Source: Puccinia triticina
Lineage: Eukaryota; Basidiomycota; Pucciniomycetes; Pucciniales; Pucciniaceae
Direction: 5' to 3'
DNA: 64,000 nucleotides
NCBI RefSeq assembly: GCF_026914185.1
Contig: NC_070575.1
Span: forward strand, 930,001 to 994,000
The translations under genes and the position numbers were made by a program. The first letter of the stretch is position 1. Each line of letters starts with the position of its first letter. A model generated the notes under the pieces. The model saw only the letters and a program-made list of their open reading frames with translations, was not told where the DNA came from and searched no databases. This document shows, in pieces, positions 1 to 64,000 of the stretch.

Positions 1-429
1 GTCAGCATGGGCACGGCACGGGTATTGGTCTCCAAACTTGGTAAAGAGAGAGAGAGGAGCCGGTACCCGGCTCTGCCAAGAGTAGACTATGTACAAGTGT
101 AACGCCGCAGTAACTAGGTCTAAGGAAGTGAGAGATAAAGTTACGCGCGCATACAACTATGTACTAAGTTAGGTTTGCACTCTTGGATACCGTACACTCC
201 AACACTTTTCAACAACAAGCAACTTGTATTCTTGCGCCAAGAAATACATGTGTATGCATGCGCTGCCGGACCGGGTGAAGAACATGCAGCTGCAGGTGAG
301 CAGGCGACCTTCAACCACTCCAAACGGAGGCTGGTAATCAACTCAATATGACAGCTCGGTCGGCTTCAAAAAAGAGTCAACTTGGAACCAAGTTTCAAAG
401 AAGGTCAAGCGCCAGTTCAGTTATCCCAA
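1..429. other. No recognisable gene
   Basis: This left-edge stretch lies downstream of the broken MULE transposase. I see no ORF with family resemblance, no RNA gene and no clear repeat in it. Confidence 0.4.
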
Positions 430-3201
430 TCAATGTAAGCAATTGTAAATAGAATGTAGAGAAACATATACATGGTTGTTAAATTTGAGAATATGAGTGC
501 CAATCAGCTCCAAATACTCCTTGGTGAAACCTCTCGCCCGCTTCTTGGTGCTCTGTTGAAACTTATTGGCGCGTTGTTTGACAAATCCCGTGTTCACCTG
601 GCAGTGATCCCTGCCGAAATCGGGCTTGACAACATCACAGAAAGTCTGAGTCAGCTCATCGATGCGGGGCCGCTCAGATGCAGAGATGTATTTGGATTTA
701 AGGACACGGTGCCAGGCCTCCGCGTAATTGTTGGTATCCATTCCTTGGTGTGCGGTCTATTACAAGAAAGCAGAGAATCAGATCAATCCTAACTGATGAC
801 GGAACAGGAAAACACGTGAGACAAGGCTTGCAGTTTGATAGTGTAACAACCAGTGCTTAATGTAAGTATACCACTGTGAATCAACATACTCGGCAAACTT
901 CTTTGACACTTGCCGCCATTTGCTGAGATAGATCATCATTCGACTCTTTGGAAAATCGCCAGCATACAACACCTGTCGAAAGTCTTCCACTGCCTTGGAT
1001 CAACGGTGTATCCGCTGCGCTACGCTAAAAAAAGCGGCCTTTTAGCGTAGCGCAGCGGTTGACCGCTACATGACCAGACCAAAAAGCGATAGCGCAGCGA
1101 GAACACCTCTGCGCTACTCGCTACGCGCAGCGAGAACACCGCTGCGCTACTCGCTACGCGCAGCAATTGTCCGCTACCTCCCAGGGCCATTAGCGGAAGC
1201 GCAGCGAAAGCGAAAATTCGCTACGCTACCCGCTAAATTAGCGGATAGCAGAACAGTTTTATGTTCTAAACATGTTTTTATGTGGTTTAAAACCTTTTTC
1301 GAAAAGCGGCGCTGACCGCTACGTGTTCGCTTCTTTAGCGCGCTATTTTTTGATTTTTTTTCCGGAAAAATCAAAAAGCGCGTAGCGCAGCGATCTGCCC
1401 GCTGCGCGTAGCGCGTAGCGCAGCGACCCGAAAAATCGCTGCGCTACCCGCTTCGCTGCGCTAAACGCAGCGCAGCGGATACACCGTTGCTTGGATGATT
1501 GATTTCCTAAGTAGTTGACCGCTTTAGCCTTCAGTGCTTTCATGACGTGGAAAAAACACCAAAAGTGTCTTGGTGCATGTTCCATGAGGTCGCCGAACGC
1601 TGCCGAGATCGCCGTCTTGATAGCCAGAGCACAGTTGCTCATCACAGCAAGAGGCACAAGTCCGCAGGCAAATCGTATCCAAGTGAGTATGCGCTGAACC
1701 GGATCTCTGAGATGTTGCACATACAACAAAAAGTCAGGATTCATATCAGTTTCGTACTTTGACAGACAAGGAAAGGAGTTTTGAAGAATAAATTTTAGTA
1801 ATGGACACACTTAAATTGCTAGAGAGGTGGTAAAGGCCCAGCATACAGGCAACCCTTTGCCAGTGACGGGGTTGCGGATCAAGACCGTGTATAAGCTGAT
1901 TTTGCGGCCTTGGGAGAGGAAGCAGTTCTTCACCGTGTTGTGTGTTGCGTCAATGAATATCATGGTCTTGCCGTGTTCAAGCATCATTTTGCGTTGCCAT
2001 GGTGATTGAATTGCAAACAGGAAATCATCCGAGTTGGTCAACACGGGGGCATAAGTGTGCCAGCCGGCACGGTCCAAGTGCAATTGCCAGAGGGACATTG
2101 ACACAAAGATGTCTCGGTCCCGTCTTGCTTGGAAAGTGAGCCGTGTCTTGATGAGATAGTTGACATGGTCGTAGAGGACAGCATTGGCTGCTGGAACAAC
2201 AACACCCGTCTGAGTACAAAGCTGATGTGTTGGGGGTGCAATTGAATTTCAGTATTGGTGCTTTCCACACCTACCAGGAATAATAAAGAAAGGCTTACAG
2301 CATCAAGGTCTCGAGATGCTAAAAGGCGATGTATGCCTTTCCAACCAATACCCAAATCGACACGGGCAATGATCCAGTCATTGATGACCTTTGGGATCCG
2401 AGTACTTTCCATATCATCTTTAGTATTGAGTTTGTGTAAATGCTTCCAATGCCAATCAACACAAAGCAAGTCCGTGGCAATATCGTGGGTGATGGTGAAT
2501 TGCGCCTTGCATCCACACTTCCTGCCCGATGCTTCTTTCCGAGAATTAATTGGAGCATCATGGTGCCCGGTGCGAGGACATTTGTAGTAAAGCTTGAAGT
2601 GGTACTTGGTGGGCGGGCCGAGTTTCTTGATCGGAGGTATTTGAACTTTGTTGGTAAAGCAATTGTCAAGGGTCCAACGAACTGTCTCCTGCATTTTTTC
2701 AACAAAGAGCATGGCTTCGCCAATAGACCGGCTGGGGATGGAGAAGCAGAACGGATGAGTGTCAAATGCCGGAGAAGCGCCGCCTGACCAACGCACCATT
2801 TGCATCGTGCATGGAGGTAGTTTGACTCCGTGAGGTACTGGAACCTCTTCAATGAACGATTCTGGGACAATTTCTTCAATGTCAAGGATGAGTGGATATT
2901 TGTTGATTGTGGGTTTTTGTTGGTCATTTAGCATGACGAGCAGGGAAGAGAGCAATGAAGAGTGCGCAGATGATGATGAGTTGGCGTTCACGGCGGTTGA
3001 TAGCATGGTTTCAATGAGGATTGCCGCGTTAAGGATAAGGGGAACTGGGTTGGTGATGGTGCGGGGTGTGGAGGGGTGGAAGGGGGTGAAGGGGGATATC
3101 TGACAGGGAGGCAAGAAAAGGATAATAGGAGGCTGCAAATGTAGAGGTAAACAATGGAAGGAACGCAAAAAGTAATATGGTAAGGTTGATGGGATTTGCA
3201 A
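430..3201 (-). pseudogene. MULE-type transposase gene, interrupted by a MITE
   Basis: Minus-strand transposase of the Mutator-like (MULE) superfamily, read in pieces. The N-terminal part (2299-3201) has a zinc-finger-like region with CPRTGHHDAP and GRKCGCKAQF followed by a WHWKHLH motif, as in FAR1/MULE proteins. The catalytic part (about 1880-2220) contains FIDATHNTVKN, the first catalytic aspartate context, and PVCWAFTTS. The C-terminal part (430-741) has TNNYAEAWHRVLKSKY, the usual TNN..W...K block. Introns are inferred at about 2222-2298 (GT-AG), about 1744-1806 (only a GC-AG pair keeps the frame, because a stop follows before any GT) and about 742-790 (frame not cleanly resolved). A 489 bp element sits inside the exon at 1001-1489. 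Without that element and one copy of its 7 bp duplication, the frame runs straight from NQSSK into AVEDFRQ. The true start is uncertain; several ATGs are available upstream of 2930. Confidence 0.75.
1001..1489. mobile_element. Non-autonomous TIR element (MITE) inside MULE exon
   Basis: The ends are inverted repeats starting CAACGGTGTATCCGCTGC, about 21 bp perfect and then imperfect. Direct 7 bp flanks CTTGGAT lie at 994-1000 and 1490-1496. The interior is GC-rich and built from short permutations of GCGTAGCGCAGCG, unlike the surrounding exon. It encodes nothing recognisable. A 7 bp duplication does not point clearly to one superfamily; hAT (8 bp) and P-like (7-8 bp) elements are the nearest. 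Confidence 0.88.
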
Positions 3202-3880
3202 GCTTATGTTAGAGATGGTGTATCAAAGCAGGTAAAGTGTGATTGTTGTAATAGTGTGATGGATGGAGATCAGTTGTAATCAGTTGCCAAACAAGAAAAT
3301 AAACTGGCTCCAGGCCGGTGGATATGTATTTACTTGAAATTGTTGTGGAGAATGGGGGGTTAGCAATTCACTGGTAGCAGTGGTCCTTTTTATCAGGCCC
3401 TACGGTCCCAGGGCTCCCCTTGGGAAGACAATACTCCAAATTTTTTACTTTGGAGTCGAACTCAGACAACCGGAAATGCAACATTGTGTAGGATAATCAT
3501 GGTCCTCATCATAACCACCGGGCCGGAAATCCAAGGCGGTAATTACACACTGAGATTGTATGTAAGTGTGTGATACCATTTTTTTCCTGGGACCCATTTC
3601 TAAGGTTACGTGTCCGGATTAAGAATTGCTTAGGGTATTTTCAACCGAGCCCCAGAATGCCCATCAACCGCAGCTCCAAGTGGCCATGTATTGAGCAAAT
3701 CAAGCAAATCAACTTGGCCTGGTTGCAAACAACCAAATGTTAATAAAAAAAGATCCAATGGGCCCAATTGTTAACCAGCCAGATAGCCAAGCTGATCAGA
3801 CATTTGGAGCAGCATACAGCCCAGTTAATCAATCCAAAAGCTGAGGAAATCCTGAATCAGTCTCAATCAGATGTTGCCCA
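3202..3880. other. Intergenic stretch, no gene seen
   Basis: Spacer between the MULE remnant and a solo LTR. I see no convincing coding frame or RNA gene. It may hold decayed transposon sequence. Confidence 0.35.
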
Positions 3881-3885
3881 AGAAG

Positions 3886-4136
3886 TGTAAGGGTTTCACC
3901 CTTACTGAGACAGAACTAAGTTAGATTCACATATGCATATTCATTTACGTAGTTGGATTTCTATTTAAGTTGTTGTACTTGACTTCTCTCACTTTCTCTT
4001 CTTCCCGAAGCTGGTCTTCACCCTTCTCCTCCTTTCATCAGCCGATCTCAGGAAATTACATTCTTTTTTATAGACTTCTGGCCTTTGGCCCTCCGTCCCA
4101 CCGATCCTTCCAGTGAGGGTTCACGGAACCCTTACA
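3886..4136. mobile_element. Small solo LTR, 251 bp
   Basis: The unit starts TGTAAGGGTTTCACCC and ends GGAACCCTTACA, so it has TG...CA ends with imperfect inverted termini. It is flanked by the 5 bp direct repeat AGAAG at 3881-3885 and 4137-4141. It holds a pyrimidine-rich stretch (CTTCTCTCACTTTCTC) and no coding sequence. TG...CA ends plus a 5 bp duplication fit a solo LTR; a TRIM-like unit is the alternative. Confidence 0.75.
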
Positions 4137-4159
4137 AGAAGTTATTCCAGGACTTATTA

Positions 4160-4360
4160 GGGGGGTTCACAATAGGATAAAAATAAAACTTTAGAGCCTA
4201 TATTAAGCCCTTTATGAACAACTTTTTTAAAAATGAAGAAGTTTCTCTGATTGTCAAGGGACACTCAATCCTGTACATCTTGCCAACTTTTTAAAAAGTT
4301 GTTGATAAAGGCCTTAAAATTGGCTCTAAAGTTTTATTTTTATCCTATTGTGAACCCCCC
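4160..4360. mobile_element. Tc1/mariner-type (Stowaway-like) MITE
   Basis: A 201 bp element with near-perfect inverted termini of about 39 bp, beginning GGGGGGTTCACAATAGGA, flanked on both sides by TA (4158-4159 and 4361-4362). A second inner inverted pair, CAACTTTTTAAAAA-like, would let most of the element fold on itself. The TA duplication and small size are typical of mariner-derived MITEs. Confidence 0.85.
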
Positions 4361-4362
4361 TA

Positions 4363-4898
4363 TTTCAATAGCATATAACCGCCGCGACCAACTTATAATT
4401 ATGTCCCTATTGTAGAAATCAAAGCTAATCTCTCAACATTTTTGCGGGCCAATCAGGAACCTGTCTCTTGATTCCAAGCAAAATAGCGCGGAAATCTGGG
4501 AAACTGAAGGTTTTATAAAAAGGCGCGCTCAGTAGTTGACAGAATCGCGCACTGGGGTGGCATCGTCAAGTCTCCGACCTAAAGTGCAACAGACACTTTT
4601 TCAAAGCCACTCAAACGGACGGTCCGGGGGACTCGCGCGGCAAAGTTATATGTTAGGACATTTCTGTTTCTAATTGATCATAAATATACATTGAGATCAC
4701 CATTAAGTTTGGGCTACAAATATAGATCAATGAGCTGTATTGGAGGTAAACAATTTGCAATAATCTCGAGGCCCCTTCGGATTCAAGAAGTAACTTTGAT
4801 AAGATACACGAAGAAAAAAAGGAAGAAAAAAAGAGCGAGAGTTCATGAGCAGTTAGAAAATTGAACTCCGAATTATCATTGGCGCCTCGAAGGAAAGC
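4363..4898. other. 3' flank of the OPT gene
   Basis: Lies downstream of the OPT stop codon at 4899-4901. It should hold the 3' UTR and terminator. I see no other gene. Confidence 0.35.
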
Positions 4899-7800
4899 TC
4901 ACGTTGGGATTTTGACTTGGAAGCCAGCACCGCCTTGAAAGAAAAACGCCAACAATACCACAGCTATCTGAGTACCTCCATCAAGCTAAAAAGACCAACA
5001 TTAATCAGCTTTCAGTATTATGACTCCGTCTGAAAATAATTCTCGTCAACTTACAGCAGCGCATAAGATGTAACTTCATCATTTGAAATAAAAGAAAGTT
5101 GTCAGTTATTTCACTTTTACGGAATCGCCGTGCTATTTTGTAGAGTCAGAAACTTGGGCAGCAGACGTACTTGTATTTATTGTACCTGAGAAAATGATCA
5201 AAAGAGGAGAAGATTCAGTGATTGAGCCGAACGCTTCGCCGGTTCAACAGACGGCAAGAGTTGAACTTACCACTTGAAATGATATTTCCGCATGAAGAAC
5301 TGAGATATAAAGCCTACAATGACCGCTGTGAAGCGCCCAGCGTTCGCACCTGAATGAAGCAATTATCAATTAGTCAGCTGAAGGTATTAAACGTAACAGC
5401 TTGGTTGTCATTATAGAGCACTGACCGAACATCCCATGTGATAAACTGGCAATAAACAGAGAGCTGTTTATTTTTGCGAAGATGCTTTTAGGGTTATACC
5501 TATTAAAAATAATAAAAGGGACGGGTACAAGGAACCCTACAAGGAGAAAATATGGAACAATGGCCTGGATCGAGTGAAACAGATAACTTTCAGTTTTCCT
5601 GAATAGTGAAAGAATACTTGGAAAAACAATTAATCTGGGATTACATAGATTTTTCCGGGGTAGTAGATGTCCCGACTGAATAATCCCCATCTATAATTTT
5701 AACATAAATACGTAGGAGGTTAGCTTGGAGAGAGATAGTACAAGTAATTTTTCGGTGCTGTTTGTTGACTTACGCAGTTGATTGAGATGCTATGACACTC
5801 AAGTGCATGCCCTAAATTGGACAAAAATGGAAAGATTTGTGATTAGTGTGTTGATCAAAGTTGGATCAATTGGATCAGCTCAAGCCCACAGAGAATATCC
5901 CGTTTCCACTGGGCATTAATAGGACTTCGCGCTGAGCATTAACTATCGAGAGCATCACGAAAATATGGACGAATCCGCCAGTGATTCTATATATAAAAAC
6001 ACATCTTAACTTTTCATAACAGGCGATATTGCAAAATGAACGGAATTCTTACGTTCCAATAAGCTGAGCCATTACCACGGAAAACTGCTGGCCCGCATCA
6101 GCTTCTAGAATACTTGGGCAGAGGAAGAAAGTTGATGAAATTCTTACCGGAGCAAGGTGCATATAGGTCCCTAGCTTCAAGTCTTTGAGCATGAGTACAC
6201 TTTGCTTAACGCTAGTTGAACCGTACCTGGATTCCCCAAAATGCAATAGTCAGACAGGTAAAAGTAAGACACTCCGATGTGAAATCAATGATAAGCTCAC
6301 ATCGTGAACCACATTGTTCCGATAGCATTCCCAGGAAACAGGATACCACTGAAAAAAGAGAGGCTCTAAAGATTAATCATATGATCAAATTTAAGGCGAC
6401 GAGGTTCTGCATACCCTAGCATTTGCGTGACGGCTTTATGTTCCAGCATCAAAATGACAAGCCAAAAGTTACGCGTCGCATTCAGCTTTGTTTGCATAAT
6501 CCGGTCAAGAACAGGCGGAGATTGGACAAAGATGAACTCACGTGCAGTATAAAGATGGATACCAAGAGTTCCATAGAAATAGCCTGAAGCGAGCCTAAAT
6601 TAAGAAGTACTTTAGTTTGATCAACTGTCAATCTGGGTCAGCGATACTTACGATAGCACAAAGGAAATCAAAAGCGATACGGCCAAGGCCTCCGGAGTAA
6701 GTCCAGAATCTGCCAAGTAACATGATAGGAACGCTAGTGCGGTCGCTCCTACAAGAATTGCGGCGTAGGCGCTTTATATCCAAAAGCAAGCAGCTCCAAG
6801 TAATCAGATGCAAGTTCAAATCCGTTTAAACAAACTGAAAATCTTACTATGCTGGAAAGTCCCGCATCTTCTTCGTTATTTCTCGATGTGGGCAAGGATT
6901 CGAAATCTTCCCGCGCAGCTTTATTTGTTTCCTGTTCTCCAGATATGAAACGAGACTGACATATCCGCCGATTGTTACCGAAGCAGATGAGGCCATACAT
7001 AAAAATGCTTTGGATAACACAAATGTAGTGGCGAAGGATGGCGCGCCCAGTTGTTCGATAACAGTCGCATTTCCGGTTCCATTTTTCATGACAGCACTGG
7101 TCAAGTTGTATCTGTGTCCATTTTTATCGAAGATGCTGTATGAAATGAAGGGAAGATGGCCTCCATCTTTTCATATCAAAGTCAAACCAAGTCGTTCCAA
7201 ATGTAATGAGACGGTTTTATTCGAGCACACGTACTGAACCAATTAAACGTATAAGCACCCGAGTATATGATGATGCATCCGAAGTACGCCACCCAATCAG
7301 TCATCTGCAATGAAGGTTAATAAAAACTTTCTTTGTCAGGCTAGGAGCTCACATTCGTGTAAAAGTTAGATGAGTAAAATAGACAACTTACCTGGGCCAG
7401 GAGGGGCACAAAAAGCGGCGAATGACTGCCTACCAAAGTCCAATCCCCACTGAAAGCCATTAGACCTATATTATCAATGAAATAGGTTTAAATAAGCGTT
7501 ATCCCCAATTCGAAAAATTCTTCTTGAATTCAAAAAAACCTGAAAGACTTACCCATGCCTTCTGCAGGCAAAGAACCGCCAAACAAGTTTGTAATTGCCG
7601 GGACTTTAGGTAAAGCGAGGCACCAGATGCTAATTGCTGAAAGGGCTGGAGCAAGGTAAGTCGGAAGTATTTCATCTGCGAATCATCAAAACATGTGGGT
7701 CCGTCAGCCTTGCCGTAATTCTGTTGCGAACAAGTATACCTTGATTTACACAGGGAGATAGATGCTATCGTTTTCTTGAAGAAGCTCATTTGTTCCACAG

Positions 7801-9047
7801 TTCTTTTTGATTCGCTAGACATGGACTGAAACAGTGCCACGACGGGTAGCACGCCGCTAGAAAGAAGTATGTAAAGAATAAGCAATGCGTACTTTGAATT
7901 CAGAGCGGACTGAAGAGTTGACTTACGGATAAGTGATTTCGGCTGGATAAACCAGGATCGGGCGCAACAGCCTGGCGGGAAAACGACGACTTGGTGAGTA
8001 TTGCCCGATATTAATTATTTTGGTTAAGATGAATTGAGGTGAATTTTTACCCTGCCATTCCATATCCTATCAGCTGACTACTCAGCAGTGTCATAATAGA
8101 GACGACAAGACTCATGCTTTTCTCGAACATGACATCTTGAGACGCAATAACCTGTTAAGGAAAATTCCATCAGCATCTCCACTTGCTTGCCTGATTCTCA
8201 AATGATAAACTTACTTCCACTCCAAGCACACCGGCAGACGCGGAAGCTGCCATGATAACGCTGAATACAGTCTCTTTCTGTGAGAGACCACATTGAATGA
8301 GTTTTTTCATAAAAAGGATAACAAATAAATTCTGAGCTAACTAACTGTGTCCAATGATCCTGGATTCCACCAATGCGGACCCGGGATCGTGGCGAAAAAT
8401 TTGCCCATGATCAAGCAGATTATCTACCAAGGAGTTGTAAGCTTGATGAAGATAACCAAACCACAAAGACGACGGACATACCTGAAGAAATAGGATATCT
8501 ACGTTAAAGTGTACGGGCTTGAACATGAAAACCTACAGGAAATCACCTTGTTCACGTTTAGCAACCTGACAGGTTATTTCAATGTTAGTGAATGACTGAC
8601 CTCCGCTATCGCGGCTCCGAAGATGGAAGCTAGTAATCCAGTCAAGACGGAGCGGAAGGTCATAGTGCGCTGGCCGCTGTCGTCTTGAATCTCGGTGGTC
8701 AGGACAGCCATATCGTCAAACGGATCAGAATAATTTTCATTCTTGGGGAGTGGCAACCCAGTAGCCACACCACTGGAATCCGCCGACTGAGTGCGTTTGG
8801 AAAGATGCCCTTCTACGATGGTGGATTCTTCCTTGTTCTCCAGCTCATCGATTAGCTTCGTCGAGTACCTCGCCGGATTCCGTGCCTGTGCTGTGAGGTC
8901 ATCCTGATACGTGAATTTCGACCTGGCCTGACAGCTAGCCCTGGGCTGATGTGGGAGAGTAACAGGAAGTATAGCGACTGGGTCTGGAGGATGTGAACCT
9001 TCTGGCGAGGAACCATTCTTATCGGCTTTTTCGCAGGTCGGCCCCAT
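4899..9047 (-). CDS. OPT-family oligopeptide transporter, many exons
   Basis: Proton-coupled peptide transporter of the OPT family, expected in the plasma membrane. It starts at the ATG at 9047 (MGPTCEKADK); the same frame upstream has no ATG before a stop. Exons read from splice sites include 8601-9047, 8482-8532, 8346-8423 and the last one, 4899-4985; in total I count roughly 17. Family landmarks appear in order: TFRSVLTGLLASIFGAA (first membrane segment), VHFNVDILFLQ, GPHWWNPGSLDT, IGYGMAGLLRP then LVYPAEITYP, LPVVALFQSMS, LPTYLAPALSAIS with LFGGSLPAEGMG, LFPGNAIGTMWFTMYG, LKDLKLGTYMHLAP, NAQREVLLMPSGNG, WGLFSRDIYYPGKIY, NAGRFTAVIVGFISQFF and the closing LDGGTQIAVVLLAFF. The soluble N-terminus (about 140 residues) is Ser/Lys-rich. 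The protein is about 700 residues, slightly short for fungal OPTs. Two or three exon joins in the middle (about 6.4-7.3 kb) are not settled. Confidence 0.88.
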
Positions 9048-10069
9048 TTTCTTTTTCTCCTTAGAAAGAAGAGTCACCGCGTTGGAGGATGAACTTGACG
9101 ACGAGAATTTCAAGAAATGTTTGGAAAAAGATGGGAAAGTGCTACCCAGGATTGTGCTGTCGACGTTGACCAGAACGTTGAGGTTGGGAAATTGTGGATG
9201 GCCGATGACCTTCTTGGCTTATAAAGACAACGGGAGCAGCTTGCAATCCGTGATTCTATGTAAATATTGTACCAGATAAATATTTATGTCATGATGAACT
9301 GCCGCTTGCCCCGGTTTGTGTTCACAGCCCAACTCATGGAAAGCTCCCGAAGACTAACAAAGAGAGCGTTACTACGAATCGCAAGAGTGTTCGAATGTTG
9401 GTATGGGATTATTTTTCAGCCTTGTCGCTCCCGCTTTCCCGACTAAAAGCCTCGAGGAGTCTTTGTTGCTCACCGGCACAACCCGGCTAAAAGTGAGGAT
9501 CGTACACCGAGAACAGATCACTTTACACCGGGAACAGATCACTTCACACCGGGAACAGATCACTGGACGGCTACACATCAGCCTAAGCACATCCTTCCAC
9601 TTCGACCCTTAGCCAATATCCCGCGTGGCATATCCGGCAGATAATCCGGGATATCTGGTGAGGGACCGCAGATCACACCAGATATCTGAAACCCGAGGTT
9701 CCGAAACCTGCGGATAGGGGCGGATATTTCTGGATCTGAGGCGGGGCTCATCAGGATGCAGAGGCCCAGCGGAATAGACACGCGCAAAAGATGAGAGGAA
9801 ACTGGCGAATGGCCTGAGCTTAACACAGTCCCTCGAAACTTCGGGGGTGAACTCGCGAAGCGTGGAAACCACAACGTGGTGCACTGCCTGTCTGGATGCG
9901 GGAAGAAAGACTTCGTTTGAAAAAAAAAAAAAAAAAAAAAAGGCGATAACGCCCAGGTTGATGATATGAATTGTGAGATGCATTTTTGAGACTTAAATTG
10001 ACGAGAGTCGAATTGAGATTTTGGGTATCCAAGTACCAAGAAGAAGAGCAAAAACAGAGACAAATAATT
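9048..10069. other. OPT-ERB1 intergenic region
   Basis: Holds the OPT promoter and 5' UTR and the ERB1 3' end. It contains a 21 bp tandem repeat (9504-9566) and an A22 homopolymer at 9920-9941. Both strands have open frames here, but none resembles a protein family; the poly-A run makes Lys/Phe tracts in them. Confidence 0.4.
9504..9566. repeat. 21 bp tandem repeat, three copies
   Basis: Three units of ACACCGGGAACAGATCACTT plus one variable base, with one or two substitutions between units. They lie about 460 bp upstream of the OPT start codon. They could be a regulatory minisatellite, but nothing shows function. Confidence 0.85.
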
Positions 10070-13000
10070 TTAAGAACACCACAGTCTTGCGACCCCATCA
10101 GCGCCGACACTAACAATCCACGGTTCGGTTGGATGCCAGACGGAATCCAAGACACCCAACGATTGGTTAACAGTGTGTGCACCCTTGATGAGTTTGAGTG
10201 GAACAATCAGAGGGTTCATCATCAGATCATTAAAAACTTTCGCATGGAAGATTTGGATATTCCCGTCATCCGATGTTGACGAGAATAGCGGGAACTTGGG
10301 CGAAAATGAAACTGATCGAATGGCTTTTTCATGATACCTAGCAAAATACAAGCAATTTCCATTGAGAATTAGTATGTGATAAATCAAAGCTATTGGTAAC
10401 AATACGATTTTGACTGACCTCAGTGTTTTGTAGGGCCGTTCACTAAGATCCATATCATGCCAAACCAAACGCTTATCATAACTACCAATGATGACATTAT
10501 CGCCCAAGGGATGGACATCAAGACTGGAAATCCACTTGACGCCGGGTTGGAGGGTTTTGAGTAGGGTCTGGGCGAGGAGATCGTAGACTTTGACAAGCTG
10601 CTGGGTGGCGACGAAGAGAAGAGGCTTGAATGGATGGAAGATGATTTTTTGGACGATCCCTCTGGTTTTTCTGAAAGGGGATTGTGTTTGATGTTTCGAA
10701 AGTTGATGGATCAGGACCGATTGGTTTCCCGCTTCGGTAGCCACACTTCCAAAGTAGTCTCCGCGTTTATGCCAGCTCACTTGCTTCGGCGTTCCCGGTA
10801 CTCCGATCTCGATCAAGATACCTTTCCTTCGCTCGTCTTCGCTCGCCCGGCTCCATTTGGCTGCTGTCACTTTTGACCCTTCAGTCGCTGTCTCGAATCC
10901 TAAATGGGCTGCCTGGATCGTGTCTTCCGCCAATGAAGGGGATAGAACTGGAAGGGGTGACAAGAGGTAGATGCGTCCATTTCTAATATGAAAGATCACA
11001 TTCAGTTCCATGGTGCCCCTGTTGAGAGATCAAAAAAGAGGAATCGTGTGACTGACACAACTACACTCAGGATGCATTTCCGTCCGTCTGGGCACCATTC
11101 AACAGAATATACCGGGCTCTCGTCCTTTCCACCCAGCTTCCAACTCATAGCACATCGCCCGACTTTACATTCCCACACACGAACCTGACCATCATCTGAG
11201 CCAGTCGCAACCCACATTCCAGTGGGATCAATGGAGACGGTACGAATACGCGCACCATTCTCATGAACATATTCAATCGAGCAGAATGATGGAAACGGGC
11301 GCAAATCTTTGGGAGAGGGTAGCTTGGGTAGAAGTTCAGAGGGGTCTGAGATATCCAGCTTGGGTCTCCGTCTCAACATTCGTGGCGCCAAATAGAGATC
11401 CAAACACCGATCGAATCGCTCTTGAAGGAAATTTGAATACCCAGGGACGAGTCTCAAACTGGGATTTTTGGTCGGGATGAAGTCGAGCTTACGGTCGCTG
11501 GGCTCAGCTTCTTCCCAGGCTTTCCGTTCTTCGTCGTCAAACAAGTATTCCTCTGGTGGATTGTAGCTTTCAACATGACCAGGGAGCTTCAGCTTAGGTG
11601 CGGGCATATACATTGGTCCCATCGGTCGTGGTTGATCCTCGCCAGACCAGATCCCATAGAATTGTGGCTTTTCGACTTTAGGTTTGTTGGGCACGATCCT
11701 GCCCTGCCGAATTGCTCTAACAATCTTCATCACTTTCTTGTGCTCCCACTTGGATGGGATGAACCGTCGCTTGGCTATATGGGACGCAAGGAAAAAGTTC
11801 AGGATTATGAAACTATTGTTGGAGTCCAGAGAAAAAACCTACGCTCTGGCTTGGCGGATAAAGGTTGAGTCATTTCTTTACCCTTGCCAGTGAAGAATTC
11901 ATTCAAAGGTTCATACGGATCGAATTGAGCATCGGGCTGTGTTAAATGAATAGGAAAAAGAAGTGTATAGACCAAGTCCCATCAGTTTAAAAGCGCAGCC
12001 ATGAGCTTGGTGAGAGACGAGGCAAGGAAGAGAAATCCATTACATTTTCAGCTTTGGCCAGTTTGTGGATGATCTCCAACTCTTCATCTGTCAAGGCCAC
12101 GTTCTTCTGAAGTAATTTATCTTCCACACTTGTCCTGCGATCAATGACCAATCATGATTTTTACTTTGTCAGCGTATGGATTTTTTGATCCCCCCGTCAA
12201 ATAGAAGGAAGAATAAAATAAAATAAAATAAAAGAGGAAGGAGAAAGCCAACCATGAGGTGGGGTCCTCTATCCCAGCCAGAAACTTGTCAAGTTCGTCT
12301 CCCTTCGCCGGTCTCATGATCTTTTTTCCGTTGATATCGTATCCGATATGCGGCATGTCATCATAGAAATGTGAGGGTATGTTTCCGATTCGATTAGGTG
12401 CCTGAATGATATAGTGAACGGATTCAGCTTTCGGATACGGTATGTAGGGAAGGACACTTCAACTCAGATTTTTGAGCACTTACATCTTCTGTGGAGCTTT
12501 CACTGCCATAGCCGGGTTCGATCTCATCCCATACGTTGATTTTGGCGCCCTTGACAAAAGCGGAGGGTTTTGAAATTGCTCTGCTCATGTAATCTGTCTT
12601 CCTGCCCAACATGGAGAACGAAGGGTCGATGACTTCGGATTCATCTTCGTTGGGTTTGAAGCTTGACCGGGCGACCAGGTTATCGAGATTATCTGATGAT
12701 AGATCGTTGCTACCTTCGGAAGCAGAATCATCTAGCAGACTTCCTAGTTCTTCATCTTCTACTTCGTCCGATACATCGAGGCTTTCATCATCATCATCAT
12801 CCTCTTCATCTATCTCATTGTCTCGTTCTTGATTAGTCTCTTTCTCCGATCCACTTTGCTCTCCTTCATCATCACTCAGGAACAGCTCTGGAAAAGGGCC
12901 CTCTTCGATATCTTCTTCCGATTCACTTCCCGATCCTTCTTTTTCTTCCGGGGAAATCGGTCGTACTACAACAGGTGCTTTTTTAGAGGGCTGTATTTTT

Positions 13001-13137
13001 GTTTTGCTTTTTCTTTGCAGCTCGGAGTTCGTTCGTTGGGAGGGTTTTTGTTGGGTTTGTGAGGATGATGGTTTGGGCCCGGCGTTCTTGCGGTCGGTTG
13101 ACTTGTTTTTTGGTTTTATTGATGGTTTAGGGGCCAT
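10070..13137 (-). CDS. ERB1: Ribosome biogenesis protein ERB1 (BOP1)
   Basis: Nucleolar WD40 protein of the PeBoW/NOP7 complex, needed for 27S pre-rRNA processing and 60S subunit assembly. Exons: 12484-13137, 12253-12401, 12044-12134, 11843-11936, about 11066-11774, 10419 to about 11018, and 10070-10337. The first exon encodes a basic, then acidic and Ser-rich head, typical of ERB1. Exons 2-5 form the BOP1NT domain: [11 protein letters not shown], then [18 protein letters not shown] at about residue 330, and PKFYGIW-like FYGIWSG. The C-terminal half is WD40: [34 protein letters not shown], and [15 protein letters not shown] across the last intron (10338-10418, an exact multiple of three). The start ATG at 13137 gives [10 protein letters not shown]. 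Phases agree at all joins except the one near 11019-11066, where the obvious GT-AG pairs break the frame. The protein is about 850 residues, usual for the family. Confidence 0.95.
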
Positions 13138-13800
13138 CACGAGGTCGCAGTAAGCAGCTGGTTTGCTTTGTTGGCAAAATTCTTGGGCGGTGGTCGACGT
13201 GCTGGCTTGGACAAATTTGCCACAGCCAGGGCCACCCACAGACCAGAGCAAGCTGTCACTTTTGTCATATTGAATAATTCATTATGCATATCCCTACACT
13301 AATCCAGACACTCCAAGTCCGGAGCATTTCCCGTCGAGATCTACAGGCCCTGCAGAACCAGATCTGAACCTCCTTGCATTTAATCACAATGTTTTTCCTA
13401 ACCTAAAGCAATACCTGCAGTGGCTCCAGATTGCAAAGAAAGTCCTCCAGTTCATTGTGAGCTGGAACAACTAGAAATCACAAGAAACATGGAGAAGACC
13501 ACACTAGAAGATTCAAGACACAAACAGCAATTAGGCAGTGGTAGTAGGTGGCAGTGGGCTCCAAATTATCACCCAAAAAAAAGTTGTTTAAGTATGTTGT
13601 GGCTTGCATTTTGCCCTTGCACTGTGCCACTATGAAATTTGCTGACCTGATTAAATAATAATTAAATAATAAAAACACAAAACACTCCCATAATTCTGAA
13701 CCAAGGTATTTCCTTGGAATTTCCACTCAATCTGTAAGTACATATATTGGAGATTTATTCACTCCATAATCCAATGGAATCCATACTGCATTCTAATCCG
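13138..13800. other. Intergenic, ERB1 promoter side
   Basis: Contains the ERB1 5' flank. No other coding sequence is recognised. Open frames here lack family resemblance and codon bias. Confidence 0.35.
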
Positions 13801-13965
13801 TGGTGTTCAAAGTTGGAATTTATGCATGCATAAATGTGTAAATCATAAATTCACAAAACTTTCTTTGCAGGAGACTGCTTATTTAATCTTTGGTTTCCCA
13901 GCCGGTTTCCCAGCCACCACATATTTATGAATTTATGGATGCATAAATTCCAACTTTGAACACCA
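13801..13965. mobile_element. MITE-like inverted-repeat element, 165 bp
   Basis: The ends are inverted repeats starting TGGTGTTCAAAGTTGGAA, about 27 bp perfect, then one mismatch and further pairing through ATGCAT(G/C)CATAAAT. I could not find a flanking direct duplication, so the superfamily is open. Confidence 0.7.
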
Positions 13966-14933
13966 TAAAACACCCCTCAATGTCAAATTTAATATGTTAA
14001 AATTATCATTTGGAGAACTTCTTGATCCCTCCATAGTCCCAAATTGCCTTTTGTCGTGACTGGGCCGCATAAAATACATGTATGTATGTACTGCAGTACT
14101 GGATTTCATACTTTTGTGTAGGGATGACAATTGGGCTGCCCGGCTTCACCCTGGCAAGGCTATTGAGACATAATTTGAGCGGGCCCCTTGGTGAGGCCAA
14201 TCCTCTGACCACCCAGGGCTTTACTTAACTGGTCTCTGTCCTGAAATCTTAATTGGCGCAAAAGTGGCCCGTAGGTGGCCCATGGTCAAACCCGCCCAAT
14301 TAGCATCCCTACTTTTGTGTCACTACATAATCAAAATCACTTGTAATATATTTAAGCAAACAGGCTCCAGAGTTTATGCCTTGTATGAAACACAAATTTT
14401 GGGAGCATTGCTTGTATGTTTTCAAATCCACTGATAAAATGCAGTCTCAATTCCCTGCCAGTTGTTTTGATTTGGTAACAAAGGTCACATTGAGATACTA
14501 ATAGTTCAATGATTATTGGTATCTACACTCAGTCTTTCCAAAAATCTATCCTTAACTTGTTTCACTGGAAAAAGTGCGGGCAGAGGGGAGTAATGATCAT
14601 GATTTGTTGATGCCATTGCAAGCATCGAAGTATACATGCTTGGTAAAATGAAATACCTTACCTGAGAGCTGAGATCCAACAGTGGCAACAGCTATAAATG
14701 CTTAGGGACAGGGCATCTCACTCTTGCACAGGTCTCATCCATCCTACTTAGCGTTCTGTATTATAGTAAGACCTTGGTCTGCTTTGTGACAGTTTGTGAT
14801 TCGCGGTTTGATGATTAGTTTATAGCCATGGTAATGTACAACCACCTAAACAAATAATCACTCGAATAAATAGCCACTTTGATGAGTAGCCATTTTCGAT
14901 AGCCACTTGGTTCGACGTTGAACCATAATCGAA
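13966..14933. other. Intergenic, upstream of the secreted-protein gene
   Basis: AT-rich spacer. I see no gene. The last 150 bp would include the promoter of the gene starting at 14934; the sequence TAGCCA recurs several times at 14823-14945. Confidence 0.35.
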
Positions 14934-16838
14934 ATGTTTAGCCACTTTCAAGCTGTTCATGCGCTAGTCCAGTTGTGGTGTGTTGCATTGCTAACAGGAA
15001 TGGTGGTCTCTCCGAGCCCTAAAATAAAAAATATCAACCATCAGCGCTTTAAAATTATTTCTGAAGTGAAGCACGAGCCTCTCATTTCAAATCAAGATTC
15101 CCTATCTGAAGCAATCAGGGATCATGCTTTTAAACAAGGTGGTGTGAATATGGATGACCATCTTCCACTTGAAAAGGCAAACATTTTTGGAATCGAAAAT
15201 GCGCCTCAAGAGGTCGAAAGAGAGTCAGTAATTCTGAAGAACGGGGAATTACCAAACAATAGATATCCTCAGTTGGGTTCGCCTTCGAAGAAGAAAATTA
15301 AACCTGTGAATCTGTGGAATACGAAGGGAAAAGATATGCATCAAATGATCGGCACTCTAGAAGATATTTTTGGGTTTCCAAAGTGGAAGGAGGCAGAGGT
15401 AGACATCCCGGATGAACTCAAAGCCAAGCTACGGGATCGTTTAGATCCAACAAATGTACGGCAATACATAAAGCAAGCGGTTTCAGATGACTTGACTGTC
15501 AAGAAGAAATGGCTTGGAAAGGATCTTAATCCAAATTTACTCTACTTGATGTTAAAGTCGATGAATATTCGGGAGCCAGTCAAAAAGATTGGTGTGATTG
15601 CACCATCGATCTCATTCGAAGTTTGGTCAGAGTTACGAAAGCTGTGGCGGGCGTCGAAATCTCAATGGGCTTCAGCCGAAATCCAAATTTCAACTCTTTT
15701 CACTGATCAATTTGAGGCCAGGCGCCGTATACTGGCTTTCCGTCGCCTTCTCCATCGGGTAACCATCACTCTGAGATGGAGCCAATTCAAATACCAACTG
15801 ATGAACTTGGGTAAAATTCAACTGAGTGAGTTGGAGGATCTAGAAGATGCTTATGGACTGTCAATTAGAACCAAATACAATGCGGACAATGTGGATAAGA
15901 TTCCAAAAAAACATTGGCATTGGGATACGGCGGTGGACTTTCGCGGTAGCTTGACCGTTGGTGACATGCTGAAGAAAGTGTGCGGTGAACATGAAGCAAA
16001 AAGACGGCAAGAACTGAATGATTACAAAATGAAACGAAAAGGACCGAGTCTGTACTGGCTACAGCACGCACTAGTGAAGCACAGCGCTCAGCAGTTTGGG
16101 GTAGATGTTTTGTCAGTTTGCAAGATAGTAGATTCGCTTCAATTATGTGACAACGGTTTTCGAAGGGTGACATTCGATGAATCCTTTTCTCAACTTCTCG
16201 AAGTTTTCATCGAGCAGAGTAGATATTTCCCTAGGCTTGAGTCCCCTGAACATGTTTGGCTTGTCTGGGTTTACCAATCAGATTATAAGGATCGTCTTTT
16301 CAAGGTGGCCCGATCAATTGAACTTTCCGATGAAAAAACCCCACTCTCAACAGCCGCAGCTCGACATGCCTTGAGAGATAAGGAAATCTTGGAAGGTTGC
16401 ACAAGTTATGGGAGTGGTTTGGAGGTTATGCTCTGGTGTGGAGTTGGGTTCGATCTTGAGAAATGGTTTAGAATCCGGCAAATCAGGGATTCACATGACC
16501 AGGAAAAAATAAACGACCTCATGGTTGGCTTAAGCGGGATCTCAAATACAGAGAGAACAGCTCTCCAATGGTGGCATAAAGCTCTGGACGCACACTTGGC
16601 TGAGCCTACAATTTTGCCCCGCTTTCATCTCAAAATTTTGGATTGGTTATACCAATTTACAATTCCATGGGTCGTCATCAAGCAGCGCGCCCAGCGCATC
16701 TTCAAGGACACATTTGATCAACTGAAGCCCTGGGCTTGTACCGATCGCCATCGGCACTCAGTCGGGTTTGGTCAGGGTTTGCATCGGCCGGCCCGTAAGC
16801 GTAGAATCGTTACTAGAATTGGCTATACCGGCATATAG
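14934..16838 (+). CDS. Predicted secreted protein, unknown function
   Basis: A single uninterrupted frame of 634 codons from the ATG at 14934. The first 26 residues (MFSHFQAVHALVQLWCVALL...) look like a signal peptide: a short polar start, then a hydrophobic core with LWCVALLTGMVV. The rest is soluble, rich in Lys, Trp and Leu, with repeated W-containing stretches (FGFPKWKEAE, KKHWHWDTAVDF, LKILDWLYQF). I recognise no domain and no catalytic motif. Rust genomes hold many such lineage-specific secreted proteins, so a candidate effector or secreted housekeeping protein are both possible; this is inference. The C-terminal 35 residues (GQGLHRPARKRR...) are low in complexity, and the true end could lie after an unseen intron. 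Confidence 0.7.
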   Translation: MFSHFQAVHALVQLWCVALLTGMVVSPSPKIKNINHQRFKIISEVKHEPLISNQDSLSEAIRDHAFKQGGVNMDDHLPLEKANIFGIENAPQEVERESVILKNGELPNNRYPQLGSPSKKKIKPVNLWNTKGKDMHQMIGTLEDIFGFPKWKEAEVDIPDELKAKLRDRLDPTNVRQYIKQAVSDDLTVKKKWLGKDLNPNLLYLMLKSMNIREPVKKIGVIAPSISFEVWSELRKLWRASKSQWASAEIQISTLFTDQFEARRRILAFRRLLHRVTITLRWSQFKYQLMNLGKIQLSELEDLEDAYGLSIRTKYNADNVDKIPKKHWHWDTAVDFRGSLTVGDMLKKVCGEHEAKRRQELNDYKMKRKGPSLYWLQHALVKHSAQQFGVDVLSVCKIVDSLQLCDNGFRRVTFDESFSQLLEVFIEQSRYFPRLESPEHVWLVWVYQSDYKDRLFKVARSIELSDEKTPLSTAAARHALRDKEILEGCTSYGSGLEVMLWCGVGFDLEKWFRIRQIRDSHDQEKINDLMVGLSGISNTERTALQWWHKALDAHLAEPTILPRFHLKILDWLYQFTIPWVVIKQRAQRIFKDTFDQLKPWACTDRHRHSVGFGQGLHRPARKRRIVTRIGYTGI

Positions 16839-16976
16839 GCCATGTGTCGAGTGCAACCCGGCTGGAGTATGATCAGGTATGCAAACAGTTGGGACTCCTG
16901 AACAACCCACCCGATTTGACAAATTGAGGTCCTCTTTTCAAAGTTCAAAGAAAAATTTCCTTGGCATTACTATTTA

Positions 16977-18012
16977 CGGATGTACTTCGCGCACTGCGAA
17001 AAACTTGTCGCGCACTGCAGGGGGCGTCCACTCGACGTCCCGGCCACAGTGCGCGGAAGCTCAAAACGCTTCGCGCACTGCAAATGAAAAAGCTTGAAAA
17101 TCCCCTTTTTTTTCTGCCAGCTGGCAGAGGGGATTTTTCTTGCCCCTCCTTCATTTTCTTGGGGTATTTGGACCCCTCAGCATGACGTAGAAAAAGGATG
17201 ACAAAGAAATACAAAAACTAGGCAGGGCGCACCCCCCGTGGATTTTCAACCTGCCAAAAGTACATGGATCGGGTACACAGCCCCTCGAAAACAGAGTTCA
17301 AGGGGCAACAGTACATACCCCATGACTTCGCCGTGCCGATGGCCGGCACAGGCTGGTCCCGAGCGGAGTACAACATGCAAACTCCCCCGATGACCGGCCA
17401 GCACCTAGGGGGAGTGCAAATCACCGGTCATCGAGTGGATTAAGCAGTCCTCTCGATGACTGGAACGGTCCCGGTCATCAAGAGGGCTAAATGGTCATCT
17501 CGATGACCGGGAACGTTCCGGTCATCAAGAGGGCCAAATGATCCTCTTGATGACCGGAACCGTTCCAGTTATCAAGACTCAGAGCATTAAACCCTCTTCT
17601 CGATGAACGGGTCCATTCCGGTCATCGAGAGGAGGAAACACTCCTCCTCTCAACGACTGGAACAGACCCGGTCCTTGAACTCTGTTTTCGAGGGGCTGTG
17701 TACCCGATCCATGGACTTTTGGCAGGTTGAAAATCCACGGGGGGTGCGCCCTGAGGAGGCGCTCTGCCTAGTTTTTGTATTTCTTTATCATCTTTATTCT
17801 ACGTCATGCTGAGGGGTCCAAATACCCCAAGAAAATGAAGGAGGGGCAAGAAAAATCCCCTCTGCCAGCTGGCAGAAAAAAAAGGGGATTTTCAAGCTTT
17901 TTCATTTGCAGTGCGCGAAGCGTTTTGAGCTTCCGCACACTGTGGCCGGGACGTCGAGTGGACGCCCCCTGCAGTGCGCAACAAGTTTTTCGCAGTGCGC
18001 AAATTACATCTG
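16977..18012. mobile_element. hAT-type foldback element, 1,036 bp
   Basis: Two arms of roughly 320 bp are near-perfect inverted copies (about 16977-17300 and 17690-18012). The outermost bases are C(A/G)GATGTA(A/C)TT(C/T)GCGCACTGCG. It is flanked by the perfect 8 bp direct repeat ACTATTTA at 16969-16976 and 18013-18020. An 8 bp duplication and a CAG-like tip fit hAT-derived, non-autonomous DNA transposons. The arms carry GCGCACTGC motifs and a CTGCCAGCTGGCAG palindrome. The centre (about 17410-17680) is a minisatellite of GATGACCGG...CCGGTCATC units. Nothing is encoded. The whole element could extrude as a cruciform. Confidence 0.92.
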
Positions 18013-18020
18013 ACTATTTA

Positions 18021-20599
18021 TATGTATTGCAAGCACAACAGGATGATGCAATTTTTTCATGACACCCTGCGTGACACCTGATCAAGTCTAAAAACACTTG
18101 ACTCGGAGGGGGCACCATCCCGCAAGGAACCTCCGAAGGAGGGACTACTACGCTATGTGGACCACTCTTTGCTCTTCTGTTTGACTTGTGGATTGGCAGC
18201 GTAATAATAGGAAACATGCTACATTACATATGGTAAAACATGTCTTTATAGGATAATCTTTTGAAAGTAAACCCTCATAAGGCTTGGCAGTTTACTTCCA
18301 AAAGATCAGGCGGAAAAGTAGTGTCTTACACGGCAGTTGCGGTGCGCCGCTAAAGGGCCAAAAGTTTGGCCGTCAATTTGACGGTCCCCCCCCAGCCATC
18401 ATTGACCGTTCGCATGCCGGCCTCCCGTCAACCGTCACGCGGACCGCCGAACTTGGCGGCACCCCCGCCAATGCGCAAGCGGACAACCCGCTGGCAAAAG
18501 TAAGGGCACATTGACCCGTCCGGCAACACGCCGTCCAACCCAAGCCCCCCTACAAAAGCAGTCAGGGCCGCTTGCCCACCGTTCAACCACCATTCAACCA
18601 CACACCACCGCGCCACTGGCCATTTGCCGGCCAATCACATCACCCGCATCCCAAAACAATGCTTTTCCAATTGTTTTTGACACTCACTCTCAGGACAGCT
18701 CCCGGGCACTTTTGGTTTTGGTTTAACGGCCACCAGGGCACTTTTTTTGTGTTTGATTGCATTTTAAAATGTTTTTTTTTGTTTTTTTATTGTTGTTTTT
18801 GTTTTTTGATCTTTTATTGATTTTTTTGATCTTTTCTTCTTCTGAGTACATGCTAGGGAGGGAAAGAGAGAGAAACCGCGCGCAGAATACAATTGAGAGA
18901 GAGACTGGTAAAAAGAAAATGGCTGCACTACTGCTCATGGGTAAGGTCAACTTCTGTTTGGAGAAGCGCTGCCATGTCTGCGTCAGATGGATTGTCTCCA
19001 TACAGCGCGTGTGATGATAAAGTGATCAACATCGCGCCATGGCACTCAGTGTGAACTATGCATGAATCTTGGAAAATCATTATTTCGAGGTGGATGGGAG
19101 GCTCTTCAATGAGGAAGACTGCACAATGACTAACCTTGGAAACGGCGGTACTTGACCTGAAATCTTGAGTAGTATGCCAAATTCTTGACAACCTTGAAAA
19201 ATGGCATCTAGAATGACAGGGCAAAGTTGGACAATTGTGTTTTGAGTTGAGAGGTTGAGTGAGGATGCCAAGGATGGCTCATGGTATAGGGTTGTGCTTA
19301 CCTTGAGGGAGAAAAACAATGGACGTGATGGGGGAAGACTGACCTGGCAATGGTGGATTGGTGACAACGCCTGCCCATATCAATCCAACCGGTGGCCACT
19401 GCGAGCATTACCACGTTAGGGTTCTCCCGCCCACAAGGTGGGTACCGGGTCTGATGGCGGGGGCTCCTTTGATCCACCCCCCGCAGAACCCCGGCTGATC
19501 TCCAGAGTAAAGTTGTCCCCAACTGATGAAGTCCCATTGGGGGGTTGAGGAAGAAGCACCCAATGGAAAAACTTACAACTACTGGCCAGTAAGGAAATGT
19601 GCTTGTAAATGCTTCATTGGGGCAGATTCCCAAGTGGTGGGGAGGAGGAGGGTCTTGAAACGGAAGCAATCAGAGATTCTTGGCCGGCTCCGATGGCTTG
19701 GTTGGCATAATGTGGCAGGGTTGTGTGGAGGATTGTGATTTGAGGTGGTGAGGCGAGATGAGGATGTGGGAGGGTCAGGTGGGTGGATGGTGAGTGGTGA
19801 GTCAATGAGGTGGTGAGGCAAGATGAGTTGAGGGGAAGTTGATTTTGGTTGCCCGTCCTTGCCAATGTGCTGACCCATAGTGGTTCTTGACTGCATATTG
19901 CCACTGTGCCCGATGGCGGATATGTAGTCATCTTTATTTGCCGGCTGTTTGACCCAGGTAAGATATGTTAACTTGCCTGAAGTCGTGTGAAGTGAGGTGC
20001 CAGCCGGCGCGCTGTCAGTTTGCTGGCAATTTGACGGCGCACAGGTCAAATTGCCAATTGTTTGTCTTGCGCGGCAATTTGCCCAGCAAAACCTTAATCC
20101 GCGTAACTGCCATGTACAAAATGTAGGGGGACATGGCAAGATTATTTATTGCATAATAATCAAGCTTCCAAACAGGGCCTAAGTATGTACTAAAGAGGCA
20201 CAAGTATGTAAATACAAGTGAAGAAGACTAATTGCTAGATTGCATAAAGGACAAAAACATAATGTGACTAGAAATACAAGGTTATTTATAGTACACATTA
20301 TGTCAGAGAGGAAACTGGAGAAGAGTGATGAGCACCGTGAGAAAGAGATGTCACGTCAAGACCATCATATATGTCAGTCATGACATATACTGTAGTGAGA
20401 TGGAATCTTTACCTAAGATTATGTAACGAGCTACAACATGTAAAAGCTCAACAAAGACTGGAGGACTTCCTGCCAATCTGGAAACCCAGATTTTCCCAGA
20501 TTTTGCAGTAGGTAGATCTGGGATTTGGGATGATTGAGCCCAGATTTCACCGCAAAATCTGGAAAAACCTGAGAGCATCTGCATCCATCGCTAGATTAG
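18021..20599. other. Repeat-derived stretch without a clear gene
   Basis: Mixed sequence: GC-rich inverted motifs around CAATTTGACGG at 18370-18400 and 20025-20060, a T-rich low-complexity run at 18765-18845, and open frames on the minus strand at 19.3-20.1 kb rich in Pro, Ser, Thr and His that resemble nothing I know. AAACAGGGCC near 20170 resembles hAT tips, but I could not pair it with another end. Confidence 0.35.
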
Positions 20600-21454
20600 C
20601 TTGGATCAGCACTGGGTAGCTACGTTACCAGTAACGGTAACGTAGCAATAATGTAACAATTGTTTTTGCGTTATTCACACCGTTACTGGTAACGGTTTCC
20701 CATTACCGTTAGGTTTTTTTTACTGTTTTTTATTTTTTCATCAATACATTATAGATTTAATCATCAAAGTAAAAAGTTATGATATGGTAACGAGCTATTT
20801 GTGTAAAAAGGAGGCAAGGTCATTCTGCCACTTTATTCTTTGGCACCGGCACTAAAGACTTCAAAGCTTTGCCAGCCTCCTCAAAATCCCCGGTGAGAGG
20901 AACCTGCTCCCTTAACCACATCATACTACTGACACAACGAGTCATAGTTGATGGTTTTAATCCCCCACGCCTACTGCTGCAGACGTCGGAAGCAGCTGAG
21001 AAGAGTCTTTTGACTGCACACAAACTGCCAGATACACCAAGGTAAGCGCGTGCCATCCAAGAGAGTGTTGGATAAGCGGTGCAGTGGTCCCTCCACCACT
21101 TCAATGGAGTTGATTTATTCTCAATGGTCTTGCTGGTGAAGACAAGTTCAGCTTTGAGGAACAATTTGATTTCATTTTCCTGCAGAGTCGCTTGCTGAGT
21201 CAGGCGGGACGCAAGCCGGGACATGAGTGAATCTGAACCCAATGCTGGTGGTTGGTCTAGGACTGTGATCTCGGATGGGTCGGCCAATGCTGCGCCAACG
21301 ACTGGTTTTTGCTTAAAGTCCAAGAACAGACGGTTGAGTAGTTCAAGGCACACCTTGACCTCTTTGCTTTTGGCTCCAAAAACAAGCTCAAAAATATGCA
21401 TCCGAAAGCATGGATGCATAATAGTGGCAAGGACCAGTGTCTCACACTCCATAG

Positions 21455-22288
21455 TGAGAGAAATAGGAAAACTGAAGTATATTTCTTATAAGTATTTGAA
21501 ATAAGAAATACAAGTTTTATGACCATAATAGTTTTTAGTATTAGATTTACCTGAAGGCAGATAGAAATCTGCTGGACTAATACTAGACTGTTGACCTGAC
21601 AATAAGACTGAATCGTTTGGTTTTAGAATAACTAAAAGTTATTGTTCTTTTAGAGAGAACAAACCATAAATCTTAAGTTAGTTTTGTTTGTCAAAGCTAG
21701 CTGTTGTTTTAGTTTGAAAGAAGGAGATTGGACTCTACTTTGATAGACGATAGTCGTTAGACTATGATCGAGTAGAGTTCTTCTTAGCTAGTCTTGCTTA
21801 TACGCTCGTCAACAATTGGCGAGGTTATTCGGTTCGTAAGACTCGAAAGACTAAGGATGATATGTGAAGAAGAGTTTTAGCATAAACTTCTTCTTCGATC
21901 TTGATTGAGAAAACGTCATTGTACTCACGAGTGATTCGTGACTACTTGACTGTTTTGCAATTGGCTGAGTTGTTTGTTTTCGGGTTTTGATCTGAAAGAA
22001 ACGATAAGCAATTAGCTTATCGATCAATCGGAAAGGTTAAGAAAACAATTGTTTTTACTCACAATGAGCTGAGTGATCGAAGATCACTTGAGTACTGAGC
22101 AGTGGTGTTGATTGCGTCACTGATCGACACAAGAGTACAAGACTTCTTGTGAGTTGGCTTGGACAGGGTATCTGTCACAGGTTTAACAAAACAAAATGAA
22201 TATTCATTATGCTTTGGTTTTGGTGAGTGTACTCAAGGTACTACTCACCGGTTGTACTCCTCTTAAGAGGGTTAAGTGAATTCCAACA
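21455..22288 (-). repeat. 3' LTR of copia element
   Basis: 834 bp, equal in length to its partner at 26458-27291. On the element's coding strand it starts TGTTGGAATTCAC and ends CTCTCA. It carries the more CpG-rich version at most sites where the two LTRs differ. Confidence 0.95.
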
Positions 22289-22420
22289 TTCTGCCGTGCT
22301 TTGAGTCGAAAGATTCGAAGCAGACTTGGAACCACAGGAAATACCGATTGCTTTGAGGGATCTTCTGATTGTGCATCGACCGACTGGTTTAGTGAGAAAA
22401 TCAGCGGGATTAAGATTTGA

Positions 22421-25400
22421 TCAAATATATGCGAGTTTGATGAGTTGCTTCTGAACCAATTCCCGCACAAAATGAAGTCGAATGTCCATGTGTTTTGTTC
22501 GAAAACTATTTTGAGAAGTCTCACTGTTTGCTAGATCGATAGCCGCTTTGTTGTCGACAGCAATCTTGAATTGAATTGGTTCGGTGGATAGGTTGATTTC
22601 TTCAACTAGACTTGCAATCCACGCTGCCTCTCGGCTAAGATCAGATAAAGCTTTATATTCTGCTTCTGCTGAGGAAAGTGAAACCGTTTCTTGTTTACTC
22701 GATTTCCAAGATATGAGATGATCGCCTGCCATGGCAACATAGCCTGTGACTGATCGACGAGTGATCGGACAGTTGCCCCAGTCGGCGTCAACATAGGCTT
22801 TGAAATTGGAATCCTTCTGCTTTGCGTAGGTGAGACCTAAGTGTTGAGTGCCAGATACATAACGCCAGACTTGAATAGCAGCCTCATAATGAGGCATTCC
22901 CGGTTGTTTGAGAAATTGAGATAATGCGCTGACAGCATACGATATATCTGGACGAGTTAATAAACTGAGATAGTTCAAAGAGCCAACAAGAGATCGATAG
23001 CTAATGTCAAGTTTTTTAAATGCATTCTGTTCTTCTACAGAGGCTTTGTCGAGTTGAACTCGTGGATTGAGAGGACAAGAGGCTGGATGTGCATTTGAAA
23101 TGTTATATTCGACTAGCTTTCTTTCAATGTATTGCTGCTGATTAATCGTAATCGAATTGCCATTTCTTGTCAACTTCATCCCCAGAAGAAACTCTGCTTC
23201 GCCTAGATATTTGATATCAAATTCGTTTTCAATCTCGGCCTTAAAAATTAGAGGGTCTTTGCTGACAATGACTAGATCGTCAACATGAGCGTAGATCCAT
23301 GTGAGAGGTTGACCGGGTTTTTCTTTTCGCCAGAAAACGCAAGGATCCGAGAGTGAGATACTGAATCCAATGGAAACGAGAAAAGATGATAACCGTTTAT
23401 ACCAAACTAAAGGTGCTTGTCGTAATCCATAAACAGCTTTGTTCAAATCAAAAACGGTGTTTGATGGACCATCAAATCCAGGTGGTGGAAGTAAAGTGAC
23501 TTGATCTTCAAGGGGACAGGTTAGAAAAGCGCTGCGTATATCGAGTTCATGTATCTTCATGTCATTGGTGACACCAAAAGAAAGAAGAATTCTCAGGGAA
23601 GACGGCCGGCCTGTGGGAGCGTATTTGGCGAAGAAATCCATTCCGAATGTTTGACGAAAACCTTGAGCGCATATTCGCGCCTTGAATTCCGTGACCTCAT
23701 TATTAGGTCCAAGCTTTTTGCGAAAAGCCCAGGTTGCCGGAATTGGAGAATCACCCGAGTTTTGCGGTCGTTCTAGCCAAGCATTGAAGTGCTTCATGTT
23801 AGCATACTCTTTTGCTTTGGCTTCTTTCCATTGATTTGATTCTTCGCTTCGCATTGCTTGACCATGATTTTTAGGTGTGAGGATTTTCTTCACACGAGCG
23901 AGCATAGCTTTGGCTGCACGTCTTGAATAACTGATTATGTTTGATGAGTCAATGTTACTAGAGATCATCTTGCTTTCATCGACACCGGGTTGGGCCAAGC
24001 TGTTGGGTTCAAAAGAATCTTGTAAAGTAATTTCTTCGACTTCGATAGGCAAGTTGACTTCCGCAAACGGAAGAAAAGTTTGCTGTCGAAAAGCTGGAAG
24101 ATCATTTGAAATCAAAAGATTGTCAAGACTTTTGTGCAAAGCGGCACACGACGGAAAAACGTCCTCATCGAAGTAAGCATGCTTCGTTGTGATAACTTTC
24201 CTGTTGTCCAATCGAAGAACCTTATAGGACGAGTAATCATTTGCATAACCGATAAGAATTCCGTCCCAGGAAAGTGCGTCAAATTTTCTGTCGTGATTGA
24301 CTTCAGGCTTCAAAGCCCAAACTTTACATCCGAATGGCCGAAAAAATTCGATGTTTGGCTTCTTCTTGAATAGAAGCTCCAGAGGAGAAGTTCGACTTCG
24401 AGATAACGACGGTAAACAGTTGGTTATAGCAGCTGCCGTCTTGACACCTTCTGCCCACCATTCAGGCGCTAAGTTAGCTTGCAAAAGCATACATCTAGCC
24501 ATGTTGAGAATAGTGCAATTCGCTTGTTCGGCTATACCGTTCTGCTGAGGTGTATAAGGCGGCGAGACATTGTGTTGAACGCCATATGATTGCAACAATT
24601 CCGAGAGAGTAGAGTTACAAAATTCGCCACCGCCATCCGTAATAAGTTTCTTCATGCGATGACCAGTTTGATTTTCGAAAAATAATTTGAATTTTTCAAT
24701 AGCTTCAGGAGTATCACTCTTTTCCTTCAGAATAGTAATATCGATGTAACCGGTGTATTGATTGACCAGGGTTAGAAAATATTGAGCTCCTCCATTTGTC
24801 GAGGGATTGATTGGACCAACAAGATCTCCGTGAACAACTTCAAGTGACGCCGAAGTCGGATCAAAATGGCTTTTGAAGCTTTTTCGAGTGAGTTTACCCT
24901 TCATACAAGAATCACATGATTTTTCCTTGATGAGATTCTGATCTGAAGGAAGTATAGCTTTCAATCGATCTGAGCTGGCATGACCAAAGCGGTTGTGCCA
25001 TTTATAGAAACCGGGTTGAATTTTGGCACTGGAAATCAACATCATTGATTTTTGATTAACCGAGGAAATATCACCTCGAATCTCGAAAAGACTGTTTGAT
25101 AAATCAAGACTGAAAAGCTTCTCATGATCGTTGATAAAAACTTCGCAGATGTTTTTACGCTTTTTGATGTGAATATCTTCGTCAAGCAAACCGGTAAAAG
25201 AGATCAAATTTCGTGAGAGATTCGGAACAAATAAGGCGTCCTTAAGAGTAACAATCTTATTGTCATCGAGTTTGATCATAGCTGTCCCTTTTTGCACAGC
25301 GACTAGTTCTTCTCTAGACTGTCCGTCACCGGTAATGATAAAAGTATGAATCGGTTTGACATCAAGAAAGAAATCCAAAGAATTGAACATATGATGGCTT

Positions 25401-26377
25401 GCGCCTGAGTCGAGCACAGCCGGTAGCTTGGTTGCAGATGAAGTTAAATTAACGGCTGTACTGCAGTAGTGAAAAGATGGAGCTGATCTTTCGTCTTCAT
25501 CGTCATCATCATCGTTATGAACAGCACTAGTTGATTGTTTGGGTGCTGAGGAAGTGGTTAAAGTCGCTTCAGCCGTAGGAACTTGTTTAAATCGACTCGG
25601 TAATTTTTCTTTGTGAACTGTCCAACAATTTTTCTCGAGATGATAGGCATCAGGATTATGCTTGCCTCCACTACATGTAATACGCTTTCTGAATTTTTGC
25701 TTTTTCGAAGATTTTTCGGCATTAGTGGACAAAACTTCAGCAGGTGTTGATTCAGATTTTCTCTTTTGCGAGTTTTGTTTTAACTGAGTGACTTCAAAGA
25801 TGGCTTGATCTCGAAGCTTAGCAAGCAGTTGAAAAGGATCAGCGGCGATTGTTGGATCGTTCAGAATGGTTTCCATGATAGAACGTTTAACTCGACTAAC
25901 TCGACTGATAATATTACAACAGCTGAAGAGAACATGAGTGACATTGATTCCGAGTGTTTTGAATTCAGTAAGACACTCGTGAACTTTATCGATGTATTGC
26001 ATCAATGTAGTGTTGTAGTAAATCGAATCCCAATCCTCCCATACACGGCACAAGGAAAATATTGATTGAGCGGCGTATTTGCTTTTAAGAAGCGTCCAAA
26101 CTTGATGGGGAGTAACGTCATCGCTGTTCGAAAAAGTAGCATTGAAGATGCTATTATCGATAGTGACTGAGAGATGTGATAAAGCACAAGCGTGCTTGAT
26201 TTTTGTCGTTTCGGTCAATGGAGGCGGTTGAAAAGTGGTACAGACTTCCCAAAGTTGTTGGGCATCGAGAAAGAATTTCAATTTATTTTTCCACAGAGTA
26301 TAGTTATCGCCTGTAAGAGTTGGAATATTGCTAAGGCCTTTATCGTCCATAGCATCTTTTTGATTAAATGCATCCAT
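22421..26377 (-). CDS. Copia polyprotein Gag-PR-INT-RT-RH
   Basis: One open frame of 1,318 codons. In order: a UBN2-type Gag region (residues 1-230); a Cys/His stretch CSGGKHNPDAYHLEKNC (about 230-250); protease LDSGASHHMF (about 325); GAG-pre-integrase with HNRFGHAS and CDSCMKGK; integrase core with HGDLVGP, ITDGGGEF and QNGIAEQAN (D, D and E all present); reverse transcriptase with LDIRSAFLTCPL and YAHVDDLVIVS (about 1030); RNase H with YVDADWGNC, SSAEAEYKAL and KHMDIRLHF. The order INT before RT defines Ty1/copia. The frame stops at a TGA (22421-22423) after KLAYI, but the same frame continues with SNLNPADFLTKPVG, the usual copia tail, so about 40 residues of the ancestral C-terminus lie beyond a nonsense codon. 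All catalytic motifs are intact upstream. Confidence 0.95.
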   Translation of the reverse strand: MDAFNQKDAMDDKGLSNIPTLTGDNYTLWKNKLKFFLDAQQLWEVCTTFQPPPLTETTKIKHACALSHLSVTIDNSIFNATFSNSDDVTPHQVWTLLKSKYAAQSIFSLCRVWEDWDSIYYNTTLMQYIDKVHECLTEFKTLGINVTHVLFSCCNIISRVSRVKRSIMETILNDPTIAADPFQLLAKLRDQAIFEVTQLKQNSQKRKSESTPAEVLSTNAEKSSKKQKFRKRITCSGGKHNPDAYHLEKNCWTVHKEKLPSRFKQVPTAEATLTTSSAPKQSTSAVHNDDDDDEDERSAPSFHYCSTAVNLTSSATKLPAVLDSGASHHMFNSLDFFLDVKPIHTFIITGDGQSREELVAVQKGTAMIKLDDNKIVTLKDALFVPNLSRNLISFTGLLDEDIHIKKRKNICEVFINDHEKLFSLDLSNSLFEIRGDISSVNQKSMMLISSAKIQPGFYKWHNRFGHASSDRLKAILPSDQNLIKEKSCDSCMKGKLTRKSFKSHFDPTSASLEVVHGDLVGPINPSTNGGAQYFLTLVNQYTGYIDITILKEKSDTPEAIEKFKLFFENQTGHRMKKLITDGGGEFCNSTLSELLQSYGVQHNVSPPYTPQQNGIAEQANCTILNMARCMLLQANLAPEWWAEGVKTAAAITNCLPSLSRSRTSPLELLFKKKPNIEFFRPFGCKVWALKPEVNHDRKFDALSWDGILIGYANDYSSYKVLRLDNRKVITTKHAYFDEDVFPSCAALHKSLDNLLISNDLPAFRQQTFLPFAEVNLPIEVEEITLQDSFEPNSLAQPGVDESKMISSNIDSSNIISYSRRAAKAMLARVKKILTPKNHGQAMRSEESNQWKEAKAKEYANMKHFNAWLERPQNSGDSPIPATWAFRKKLGPNNEVTEFKARICAQGFRQTFGMDFFAKYAPTGRPSSLRILLSFGVTNDMKIHELDIRSAFLTCPLEDQVTLLPPPGFDGPSNTVFDLNKAVYGLRQAPLVWYKRLSSFLVSIGFSISLSDPCVFWRKEKPGQPLTWIYAHVDDLVIVSKDPLIFKAEIENEFDIKYLGEAEFLLGMKLTRNGNSITINQQQYIERKLVEYNISNAHPASCPLNPRVQLDKASVEEQNAFKKLDISYRSLVGSLNYLSLLTRPDISYAVSALSQFLKQPGMPHYEAAIQVWRYVSGTQHLGLTYAKQKDSNFKAYVDADWGNCPITRRSVTGYVAMAGDHLISWKSSKQETVSLSSAEAEYKALSDLSREAAWIASLVEEINLSTEPIQFKIAVDNKAAIDLANSETSQNSFRTKHMDIRLHFVRELVQKQLIKLAYI

Positions 26378-26457
26378 CGCTAATATTTAGTCGATTTGAA
26401 TCTGCCTTCGAAGATTTCCAAATTGAGATCGTGGTTTAAGTCTTGAGACTGTAAATC

Positions 26458-27291
26458 TGAGAGAAATAGGAAAACTGAAGTATATTTCTTATAAGTATTT
26501 AAAATAAGAAATACAAGTTTTATGACCATAATAGTTTTTAGTATTAGATTTACCTGAAGGCAGATAGAAATCTGCTGGACTAATACTAGACTGTTGACCT
26601 GACAATAAGACTGAATCGTTCGGTTTTAGAATAACTAAAAGTTATTATTCTTTTAGAGAGAACAAACCATAAATCTTAAGTTAGTTTTGTTTGTCAAAGC
26701 TAGCTGTTGTTTTAGTTTGAAAGAAGGAGATTGGACTCTACTTTGATAGACGATAGTTGTTAGACTATGATTGAGTAGAGTTCTTCTTAGCTAGTCTTGC
26801 TTATACGCTTGTCGACAATTGGCAAGGTTATTCGGTTCGTAAGACTCGAAAGACTAAGGATGATATGTGAAGAAGAGTTTTAGCATAAACTTCTTCTTCG
26901 ATCTTGATTGAGAAAACGTCATTGTACTCACGAGTGATTCGTGACTACTTGACTGTTTTGCAATTGGCTGAGTTGTTCGTTTTCGGGTTTTGATCTGAAA
27001 GAAACGATAAGCAATTAGCTTATCGATCAATCGGAAAGGTTAAGAAAACAATCGTTTTTACTCACAATGAGCTGAGTGATCAAAGATCACTTGAGTACTG
27101 AGCAGTGGTGTTGATTGCGTCACTGATCGACACAAGAGTACAAGACTTCTTGTGAGTTGGCTTGGACAGGGTATCTGTCACAGGTTTAACAAAACAAAAT
27201 GAATATTCATTATGCTTTGGTTTTAGTGAGTGTACTCAAGGTACTACTCACCGGTTGTACTCCTCTTAAGAGGGTTAAGTGAATTCCAACA
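26458..27291 (-). repeat. 5' LTR of copia element
   Basis: 834 bp, the upstream LTR for the minus-strand polyprotein. It differs from the 3' LTR at 12 positions by eye, all transitions. The sequence next to its inner edge reads GATTTACAGTCTCAAG on the coding strand, where the primer-binding site should lie; I cannot name the tRNA. Confidence 0.95.
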
Positions 27292-28423
27292 CATAGCCTC
27301 CGCCAGGTACTTCTCAACCCGCTCAAGCATGGCATAGTACATTGGATACAACGGGTCCGTTTCTTCTGATTGATCCAGCTTCCCAGATAGCTGCTCCTTG
27401 AGTTCTAGATATTTGGGGATTACGTGCGCACCGGTGGGCTGATTCCCTTCCATTTGAGAGGTGAGTTTAACAAAAACCTGACAATGTTGGTATGGTCAGT
27501 AACAATCTGATTAATTAGAATATGTAGCCAAAAAAACCCACCTCCAGTTCCTGGTTTAACTTATCAATCCAAAACCAATCTCAAGGTGCAAAACAAACAT
27601 TGTTGAATACCCCGGTCTTGTCCTGCGCTTGATCTTCCTTGAGGAGTTTGTCAATTACATCTCGGGCTTCAATTGCTTTCCGGTGGCTTTCATATTTTAC
27701 ATTCCAGCGGATACCGTAGCCCGCAATCAATGGTGCAACTTTCACACCCAACTTGTTGGCCATGCAATTGAAACTTGCTCGCTGAGCAGCAGATCGGGTG
27801 ATTTGTTTAATCACAGTATCCAGCTTTGTCGTAAGGCCTTGAAGCTTGGAAGTATTTGCATATGTTTCTGCAACCGGTTCATTGTCTAGATCACTTTCGG
27901 AAGCTGGAGCCAGAGCTTGCGCCGCCGCAGTATCAGAGAGCTCATCATTGGCGTTACCATAGTCGCTCTGAGAATCACAATCATTGTTCACTGTACCCGG
28001 CATAGCCACTGGGTCTGAAGGAACCCCTGACGCGCCTACACGCTCCACTGTGTCCTTGTCTTCCTCAACAAGCCTCCCTAGAACGGGGAAGAATCCAAGA
28101 ACCAACTCCTTGGACTTTTCTGGGGGAAGTGTTTTCATTGATAAAGATGCCAGGCCAGCATTCACAATCAATGCTAGCTTGTGACAGAAGCAACCCACAT
28201 GCATAGTCATTGCATCCCATTTGTCTGTCTCTGGTGGCTCGTTGTTGTATATCAAACTATACATCTCGCTCGCCATTGTGTTGTTGTTCGAGCCAGAGTC
28301 AGTGGTCTGTGCCAACAGTTTTTGGAAGAGCTTCTTCTTATTGAGGAGGCTTGCAATTGGTTGTGCAAGTAAATGTCCATGATGCCTCCATGGAATCATT
28401 TTGAGAGTTAAATGCCGGACCGT

Positions 28424-29999
28424 TGTGGTGCTCCATTGGCGTGACAATGCCAAAAGCACATTGCAGAGGTATTGAGACAGCATAGATACAGCTATCATTC
28501 ATTATAAGAGGAGGAAGTTATATATAATACAAGCAGTGTATGTGTTGATGGGAGGAATGGATTCATTACAGATACAGACAGATGGATGAGGGATAGTGTT
28601 AGCACGGACAGAACGGCAGACTAGGATCATGTGGGATGGACGGCGTGATCAGGGATGGAATGGAGGACCATGACTAGGTAGGATGGCAGGGAGGTGGAAG
28701 GATGTTATCAATAGAAGAGGTGGAAGGTATTGGGAGCACATGTCTCAACCAGGAATGGAAGGGAGGATGGTGTGGTGTATCAAGTAAGGCAGTGTTATAA
28801 GGGTATATTACTTGTGTAAGGGTATATTATCTTTATAAGGGTGGTATATTACTTTATAAGGGTCTAGGATTCAGTATGATGGGATATGGATGTAAGTATT
28901 AATTAGGGAGGAGGAAGAAGGAAGGATGGAGCAAGGTGGGAGGAGAGGCTTTGACCCCCAATATTCTGGATGGAAGAAGGCAACAGCTGGACATGCAGGC
29001 ATATGGTAGGTTACGGAAGGTTGTTTGGGTCACCTAGCAACACATGATATCATGCAGTGCAGCATATGCAGGCAGATAAGGTGTTCAAGGAGCCTGCCTG
29101 CAGAATCAATTACATCATTCTTTGGCAGGCAGTGCAACACATGCATATATTTCTGTGCAACTGATATCCCCTCCTGCAGAATCCATTACCTAATTGTTTG
29201 GCAGGCAGTGCAACACATGCATATCTTGCTGTGCAACTGATATCCCCTGCAGAAAATAGCCCTCACAAGGAGTTCCCCTGGAGCTAAATTCCCTCACCCT
29301 TCAATATATAAGGAGGCCTCTTTCCCCCCCTCATCAGATCTTTTCCCCATCAGCCTACAGAGGTTTGGTCACAGTGGTTAGTTTAGTTACAGTGGTAGTT
29401 TAGTGGTATTTTAGTGGTAGTGGTAGTGGTAGTGGTAGTGTTAAGTTTGAGTCAGTAGTAGTAGTAGTAGTCAGGAGCTCTAGTAGTAATTAAAGTGCCT
29501 TATCAAGAGATTGTTAAGGAAGAGATTATTACCAACTTCATCAACAACAATTATAACAAGTAGTAGTAGTGTAGTAGCAACCAGGAGCTCTAGTATTGAT
29601 TAAAGTGCCTTATCAAGAGATTGCTTAAGGAAGAGATCATTACCAACCTTCTCATCAACAACCCAACATCAACAACAATTGTATTTTACATAATTGATCC
29701 CACTGGATTACATTATCCCTCCAGCATCAGAAGTTGTAACAGATCTGCAAGAATAGTGATTTGAGGAATCTAGGTCTGATAGAGATTACTATACAAAAGT
29801 AAGATCTATCTTGGAATCAGCCACATCTTTATAAATATTGATTACAAGACTCTTAGTTATTTGCATAGTACCATTAGAGGGGCAGGTCTTTCAAACCACC
29901 CGTAAGTTGTAATAGCCTTTCAACCTATTAGCAATTTATTTCCCCCTCAGAGGATATTTTCACCAAATAAACATTTAGTGTCCCACAAGAGTCCCTACA
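28424..29999 (+). mobile_element. Solo LTR A, 1,576 bp
   Basis: Ends TGTGGTGCTCC...GTCCCTACA (TG...CA). The flanking 4 bp direct repeat is CCGT on the plus strand (28420-28423 and 30000-30003). A TATATAAGGAGG box at about 29317, followed by a pyrimidine run and CATCAGATC, looks like an LTR promoter in plus orientation. No internal domain or second LTR is present, so recombination between LTRs is the simplest origin. It shares about 200 bp near one end with the unit at 34186-35390, and its first 11 bases with the gypsy LTR at 41719-42714. Trinucleotide and hexanucleotide repeats (GTGGTA, GTA) lie at about 29395-29475. Confidence 0.8.
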
Positions 30000-31192
30000 C
30001 CGTGTACTCCCAATCCGAATTGATGTAAGCCACCGCGGCACCAATGAATTCAAATTGGTTCCCCTGGGTTGTCCACACATCATGGACGAGGGTGAACTTT
30101 GTGTCAAGGTTCTTCAAAGCAAAATATTAGTATCAAAAAAAAATTAATTGATAGTCAAACAGAAGTGGTGTAAATTTAACTCATCAAACACATTCTTTTT
30201 GAGCATTGAGTAGAGTTTCTTGGACTCATTGGCAGACCACCTTTGCGCATAAAGAACAGCCTTAATGTTTGCATACTGAAAAGCTGCTTGAAGGTACGGA
30301 TCTTCAATTTATGTCCATGGCAGCGCCTGGCAAATCTGCCAAAGCATAATCAACTGGTTGAGGACCCGATTGAAAAACGTTGGCTTGACTTGAACAAAGC
30401 CGCTGATGACGGTTTGCTTAGGATCACCCCCGCCGTTAGCTTCGGCGATATTGCGTTTGGCTACTGTGGGTGGTAATTTTGCACCCGCTCCCTTTGCTTT
30501 CTCTTGGTTGACACAGCCAACACTCTTGTTTTCCGACTGAGTCAAACCGTTGCGATGGACCTTCAAGTTGGCATTGGATGTCTGGTGCGCGCGGACAAGA
30601 GTCTGACACCATTTGCATCCGTAGTTGATCTGAGTGTTTTCCTTGTCGCCTTTTTTCCAAAAGGGTTTGCCGTAGAATTTGAGGATATGATCAAACTCTT
30701 TTTCCTTTTTTTCTTAGCTTCCCAAGGCTGGATTTCAATAGATTCATCCAAATCCTGACTGTAGTCATAGTCTTCGCCATTTGTATTCGCCTAATCACAA
30801 CAATGAAAAAATTACAAAAACTTTCATGTTAATTGCCCACTCTTTTAACCAATTGAAATGGGATTTACATGCATAGCAGCCTTCTTGGTTGATTTTGTTG
30901 GCTTTATCTTCTTTTTTCTGACGGTTTTAGGGGTTGCTTCAGTTGCAGAAGAATCATCTTCAATGATCCTTTTTTTCTTGGGCTTGGCCTTAGCTTTGGA
31001 TGGGGCCGTTAACACCACAGTTTCTGAAGAAGGTTCCGCCGGCTGTTTGGCTGATTTGGTTAAACTGACGCGGGAGTCTGGCACCGTTGGAGCCATGTTT
31101 GGTTCTGCAACCACCAAGGATGCCCCTTTTGAACGGTGTGGTAAGCCAATCCTGATCTACCCAGAAAACCAGCAACCATCAATCACAAGGCT

Positions 31193-32669
31193 GTAACACC
31201 TCAAGACTAAATCCCATACCTCTGGCCCCCTTTTCAGCAAAGCCCAAGGCCCTCAACATCCCCACTCAATGGTCATACCCTGGATAATAGTTTTCCTATT
31301 CCCACACTCCCCCTCTCTTGGATAAACCCTCTCCCTAGTCTCAAACATCTACCTAGATCACATGTTACCCCCTTCTTCTAGTTTTTCCTTAGAACCATGT
31401 GCTCAAAGATGTATAAGCAACCTTGAAACCCTTCACCCTCCAAACCCAACATGATACACATTATACTAGACATAGCCCCAAACCTCACCTAGACTATTAC
31501 TTCCTGAAACACTGCCTGAAACTCCTAACTCCTCCTATCTTAGATCATAGAATATTCTACCCCTGTTATGTCTCACATATCCCTTCCTCCAACTAGGAAG
31601 ACTGCACAATAGTGTGAAGTCCAGCCTATTACTTAATTCGCTATGTAGCTATGAAACTTATCCGAGAGGATAGTTCGCCGTATGCTTAAGTAATAGATAA
31701 GATTTCAGAGTTAATAACCATGATTTGATTTGATAAAGTTATGATTGATATGCTTTCCGAGAACAAGCTCGGAAGATTGAGATGAGTAAAGTTATAATAG
31801 TAGTGACAAATAATATCGCGATGGGAAAGAAGAGAAAGGAAAGAATGGTAAACGGAAAAGAAGAAAAGTAACAACAAAGATCGAGAAACACCGATGACGT
31901 CACAAAAGATGAAATACGTCATTTAATGATGAACAACAATAACAATGAAAACCGGAGAGTCGGAATCCCGAAGTTCAATCGTCCTGCAGAACAACTTTAA
32001 TGAAATAGACATAATCATCAATGATTTAAACCATAAAAAGCCATAGAAACTAATCGGAGTCGTTACAGATAGCCCCCAGAAGATGGCATCATCCCCACCC
32101 ACTATTACACCATCATGTGACTCCTTGACCCACTACTCTGACCACATGGCTGTTTCATCCTATAGAAGTAGAATGTTCTATGCTTCCCTTCAGGTTATCC
32201 TTGTTTCCTCATGGCTCCTCTTTCTTGTGTATATAAACTGGGTTGTTTTCCTCTTCATTTGTTCCCCATCAGATCCTGTAAAAGTAATTCAGATCACTGG
32301 TCACCTATCATTAGCCTTGCTTATGCCAATAAATCAGATTGGAAAAGCTTGTTATCTGTGTACAAAATATTAGATTAGTAGAAAAGTAACCCTCAAGACA
32401 TATCTCAAGAATCCTCTATAGCCACACCTTTCCATAAGAGTCCACACTCTTATATATCTTTTTCTTGTTCCCAGAGAGGCAGCCCATTAAAGCACCAATT
32501 CCCTCTCAAGCTCTATTCATCCCAAGAGTAGTTCCACAACGGCGGAGTTGAGATTGGTCAGTCGCGTATCCGCTAGCATCCAGGTCTTGACCTTTATCTG
32601 ACTGAGTTCTGGGAGGCATTTTGGATGGGCTGAAGACAATATTGCTGGTAGCAAGGTGATAAAAAAACC
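31193..32669. other. Unresolved repeat-like sequence inside the hAT region
   Basis: Lies between the hAT transposase start and a small MITE. A TATATAAAC box at about 32230, followed by a pyrimidine run and CCATCAGATCC, resembles the promoter part of solo LTR A, and TGTAACACC at 31192 could be an LTR tip. I could not find matching ends or a flanking duplication. No protein-coding sequence is recognised. Confidence 0.35.
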
Positions 32670-32673
32670 AAGG

Positions 32674-32920
32674 CACTGCAAAAAAAACTGTGTCAACTGT
32701 GAGCAGTTGACATGTGGTAACTCTGAGGAAGCTTGTGGTGTTACACCAGCCTTACCCAAGGTTTGACTCAACCAAAGCTTCAATGCACAGTCACTGTGCA
32801 CCTTGCACAGTGACTGTGCCAACAAAGGCACTTGTGCATTCAGGTGGAGTTACAATGGTAGCTTGGCTTGAGTATCCTGCATGTCAACTGCAAGCAGTTG
32901 ACTAAGTTTTTTTTGCAGTG
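32674..32920. mobile_element. CMC/Chapaev-like MITE, 247 bp
   Basis: Inverted ends of about 40 bp start CACTGCAAAAAAAACT and contain a second small palindrome, GTCAACTG...CAGTTGAC. The 4 bp AAGG flanks it on both sides (32670-32673 and 32921-32924). CACTG tips with a 4 bp duplication are the pattern known for Chapaev-type elements. An inner inverted pair, GCACAGTCACTGTGC, sits at the centre. Confidence 0.8.
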
Positions 32921-33284
32921 AAGGGTGATTTGATTTAAAAATTAATGTTGATTCTGTCAGGCGAACTTCAAAACCAAGTCTGATGAGGGTGAAACTCAGA
33001 GACAGGGGTGCACGGGTGAAAAATTTACTCTCATGAAAGGGATCAAGTGTACATAGCTGAGAAGACCAATGTCACTACTCTGGATTTGGCAAAAAAGTAT
33101 CACAGCTTTTCATTCAGACGCTGCAATACCTGCCGGCAGCCTGCACCAAAAAGGTTTACTGTTGCAATGTTGAGTGTGAATCTGCACCAACTCAGTCGTA
33201 TGACTATGTACTTGTGCCCCAAACGTAGGGCAAGCCCCTGCCTGCACCATAACGCTCCCACAAAGTTGTAGTAGTACCAATTCA

Positions 33285-33565
33285 GTCGTACTGTTTCCGA
33301 CAGTACAACTGTGCAGTTGATGCTGCTCCCAAAATGTGGGGCACAAGCCCTTGCCTGCACCATGACGCCGCCGCAACGCTGTACCAATTCAGTCGTACTG
33401 TTGGATTTTGCAAAATCCAACAGTACAACTGTGCAGTTGATGCTGCTCTCAAAACGTGGGGCACAAGCCCTTGCCGCAACGCTGTACCAATTCAGTCGTA
33501 CTGTCGGATTTCGCAAAATCTGACAGTAAAACTGTGCAGTCGATTGCCTGCGCCACAACGCTCCC
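33285..33565. repeat. About 100 bp tandem repeat with a hairpin in each unit
   Basis: Three units, each with CAGTCGTACTGT and CCAACAGTACAACTG-type arms around TTGGATTTTGCAAAATCC, followed by GCAGTTGATGCTGCTC and GGGGCACAAGCCCTTGCC. The third unit has compensating changes in its arms (TCGGATTTCGCAAAATCTGA). A partial, more diverged unit precedes at about 33185-33285. Confidence 0.8.
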
Positions 33566-33854
33566 GCAGGGGGCAAAACACGCTGCCGCGCGTTATGGCG
33601 CGTTAATGGCGCTACGTTACCCAGAATTTAGAAAATGTCAAATAGAAATTCTTACGTTATGGAATGGCCGGGAATCATGTTGTTACTGATAACGGTAACG
33701 GTGGCCCGACATAACGGGCATAGTTATGAGATGAAATAACATCCAATAACGTATTGTATTGTGACTACCCAGTGTTGCTCGGATTACAATTGGAATAGGC
33801 TATTCCGATTGGCCATCCGCATGGGTGGGGATTAGAGGGTCCGAGCTGTCGGAG

Positions 33855-33905
33855 GTTATGTGTTTAGGTGCCTATATGTTATGTGTTTGGCACCTAAACA
33901 CATAA
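33855..33905. repeat. Short perfect hairpin
   Basis: TTATGTGTTTAGGTGCC and its inverse, GGCACCTAAACACATAA, are separated by about 17 bp. No neighbouring gene stop explains it as a terminator. It probably belongs to a repeat element. Confidence 0.7.
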
Positions 33906-34185
33906 AGTTCATGCTTACAAGAATGATGCATATTCAATTTGAGATTAGTCCCAGGATTAGTGGGGTCTACATTTAGACCCCATTAGCTCCAAACGGAGCT
34001 CTGGGTCAAGTTGATCCCCGGTTGATCCAACCCAATGCGGGTGTGGGGTCAAACTAAGTGCCCTAATCTGGGCTAACTTAGCGCCTGGTGCGGATAGGAC
34101 CCCGGAGAGCCCCTACCAAGCCGCCTCATGTAACACGTATCTGGGGGACATTTTTTTGCAAAATGCTCCTCATGTAAATCTCCGG

Positions 34186-35390
34186 TGTAGGACTCCAGGG
34201 ATGGATGGGTAATTGAAGTTCCTTTGAGGGGTAAATAAATTGTATGATAGGTTGAAAGGCTATTACAATCTACGGGTGGTTTGAAAAACCTGCCCCTCTA
34301 ATAGTACTATGCAAATAACCAAGAGTCTTGTAATCAATATTTAAGAAAATGTGGCAGATTCCAAGATAGCTCTTACTTTTATATCTCTATCAGACCTAAA
34401 TATCTAATTAAATGTGTTTTCAGACCGGTTATAACTAAGGATAACGTGTTTTGTTATGGTGAAGTTCCTCTACTGTTGTTGATGTTATAATTTGTACTAC
34501 TACTTCTACTACTTCTACTTCTACTACTTCTACTACTACTAATATGCTAATAAGGAGAATAGTTTGTTGGTTGGTTGGTTGTTGGTTGGTTGGTTGTTGG
34601 TTGGTTGGTTGTTGGTTGGTTGGTTGTTGGTTGGTTGGTTGTTGGTTGGTTGGTTGTTGGTTGGTTGGTTGGTTGTTGATTGTTGGTTGGTTGGTTGTTG
34701 ATTCTACTACTGCACTAACACTCTACTGACTGACTCTACGCTACTCAATGCTACTACTGCTAAACTACTACTACTAAACTACTACTGTGACCAAACCTCT
34801 GTAGGCTGATGGTGAAAAAGAGAAATTATGGGGGGGAGAAGAGCTTCTTTTATATTGAAGAGTGAGGGAGTTTAGCTCCAGGGGGATGTGTTTAAGGGAA
34901 TTTAGCTGCAGGGGATCTCAGTTTCACAGCATATGTACACCTGTACTGCACATCCACACAAACAATGAGGGAATTATGCTGCAGTGACACTATTTGTACA
35001 CCTTATCTGCCTGCATATATTGCACTGCCTGATGTCATGCGTTGCTATGTACCCAAGCCACCTTCCATATCCTTCAGAATGTGTTGCTATGTAACCAAGC
35101 CACCTTCCATGCACTCTGCACCCAACTAGAATACTCCTCCTTTCCAGGATTTGGGGGTCAAAGCCTCTCTCTGGTCCTCCTTCCTTCCTCCTCCCGCGTC
35201 CTCGTATCTATGTTGTGTATTCTTCTGTCCAATCCGCTGTGGCTACCAAAGGGTGTATGTGTGTAAATGTTGTAACTGTTGTGTAAGATTATCTCCTCCT
35301 CTTGTAATGGGTTCCACCTGCATGTAACTGTACTATCATAATACCTTTTCATATTTCCTTTTGGCATTGCAACAGGCACAGCACACCACA
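34186..35390 (-). mobile_element. Solo LTR B, 1,205 bp
   Basis: Ends TGTAGGACTCC...GCACACCACA, with the 4 bp direct repeat CCGG on each side (34182-34185 and 35391-35394). Its start and about 200 bp after it match solo LTR A in the opposite orientation (TTGAAAGGCTATTACAA, GACCTGCCCC-like). It carries a GGTTGGTTGGTTGTT microsatellite at about 34565-34700 and CTA-type trinucleotides. The same TG...CA ends and 4 bp duplications in A and B indicate one LTR family. Confidence 0.8.
34565..34705. repeat. (GGTT)n-type microsatellite
   Basis: Units of TTGGTTGGTTGGTTG alternate in an 11-15 bp higher-order pattern. It lies inside solo LTR B and its translation is meaningless Trp/Leu/Val. Confidence 0.9.
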
Positions 35391-35394
35391 CCGG

Positions 35395-36476
35395 ATAAGT
35401 ATCTAAATTGGTTTACTTTTCCAAGATGTTCCTAATGTAGCTGTTGGTATATTTTGGGCTTGCCTGGAAAGAAAACCCAGCTATGTAGGTCTTGGGTTCA
35501 ATTCCTGGCCAAAAAAAGACTTAGTTTGTCTAATTTTGCCCTGTTGGGGCTTTCTCCCAAAAATCCTCCTCATGTTCCAAACTGGGTTCAATTGGGAAAA
35601 CCCCAATTTCCCCACGTATCCAAAACCCAGAATTAGCAAAAATTACATGAGGCGGCTTGGTCGGGGCTTTCCGGGGTCCTGTGCGGATGGTCTGAGTTCC
35701 CAGATTGACAGGAAGTCCTCCTAGGGCGCAGGGCGGCACTCCTCCAAGAGAGCTCTGAGATGTGCCAAATCACTGACTTAACTAAGCCTCCCGGGACTGG
35801 GGGTGCGGAGCACCCCAATGCGAAGCATCTCCCATTCCCAATGGGAGGCTTATGAGTTATCGGCTTTTTTCCGTGTGAGAGCTTGTGGCTTTTGGCCAAC
35901 TTTTTGAATCAAATTTATATGACACAGCCCGCACTCATTGTGAGCCAGCGAGCTGAAGTACACGGGATAGCTGAGCATCTCAGCTTCAATGTAGTGTCAC
36001 TTTTGTGATATTACACTTGAAGGAGAGTGTTGCCCTTGCTCAGCAGTCAGGGTGGATGGATGATGGAGTTCTGTATTTAAATTGAGTCCAAATGGATCTT
36101 CTCGGAATTTGCATACACACTTCTGGCCAAACACAAAAAAATCACAAACTTCAAAGGGGGATGGAAGGAGTTTGTAAAGGGGGGAAAAGTGGTGATTGAC
36201 ACCAAAAGAAAGAGAAAAATCAGGCCTTTAATCTGGCACCACAGGCAATAGGAATACACAAGGAGAAGACCCCTGAAAGGGGAGCGTGAAAAAACTCCCA
36301 CCAAAACACTGAAAGCTCTCAAGCCAAATTCTTGGCTTTACCTGCAAGTCACTCCTTCAGAGGTTGCGCTTCGCGCAAGGGCGCTTTGCGCCAGCCCAGG
36401 CTGTACCAGGGCCATCTGAAGCGAGGGACTTGTGATAAGTCAGGCCTAATCAGATGATTGATCATGAACACCGGGC
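35395..36476. other. Intergenic/repeat stretch without a recognised gene
   Basis: Includes the right arm of the inverted-repeat element and then spacer with several GC-rich small palindromes, such as TTGCGCTTCGCGCAAGGGCGC at about 36365. I see no coding sequence. Confidence 0.35.
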
Positions 36477-36485
36477 AAAAAACAG

Positions 36486-37182
36486 CGAGCTTAACAAAGC
36501 CTCTCCGAGGAGGCGCGGAGCGTCTCCAAAGGAGAGGCTTACCTCTGAAGTCACACCGTTGGCCCTACAGACTCGAGAATTTCTGGCAAAAAACACATAT
36601 TTTATTTTCAAAATGTTTTTAAAAATGTAGTTTTTATTTAAAAAAAAATCTGAGTAGACAGACTTGTAGCCTGCAATCTCAGCTTCCATTTTACAGTTTT
36701 TTACCTAGCTGACACACATAATTACTAGCCCACTCCACCTACTGTGAAGTGGTTCTGGAGAGGTGATCCAGCGGTTTTTGAGCTCAAAATTTGAAATTCC
36801 CTGAGCCCGCGCGGGCTCGAAGGGGGGGGATTGGGTACAGAAATCCACCATGTAACAACATTTACAGGACGTTTCTTTCAAGGGGGGATGGATACGGGGG
36901 AGTTTGAAGTGGGGGGAAATAAGCTAAGAAGCTTGCCATTCCAATGGTGCAAAGGGCGCGCGCAATGAATCAAGAGGAAACAGGGAGATATTGGGGAAAA
37001 TGGGGGAGCGTAGGGTCCTCCCCGCCATTTGTCTCGATCCTGTAGGGCGAGACATGCGACTTTAGAGGCAAGTCCCTCCTTTGCTACGCTCCCCCGAGGA
37101 GGGTGGGCGAGACATGCGACTTTAGAGGCAAGTCCCTCCTTCGCTACGCTCCCCCGAGGAGGGTACGCTTGTGTTAAGTTCG
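36486..37182. mobile_element. MULE-type MITE, copy 1 (697 bp)
   Basis: Starts CGAGCTTAACAAAGCC and ends with the inverse of CGAACTTAACACAAGC. It is flanked by a perfect 9 bp duplication, AAAAAACAG (36477-36485 and 37183-37191); 9 bp is the Mutator hallmark. It matches the copy at 53365-54005 almost base for base, except for a tandem duplication of about 60 bp (AGGCAAGTCCCTCCTT...CGAGGAGGGT) near its right end. No transposase is encoded. Confidence 0.92.
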
Positions 37183-37255
37183 AAAAAACAGCGGGATTGT
37201 GTGCCAAGTATATCAGAATCCAGGTAGCTGATTATTACACCCTCACAGAAAAAAA

Positions 37256-37372
37256 TGCCCTCGGCCAGGATTGAACTGGCGATCTCCGGATGACTCGCCC
37301 ACACGGCGATCATGTTGTCACTTCGGCATGGAAATATGAGACCGGCGCTCTAACCAGCTGAGCCACGAAGGC
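37256..37372 (-). tRNA. tRNA-Met(CAT), elongator, with 43-nt intron
   Basis: Minus strand. Acceptor arms GCCTTCG and CGAGGGC pair fully with one G-T. The D arm is GCTC...GAGC, and the T arm GCCAG-TTCAATC-CTGGC. The anticodon stem CCGGT/TCCGG has the terminal U-U that elongator Met tRNAs also show, and the loop reads CTCATA plus A after splicing. The intron follows the base 3' of the anticodon, the standard place, and is about 43 nt (TTTCCATGCC...GGGCGAGTC). The A box (TGGCTCAGCTGG) and B box (GGTTCAATCC-like) are intact. It is divergent from MSM1, which starts 186 bp away. Confidence 0.93.
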
Positions 37373-37557
37373 CATGCAGAGGCCGACAAAATGTGGGTAT
37401 CAGTCCGCTGCGGCTGGAAGCAGCTCATTTTGGATATGCATAGCCCTGTCACAGGTGTGTCCCCTGCGATCGCTGAGCTGTCACGCCCCTGGGCTTTCAA
37501 GTTTTCAGGCGCCAACTGTTATGATCAGCAGCCAACACCACCACCAAGCATCGAAGG

Positions 37558-40097
37558 ATGTTCAAGTTTAGAGTAGCGGCCACCTCATCATCCCGACACC
37601 TCAGCCATCTCCCCGAGCAGCCGATCAAGTTCACGAACCACGCCCGATCCTCATCAGTACCACTGCCACCTCGGAAAACAACTGAAGCACAGAAACCGTT
37701 CTATGTCTCAACTCCAATATTCTACGTCAACTCTGGTCAGCACAATCTCCTAGCTATCTTCTCACGTATGGGTGAATAACCAAACTAATTGAACCTGAAA
37801 CCATCACAGTTCCTCATATTGGCCATCTCCACTCAATGGTCATTGCCGATGTCCTAGCGCGCTATAAACAATTAAGAACAGACACACCATCCTTCATGCT
37901 CACCGGTACTGATGAACACGGCTCCAAAGTCCAGCGCGCTGCCGAAAATAATGGGCAGTACCCTCAAGAACTCTGCGAAGCCGTCTCGGATCGATTTCGA
38001 GTGTGTAAGATATCCTGTTCACATGGTTTTCAAGGCCGCCATGTGATCGAACAATTGATTATCTCCCCCTCGGCCGAACAGCAATTGGCTCGAGCCGCAA
38101 ACGTCAAATACGACGACTTTATCCGGACAACTGAGCCTCGCCACCATCGAGCGGCACAACACCTTTGGGTAAATCTGCCCTTCTCTTTAATTTCAAGTTC
38201 AAAAAGGATAAATCGTATCAGAAAAAATTGATCTCCAAAATTGACCGCTGCCCTATTTTGCAGAACATCTTGTCAGAAAATGGTCATATTTATAAAGGTA
38301 AATACGAAGGTTGGTACTCCGTGTCAGATGAAACATATTACTCTTCTACTCAAGTCGAAAAAAAACTGGATCCGGTAACTGGAGTTGAAAGAATGGTATG
38401 TAAATTTTGCTTCATTCGCTTCCTTCAAGATATTTGAAATCACATTGATGTGTAATTGTCAGTCTTTCTTCGCGTCCTCCCCCCCCCCCCCCCCCTTTCT
38501 CGCTTGATGTGGTGTCCGAAAAAATCAGACTTCCATCGAAACCAATAAGCCGGTGGAATGGATCGAAGAAGAAAATTACATGTTCAGATTGAGCGGATTT
38601 CAGCAAGCACTAATCGATTGGTTGGACAATAACCCAAATGGTAAAGTCTGGCCAACTTTCCCGAAGCCCTTTTTCTGCCAAGGACACGAACACTGATTTC
38701 CTATCGATCAAATAAGCCCTTATATCCTCTCAACGCTCTGATATCATGCACCAACTGAAGTCCCACGATCTTGCCGACTTGTCTATCTCCAGACCCACTT
38801 CTAGACTATCTTGGGGAATCCCTGTTCCTGGAGATCCCCAACAAATAATGTATGTTTGGCTGGACGCGTTGTCAAATTATCTAACAGCTACTGGATACCC
38901 TTGGTCCGGAAAGGAAAATGTTATGTGGCCGGCCAACGTCCACGTTATAGGCAAGGATATTATCAAGTACGTGAACCCCCCACGCCCACACCCTCGGTCT
39001 CCCAAATAGTCTTGGTCGCCGCGGTGACTGATTTGAATCAAAGATTACTCACTCATCTCTGTTTATCCTTTACATTAGATTTCATGCGATTTACTGGCCA
39101 GCCATTTTGATGGCTGCTGGGATTCCCTTGCCAAAACACATCATCGCCCATGGCCATTGGAAAATTGACCAAGAGAAGATGTCTAAGTCTGTTGGAAACG
39201 TGGTTGATCCGTTTAAAGCTATGGACGAGTGGGGTGTTGATGGCGTTCGGTATTATCTCATGCGGGCGCCTGGCTCATTATGGGGTGACTCAGGTTTGTT
39301 CTTTCCTCTGTCTTGATCTTTGCTCCTGCTGTTTTCCCTACAGACACGAAGCCTGAAATTGGGATGATTTGCTTTGTTTCAGATTGGGCTCCCAATCGAT
39401 TAGATGAGCATTATCGGAAGGATCTTTTAGGGCAATTGGGGAATCTTCTCGCGCGGATCTCGGCACCGAAATTGTGGAATAGACTTCCTCCCGGAAGACG
39501 GTCGGGCGCCAGTATTCTCTTCCCACCTGGATCCGCAACGCAGCTTGAAGGAGCTGATTCACTTCAAAGACTTCTTCGTCAACTACCCAGTATGTCATTG
39601 AAACAAGTGTCGTTCGTATTTGATTCCTAACTTCGGGGCTAACTACTGTCAAATACGCAATGATGTTTCGGTGGTCACTAGGTGAATTGGACGCTCATAT
39701 GCAATCGTTTGAAATCCCAAAAGCATTGAAATCAATTTTCGATGTTCTAGCAGGCGTAAGTTGATCGATCTGAGAAATAGTATAGGATATAGGATGATGA
39801 TTGACGAGGATGTGGATCCAGGCAAATCGATTGATACAAGACACAGCGCCATGGCACGATTCGACGACGCCAGACGATGCATACCAAGCCATCCATCTAT
39901 CTGCCGAATCGCTGCGGATCTCCGGCATTCTTCTCCAGCCGTTCATTCCCACCAAGGCCGGGCAACTGTTGGACTCGTTGGGCGTCGCTCAAGATCGCCG
40001 GGGGTGGCCTCACTTGGCCCTCGGACTTGGTACTGGTTCCGTCGTCCGTGAGGGCGGCGGCGGTTTGCTATTTCCTCAGCTCCGGCCATCTAAGTAG
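37558..40097 (+). CDS. MSM1: Mitochondrial methionyl-tRNA synthetase
   Basis: Class I aminoacyl-tRNA synthetase that charges tRNA-Met in mitochondria. Ten exons, all phases consistent: 37558-37735, 37810-38000, 38082-38168, 38264-38395, 38529-38640, 38717-38966, 39079-39293, 39383-39589, 39682-39755, 39822-40097; 573 residues in all. The N-terminus (MFKFRVAATSSSRHLSHL) is basic and Ser-rich, like a matrix-targeting signal. The HIGH motif is in VPHIGHLHS (about residue 62), then MLTGTDEHGSKVQ, YDDFIRTTEP, GWYSVSDETYY, WGIPVPGD, MYVWLDALSNY, and KMSKS at about residue 350. The C-terminal helical anticodon-binding part ends with FIPTKAGQLLDSLG. There is no zinc-knuckle insertion, as expected for the mitochondrial type. 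A 17-C run (38479-38495) lies in intron 4. Confidence 0.96.
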
Positions 40098-40535
40098 CCC
40101 CTCCCCTCTCTTCACTGTTTCTTCTTTGTACTTTGTTTTTCATCGCTTGGAAAAACTTGGTTAGTTGGAAACAAGCAATCAATCTGTCACGAAAATGCGC
40201 GTACAGAAATACTTGTTGTCTAGAATGTCTAAAGATCCATTGCTCCTCCCCGCCCGCCTGATCAATCCACTATACACCACGCGTTGCGGTCGATTGGGTG
40301 CCGACGTAATGAATTGCGTCGGCCCGACCCCCCCGACCCCACCCAAAAATTTGGGTGGCCGACCTAATGTTTCATAGCGGGATGTATCGGGGTTTTTCGC
40401 CGGCGGATCTTCCGACCGCGGGCCTACAGCATGCCGGCTGTCGGCTGATCTTCCGACGGCGGGCCCACGTAAGGGCAGCTGTCGGCCCATCTTCCGACGG
40501 CGGGCCCTGTAAATGTTCAATGAAGTGAAAAGAAT
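40098..40535. other. MSM1 3' flank with GC-rich repeats
   Basis: Three imperfect units with ATCTTCCGACGGCGGGCC lie at about 40397-40507. Two more units of the same kind lie at 52580-52650, beyond the nested gypsy element. No gene is seen. Confidence 0.5.
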
Positions 40536-40599
40536 TGTGTGTTGTGGGATTTGAACCCACAACCTTCTACATTCATGAGAGCTGCTCTAATACCACTGA
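40536..40599 (-). pseudogene. tRNA-like gene, 3' part
   Basis: On the minus strand this holds a T arm GTGGG-TTCAAAT-CCCAC, a perfect B box GGTTCAAATCC and the 3' acceptor strand AACACAC plus A. Its 5' part (acceptor GTGTGTT and first half of the A box) lies 12 kb away at 52475-52488, on the other side of a foldback element and a gypsy element; the 3 bp TGA is duplicated at the break. Rejoined, the acceptor pairs perfectly and the A box reads TAGCTCAGTGG. The anticodon arm pairs poorly; a CAT anticodon is only a guess, so it may already have been a pseudogene or the head of a tRNA-derived SINE. Confidence 0.7.
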
Positions 40600-41718
40600 C
40601 ACTGCCCGCAAACGGGTGACGAAATCCGGATTTCGTCGCGCTGACGAAATCCAAATTTTGCCCCGAGTTCGAGCCCCGGCGCTGTTGTCACCTGCCCTGG
40701 ATTTTGTCACCTCCGGCAGGTCACCCAGGGATTTCGTCAGCTGAGCTCTCAGCTCAACGCTCACACACCCTCTCAATGGCCGGTCAAACCGGTCATTGAG
40801 AGGAATACACATCCCCTCGATGACCGGTCAAACCGGCCATCAGGAGGGGAACACACCCTCTCAATGGCCGGTCAAACTGGTCATCAAGAGGAATACACAT
40901 CCCCTCGATGACCGGTCAAACCAGCCATCAAGAGGAGTACACACCCTCTCGATGGCCGGTCAAACCGGTCATTGAGAGGTTTGACCGGCCATCGAGAGGA
41001 ATACACATCCCCTCAATGACCAGTCAAACCGGCCATCAAGAGGGGAACACACCCCCTCCATGGCCGGTCAAACCGGTCATTGAGAGGAATACACATCCCC
41101 TTGATGACCGGCCATAACGGTTCAATTGGCCATCAAGAGGATTCCTCTCAATGACGAATTTTTGATTGGCCATTGAGAGGATTCCTCTTGATGTCCGGCC
41201 ATGGAGGGGGTGTGTTCCCCTCTTGATGGCCGGTTTGACCGGTCATCGAGGGGATGTGTATTCCTCTCAATGACCGGTTTGACCGGCCATCGAGAGGGTG
41301 TGTTCCCCTCTTGATGGCCGGTTTGACTGGTCATCAAGGGGATGTGTATTCCTCTCGATGACCGGTTTGACCGGCCATGGAGGGGGTGTGTTCCCCTCTT
41401 GATGGCCGGTTTGACCGGTCATCGAGGGGATGTGTATTCCTCTCAATGACCGGTTTGACCAGCCATCAAGAGGGTGTGTTCCCCTCTTGATGGCCGGTTT
41501 GACTGGTCACCGAGGGGATGTGTATTCCTCTCGATGACCGGTTTGACCGGCCATGGAGGGGGTGTGTGAGCGTTGAGCTGAGAGCTCAGCTGACAAAATC
41601 CCTGGGTGACCTGTTGGAGGTGACGAAATCCAGGGCAGGTGACAACAGCGCCGGGGCTCGAACTCGGGGCAAAATTTGGATTTCGTCAGCGCGACAAAAT
41701 CCGGATTTTGTCACCCGT

Positions 41719-42714
41719 TGTGGAACTACTCAAAGGGGAGAATAGAGCTTGGAAGGTAAATGGATAGCAACACTAGTACTAATGTAAGCTATGCAAGGGT
41801 GCTGATGAGGCTGCCTTCCTGACTAATGCTGAGGGGATGAGAGTAACACTAAGAAAAAGAAAGAAAAGGTGTGGCTGATTTCTACTTGATCTTAGGAGCT
41901 AGTACTATGAGCTTTAACTACTGACTACTGAGGGTAAGAGAGTTGGAGGAGGGATGAGAGTGGGGGATGCAATGGCAAGGTTCAATAGCAATGGGTTCAG
42001 GAGCAACTGCACTGATATTTAATGGGTGATAAGTAATTTCTAACTTATAATTTCTGTATATAGAATTCTGCCTATAGTTCTCTCATGAGGTACAAGTGAA
42101 GGGGGAAAGACAGTTCTTATAGTAAGGAGGGATGAGCACAGACAATGAAAAGTTCTGGCTATGGGAATGAAGGTTGTACAAATGAGGAAAAGTGATGTGA
42201 ACATAGTAACAGTATGTAATGATGAGCAATGCTGAAAAGGGAATGCTGGTTATGGAAATAAAAGAATGTACTAATGGGGAAAAGTGATGAGAACATAGTA
42301 ACTACTTGTAATGATGAGCACTACTGAAAGAGGTAAGCACAGATCTAATGATGTAATGTGCACAATAGGCATAGTACATAATGAGAAATGTATGTAAAGG
42401 GTTTAGTATGTGAGAATAAATCTGTAAAAAGAATGTAATGAAATGATTCAAGTAAATTACTAATGAAATGAGTAATGTAACTAATGAAGACTGTAGGGTT
42501 TCTGTAAGTCTTATAGCCTCTATAACTATTGAACCATTGAAGATAAGAGTATACTATGTATGAGTGACTATATGTAAAATTTGATGTATAATCTGAATAT
42601 GCAATAATAATGAGGTATTTGTGAAGGGTTATGGAGAAATGGGCAATGTAATGATGAATATATTGTAAAAGAAAGCAATAATATACTACTTATGGTTTGG
42701 AATGGAGCACCACA
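41719..42714 (-). repeat. 3' LTR of gypsy element
   Basis: 996 bp. Reading it through, I find no CG dinucleotide. The coding-strand ends are TGTGGTGCTCC and TAGTTCCACA. Confidence 0.95.
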
Positions 42715-43650
42715 TCCTCCCCCAACTTATTGTCTGTCCCCAGGCAATGCACCAAAGAGAAGAGTGATCCAGAAAGAGTTGAAGAATGTTGAGTCCAAGA
42801 GTCCAAAGTCCAAAGTCCAGTGTTCTTCCTCCAAAAGGTGAAATCCAAAGTCCTGAGTAGCAGTCCAAATCCAGAGTCCAGTGTCCAAAGCCAATTAGAA
42901 TCCAAGTATAATCCAAGTCCAGTATATCTGAGTCCAAGGTATCCAAGTCCAATTCAAAGTCCAATAGTCCTATGTATCCAGAGTATCCATAGTCCAGTAT
43001 CCAATCCAAAGAGTCCAGTATCCAAAAGAAGGTCCAATTATCAATGAGGGTTGAATGTTTAAGAAGATTTAACTCTGCTGAAGGCAATATCCTTGAGACA
43101 GACACATATTAGACTAAATTTCACTCTGAAGAATAATTTTCCCGCCTAACTGAGGCTAAGGAAGAATGCAATGATTGATGATGATTGATTGATGGGGTTG
43201 ATAATTGTAATTTCTGAAGGTTGTGAATGATTTGGAATTGAATGCCTGAATTTCTGAGTATCTGAGTATATAATGTAAAGTTCAGTGAAGAGAATTTGAA
43301 GTCCAGAGATGTTGATAAGCTGTCCAAAGAATATTCTTGCTCAAGTTGGGTGGTTTCTGAGCTGCAATGTGTTGGAAGAAATTGATTATAATAATGAATG
43401 AATGAGTGATTGGATTGTTGATTGAATAATTCCTAGAGTACAGGGTGAAGATGATGAAGAAATTCCAGTATTGTGGTGGTTGGATGTCCAGTAATTGCTA
43501 TTAGATAATAAGGAATGATTATTGATGGATGATTGATTGATGATCCATAATTGATATTAGATGGTAAGGAATAATGATGGATTGGATTGATTGATGGATG
43601 GATAAAATGAGTGATTATCCAAGGATGAATTCCTTTTCCATGATGATGGT
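42715..43650. repeat. Degenerate AGTCCA and GATTGATG repeats
   Basis: About 42780-43040 is a run of degenerate hexamers around AGTCCA (AAAGTCC, AGAGTCC, CAAGTCC), and 43140-43620 is rich in GATTGATGG and AATGATT. Open frames here encode only repeated Leu/Asp/Trp and are not credible genes. The stretch links the 3' LTR to the CpG-containing block. Confidence 0.7.
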
Positions 43651-43869
43651 TCTTCTCTACTTCTCTCCTCCGTGTCGTGTGTGTGTCCCCCCATTATTCT
43701 TGAGTACTTAACTCCTTTTAATTTCCCCATGTCCACTACGAAAAAGCGTTAAATTTTGTACAGAGGAGGAATGGAACATGTGTCCATGCGCGCGTGCTGT
43801 CGAAAGAGGGGTCCTGATGTCTGAGCGGGGGCTCCAAGCGGGAGGCGCGCGTGCGGAATGACGAAAAGA

Positions 43870-44340
43870 AAAATAGAAAATGGTCGACCTGTATCTCCGG
43901 AACGGCTCGATGAAAATTCTTGAAACCGAGTTCATTCGAAAGAGGCGATTCTGCAGATTAAAATGGTATATACTGGTTATTTTTAAGGGTTGAGTATCGA
44001 TTGTTTAGGGCCGGTTAAAGATCCAAGCAAGACCCGCGGGCGCGCGTAGTAGTAAAGCCGTGCAGATTAAGAGACCATCTTCCTTTGCATATAACTCCAA
44101 AACCCGTCGATGAAATTTTCTAATTACGAGCTCATTTGAAATACTGGAAGGAGGAGATGAAACTAGAATAGATTTATATTGAGATTCCTTTCGGCCGATA
44201 GGTCGCCGTAAACGTTTAATGAATGGCACCCACGGGGCCGCGTAAATCCTAGGGAAACTTTGAGGGGTTATAACTTCTAAACGGCTCGATAGAATCGTCC
44301 AGAACCAAGTTCAAATGAAAGGCAAGATCGCATTCATGAA
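43870..44340. repeat. Three diverged units upstream of antisense gene
   Basis: Units at about 43885, 44085 and 44265, spaced 180-200 bp, share ATAACTCC-AAAC-GGCTCGATGAAA, then a GAGTTCATTTGAAA-like block. They are CpG-containing, unlike the rest of the retrotransposon, and lie just upstream of the antisense ORF. Promoter or captured host repeats are both possible. Confidence 0.6.
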
Positions 44341-44752
44341 GACTGTAATGATCAATATTAAATTTGAAGCCGGCCGACCGATTATTCGAGCGATTAAAGC
44401 TTTATTATGATTTTCCGCGGTTTCCATTGTATAGGAGTTGAAGGGAGATGAATACATGATGAAATACTCTTAAGGTAACGCCAAGGAGCTGTCCAATTAG
44501 ACTCCTGAAGCTGGCCAATCGATTGAAAAAAGTTATAGGCGAAAAGAATGACGTGAAAGCATTCCAAGAATTTAATTAAACTGGGTCGAACACCAGAGTC
44601 AACATTAAGAAAATGAAAGAGAATCCGCGCCACACAATTCTGAGCGGTGAAGGCGTCCATAGTGACGTCATAAAATGAAGAAAAATGAATATCTATAAGG
44701 CCCCAGGTCGTTGGCCAACGGAAAAGTTCCGTTATCGCATTCAATATCCGTA

Positions 44753-45600
44753 ATGTTTGCCTCCAGCGCCACTTCCACGCCCTCATCGCCGAAAGAAAAC
44801 CTCAATAACTCCTTAGATTATTCTTCAAACACGTCCATAACTTCATCTCAACTCGACAAAGCAGCCGTTATTAGCCCCTCTTACGATATCCCGTTTTCCA
44901 TTCGTCGAGCGCACTCGGCCGTAGACAACGTCCACGCATATAACTCCGGCATGCGGGACAGTTTCAAACCCGAAGAAATCTACGCCTTGCGCCACTTTAT
45001 CCAGCAAGGACTCCTTGCCTTTGCTCGTGAGGACCTCGACGACCCGGTTGCCGCACGAAACGCACGTCTGAGGTTGTATAGCCGATTTCACGACGCCTTT
45101 GCACATGTATGTCGAGTGGATTCTGTATGTAGATGAATAAGAATTTGAAAAGAAAGAAGATTGATTATAATACTGATATTTTTCCCTGTTTCTTTTTTGA
45201 TTTTTAGATGGATACTCATTCCATAATAGATGCCATGATAGAGGAAACTGAGGAAAAGAATGCCCTGGAGTTGTTAAGGGTGAGGGACCAAGTGGAAGAG
45301 GAGGAAGATGGTTGGAGGGTAGAAGCAGAAATGGAGAGGATAAGAGCTGAGGGTAAGTTCTATTTTTATTCCTTATTGAGGATTTTTACTAATGTTATGC
45401 TTTAATTTTTCTTTTGATGTCTTTTGATTTTTAGATAAGGAGAAGGAAAAAGAGAAGGAGAAAAGTGAAATGGAAGAGGGTGATGTAGTGATAAAAGAAG
45501 AAGAGGTGAGCTTTTGATTTTTATATTTAGTTATTTTTATTTGAGAGTGTTTTTGAGACTGATTTATATTGATTTATTTCTGATTTGTTTATAGATTTGA
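44753..45600 (+). CDS. Antisense spliced ORF inside gypsy, unknown function
   Basis: Four exons fit with consistent phases: 44753-45106 (or to 45124), 45208-45352, 45435-45505 and 45595-45600. Donors are GTATGT, GTAAGT and GTGAGC; two of the three acceptors share the tract TTGATTTTTAG. The predicted protein is about 190 residues: a Ser/Thr/Asn-rich start (MFASSATSTPSSPKENLNNS), a middle with IYALRHFIQQGLLAFAREDL and ARLRLYSRFHDAFAH, then an acidic helical tail (EETEEKNALELLRVRDQVEE, EKEKEKEKSEMEEGD). No signal peptide, membrane segment or known domain is seen. It runs opposite to gag-pol and stops 18 bp from the pol stop codon, so the two converge without overlap. It could be a captured host gene or an element gene of its own. 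Splicing is predicted only. Confidence 0.5.
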
Positions 45601-45618
45601 TTTTATTTTGTTGTTATG

Positions 45619-48600
45619 TTATTGTGTAAGAAGATGAGAAAGAGAAAAGAGAAAAGAGATGAATTGATTATTCCTTATTTGTTTTTTCCTGGAGTGGTAT
45701 TCCTTGACATGAGTTGCAGCAAACCTTCTGGCTAATTCTGTGCCATCCAATTCTTCCAAGATGTAAGATCCTCCTGGGTTTTGAGCTTTGATTCTGTAAG
45801 GGCCATTCCATTTATTTTCAAAGAGCTTGCCAAACTGAGAGTCCAAAGATTTATTATACACTACTACTAATTGACCTTTCTTTAGTGGCTGCCTTGATGT
45901 TTTCTTCTTGTTCCAATAGTCCACAGAGTTCTTCCTGGAATCCATAAGCTGCTGGTGTGCTTGCTGCAAGATGGTATCCCTGTTTTCAAGCTGCTGAGTC
46001 CTAGCCAATAGAAGATCCTGAGTTGATTCTACCTTTGACCAATCCACTCCAAAGAAGGTTTCCAATTCTAGGTCAATGGGTAAGATGGGGGGCTGTCCAA
46101 GAACTAGTTCATAAGGTGAGTATCCAGTTGATCTTTTGGTGGAAATTCTGTCTGCAAATAAAACCAAAGGTAAATAATTCCTCCATTTCTTGCCTTCCTT
46201 TCCACAGAGCTTGACCAAGGTATCCTTAATTGCCTGATGTCCTCTTTCTACCATACCATTTGCTTCAGGATAATAAGGGGTGGTGACTTTGATTTTGATT
46301 CCAGATTCCAGAAGGGATTTTTGAAATTGTTGTCCAAATTCAGAGCCTCCATCCACTGTGACTGACCAAGGGGCTCCATATCTGTAGATCCAGTTGTCCA
46401 AGAACCACTGAGAGATTTTCTTTGCTTGAATCTTTTCTAGTCCAACTGCTTCTACCCATCCAGAAAGGTCATCTCTTGCAATTACCAGGTATTTCCATTT
46501 GCCAGCTTTGATGTGAACTGTATCCAAACTGTCTCTTCCAAAGATGGTTGCTGCTCCTGTAGGTTTCTTGGGTTCCATTGGCAATTTTGAACTCCTCTTC
46601 TGGCAAGCTTCACAAGACTGGACCCACTTGGTAACACCTCTCTTGAGACCTGGCCACCAAAATCTGAGTTTAATTCTTCTGTAGGTTTCAGCAATACCTC
46701 TGTGGCCTAAGGATTCATGAAGGGAATTGAGGATGGAATTCTGAGCTGAAGGAGAGGTGACTACTATCTGAGAGAATGGTTTGTTGATCCTGTGCAAGAC
46801 TCCATTGGAAAGGAAAAAGTTGGCTGATTTGTGCAAAATTTGCTTGAATTCCAGGCTGCTGCATCCTGGAGGTTTGTTCATGGTTGAAAGGTATTCCTGG
46901 AGGTGCTTCCAAATTCCTTGCTGCAAGTTACTTACCCCCTCCCCCAACTTAGCTGATGTCCCCAGAAGCAGGCCAAAAGAAGAATGTTTAGTTCCAAATC
47001 CAGGGTGAGGTTTGATCCAGGTTTCATCTTCATCAAAGCTAGGACAGTCATCTTCATCAGAATCAGGGGGTCTTCTTGAAAGTCCATCAGGTAAGGTGAA
47101 AGTTTTTCCAGGAGTGTGAACAAGGTCATAGGAGAATAACTGAATAAATCCAATCCATCTGTTCATAGGGGCATTGGGAAGTGAAGGGTTGTTGATCATT
47201 CCAATAAGGCACTGGGCATCCACTCTGAGTTGAAAATGTTGGCCCCACAGTTTGGTTTGAAGTTTCTTGAGGATCTTGGCAACACCACAGAGTTCTAATT
47301 TGGATTGTGAGTACTTTGATTCCCTGGGTGAAAAGACTACTGACTCATATAACACAGGCCTATCCAATCCATCAGAATCCTGTTGAGTAAGAACAGCACC
47401 TGCAGCAATAACACTGGAGTCCACTGAGAGTTTGATTAAGCCAGCATCAGGTCCATAGTCCAATTTCTTCAGGGTGATATCAGTTCCAACAATCCTTTTA
47501 AGGTCCTCAAAGGCATCCTGGCAATCTTCAGTCCAATCCCAAGAGGAGTCCTTCCTGGTGAGTCTTCTGAGTGGAGCAGTAATGGTTGAGTAATTTTTAA
47601 TGAACATTCTAACATATACACAGATACCTAGGAATCCTCTGACATCTGAAGGAGTGGTGGGAGTTGGCCAGGTTTCAATTTTGTTGAGCTTCTTGATGGA
47701 TATCCTTCTGCCTTCCTTACAAACCACATGGCCTACCAGATCCAGAGCAGGTACACAGCAAGCAAATTTCTTCCCAGAGATGGTGAGTCCAGCTTCTTCA
47801 ATCCTGAAAAGAATCCTTTCCAGAGTAATGGCATATTCATAGATAAATCTTCTGATCTGGGGGTTGTCCTTTAGAGTTTCTTCATTGTAGTCAGAGGTTG
47901 GTCCTTTTATACCTCCATCATCCACAAAGATTCCCATATGTTGAGGTAATTCATCCTGTAGTATCCACATCATTTGGGCCTGGTAAACTGCAACTGAATT
48001 GGTGGCTCCTTGGGGTAATCTGGTAAGTTGAAATCTTCCAAGGGGTGTTTCAAAGGTGGTCAAAGGTCTGGATTCTGGAGCTAATTCTCTTTCATCATAT
48101 CCTCCCATAATATCACCTAGTCCATAGCAAGCCCTTCCAGTGAATGATTCAATGAGTTCCTCTGTCTTTGGTGGTAGTCCAGCGTCCTTAATGGTGACTT
48201 TGTTGAGTTTCTGAAGGTCATGTACAATTCTGAGCTTACCATCCTGCTTCTTTACACAAAATATAGGGCTGGAATAACTGGAAAAGGATTGTTCATAGAG
48301 GCCAGTGCTGAGTCTTTCCCTTACCAATTCTATAACCTGGTCTTTGATGGGTGCAGGGATTGGAATTGGTTTCTGTTGCCAAGGTTCATGGGGAATGACT
48401 GGAATAATATAAGGCTGTCCATAGGTGTGTTTAAGAAGGCCTCTTTCTGTTTCTACAAAAGCCAAAGCACCTTGTCTAATCACAATTACCCATACCAGTA
48501 GGAGATATTCTTGAGGAGAAAGCCATCCAGGAGGTCCAAAATTGATGAGGTCCAGCCTTTCTTGAGTAATCTTGGAGGTAGGAGTGAATGGTGGAGGAAA

Positions 48601-48855
48601 AGGGCTTAAAGGAGTGAGGTAAGGATCTCTTGAGAGTGGTGGCCTTGACAATGGGGGGTTGAGAGATAATGGCATTGGTTGGTTTACTGGTTTTATTTTT
48701 TTTAGAGTTGATTTATATTTTGCTGAATGAGTGACTACAGTTTGTTGCTTTTGGTTGTTTTCCAGGGTTGCAGTTGTAAGAGAGGGGAACTGAAAACCTG
48801 GTCTCAATCTAAAAAATTTAACAGTCCAGAATTGGAAGGTATGCTGGTTTCCCAC
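45619..48855 (-). CDS. Gypsy Pol: RT, RNase H, integrase
   Basis: 1,078 codons open. Reverse transcriptase: VKKQDGKLRIVHDLQKLN, LTRLPQGATNS and FVDDGG (about residue 310, the Y/FxDD box). RNase H: LSVDSSVIAAGAVL and SKLELCGVAKIL. Integrase: zinc-binding HESLGHRG...CEACQKRS (about 715-760), core with D in VIARDDLSGW, VDGGSEFG and EANGMVERGH. RT-RH-INT order defines Ty3/gypsy. The frame is -1 relative to Gag, and the two overlap by 52 bp (48804-48855). There is no credible own start before the RT: the first pol-frame residues only exist through the overlap. Expression by ribosomal frameshifting is therefore likely. All catalytic residues checked are present and there is no internal stop. Confidence 0.95.
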   Translation of the reverse strand: MGNQHTFQFWTVKFFRLRPGFQFPSLTTATLENNQKQQTVVTHSAKYKSTLKKIKPVNQPMPLSLNPPLSRPPLSRDPYLTPLSPFPPPFTPTSKITQERLDLINFGPPGWLSPQEYLLLVWVIVIRQGALAFVETERGLLKHTYGQPYIIPVIPHEPWQQKPIPIPAPIKDQVIELVRERLSTGLYEQSFSSYSSPIFCVKKQDGKLRIVHDLQKLNKVTIKDAGLPPKTEELIESFTGRACYGLGDIMGGYDERELAPESRPLTTFETPLGRFQLTRLPQGATNSVAVYQAQMMWILQDELPQHMGIFVDDGGIKGPTSDYNEETLKDNPQIRRFIYEYAITLERILFRIEEAGLTISGKKFACCVPALDLVGHVVCKEGRRISIKKLNKIETWPTPTTPSDVRGFLGICVYVRMFIKNYSTITAPLRRLTRKDSSWDWTEDCQDAFEDLKRIVGTDITLKKLDYGPDAGLIKLSVDSSVIAAGAVLTQQDSDGLDRPVLYESVVFSPRESKYSQSKLELCGVAKILKKLQTKLWGQHFQLRVDAQCLIGMINNPSLPNAPMNRWIGFIQLFSYDLVHTPGKTFTLPDGLSRRPPDSDEDDCPSFDEDETWIKPHPGFGTKHSSFGLLLGTSAKLGEGVSNLQQGIWKHLQEYLSTMNKPPGCSSLEFKQILHKSANFFLSNGVLHRINKPFSQIVVTSPSAQNSILNSLHESLGHRGIAETYRRIKLRFWWPGLKRGVTKWVQSCEACQKRSSKLPMEPKKPTGAATIFGRDSLDTVHIKAGKWKYLVIARDDLSGWVEAVGLEKIQAKKISQWFLDNWIYRYGAPWSVTVDGGSEFGQQFQKSLLESGIKIKVTTPYYPEANGMVERGHQAIKDTLVKLCGKEGKKWRNYLPLVLFADRISTKRSTGYSPYELVLGQPPILPIDLELETFFGVDWSKVESTQDLLLARTQQLENRDTILQQAHQQLMDSRKNSVDYWNKKKTSRQPLKKGQLVVVYNKSLDSQFGKLFENKWNGPYRIKAQNPGGSYILEELDGTELARRFAATHVKEYHSRKKQIRNNQFISFLFSLSHLLTQ

Positions 48856-51248
48856 TTCTGATTACTGGGGAGTATGATTGGAACCAAAAAAGTCTGACCA
48901 GCTGAATCCATGATTGAAAGTGCTTCTCCTCTGGCTCCATTGTAGTTGATGTTAGCTGAGACATCCATTAAGAAAGGCTTTCCAATAATCATCTGAACTG
49001 GTCCTTTGGCTACCCAGAAATGAACTGTCCTGACTACTTTCCCAATGGTTACCTCCACATCTTCAGCAATTCCAGGTATATCAGTAAGGTGGCCTCCAAT
49101 TCCTTTGAGCTTCATAGATTTAGCAGTGAGTACCAATCCAAGTTTATGTGCAAGAGTTTTAGGAATAATGTTGACCATAGAACCAGTATCCAAGAGTGCT
49201 TGATGTTTCTCTCCTCCAATAGTGATGGTGATGTATCCAAGGGGGCAGGAGTAGTGAGTAGTGGGTTGCTCCTGTGCTGGTTCTTCTCCATCCTCCATGT
49301 CTGTGAAGTTTGCTGATTTGACACCATCCAATGGGACCCTTCTGTTGGTTATCTTCTTCCTAATACAGTCAGGAACTCCTGGTGATATAGCAAAGATTTC
49401 TCCAAAAGCCAACTCCATCTTTCCTGCAGTCAACATCCTACTAGCCACTTCCTCTTCAATTCCTGGGTACTCCTTGGCCAAAGTCTTCTCCAAATAGGTT
49501 TTCTTAATTGGTTTGTCCTTAGGTGCAGTAGTTGAATCCTTGTCCTTATCCTGGAATCTGACTTGAGGGGAGCCTTTTGAAGTAGGGGATTTGGAAGCAC
49601 TAGGAGTAGGGGGCTGTGTCATGTGAAGTAAGTCCTCTGTATCCATGTCCATTAGGTCCTGTTTCTCCTTCCTGATCCTTTTGTCTGCCTTGACTGATTC
49701 CTCTTCATCCTGATCCTTAGAGTTGTTTCTAGTCCTCTTTCCAAGGTCTGCTTCATAACTATGGGCTTGATAATAGACTGGGTCCTCCTCTAGTTGGCCA
49801 AAAGAAGATGTGAGCTTAGTTTTAGAGTACTCTTCCACTGGGGTTCTGATTGGTCTGCTTGGAATCCAGGGAATAACTGATTTGTCTGGAAGTCTGTAAT
49901 CTCTTCCATCCTTGATAACAGCACCACTAGACATGTCCTGGGCAAGTTGAGAGCAGCTGTTGGTTCCATGGGTTTCCTGATGACAATAATAGCATTTGAA
50001 TGGCCAGGTCCTAGCAGGTTTGTCCATGTGGGGAGGTAGTCCTTTGCCAGCAGTGAGAGATGCAAGTTGTTTGGTAAGGAGTTCCACTTGTTTGTCCAGA
50101 GAAGTAGAAGCAGTAGGAGCAGTTCCCTGAGTAGCAGGTGTGGGTTTGGAGATCCTAGGTGAGTTGTCCAAAGTGAATTTCTCTTCTGCCCTCCATTCAG
50201 TCCTTCTGTTGACCACTGATCTTGAGTAAACTTCCTGGTGAATATAGGTAAGAAGAGTTTCAGTGTCTGGCAAGATATCACCTCCATCCTTTGAGGCTAG
50301 CATTTGATTGTCCCTCATCAAGCTCCTAGTCACTCTTTGATCCAGATCCTTGTGAAGAGTTTCCAAAAGTAGGTGTCTGAATTCCTCCAGGCTAGTACTG
50401 TACCCCATCCTTACCAAGTAGTGAGTGATGGTTTCAAACTTGTTTCTGAATGTGTTGAAGGTTTCCAAGGTGCTGATTCCTCCATCCTGGGCAGATTTGT
50501 AGACTAGTTTCCTGAGATCCTCCCTGGTATATCTGACCAATGGCTGAGAAGTTCCAAACCTGGTGAGTAGCTGTTTCTTCAGGGTTTCCCAATCCAAGTT
50601 TTCATGGCCTGACATGTCTTCCACTTCATCCTTAAGGTCCAACCCTTTGATAAAAGCAATGATTTGTCCAGCCAGTTCTTTAGAGTTAGCACCATCATCT
50701 CTTCCAGCACTTTCATACCTTCTAATAAACTTCTCCACAGGCATGTTGGTTCCATCAAAGAAGAGCTCTTTGTCCATGGGTTTGATCTTAACTCCTCTGC
50801 TGACTGGATCCTGGTACCTTGGCATGGCTGGTTCTCTGTTCAAGAAGTGGGTGTTGGACCTGGTAGAGTGAGTTGAGTGATCCCTTTGGCACTGGAATCT
50901 GGAAAAGCGGGGTGGTGGAACATTTAAATCCTCTGAATCATCTGATGGCTGATTGGTATCCCTGTATCCTGTGAATCTAGGAGCACTGGAAGTCTGAGGT
51001 CTAGGAGGAGGTCTGCAAGAACTGGAGTTGGCCTGTGGAATAGAAGAACCCTGTGGATCTGGAGCATTGGAAGGAGCCTGAGGACCTGGACCAGTAGAAG
51101 AAGATTGGTGACCTGGACCATTGGGAGGAACCTGAGTCTGACCAGTGTTGGAAGTGGTGGAGTCCTGAACTGTAGCATTACTGGAAGGATCCACTGGAGG
51201 GTAAAGACTGGGGGCAACATTGGCGTTGGGAGATCCTTGGGCAGACAT
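48804..51248 (-). CDS. Gypsy Gag with C-terminal protease
   Basis: 814 residues from the ATG at 51248 (MSAQGSPNAN). The first 130 residues are a Pro/Ser/Gln-rich leader. A retrotransposon Gag capsid-like region follows (FIRRYESAGRDDGANSKEL, WETLKKQLLTRFG). A CCHC zinc knuckle, CYYCHQETHGTNSC, lies at about residue 420. An acidic/basic linker includes KRIRKEKQDLMDMDTEDLL. The retropepsin ALLDTGSMVNIIPK lies at about residue 685. Having the protease at the end of Gag rather than the start of Pol is less usual for gypsy elements and makes the shift to Pol the step that adds RT and integrase. The stop codon (48804-48806) comes two codons after the slippery sequence. Confidence 0.94.
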   Translation of the reverse strand: MSAQGSPNANVAPSLYPPVDPSSNATVQDSTTSNTGQTQVPPNGPGHQSSSTGPGPQAPSNAPDPQGSSIPQANSSSCRPPPRPQTSSAPRFTGYRDTNQPSDDSEDLNVPPPRFSRFQCQRDHSTHSTRSNTHFLNREPAMPRYQDPVSRGVKIKPMDKELFFDGTNMPVEKFIRRYESAGRDDGANSKELAGQIIAFIKGLDLKDEVEDMSGHENLDWETLKKQLLTRFGTSQPLVRYTREDLRKLVYKSAQDGGISTLETFNTFRNKFETITHYLVRMGYSTSLEEFRHLLLETLHKDLDQRVTRSLMRDNQMLASKDGGDILPDTETLLTYIHQEVYSRSVVNRRTEWRAEEKFTLDNSPRISKPTPATQGTAPTASTSLDKQVELLTKQLASLTAGKGLPPHMDKPARTWPFKCYYCHQETHGTNSCSQLAQDMSSGAVIKDGRDYRLPDKSVIPWIPSRPIRTPVEEYSKTKLTSSFGQLEEDPVYYQAHSYEADLGKRTRNNSKDQDEEESVKADKRIRKEKQDLMDMDTEDLLHMTQPPTPSASKSPTSKGSPQVRFQDKDKDSTTAPKDKPIKKTYLEKTLAKEYPGIEEEVASRMLTAGKMELAFGEIFAISPGVPDCIRKKITNRRVPLDGVKSANFTDMEDGEEPAQEQPTTHYSCPLGYITITIGGEKHQALLDTGSMVNIIPKTLAHKLGLVLTAKSMKLKGIGGHLTDIPGIAEDVEVTIGKVVRTVHFWVAKGPVQMIIGKPFLMDVSANINYNGARGEALSIMDSAGQTFLVPIILPSNQKWETSIPSNSGLLNFLD
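48810..48816 (-). promoter_or_regulatory. Candidate -1 frameshift site, T TTT TTA
   Basis: On the coding strand Gag reads AAT TTT TTA GAT TGA. The heptamer T TTT TTA therefore sits exactly as X XXY YYZ in the Gag frame, and a -1 slip leads into the open pol frame (AGA TTG AGA CCA). U UUU UUA is one of the best-known slippery heptamers. A downstream stimulatory structure was not assessed. Confidence 0.75.
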
Positions 51249-51462
51249 GATTGAAACAGGTAAGTTGAATCTGAATCTGAAGATTGATAATGAAGGTGCT
51301 GATAGTGTTACTGTTGGTTGAAGTTGATTCTAAAAGCAGGGAGTTGATTTGTAAAGAGAGGAGTATGAGGAGTGTAGGTGAAGTAGTATGTAGCTGATGG
51401 TAAAAGTGTTACTAGAGCTGAAGATATCTGAAGTATAGAAAGGCCACTGTTGGGACACCACT

Positions 51463-52458
51463 TGTGGAACTACTCAAAGGGGAGAATAGAGCTTGGAAGG
51501 TAAATGGATAGCAACACTAGTACTAATGTAAGCTATGCAAGGGTGCTGATGAGGCTGCCTTCCTGACTAATGCTGAGGGGATGAGAGTAACACTAAGAAA
51601 AAGAAAGAAAAGGTGTGGCTGATTTCTACTTGATCTTAGGAGCTAGTACTATGAGCTTTAACTACTGACTACTGAGGGTAAGAGAGTTGGAGGAGGGATG
51701 AGAGTGGGGGATGCAATGGCAAGGTTCAATAGCAATGGGTTCAGGAGCAACTGCACTGATATTTAATGGGTGATAAGTAATTTCTAACTTATAATTTCTG
51801 TATATAGAATTCTGCCTATAGTTCTCTCATGAGGTACAAGTGAAGGGGGAAAGACAGTTCTTATAGTAAGGAGGGATGAGCACAGACAATGAAAAGTTCT
51901 GGCTATGGGAATGAAGGTTGTACAAATGAGGAAAAGTGATGTGAACATAGTAACAGTATGTAATGATGAGCAATGCTGAAAAGGGAATGCTGGTTATGGA
52001 AATAAAAGAATGTACTAATGGGGAAAATTGATGAGAACATAGTAACTACTTGTAATGATGAGCACTACTGAAAGAGGTAAGCACAGATCTAATGATGTAA
52101 TATGTACAATAGGCATAGTACATAATGAGAAATGTATGTAAAGGGTTTAGTATGTGAGAATAAATCTGTAAAAAGAATGTAATGAAATGATTCAAGTAAA
52201 TTACTAATGAAATGAGTAATGTAACTAATGAAGACTGTAGGGTTTCTGTAAGTCTTATAGCCTCTATAACTATTGAACCATTGAAGATAAGAGTATACTA
52301 TGTATGAGTGACTATATGTAAAATTTGATGTATAATCTGAATATGCAATAATAATGAGGTATTTGTGAAGGGTTATGGAGAAATGGGCAATGTAATGATG
52401 AATATATTGTAAAAGAAAGCAATAAAATACTACTTATGGTTTGGAATGGAGCACCACA
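51463..52458 (-). repeat. 5' LTR of gypsy element
   Basis: 996 bp, same length as its partner. Four differences were seen by eye (two transitions, two transversions). It is followed on the plus strand by the rest of the foldback element and the 5' part of the split tRNA-like gene. Confidence 0.95.
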
Positions 52459-52474
52459 CTGTTTGCGGGCAGTG

Positions 52475-52488
52475 TGAGCTAAACACAC
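52475..52488 (-). pseudogene. tRNA-like gene, 5' part
   Basis: Minus strand GTGTGTTTAGCTCA: the 5' acceptor strand (GTGTGTT) and the start of the A box. It pairs with the acceptor strand at 40537-40543. See the 3' part at 40536-40599. Confidence 0.65.
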
Positions 52489-53355
52489 ATTGGTCTTACA
52501 GGTAACTGTTGGATGATACAATGATAAGGCTCAGCCACACATATTGGGCATGAAGCACATATTCCATCAATTCCAACAAGGGCGGCTGTCGTCTCATCTT
52601 CCGACGGCGGGCCCACGAAAGGGCAGCTGTCGGCTCACCTTCTGACAGCGGCCGCACAAAACAGGTGGGTGTTGGCTGGTCATTGAGCTTGCCCATCAAA
52701 AAGTTTGCTCATCGGGACCCAAACGTCAGCCACGACCCTCGGCCAGGCCATAACACCACCACTAACCGCTACGGCACGTCGCATTGTACCAACCTCCCCT
52801 GTTTGTTGTATATAGACAGCAACGCATGTATTCCTGTAAAGTTTGGAGGCTTTTCTTCTTGACATGTTCGTTTGTTTTACTTTTTTTTCTTTGTAAAATT
52901 TTGAACTGTGTAGCCTCTTTCTTACAGCGAAAGAGACACATCCAGGTGACTTGATAAAAAAAATAAAAAAATAAGAAGCCCGACCGATTGTTTAGCTAAC
53001 CCGGACGGCAAGCCGATCATGACTGAGGCTCGACACAGGTCCAACCAGCTGGCGGCGTTGGCTTGCTCAATGAGACAAGCCTTTGTCCTGTTGGACTTGG
53101 ATTTGACAGGTGATCAAGCTGACAGAGCCAATCAGGCATGTCCAACCTGATGACACCGTGCTCGCCAGGGCTGGATGGGGTTGGCTGGGCAATCCATGAC
53201 CCCTGATCGACCCATGTGACATGCCGACACAATGTGTCGGCGGTGTTGGCTTGACATGTGGGTCGGATGGGTCAGACCCACGTAGTTCTGACCCATTGCC
53301 GGTGTCGAAGCGTCTCCGTTGTGAAAAGCAGGGAGGAGAGGTCATGCCAGACCTG
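52489..53355. other. Repeat-rich spacer
   Basis: Two GC-rich units with ATCTTCCGACGGCGGGCC lie at 52580-52650 and match those at 40.4-40.5 kb. Short imperfect palindromes around CCGACACAATGTGTCGG lie at about 53225. No gene is seen. Confidence 0.4.
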
Positions 53356-53364
53356 TTCCTGACC

Positions 53365-54005
53365 CAAGCTTAACAAAGCCTCTCCGAGGAGGCGCGGAGC
53401 GTCTCCAAAGGAGAGGCTTACCTCTAAAGTCACACCGTTGGCCCTACAGACTCGAGAATTTCTGGCAAAAAACACATATTTTATTTTCAAAATGTTTTTA
53501 AAAATGTAGTTTTTATTTAAAAAAAAATCTGAGTAGACAGACTTGTAGCCTGCAATCTCAGCTTCCATTTTACAGTTTTTTACCTAGCTGACACACATAA
53601 TTACTAGCCCACTCCACCTACTGTGAAGTGGTTCTGGAGAGGTGATCCAGCGGTTTTTGAGCTCAAAATTTGAAATTCCCTGAGCCCGCGCGGGCTTGAA
53701 GGGGGGGATTGGGTACAGAAATCCACCATGTAACAACATTTACAGGACGTTTCTTTCAAGGGGGGATGGATACGGGGGAGTTTGAAGTGGGGGGAAATAA
53801 GCTAAGAAGCTTGCCATTCCAATGGTGCAAAGGGTGCGGGATGAATCAAGAGGAAACAGGGAGATATTGGGGAAAATGGGGGAGCGTAGGGTCCTCCCTG
53901 CCATTTGTCTCGATCCTGTAGGGCGAGACATGCGACTTTAGAGGCAAGTCCCTCCTTCGGAGGTCGCTACGCTCCCCCGAGGAGGGTACGCTTGTGTTAA
54001 GTTCG
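53365..54005. mobile_element. MULE-type MITE, copy 2 (641 bp)
   Basis: Same element as 36486-37182, in the same orientation, starting CAAGCTTAACAAAGCC. It is flanked by its own perfect 9 bp duplication TTCCTGACC (53356-53364 and 54006-54014). It has one copy of the segment that is doubled in copy 1. Copies in two sites with different, intact duplications show true transposition rather than segmental duplication. Confidence 0.93.
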
Positions 54006-54149
54006 TTCCTGACCCCGCAGCCGGGCCCACGCACTGATTCAAAATTTATCGAGCGGTGGTGTACTCCAATTGTGGAGTTTGCCCACCCCACGTCTCAACA
54101 ATACTATCCAATATACCATAAATGATCATGAAATTGAGATCCAAAACTA

Positions 54150-54429
54150 CAATCAACTCTGTCTTTCAAGTATGTTTACAAAGACTAGAAGAGTTTTTAA
54201 CCCTTCTCTAGATGAGATCATGAAGTTGAATTGTTTCCCGCATGCATTGACAGGCAAATCAATTTTGAAACAGCTGAGAACAATAAGGATTGCACTGAGA
54301 CTGAGAGAGGCAAAAGATGACACTGATAAAAGCAGGGTTCATACAGGAGCTACTGCTTGGTATTATATGGATGAAATACAGAAAGTGGCAAATGTTTTTG
54401 TGAAAGAAGTTGGAAAACATGTGAACTGA
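54150..54429 (+). CDS. Short unknown ORF or exon
   Basis: An open frame with the ATG near 54171 (MFTKTRRVFNPSLDE...), ending after EVGKHVN at 54429. It has a helical, Lys-rich composition (GKSILKQLRTIRIALRLREA). No family was recognised. It lies just right of a MITE and could be a piece of an older gene or transposon. Low support. Confidence 0.25.
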
Positions 54430-54601
54430 TGTGATGACATTGGCTGGGAAGAAAGCAGGTAGTAGGTTGAGTTTGGAGAGGTTGATTGACTGCTCACTCC
54501 AATTTCTCATCACCAATTGGCCTATCCTCAAATTTTAATCCTTTTGGTTCTCTCCCTATCTTAAAAGAGGTAATTTGTAATGTATTTTATCTCAGGATTT
54601 A

Positions 54602-54623
54602 TAATATATATATATATATATAT
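54602..54623. repeat. (TA)n microsatellite
   Basis: An alternating AT run of about 20 bp. Confidence 0.9.
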
Positions 54624-54951
54624 GTTAGACAAAACCTCTCAATAGTATGAATATAGATAGGTGAATATCAGAATGTACATCTAGTTCAGCTAAGTACACA
54701 AAACAGTCGTCCAAAGATGTGAATGATTTTGTGGGGAAGATTTCTAGATGTCTGTGTAAAAAACAACACTTGGAAGCTCTGGAAAGAAAAAGAAAAAACT
54801 AGATTAGGATACGAAATCAAGATGAATTCATAATGATGTATATGCACTAAGGGAAAAATGGTACTAAAAGGTTCAATTAATATGCTATGAGCTTCCAAGA
54901 AAGAGAAAAAAAAAAGGGAGTAAAAGATATTGCTCTCCTTCTGAATCTGGT

Positions 54952-56929
54952 TCAGATAGCAGTCCCGTGAAAAATTTGAACAATGCTACTATGTTGAGAT
55001 GGGGGGCGCATTTGAGCTGAGATGTAACAATAGTTGAGGCCATCAAAATTATGACCCTGTGGATTGGTTTGACACATGAGTTCTGGTTGAGCTTGGCTAA
55101 AATGGATAGGGGCCGGTGGTTTGGGAAATGGGGGTGTTGGTTTCTTTTGGCTTTTGCGGAAAGGGGTAGAAGAGAGGGTTTTGAAAGCTTCTGAAAAATC
55201 AAACTTGGTCATTTGAGCCATATTATCTTTTCCATTTCCTGTGCAAGTCAATCTGGTGCTTGCGGTACCAAGCATTTGTGTCCAATTTTGTTTGGTCTCC
55301 GGACCAGGTAGTTGGACTTTGAGTGGCTGGGTGGGACCATTCATTGCTCCAGGATGTTGAAAAGGAAAGTTAGAGTTGTGACTTGTGCGAGGTGCCATGG
55401 TTGTCATTTGCCCATTGAAAATTGAACTGTGGTAAACGGCCTCTTGTTGATTTCTGTGGTTCAAGGTGTAAAGGAATGTGACGGCATATGTTGGAGTCGC
55501 TAGCAATCTAAGAGCGGTAAAGATACCCGTGGCTTTGGGAAGCTGCGGGACGAACTCGGTGCCATGCATAGCCAGCACGAGAATCAGAAGTGAAAACATT
55601 AGGATGGCAGTGAGTGAAAATGATGTCAAAATGGTGGTTAAAAGCCGGCTGAGTAGTGGGGTTTGCGGTTGTTGGAATGATTGAGGAGAGATCCTGGTGC
55701 TGGTAAGCTGGCAGTATGAAGTTGAGGTGTTGGTACAGCTCTTCGGAGATGAGCCAAAAGTGTCACGGCAATGCTCAAGTCCAATAGCAGAGAGCAGCTA
55801 AGAGAAATGAAAAAAAAAAAGAAAAAAAAAACAGTTCAGCAACCACAATTGCAAATTCTTGGATACTGTAGTCAAACGCACATGAGCCACATGAAAGTCA
55901 TCTTGGGACAGAGTGCCTACATCGTCAATATGAAGTAAATCAGCTCAATTTTATTGATTTTTCAAGATCACTTTGCACTCACGGCACCATCAGACCAATC
56001 CGTAGGTGTTAATCCAAGAATTGCTCTGAAGAAGGCACTTAAAAAGATGACTGCCATGAGCAACCCATACCAAACTATCAAGAGCTTTTTCCTGCTTGCT
56101 ACGGAATAAGCCGAGCTAAATATGAAATTGGTCAGTCGGTATTAAGCTGGATTTGAATCAACAGATATTCAAAAATCTTTTGACGCACTAGGCAAAATAG
56201 GCGCTGCAAATGAGTTGGCAGACTCTGAAGTCCCCAAGCAAATAATGAAAATCAGATTTGCACCTAGTATTGCTCTAGGGGACCCGGATTTGTAACTTAC
56301 CCACATATCAAAGCCACTGCGTCATCTTGCCAAGGAATGTCACCGAAACCTGGGCGCGCAATTTTTTTAGCCGCCTTTCAAGAAAAGTATTGTAGAATCT
56401 CAAGGCAAATTACCCCCGGGTGGTGTTGCATTTTTCACCAATCGCACATAGGTCAACTAAGCGTTTATTATTTATTGAGTGGAATAAGTAGTCATCAGTT
56501 AGTGAGTTTGATGAAGGTCCCCAGTTGTTAGGCGCTCCAGTGATGCTCACTTACATCCATTGCTAAAAGGAGACCGAGGATGGATGTGGCAACAACGACA
56601 ATCACAGATAATCGGATTCGCGTAGCGTCCTGTGGAAATTGTTGGAAATACTCAATCGCCAGCGCACAACAAATGCCTGTCACCAGTGCCCTGTTGATCC
56701 GGTCACATTGGTCCAATTGCAATAATCGTCACGGAACCGTGGTTGGGCCATGATTTCAAGTTAAAAACCTGAAAAAGGTAAGTATCCTCGTGGTGGTGCT
56801 TAAGAATTAGTTTGTCGAGGATGGAACTCACGAAATGGGTGTGCCGACCGCGTAGGCTGCTCCCCACGCGCCACCAACATCCGATGGAGTAACCCCACGG
56901 ATCCTGCAGCTTTCGGGAGGAATGACCAT
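54952..56929 (-). CDS. Multi-pass membrane protein, DUF6534-like
   Basis: Minus-strand gene starting at the ATG at 56929 (MVIPPESCRIRGVTPSD). Exon 1 is 56832-56929 and exon 2 56555-56690 (phases agree). Exons between 56100 and 56400 are not settled. Later exons include about 55985-56115 (KKLLIVWYGLLMAVIFLSAF) and a long last exon from about 55800 to the stop at 54952. Hydrophobic segments: TGICCALAIEY with the following IVVVATSILGLLLAM; the YGLLMAVIFLSAFF segment; FSLTAILMFSLLILVLAM; and ALRLLATPTYAVTFLYTLNHR. The pairing of YFQQFP after the first and the last helix ending in LNHR recalls basidiomycete DUF6534 membrane proteins. A long Pro/Ser/Thr-rich cytosolic tail (about 170 residues) follows. 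Function unknown. Confidence 0.55.
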
Positions 56930-59900
56930 GATGCAATTCGTCGGGATTAAGGATTAAGATCCCCCAAGTCCACGACTGGTTTCAGAGCCTTGATCAGTTT
57001 CAGAGCCGAAAGGGGATGGATTTTTGTCTGCGTTGATTTTGTTCTCAAATTATGAAGGACGAGCAGGTAAGCGGGCCAGACATGAGTGGTTTCAGAAGTC
57101 GATTGCTATGGCGGGGCAAGAAATAAACAAGGTTTTGAAATAGATGCGGTGGGGTTTAAAGACTGTTTCTTCCGTTTTTTTCTGTGCCTCTCGTCCTTTT
57201 TTATGCCTATTGACCGTGTTGCACTTTGTGTCTGATATTACCAGTTGACCAAAGGAGCTTTTGTCCGAAGGGCGCTGCGAAGGGGAAAAAAGGTAAATTT
57301 GAGTAAGATCACAGTGTTCTCGAGAGGTAGAAGCGGAGCTCTCTACGTAATGAGTTGTCAACTGCTGCTTGAAGATTCAAATATCAGAAAGCTTTAAGGA
57401 CTTTCAGTTGAGATGAGAGGGGGACACTGGCTGTTTGATAATTTTCGAATGTCTCCAACCAATCAAGCAGGAATCCAATTTACTAACCTTCAAAAGGATT
57501 TTTGGGTGTTCAATGGTACCATAGAGTTGATTTAAGAGACAATGATCAGAAGCAGGCTACTGCTGAAGTGCTTTCACTCAGAAGTCGAACAAAGGTGGGG
57601 CTTTGAGGCAGTCCATTGATCGCTGTTGCATCAGTGGGGCTGGACAAACCGTGATGTCTTCCTCAATCGAAGTTTATGGGTTGAAGTTCTGCTGAGAGTC
57701 TCGATCCTGGCCAAAATTTCTGTATTTGATAGCATACACCACCTGTAAACTTGCATAAACATCTGGGGATTGGAGGGGAGTGTTCAATCAGCTAGCGGTA
57801 TGCAATGGAAAAAAGGCGAGCAGGAGCAGCTCAAACATGTCAGAGCTTGAGTGAATCGTAGTATGTTGTATAATGTTACAACCGATGGTGGTGGGTATTA
57901 TGACAGATGAAGCTCAAGGGGAGCAAAATCTTTGTCAAGTCATGTTTCACAACCTGAACTTCCCTCAGGGCTACATACTTACCCGGCTCCAACATTAGCA
58001 ATGATTCATTCAAAAATGTGGTCAAGGTATACAGGATGGATGGGTGGGGCCCGGGACAAGAGATTACGTAGGCGATGTGGACAATGACTTGAGTCCTGAT
58101 CACTGAGGCCCCAATGCACTGCAAAATCTGTGGCGGCCATCTATGCTGACCAGACAATCCTCAGTTTCAAGTAAGAGTGTTGCTCATCAGATAGGAATAG
58201 CAGTAGGCGGCTTTCTCTTCTCATCACGGGAAGGTCAAAAAGTGGGAAACTTAGCTATGAGTCGGCTCGGAGACACGCTCGGTAACAGCATTCCGAGGAT
58301 TGTGGACTGCTTGTCTAACAGAGCCAGCTCCTGGGTGATAGCCACCGCAGTATGAATCTTGAGCCTAGAGTACACAATCTTTCTCCTCAATTAATATTCT
58401 AGTTAGTCACGTATCGCGCAGGCCAGATCACGGAAGTTCATTGTGATTTGTGCTCCTTGGTGCCTACCCTTCTTGCGCTGTTAACTCCGGGAAAATTCAT
58501 TATTCATCCGCTGCGTTGCTGCCTGTTCCAGCGGCAAGCAATCATCAGATGTGTATGTGCATTTTGATTTGGGCGAATCTCGCAAGTCTTCTTGCTCTCC
58601 CCCCCTCATGGTTTCTCTGGATCAAGGATGATAGCCAGCTGGGTTTGTTATCAGAAGGACCGAGGAAAAATGCTTCGGGGTTAGGCCCGATTAAAGCTGT
58701 ACAAAATGCTTTGTGACAATTTCCTTTAACCACAAAGACAGTCACGGCGGCCTCGAAGGCCTGGCAACAGTCGGAAGGATCGGAGGATCTTACCACTCAG
58801 TCCCTCGGTAAATGCAGGAGAGATGCCGTCCTGCACTCCGGTCGGCAACATGTGACCAGTGATTTACAACCACTTTGCACGGGGAGAGGGGGGGATTAGT
58901 TAAGTTGGCGGAGCATGCGCTACAATCATGTGATGCACGAATTATCGTGATGTGAAACAGCAAGAATTCGGAAGCTGCTTGAGGTTTGGCAAGCTGACAT
59001 CAGAGCGAAGCTGCTGGCCTTACTTCCAAGCGTGATAGGTGAACGCGTTGACAGACCTTATTTTCCGACCAATCCATCGATCAGCATTGACTGAAGCAGG
59101 ATTCTGTGGGCTTGGCAAACCTTCAATGCCAGACAGACACCTGATCCCACAAGTACTGGTGTTCAAAACATAACTGCTTATGTTCAACGTACACTTTATG
59201 GGCGTCTCAGAAGTAGGTTAATTTGTATGCCCAGTTGTTCCCCCCTACTTGACTGCTTTACCCTTCTAAACGTGATTTCGAACACCAGAACAGTGACGGG
59301 CAATTGGGGGCTTCAAACGCCCGGCGGGGTGTTTTGTTCCAGGGCCATGACAGACTCAGGGTCTGACCGGAAATCGGGGGCTTCTAACGCCCGGCAGTGT
59401 GTGTTGTTTAAGTGGCCAGAAGTTGTGTGTGATCCAATCTGGACCAAGCCTGCCAGTCTACAGATGGCCCTCGAGTCCCAATCTTAACGCAAGTCCCTGT
59501 GAGCAGCCTTAAGGATGGACTCGGAGGAGCTTTGTCGAGTTATGCGTGTGTTTAGATATTTTGGGGCACTTTGGCCATTGGTGGCCTGTATGGCCGCCAT
59601 TGGTGGCCTGTATGGCCAGTCCGGGCCAGTCCACGGCGAGACTGCGAACACTTGCGGGCCCCGAGGGAGGTCTACACGTGTAGCATATCGTCTCACTGAG
59701 TCGAGACCGAAGAAGACTGTTATGCAGTACGGACACGAAACATGAGACGATATGTTTTTGGCTGTTGTCGGACCCGCAGATCGGATCTCTGGTAAGGTCG
59801 TCAATCTGGTAGGGCATCTTCAGGATGTTGGAAAGGCAAGGCTTTTGCAGGACGACACTTGAGCTCCATTAAAGCACGTTGTATAGATGTCGCTTGTTGG

Positions 59901-60161
59901 TTAATCAAACGCGCATCACCGGTGCATCCCTGCCCGGATGCAAGCTGCAAATCCACAATCTGAAAAATCTGATTATATCAAGTTGTAGAAAATATGTTAT
60001 TTCTCTCCTGTTAGAACAAACACGAGATCCACGATAACTGTTCTTCCTTTATTTGGCCATGGATTGCTGGTGGATGAGCGCTGCCTGTTTGTCTTCTTTA
60101 GCTTTAATCTGTTCAAGACAAGGGTGTTTTTTTATTTTATTAAAAAGATGAGAACCGCTGT
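56930..60161. other. 3.2 kb without a recognised gene
   Basis: Contains the 5' flank of the membrane-protein gene. Small features: two GGGGGCTTC(A/T)AACGCCCGGC stem-loop motifs at about 59305-59400, and a tandem ATTGGTGGCCTGTATGGCC repeat at 59576-59617. Open frames here do not resemble proteins. An unrecognised short gene or non-coding RNA cannot be excluded. Confidence 0.35.
59298..59411. repeat. Two copies of a GGGCTTC-AACGCCC hairpin motif
   Basis: GGGGGCTTCAAACGCCCGGC and GGGGGCTTCTAACGCCCGGC are about 70 bp apart, each followed by a GTGTxTTGTT tail. Each can form a 6 bp stem. Confidence 0.7.
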
Positions 60162-61619
60162 CTATGAGCTGGCGATTGGAGCAGCAAGCAAAAGAAGACT
60201 GACGCGTTCGAGCAAGCTCAAAGCCCTGTGTTGGACCGAGCCAGAGCCAGGTTGGGAGAGCGAAGAGGGAGGAGCAGCAGCAGCGTTGAGGCTGTCTATG
60301 GGGGTAGATGAGGAGGGGAGGCGGCGAGAGTGGGCGTGGGCTTTGGGGCGTTTAGGGGAATGGGAGTTTTGAGTGAGGTCGAGTCGATGGCGTTTGAGGT
60401 CGGAGCGGGGATGAGGGGATGTTGAGGCTGAGGCGGGGCGGGTGAAGGGATGGGTGGGGTGGGTCTGGGTGGCCTGGTCGAGCTTGGGGAGGACTCCTAG
60501 GGGGACGGAGATCCGTTGGAGGGCGGAGGGAGTGTGAGTAGCTCGAGGGTTGTGATCGGCGGTGGTGGAGCGGGCGAGCCAATAGGCGCGCAGCCTTCGG
60601 GCGACCTCCGCCCTGCGATCGACCGACTTGCTGCTCCACAAGGCCACCAGATTCATCACGTCTTTGGCCTTGATCCTGCTCGGGCTCTTCCGGGGCCGGC
60701 TCTCCGCCGCCGAGGGCGACTCGAGGAACTCGTTGGTCTTGCCTGGCGACTGCAGCGAGTAGCTCGGCATCGGCCGGTTCTCCCGCGCCTTGATCTCCAG
60801 CCCCAGCCCGTACGTGTACCGTAGCCGCTTCTGCTCCATGCCCCCCGATGGGTCTAGCGAGCGCACACGCGAGATGATGAAGCCCATGCCTACCTGCTCT
60901 TTGGCTTCTCCCAGCTGGTCCGGGTGGGTACTCCGACTACTACTACGCTCCAGGGGCTGCTCGTCGAGATCCGGGGTGGCGCTCGGCTTCCTCTTCCGGG
61001 TCTGTCTGTCTTCCCGCTCGTTATCAGGCTGGTCATCGGGGTCGTTTTGCCAGAGCCATAGAAGCTGAGCGAGTTCTCGCTCGCCGAAGTGTTTCCCCGA
61101 TCCGCGCTCGACGATCGGCTTGATGACCGGCCAGGAGACCAAGCTTTCGAGCCTGAACGTCTTGACCATGTCTTCTTCCTCTTGCTCAGGGGTCGTCGCT
61201 CTCCGGGAGCGGCGTGGGTCTGGCTCGGGCGTTTTCATCCGTTCGTCGGGTCGGGAGGGAGACCGTGGGGCGGTTGTTGGAGGGGGACCGGCCGGCTGGG
61301 TGGGATTGACGACGGTCATTGCAGCATTCGCGCCCTGTGTTGCGAGATGGAGGAGCAGGGCCTTCTCGAGCGCGTTGTGGAGGGCCAACAAGGTTGCGAA
61401 GCTGCTGGGCATCTGGCCATGATGGGTGGAGAGCAGTTCGTCGGGGGCTGTGTCGAGGGCCGCGTTCCCGTCAAGTGTGTTCTGTCGAGCGTTGGCCGAT
61501 GGGCTTTGGCGCGAGCTGGGCGAATGGCAGCCGGCGTAGAGCAGACTCTGGATATGCGACTGTGCGGAGGGTGTGTGCTGGATGTCGAGTTCGGAGGACA
61601 GGTCTGATGCAGCAGACAT
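60162..61619 (-). CDS. Possible Cdt1-like replication licensing factor
   Basis: Single-exon frame of 485 codons from the ATG at 61619 (MSAASDLSSELDIQHTPSAQ). The N-terminal 130 residues are Ser/Pro/Thr-rich. The core, about residues 155-335, has FRLESLVSWPVIKPIVE, GKHFGERELAQLLWLWQND, then GMGFIISRVRSLDPSGG and RLRYTYGLGLEIK. The pattern of a HF..LAQ.LWLW helix followed by a Y-T-Y-G-L-G-L-E strand resembles the fungal Cdt1 geminin-binding-like fold, which loads MCM on origins. A second helical block, DVMNLVALWSSKSVDRRAEVARRLRAY, follows, then a basic Pro/Ser-rich tail. The assignment is from memory of the family and is tentative. GC content and CpG density are far higher than in the transposon-rich part. 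Confidence 0.5.
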   Translation of the reverse strand: MSAASDLSSELDIQHTPSAQSHIQSLLYAGCHSPSSRQSPSANARQNTLDGNAALDTAPDELLSTHHGQMPSSFATLLALHNALEKALLLHLATQGANAAMTVVNPTQPAGPPPTTAPRSPSRPDERMKTPEPDPRRSRRATTPEQEEEDMVKTFRLESLVSWPVIKPIVERGSGKHFGERELAQLLWLWQNDPDDQPDNEREDRQTRKRKPSATPDLDEQPLERSSSRSTHPDQLGEAKEQVGMGFIISRVRSLDPSGGMEQKRLRYTYGLGLEIKARENRPMPSYSLQSPGKTNEFLESPSAAESRPRKSPSRIKAKDVMNLVALWSSKSVDRRAEVARRLRAYWLARSTTADHNPRATHTPSALQRISVPLGVLPKLDQATQTHPTHPFTRPASASTSPHPRSDLKRHRLDLTQNSHSPKRPKAHAHSRRLPSSSTPIDSLNAAAAPPSSLSQPGSGSVQHRALSLLERVSLLLLAAPIASS

Positions 61620-62038
61620 GGTGTATCTGCGGGGTCCTTGGCTTGTCTGAGGCTGGCGGTTGGCTGGATGGCGTCGTCGTGCGGTCGGCTGGGCAGGCTG
61701 CGTGAGTGGTTCTCGTCGGCCGTGCGCTCCTGGATGTGGGGTGGTTGAGGTGCAGGCGGGGGGGGCAGTGGCGGGCTGACTCCGCGCCGGCGGGGGGAAG
61801 CCCACCGAAGGAGCCCCTTGCCGCCGATTCTCCCAAAACAACTTGTCATCGACCACCAGATCACCCGGTGTGTGTGTCACGGGAGCCTTGGAGGGACATG
61901 GTTTGCAAACAAGAGAAGTGAGAGAATGATGTGCGATTGAAGAATAAGGGGGTACATTAAGGATTGCAAGAAAATGTGCAGGACAATCACGAAAAAGAAT
62001 CTGGCGGAACAGAGCAGGGAGACGGGATCCGGGTAAAT
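61620..62038. other. Spacer upstream of the Cdt1-like gene
   Basis: The frame of the Cdt1-like gene stays open upstream to about 61880 but has no ATG, so it is read as 5' leader. An upstream exon is possible. Confidence 0.35.
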
Positions 62039-62522
62039 TTAAGATTGTCCAGGTCGAGCAGCTTGGGCAAGTCCATCAAGCTGGGCCGATAATCCAGCGA
62101 CCTGCGCTGGCAACCCCGCCAACAGAGCAAGCTCCGCCGACATCCCAGCAACCTGCGCCGACACCCCAGCAACCTGCGCCGAGATCCCAGCAACCTGCGC
62201 CGACGATGCCTGTTTGTCTTCAGAAAGACAGAGAATGATCAGTAGCTACATAAATGCATACATCAGAGAAAACATACTAACCAAGTCGGCCCAACCACAG
62301 ATTGGCAACCATCAACACCGCAATGATGAAAAGGATAACAAACATGAATATACCTGCAAGTGAAAAGAAAAGTCAGTTGAAGGCAGGAACATATATGTAC
62401 ATAGTATGTTAATTGCTCGTATACACACCTGCACTACTTTGTGGCTGCTGCAACAAGATTATTGGTGGTTGGATTGGTTGCTCCTTGGACTTGTTTGGGG
62501 TGAAAGCAATGATGGGTGGCAT
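62039..62522 (-). CDS. Small membrane protein with heptad-repeat tail
   Basis: Three exons with matching phases: 62429-62522, 62282-62353 and 62039-62217; 114 residues from the ATG at 62522 (MPPIIAFTPNKSKEQ). The middle exon is one membrane-spanning helix, GIFMFVILFIIAVLMVANLW. The last exon is a seven-residue repeat, AQVAG(I/V/M)S, in four or five copies, then AQLDGLAQAARPGQS at the end. The repeat has Ala, Val and Leu at regular spacing and could form a helical or coiled-coil segment. The topology (short Pro-rich head, one helix, repeat tail) suggests a tail facing one compartment for self-association. I do not recognise the family. Confidence 0.6.
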
Positions 62523-63635
62523 GCTTTTATAAGCGGAATGGGGAATGGGAACCCACCAATCACAAGTTTGGTAACCTGAGTAACTATGTCAAAAAAAAGC
62601 TTGGTCCAGTCCATCGTTGCACTTGCCGGGGTGAAAGCTTGGGTGGGGTCTGTTTCCATTGCCAATTCAGCCTGGTTGAAGATAAGAATACCAAATAAAT
62701 GTGTAAATACAGGAAATTAGAAACTGATTAGAGGTTCTTCAAGTGGGAATCGGATGGGGGGACATAAATTCCCTGAGCCCCCATGGATGTTATAACCCAA
62801 TGGGAGCCACGTTTCTTGGTGGTACTGCCCAGTCCTACGACAGCCCCAAGTGCCCGGTAGCTACGATGGCTCAATTCTCAACAATAGAGCTGAGAGGGCC
62901 ACTACATAGAATGTAGTTTTAATTGAAGGGGATCAAGCGGGAACCGGCGAGTTCCCCCTGCCCATGCAAGCAGAGAGTGGGAAGGCTCATAAGAGGATCG
63001 GGGCTGGGGTCGATGTCATGTGCGTAGCTGTTCACGGTCAGCTTGTTCAAGAGCCTTGAATATTCGACTACTGTTGAGGGTTTACCAGCGGCTTCACCGC
63101 CTCGGCAAATTTTGATCACGACTCTTCAGTTTAAATCCCCATAACCTTTGGGTCAATAGTTATGTACGTGTGATTGCCCAACATGGTATTATCCCCTCAG
63201 ATAAGATAGCGGAGAAGATTGGCTCGAACATGAGAATTTCTTAGATAAAAGTGTAACACCCATTTGCAAAACCTGAACCACAATTCTTTCCGATTTGGTG
63301 ATATTCCCATCATCCTTGACAGCTTCCAGACCTCGGCTACTAGCAGGTTCACCGTTGTCAGCCGGTCGGGAACAAGCTCAGACTCCGGCCAGAGCATCTG
63401 GGAGCAAGTCACTCGACATCATGATGGCGGAGATGCCAATCAGCTGCTGAACACTCCCCGAAAACTCTTCTTGCGTTGGCCCCCGTTTTAAGGTCCGGGG
63501 GGCGTCGCGCGAGGCGGGTCCCTTCCGGACGCCCGGTCCGCCCCCGGCTCGGGATCTCCCAAGGGGGAGGCTTGTGTCAAGAAGCACCGGATGGTTCGAA
63601 CCTCAACTTGGATACAGTTGTTCCCCTCCCGAGAG
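62523..63635. other. Intergenic, no gene recognised
   Basis: Includes a GC-rich inverted segment around GGTCCGGGGGGCGTC...GGACGCCCGGTCC at about 63490-63545 that could form a strong hairpin, roughly 100 bp upstream of the next gene start. Confidence 0.35.
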
Positions 63636-64000
63636 ATGAAATCCAGCCTTTCGCCATTCCGCCGGTGTTGCTGCCTGCAATTAGGGTGCAGTGGATACCC
63701 GAGCCCTCAGACCCGGGCGGTAGCTGCCAGTCTGAGGCAATCACTGGTGAGTGAATATTGGATTTCTTTCACCTCTCTGTGTTTCTCGCGGTCTGATCAT
63801 CCCGTTGATCGGTCCGAATAAAGAGTTCCAGTCAGAACAGATTCGTCGGGACAGCCGCTCCATCTTCCACTTCAACCCCGCCGAAAGCCGAGCCCCAATC
63901 GCCCCCAAGGCCGCCCAGCTCATCGTTCCAATCAGCCAAAAGCACCAGACCGAATCGGAACGTGGTCTCGCTGGCCCTTTTCATCACCACTGGTGTCGGA
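63636..64000 (+). CDS. Partial gene, probable mitochondrial membrane protein
   Basis: Runs off the right edge. Exon 1 is 63636-63746 (MKSSLSPFRRCCCLQLG..., ending before GTGAGT). Exon 2 starts at 63824 after AATAAAG in matching phase and is open to the end. The N-terminus is rich in Arg and Ser without acidic residues at the start, like a matrix-targeting signal. It is followed by a Pro/Ser linker and then VVSLALFITTGVG, the start of a membrane helix. SCO1/SCO2 copper chaperones have such a layout, but that is only a guess from 90 residues. Confidence 0.45.

What the first reader, a model, noticed from the sequence alone, without database searches (positions are those of the whole stretch)
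44753..45600. Spliced antisense gene candidate inside a Ty3/gypsy element
Between pol and the 3' LTR a frame on the opposite strand continues through four exons with correct donors, acceptors and phases, and stops 18 bp from the convergent pol stop. The protein (about 190 residues) has no family I know. Introns antisense to the element would survive in the genomic RNA copy, so such a gene could be carried through retrotransposition without losing its introns. It may be a captured host gene or an unknown accessory function of the retroelement.
Basis: partly seen in the sequence, partly recalled or inferred. Interest (0 to 1): 0.85.

Follow-up and report, generated by a model that had tools for sequence, protein, structure and literature searches.

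The report
Spliced antisense gene in rust retrotransposon
A jumping gene in a rust fungus carries an extra, intron-containing gene on its opposite strand, and comparison of its many copies shows that this gene encodes a protein that natural selection has kept intact, although what the protein does is unknown.

Summary
The finding is real. In a recent Ty3/gypsy element (window 41719-52458, minus strand), the stretch between pol and the 3' LTR carries a plus-strand gene of four predicted exons (44753-45600; about 191 residues). About 120 places in this 122.8 Mb genome (inferred: Puccinia triticina) hold it. In 115 aligned copies, exon lengths stay in frame while intron lengths do not, splice sites are kept, and at 6-12% distance pN/pS is 0.23 (exon 1) and 0.12 (exon 2), against 0.93-3.75 in wrong frames. 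P. triticina has annotated hypothetical proteins with the same exon joins. No clear host copy was found, so host-gene capture is not supported. Related elements (pol 59-89% identical) carry antisense genes so diverged that only profile comparison links them, yet intron 1 falls on the same aligned residue and phase. It is therefore probably an old accessory gene of this element lineage. TGACGTCA and TATAAG lie upstream at fixed distances. Antisense ORFs in this place are known in plant Retand/Grande elements and fungal Boty; in what I could read, none is described as multiply spliced. Function is inferred only: probably a regulator of the element. Transcription was not tested.

The parts
41719..42714 (-). 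3' LTR of the element (TG...CA, 996 bp)
   Evidence: 99.4% identical to the other LTR (6 mismatches in 1003 aligned bases); ends read from the sequence
51463..52458 (-). 5' LTR of the element
48804..51248 (-). gag-protease ORF (814 aa)
   Evidence: ORF; Pfam Asp_protease_2, gag-asp_proteas, RVP
45619..48855 (-). pol ORF (1078 aa): RT, RNase H, integrase
   Evidence: ORF; Pfam RVT_1, RT_RNaseH, Integrase_H2C2, rve
44576..44626 (+). conserved block upstream of the antisense gene, possible regulatory region
   Evidence: several 8-mers shared by 104-106 of 114 copies; conservation marks
44663..44670 (+). TGACGTCA palindrome (CRE/ATF-type site; name from recall), 90 bp before the ATG
   Evidence: present in 90 of 114 copies, in 78 of these 89-91 bp before the ATG; 21 of 493 window 8-mers, itself included, are as widespread or more; use as a binding site is inferred
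44694..44699 (+). TATAAG, possible TATA box, 59 bp before the ATG
   Evidence: TATAA[GA] within about 120 bp of the ATG in 104 of 114 copies, mostly 58-60 bp before it; function inferred
44753..45106 (+). exon 1 of the antisense gene (118 codons; the alternative donor extends it to 45124)
   Evidence: open in 87 of 100 same-length copies, 0 of 100 in each other frame; same end in annotated proteins P0001, P0002
45107..45207 (+). intron 1, phase 0
   Evidence: donor GT 115 of 115, acceptor AG 114 of 115, length free of frame
45208..45352 (+). exon 2
   Evidence: length in frame in 111 of 114 copies; pN/pS 0.12-0.13 at 2-12% distance
45353..45434 (+). intron 2, phase 1
   Evidence: GT 107 of 115, AG 108 of 115
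45435..45505 (+). exon 3 (charged repeat tail, in-frame length variants)
   Evidence: lengths 71, 77, 83 make up 106 of the 113 copies that hold it
45506..45594 (+). intron 3, phase 0
   Evidence: GT 104 of 115, AG 104 of 115; annotated proteins P0001 and P0002 end as if it were removed
45595..45600 (+). exon 4: one codon and TGA stop
   Evidence: ATTTTA in many copies, so the stop is not here in those

Best explanation
The feature is a genuine protein-coding accessory gene of a Ty3/gypsy lineage, read antisense to gag-pol, probably from its own internal promoter, and spliced. Its introns persist because in the genomic (sense) RNA they run backwards, are not recognised as introns, and are copied into DNA unchanged; the protein can therefore be made only from integrated DNA read on the other strand (inferred from established retrotransposition biology). 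The product is a small protein with a Ser/Thr-rich N-terminus, a probably helical middle and a charged tail. I think it most likely acts in the nucleus to regulate expression or silencing of the element itself. Shown here: coding, purifying selection between copies, conserved splice sites and phases, presence beside nearly all listed pol copies of the family and in sister elements, conserved upstream motifs, recombination with the rest of the element. Inferred: transcription, splicing, promoter use, helical structure, function.
For: Copies: 40 DNA copies; 125 exon-1 matches in the genome, 106 without a stop by hand count. Of 106 pol places listed at 90% identity or more (a capped list), 103 have an exon-1 match within 6 kb, none on the same strand. 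Of 119 fetched loci, 102 have the pol C-terminus in the stretch, all convergent. Coding: frame test 87 of 100 against 0 of 100; exon 1 pN/pS 0.23 above 6% distance and 0.68 at 2% or less, with wrong frames at 1.3-2.0 above 6%. That fits selection in the moving element and relaxation after insertion. Full spliced frame intact in 78 of 115 copies. Annotated P. triticina proteins with the same exon joins, one full-length and one starting inside exon 1, from a gene set built with RNA-Seq data. Upstream motifs at fixed distance. Antiquity: 17 of 19 pol places at 85-89% identity have a sister antisense exon within about 2.5 kb, all 17 on the opposite strand (hand comparison); antisense genes also beside pol at 72% and 59% identity. 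Profile scores of the window family against both other forms exceed all of 200 column shuffles, and the intron 1 junction falls on the same aligned residue in both.
Against: No RNA was examined. The structure model is poor (mean pLDDT 47.7). No domain of known function. 37 of 115 copies lack a full spliced frame by the criteria. In pairs at 2% distance or less the true frame of exon 1 (0.68) does not stand out from one wrong frame (0.50). Links between families are weak by sequence: hhalign probabilities 35% and 5.5%; the score against the third form (22.06) only just exceeds the best shuffle (21.64); and the second and third forms align to each other only over 13 N-terminal residues, not over the junction. 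Only one intron was found in the second form.
Confidence: 0.66

Rival explanations
1. Anti-silencing factor in the manner of plant VANC: the protein recognises sequence in its own element and lifts host methylation, so protein and noncoding target evolve fast together.
For: A related rust silences young elements by CG methylation (PMC8444563, passages). The region upstream of the gene holds degenerate repeats and is the most diverged of the parts measured. The protein differs almost beyond recognition between sister elements. VANC precedent: PMC5735166 (abstract).
Against: Upstream and exon-1 distances are only weakly correlated (0.22-0.40), so no clear protein-target pairing. No DNA-binding domain found. 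No methylation data here.
Confidence: 0.2
2. The antisense transcript itself is the product: it forms double-stranded RNA with the genomic RNA and controls copy number; the reading frame is incidental.
For: The gene is convergent with pol at 18 bp, and gypsy elements are a main repeat source of small RNAs in P. graminis.
Against: Frame-specific constraint, in-frame exon indels and pN/pS well below 1 point to a protein.
Confidence: 0.07
3. A host gene captured by the element.
For: Intron-bearing genes are normal host genes; a few degraded places (such as L109) could not be tied to an element. G+C gives no support: exon 1 and its upstream (0.41-0.47) do not exceed pol and gag (0.41-0.49).
Against: No clear copy outside element sequence among the places examined; protein searches returned only P. 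triticina entries of the same kind; sister elements carry a gene at the same place.
Confidence: 0.06
4. Chance open frame with chance splice sites, as any AT-rich stretch can offer.
For: Introns 2 and 3 and exon 4 are short and could be picked by eye.
Against: Frame, length and splice-site conservation over 115 copies; annotated proteins with the same joins.
Confidence: 0.01

Closest known systems
Plant antisense additional ORFs between pol and 3' LTR (aORF-3R) in Retand, Grande (gene23), RIRE2, PvRetro13
   Same: Place, orientation, presence in most copies, long pol-3'LTR region often with tandem repeats, suspected own promoter and nuclear regulatory role (PMC7264820, parts 1 and 2 of 3 read; PMC11963269, abstract and passages)
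   Different: Fungal; no TRP28 or other Pfam match above cut-off; three predicted introns. The Retand paper has 0 occurrences of 'intron', and the 2020 review only calls for attention to antisense and spliced transcripts
brtn of Boty-like elements in Botrytis cinerea
   Same: Additional antisense gene in a fungal Ty3/gypsy element (title in reference lists and passages; review)
   Different: Ascomycete host; sequence and gene structure not available to me (the 2011 paper itself was not seen), so homology and introns are untested
HBZ of HTLV-1
   Same: Antisense, spliced, element-encoded regulator (starts of abstracts in a search listing; passage in PMC10974842)
   Different: HBZ is a bZIP protein whose transcript starts in the 3' LTR; no bZIP match was found here and the gene has conserved motifs directly upstream
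Steamer-like element MchSLE-1 antisense ORF (mussel)
   Same: Antisense transcript with an ORF in an LTR retrotransposon (title and two passages of PMC10974842)
   Different: 'intron' occurs 0 times in that paper; place in the element and sequence not compared
VANC of VANDAL transposons
   Same: Accessory protein of a mobile element that evolves along with repeats in noncoding parts (abstract)
   Different: Different element and sequence-specific anti-silencing shown by experiment; none shown here

Membership tests
Ty3/gypsy LTR retrotransposon | Two LTRs; gag, protease, RT, RNase H, then integrase | tested here: met
Antisense additional ORF between pol and 3' LTR (aORF-3R) | Coding region antisense to gag-pol, between pol and the 3' LTR | tested here: met
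Antisense additional ORF between pol and 3' LTR (aORF-3R) | Present in most copies of the family | tested here: met
Antisense additional ORF between pol and 3' LTR (aORF-3R) | Own antisense promoter, as in Grande gene23 | tested here: inconclusive
   Conserved TGACGTCA and TATAAG at fixed distance; no transcription data
Retand TRP28 antisense ORF | TRP28 / transposase 28 domain (pfam04195) | tested here: not met
   No Pfam match above cut-off
Boty brtn | Sequence similarity to BRTN | not tested
   BRTN sequence not in hand; protein searches returned only P. triticina proteins
HBZ-like antisense regulator | bZIP domain | tested here: not met
   no bZIP match in Pfam or among solved structures
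Captured host gene | Host homologue outside the element | tested here: not met
   none clear in this genome; other rust genomes not searched
VANC-like anti-silencing protein | Binding to own noncoding repeats and loss of methylation | not testable with these tools
   no methylation or binding data

The most novel reading that the evidence does not exclude
A whole lineage of fungal Ty3/gypsy elements carries an ancient, spliced antisense gene whose introns have been copied through retrotransposition since the split of lineages whose pol is now only about 59% identical. The introns act as a lock: the protein can be made only from integrated nuclear DNA. The fast-evolving, recombining exon 1 and upstream region serve as an element-specific recognition module, for self-regulation or for escape from silencing.
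Probability: 0.22. Interest if true: 0.82.

Novelty: new variant of a known kind. Interest (0 to 1): 0.62.

Why it matters
Antisense accessory ORFs have been reported in plant and fungal LTR elements, but their role is unknown. Here more than 100 copies show frame, introns and phases under selection, and diverged lineages carry the like, which makes protein function testable and shows that introns can be inherited through an RNA intermediate by lying antisense. It also indicates that some annotated hypothetical genes of wheat leaf rust are retrotransposon genes, which matters for gene counts.

Tried and rejected
Rfam on 40-53 kb: no match. Pfam and PDB sequence searches: nothing above cut-off or chance. 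AlphaFold2 model: mean pLDDT 47.7 with four sequences in the alignment, so I ran no fold search on it. The HIV Rev-like or bZIP-like look of the sister family's arginine-rich stretch is recalled and compositional; Pfam gave nothing for it, so it is not used as evidence. A higher G+C of the gene region, which I first took as a hint of capture, is not borne out. Host capture not supported (see rivals). Of 17 loci without pol in the fetched stretch, two have pol beyond an insertion in sequence and four by listed positions; 11 stay open. The divergent place on C16 (L125) is a degraded piece near LTR-like sequence. Bdelloid rotifer extra ORFs (PMC5408684, passages) are not antisense genes in the passages seen.

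Full report
1. Setting. The window lies in an assembly of 122.8 Mb in 18 contigs. The database proteins returned for this gene and its sister are all from Puccinia triticina, so I take the genome to be P. triticina or very close to it (inference). The element runs on the minus strand: 5' LTR 51463-52458, gag-protease ORF 51248-48804, pol 48855-45619, 3' LTR 41719-42714. The LTRs differ at 6 of 1003 aligned positions, so the insertion is recent. Between pol and the 3' LTR lie 2.9 kb.

2. The observation. On the plus strand, exons 44753-45106, 45208-45352, 45435-45505 and 45595-45600 join to 191 codons and a stop. Two donors, 18 bases apart and both in frame, can end exon 1; the annotated proteins P0001 and P0002 use the first. 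P0001 (PTTG_07521) is 195 residues, 74% identical over the whole length, and ends with the residue that exon 4 adds; P0002 (PTTG_28437, 129 residues) begins inside exon 1. That gene set was built with RNA-Seq data and several predictors (PMC5295586, abstract and passages). This is support for the gene set, not proof for this gene.

3. Copies. A DNA search found 40 copies (41 matches, one being a second piece of a copy). A search with exon 1 gave 125 matches at 36-100% identity, 106 of them without a stop by my count. I fetched 119 loci besides the window. Four were set aside as rearranged or too diverged (L120, L125, L126, L127), and one (L085) was left out of the alignment because of an insertion in an intron, leaving 115 rows including the window.

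4. Coding test. Exon 1 is intact in 86 of 115 rows; of 100 rows of unchanged length, 87 are open in this frame and none in the other five. Exon 2 and exon 3 lengths differ from the window by multiples of three in 111 of 114 and 109 of 113 rows; intron lengths do so in 49 of 115, 49 of 114 and 62 of 113. Splice dinucleotides are kept in 104-115 of 115 rows, while the median dinucleotide inside an intron is kept in 75-85%. pN/pS in exon 1 (99 copies) is 0.68, 0.36, 0.23 and 0.23 in pairs at up to 2%, 2-6%, 6-12% and over 12% distance; in exon 2 (109 copies) it is 0.36, 0.13, 0.12 and 0.32. Frames shifted by one or two bases give 0.81-3.75 above 2% distance and 0.50-1.22 at 2% or less; in the closest pairs one wrong frame of exon 1 (0.50) is thus lower than the true one (0.68). 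In corrected terms exon 1 dN/dS falls to 0.12-0.29 when dS exceeds 0.08 (intact copies only). So the protein is under purifying selection across rounds of transposition, relaxed after insertion.

5. Attachment to the element. Of 106 pol C-terminus places listed at 90% identity or more (which scored 132 of 2743 candidates), 103 have an exon-1 match within 6 kb, 98 of them within 2.5 kb, none on the same strand; the three without are C12:4351123, C13:4383653 and C1:6150867. In 102 of 119 fetched loci the pol C-terminus lies in the stretch, convergent in all 102. Of the 17 others, L044 and L084 have pol beyond an insertion, and L047, L067, L081 and L095 have a listed pol place within 4 kb on the opposite strand. 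The remaining 11 include a copy fused to another part of pol (L033), a tandem array (L110-L113), rearranged pieces and L109, which matches only the gene region and has stops. No clear host gene was found.

6. Mosaic history. For 75 copies with all parts, mean dS is 0.098 in the pol end, 0.244 in exon 2 and 0.753 in exon 1, and the pairwise dS of pol and exon 1 correlate at 0.06; by plain nucleotide distance in 92 copies the correlation is 0.38, and correlations fall with distance along the element, though not smoothly. Trees of exon 1, of exon 2 to intron 3, and of the pol end reject each other in AU tests (74 copies). Exon 1 and the stretch before it thus seem to have a different and older history than pol, most simply through template switching between element RNAs (inference).

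7. Upstream. Within 500 bases before the ATG (114 copies), TGACGTCA is present in 90 copies, in 78 of them 89-91 bases before the ATG, and TATAA[GA] in 104, mostly 58-60 bases before it. A block at 44576-44626 is among the most conserved. Twenty-one of 493 window 8-mers (TGACGTCA included) are at least as widespread as TGACGTCA, so it is among the best kept but not unique. It was not found in L130, L131 or L132. An internal antisense promoter is the natural reading, but it is untested.

8. Sister elements. Pol places at 85-89% identity to the window (19) have, in 17 cases, a match to a different antisense exon within about 2.5 kb on the opposite strand (lists compared by hand). Read in L130 and L132, that gene has an exon 1 of 128 and 125 codons, then a phase-0 intron (98 bases in L130; not measured in L132), then an arginine-rich last exon; I found only one intron in it. 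A 72% pol relative (L131) and a 59% one (L133) carry a third form, with intron 1 in phase 0 and a donor for a phase-1 intron 2, as in the window; its later exons were not read. Profile alignment of the window family to either form exceeds all of 200 column shuffles (31.2 against a maximum of 19.2; 22.06 against 21.64, a narrow margin), has no gaps, and puts the intron 1 junction on the same residue in both. hhalign's own probabilities are low (35% and 5.5%), and the second and third forms align to each other only over 13 N-terminal residues. Homology therefore rests on scores, intron position and phase, and place taken together. Matches to L131's exon 1 go down to 30% identity (18); C2:1369126 and C2:583383 lie beside pol places listed, L133 (C5:4660302) has pol beside it, and the others were not checked.

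9. Function. Nothing in Pfam or PDB matches above cut-off, and the structure model is unreliable. By position and kind the closest known things are plant antisense additional ORFs and brtn of Boty. A role in regulating the element is the best guess; a VANC-like escape from silencing is the more specific rival, made reasonable by CG methylation of young elements in a related rust but not tested.

10. Literature limits. Searches of the held library for antisense genes in LTR elements, in rust or other fungi, and for spliced antisense genes (up to 20 papers listed each, titles and starts of abstracts seen) showed me no multiply spliced antisense gene in a Ty3/gypsy element. Of the papers listed I looked into seven that bear on this: PMC7264820 (two of three parts), PMC11963269 (abstract and passages), PMC8365987, PMC4227169, PMC5408684, PMC8444563 and PMC10974842 (passages). 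The paper on brtn itself was not seen, and subscription journals are mostly missing, so priority cannot be claimed.

Noticed in passing
window 48804-48855, minus strand: gag and pol overlap in different frames (-1), with AAATTTT in the overlap, which fits a -1 ribosomal frameshift heptamer (motif recalled; sequence).
   Followed up: partly
window 40611-41719: A long palindromic array of about 44-base repeats (arms 369 nt, 93% complementary) directly beside the 3' LTR; by eye the bases next to the two LTRs show no matching target duplication.
   Followed up: no
window 42792-43600: Degenerate tandem repeats (periods 7, 44 and 56) between the antisense gene and the 3' LTR, reminiscent of Retand elements.
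   Followed up: partly
G000 C13:5464160-5474899 (L110-L113): Four exon-1 copies of the antisense gene at a regular spacing of 3462 bases, each with one TAA in exon 1: a tandem amplification of part of an element.
   Followed up: no
L120 (C1:313000-315400): Two exon-1 pieces in inverted order; the annotated protein P0003 (PTTG_02592) seems to read across such an inversion.
   Followed up: partly
window 37836-39009: Open frames that look like a methionyl-tRNA synthetase gene broken by introns (recognised from recall).
   Followed up: no
P. triticina gene set (P0001-P0005): Five annotated hypothetical proteins (PTTG_07521, 28437, 02592, 30984, 10345) match this retrotransposon gene or its sister.
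   Followed up: partly
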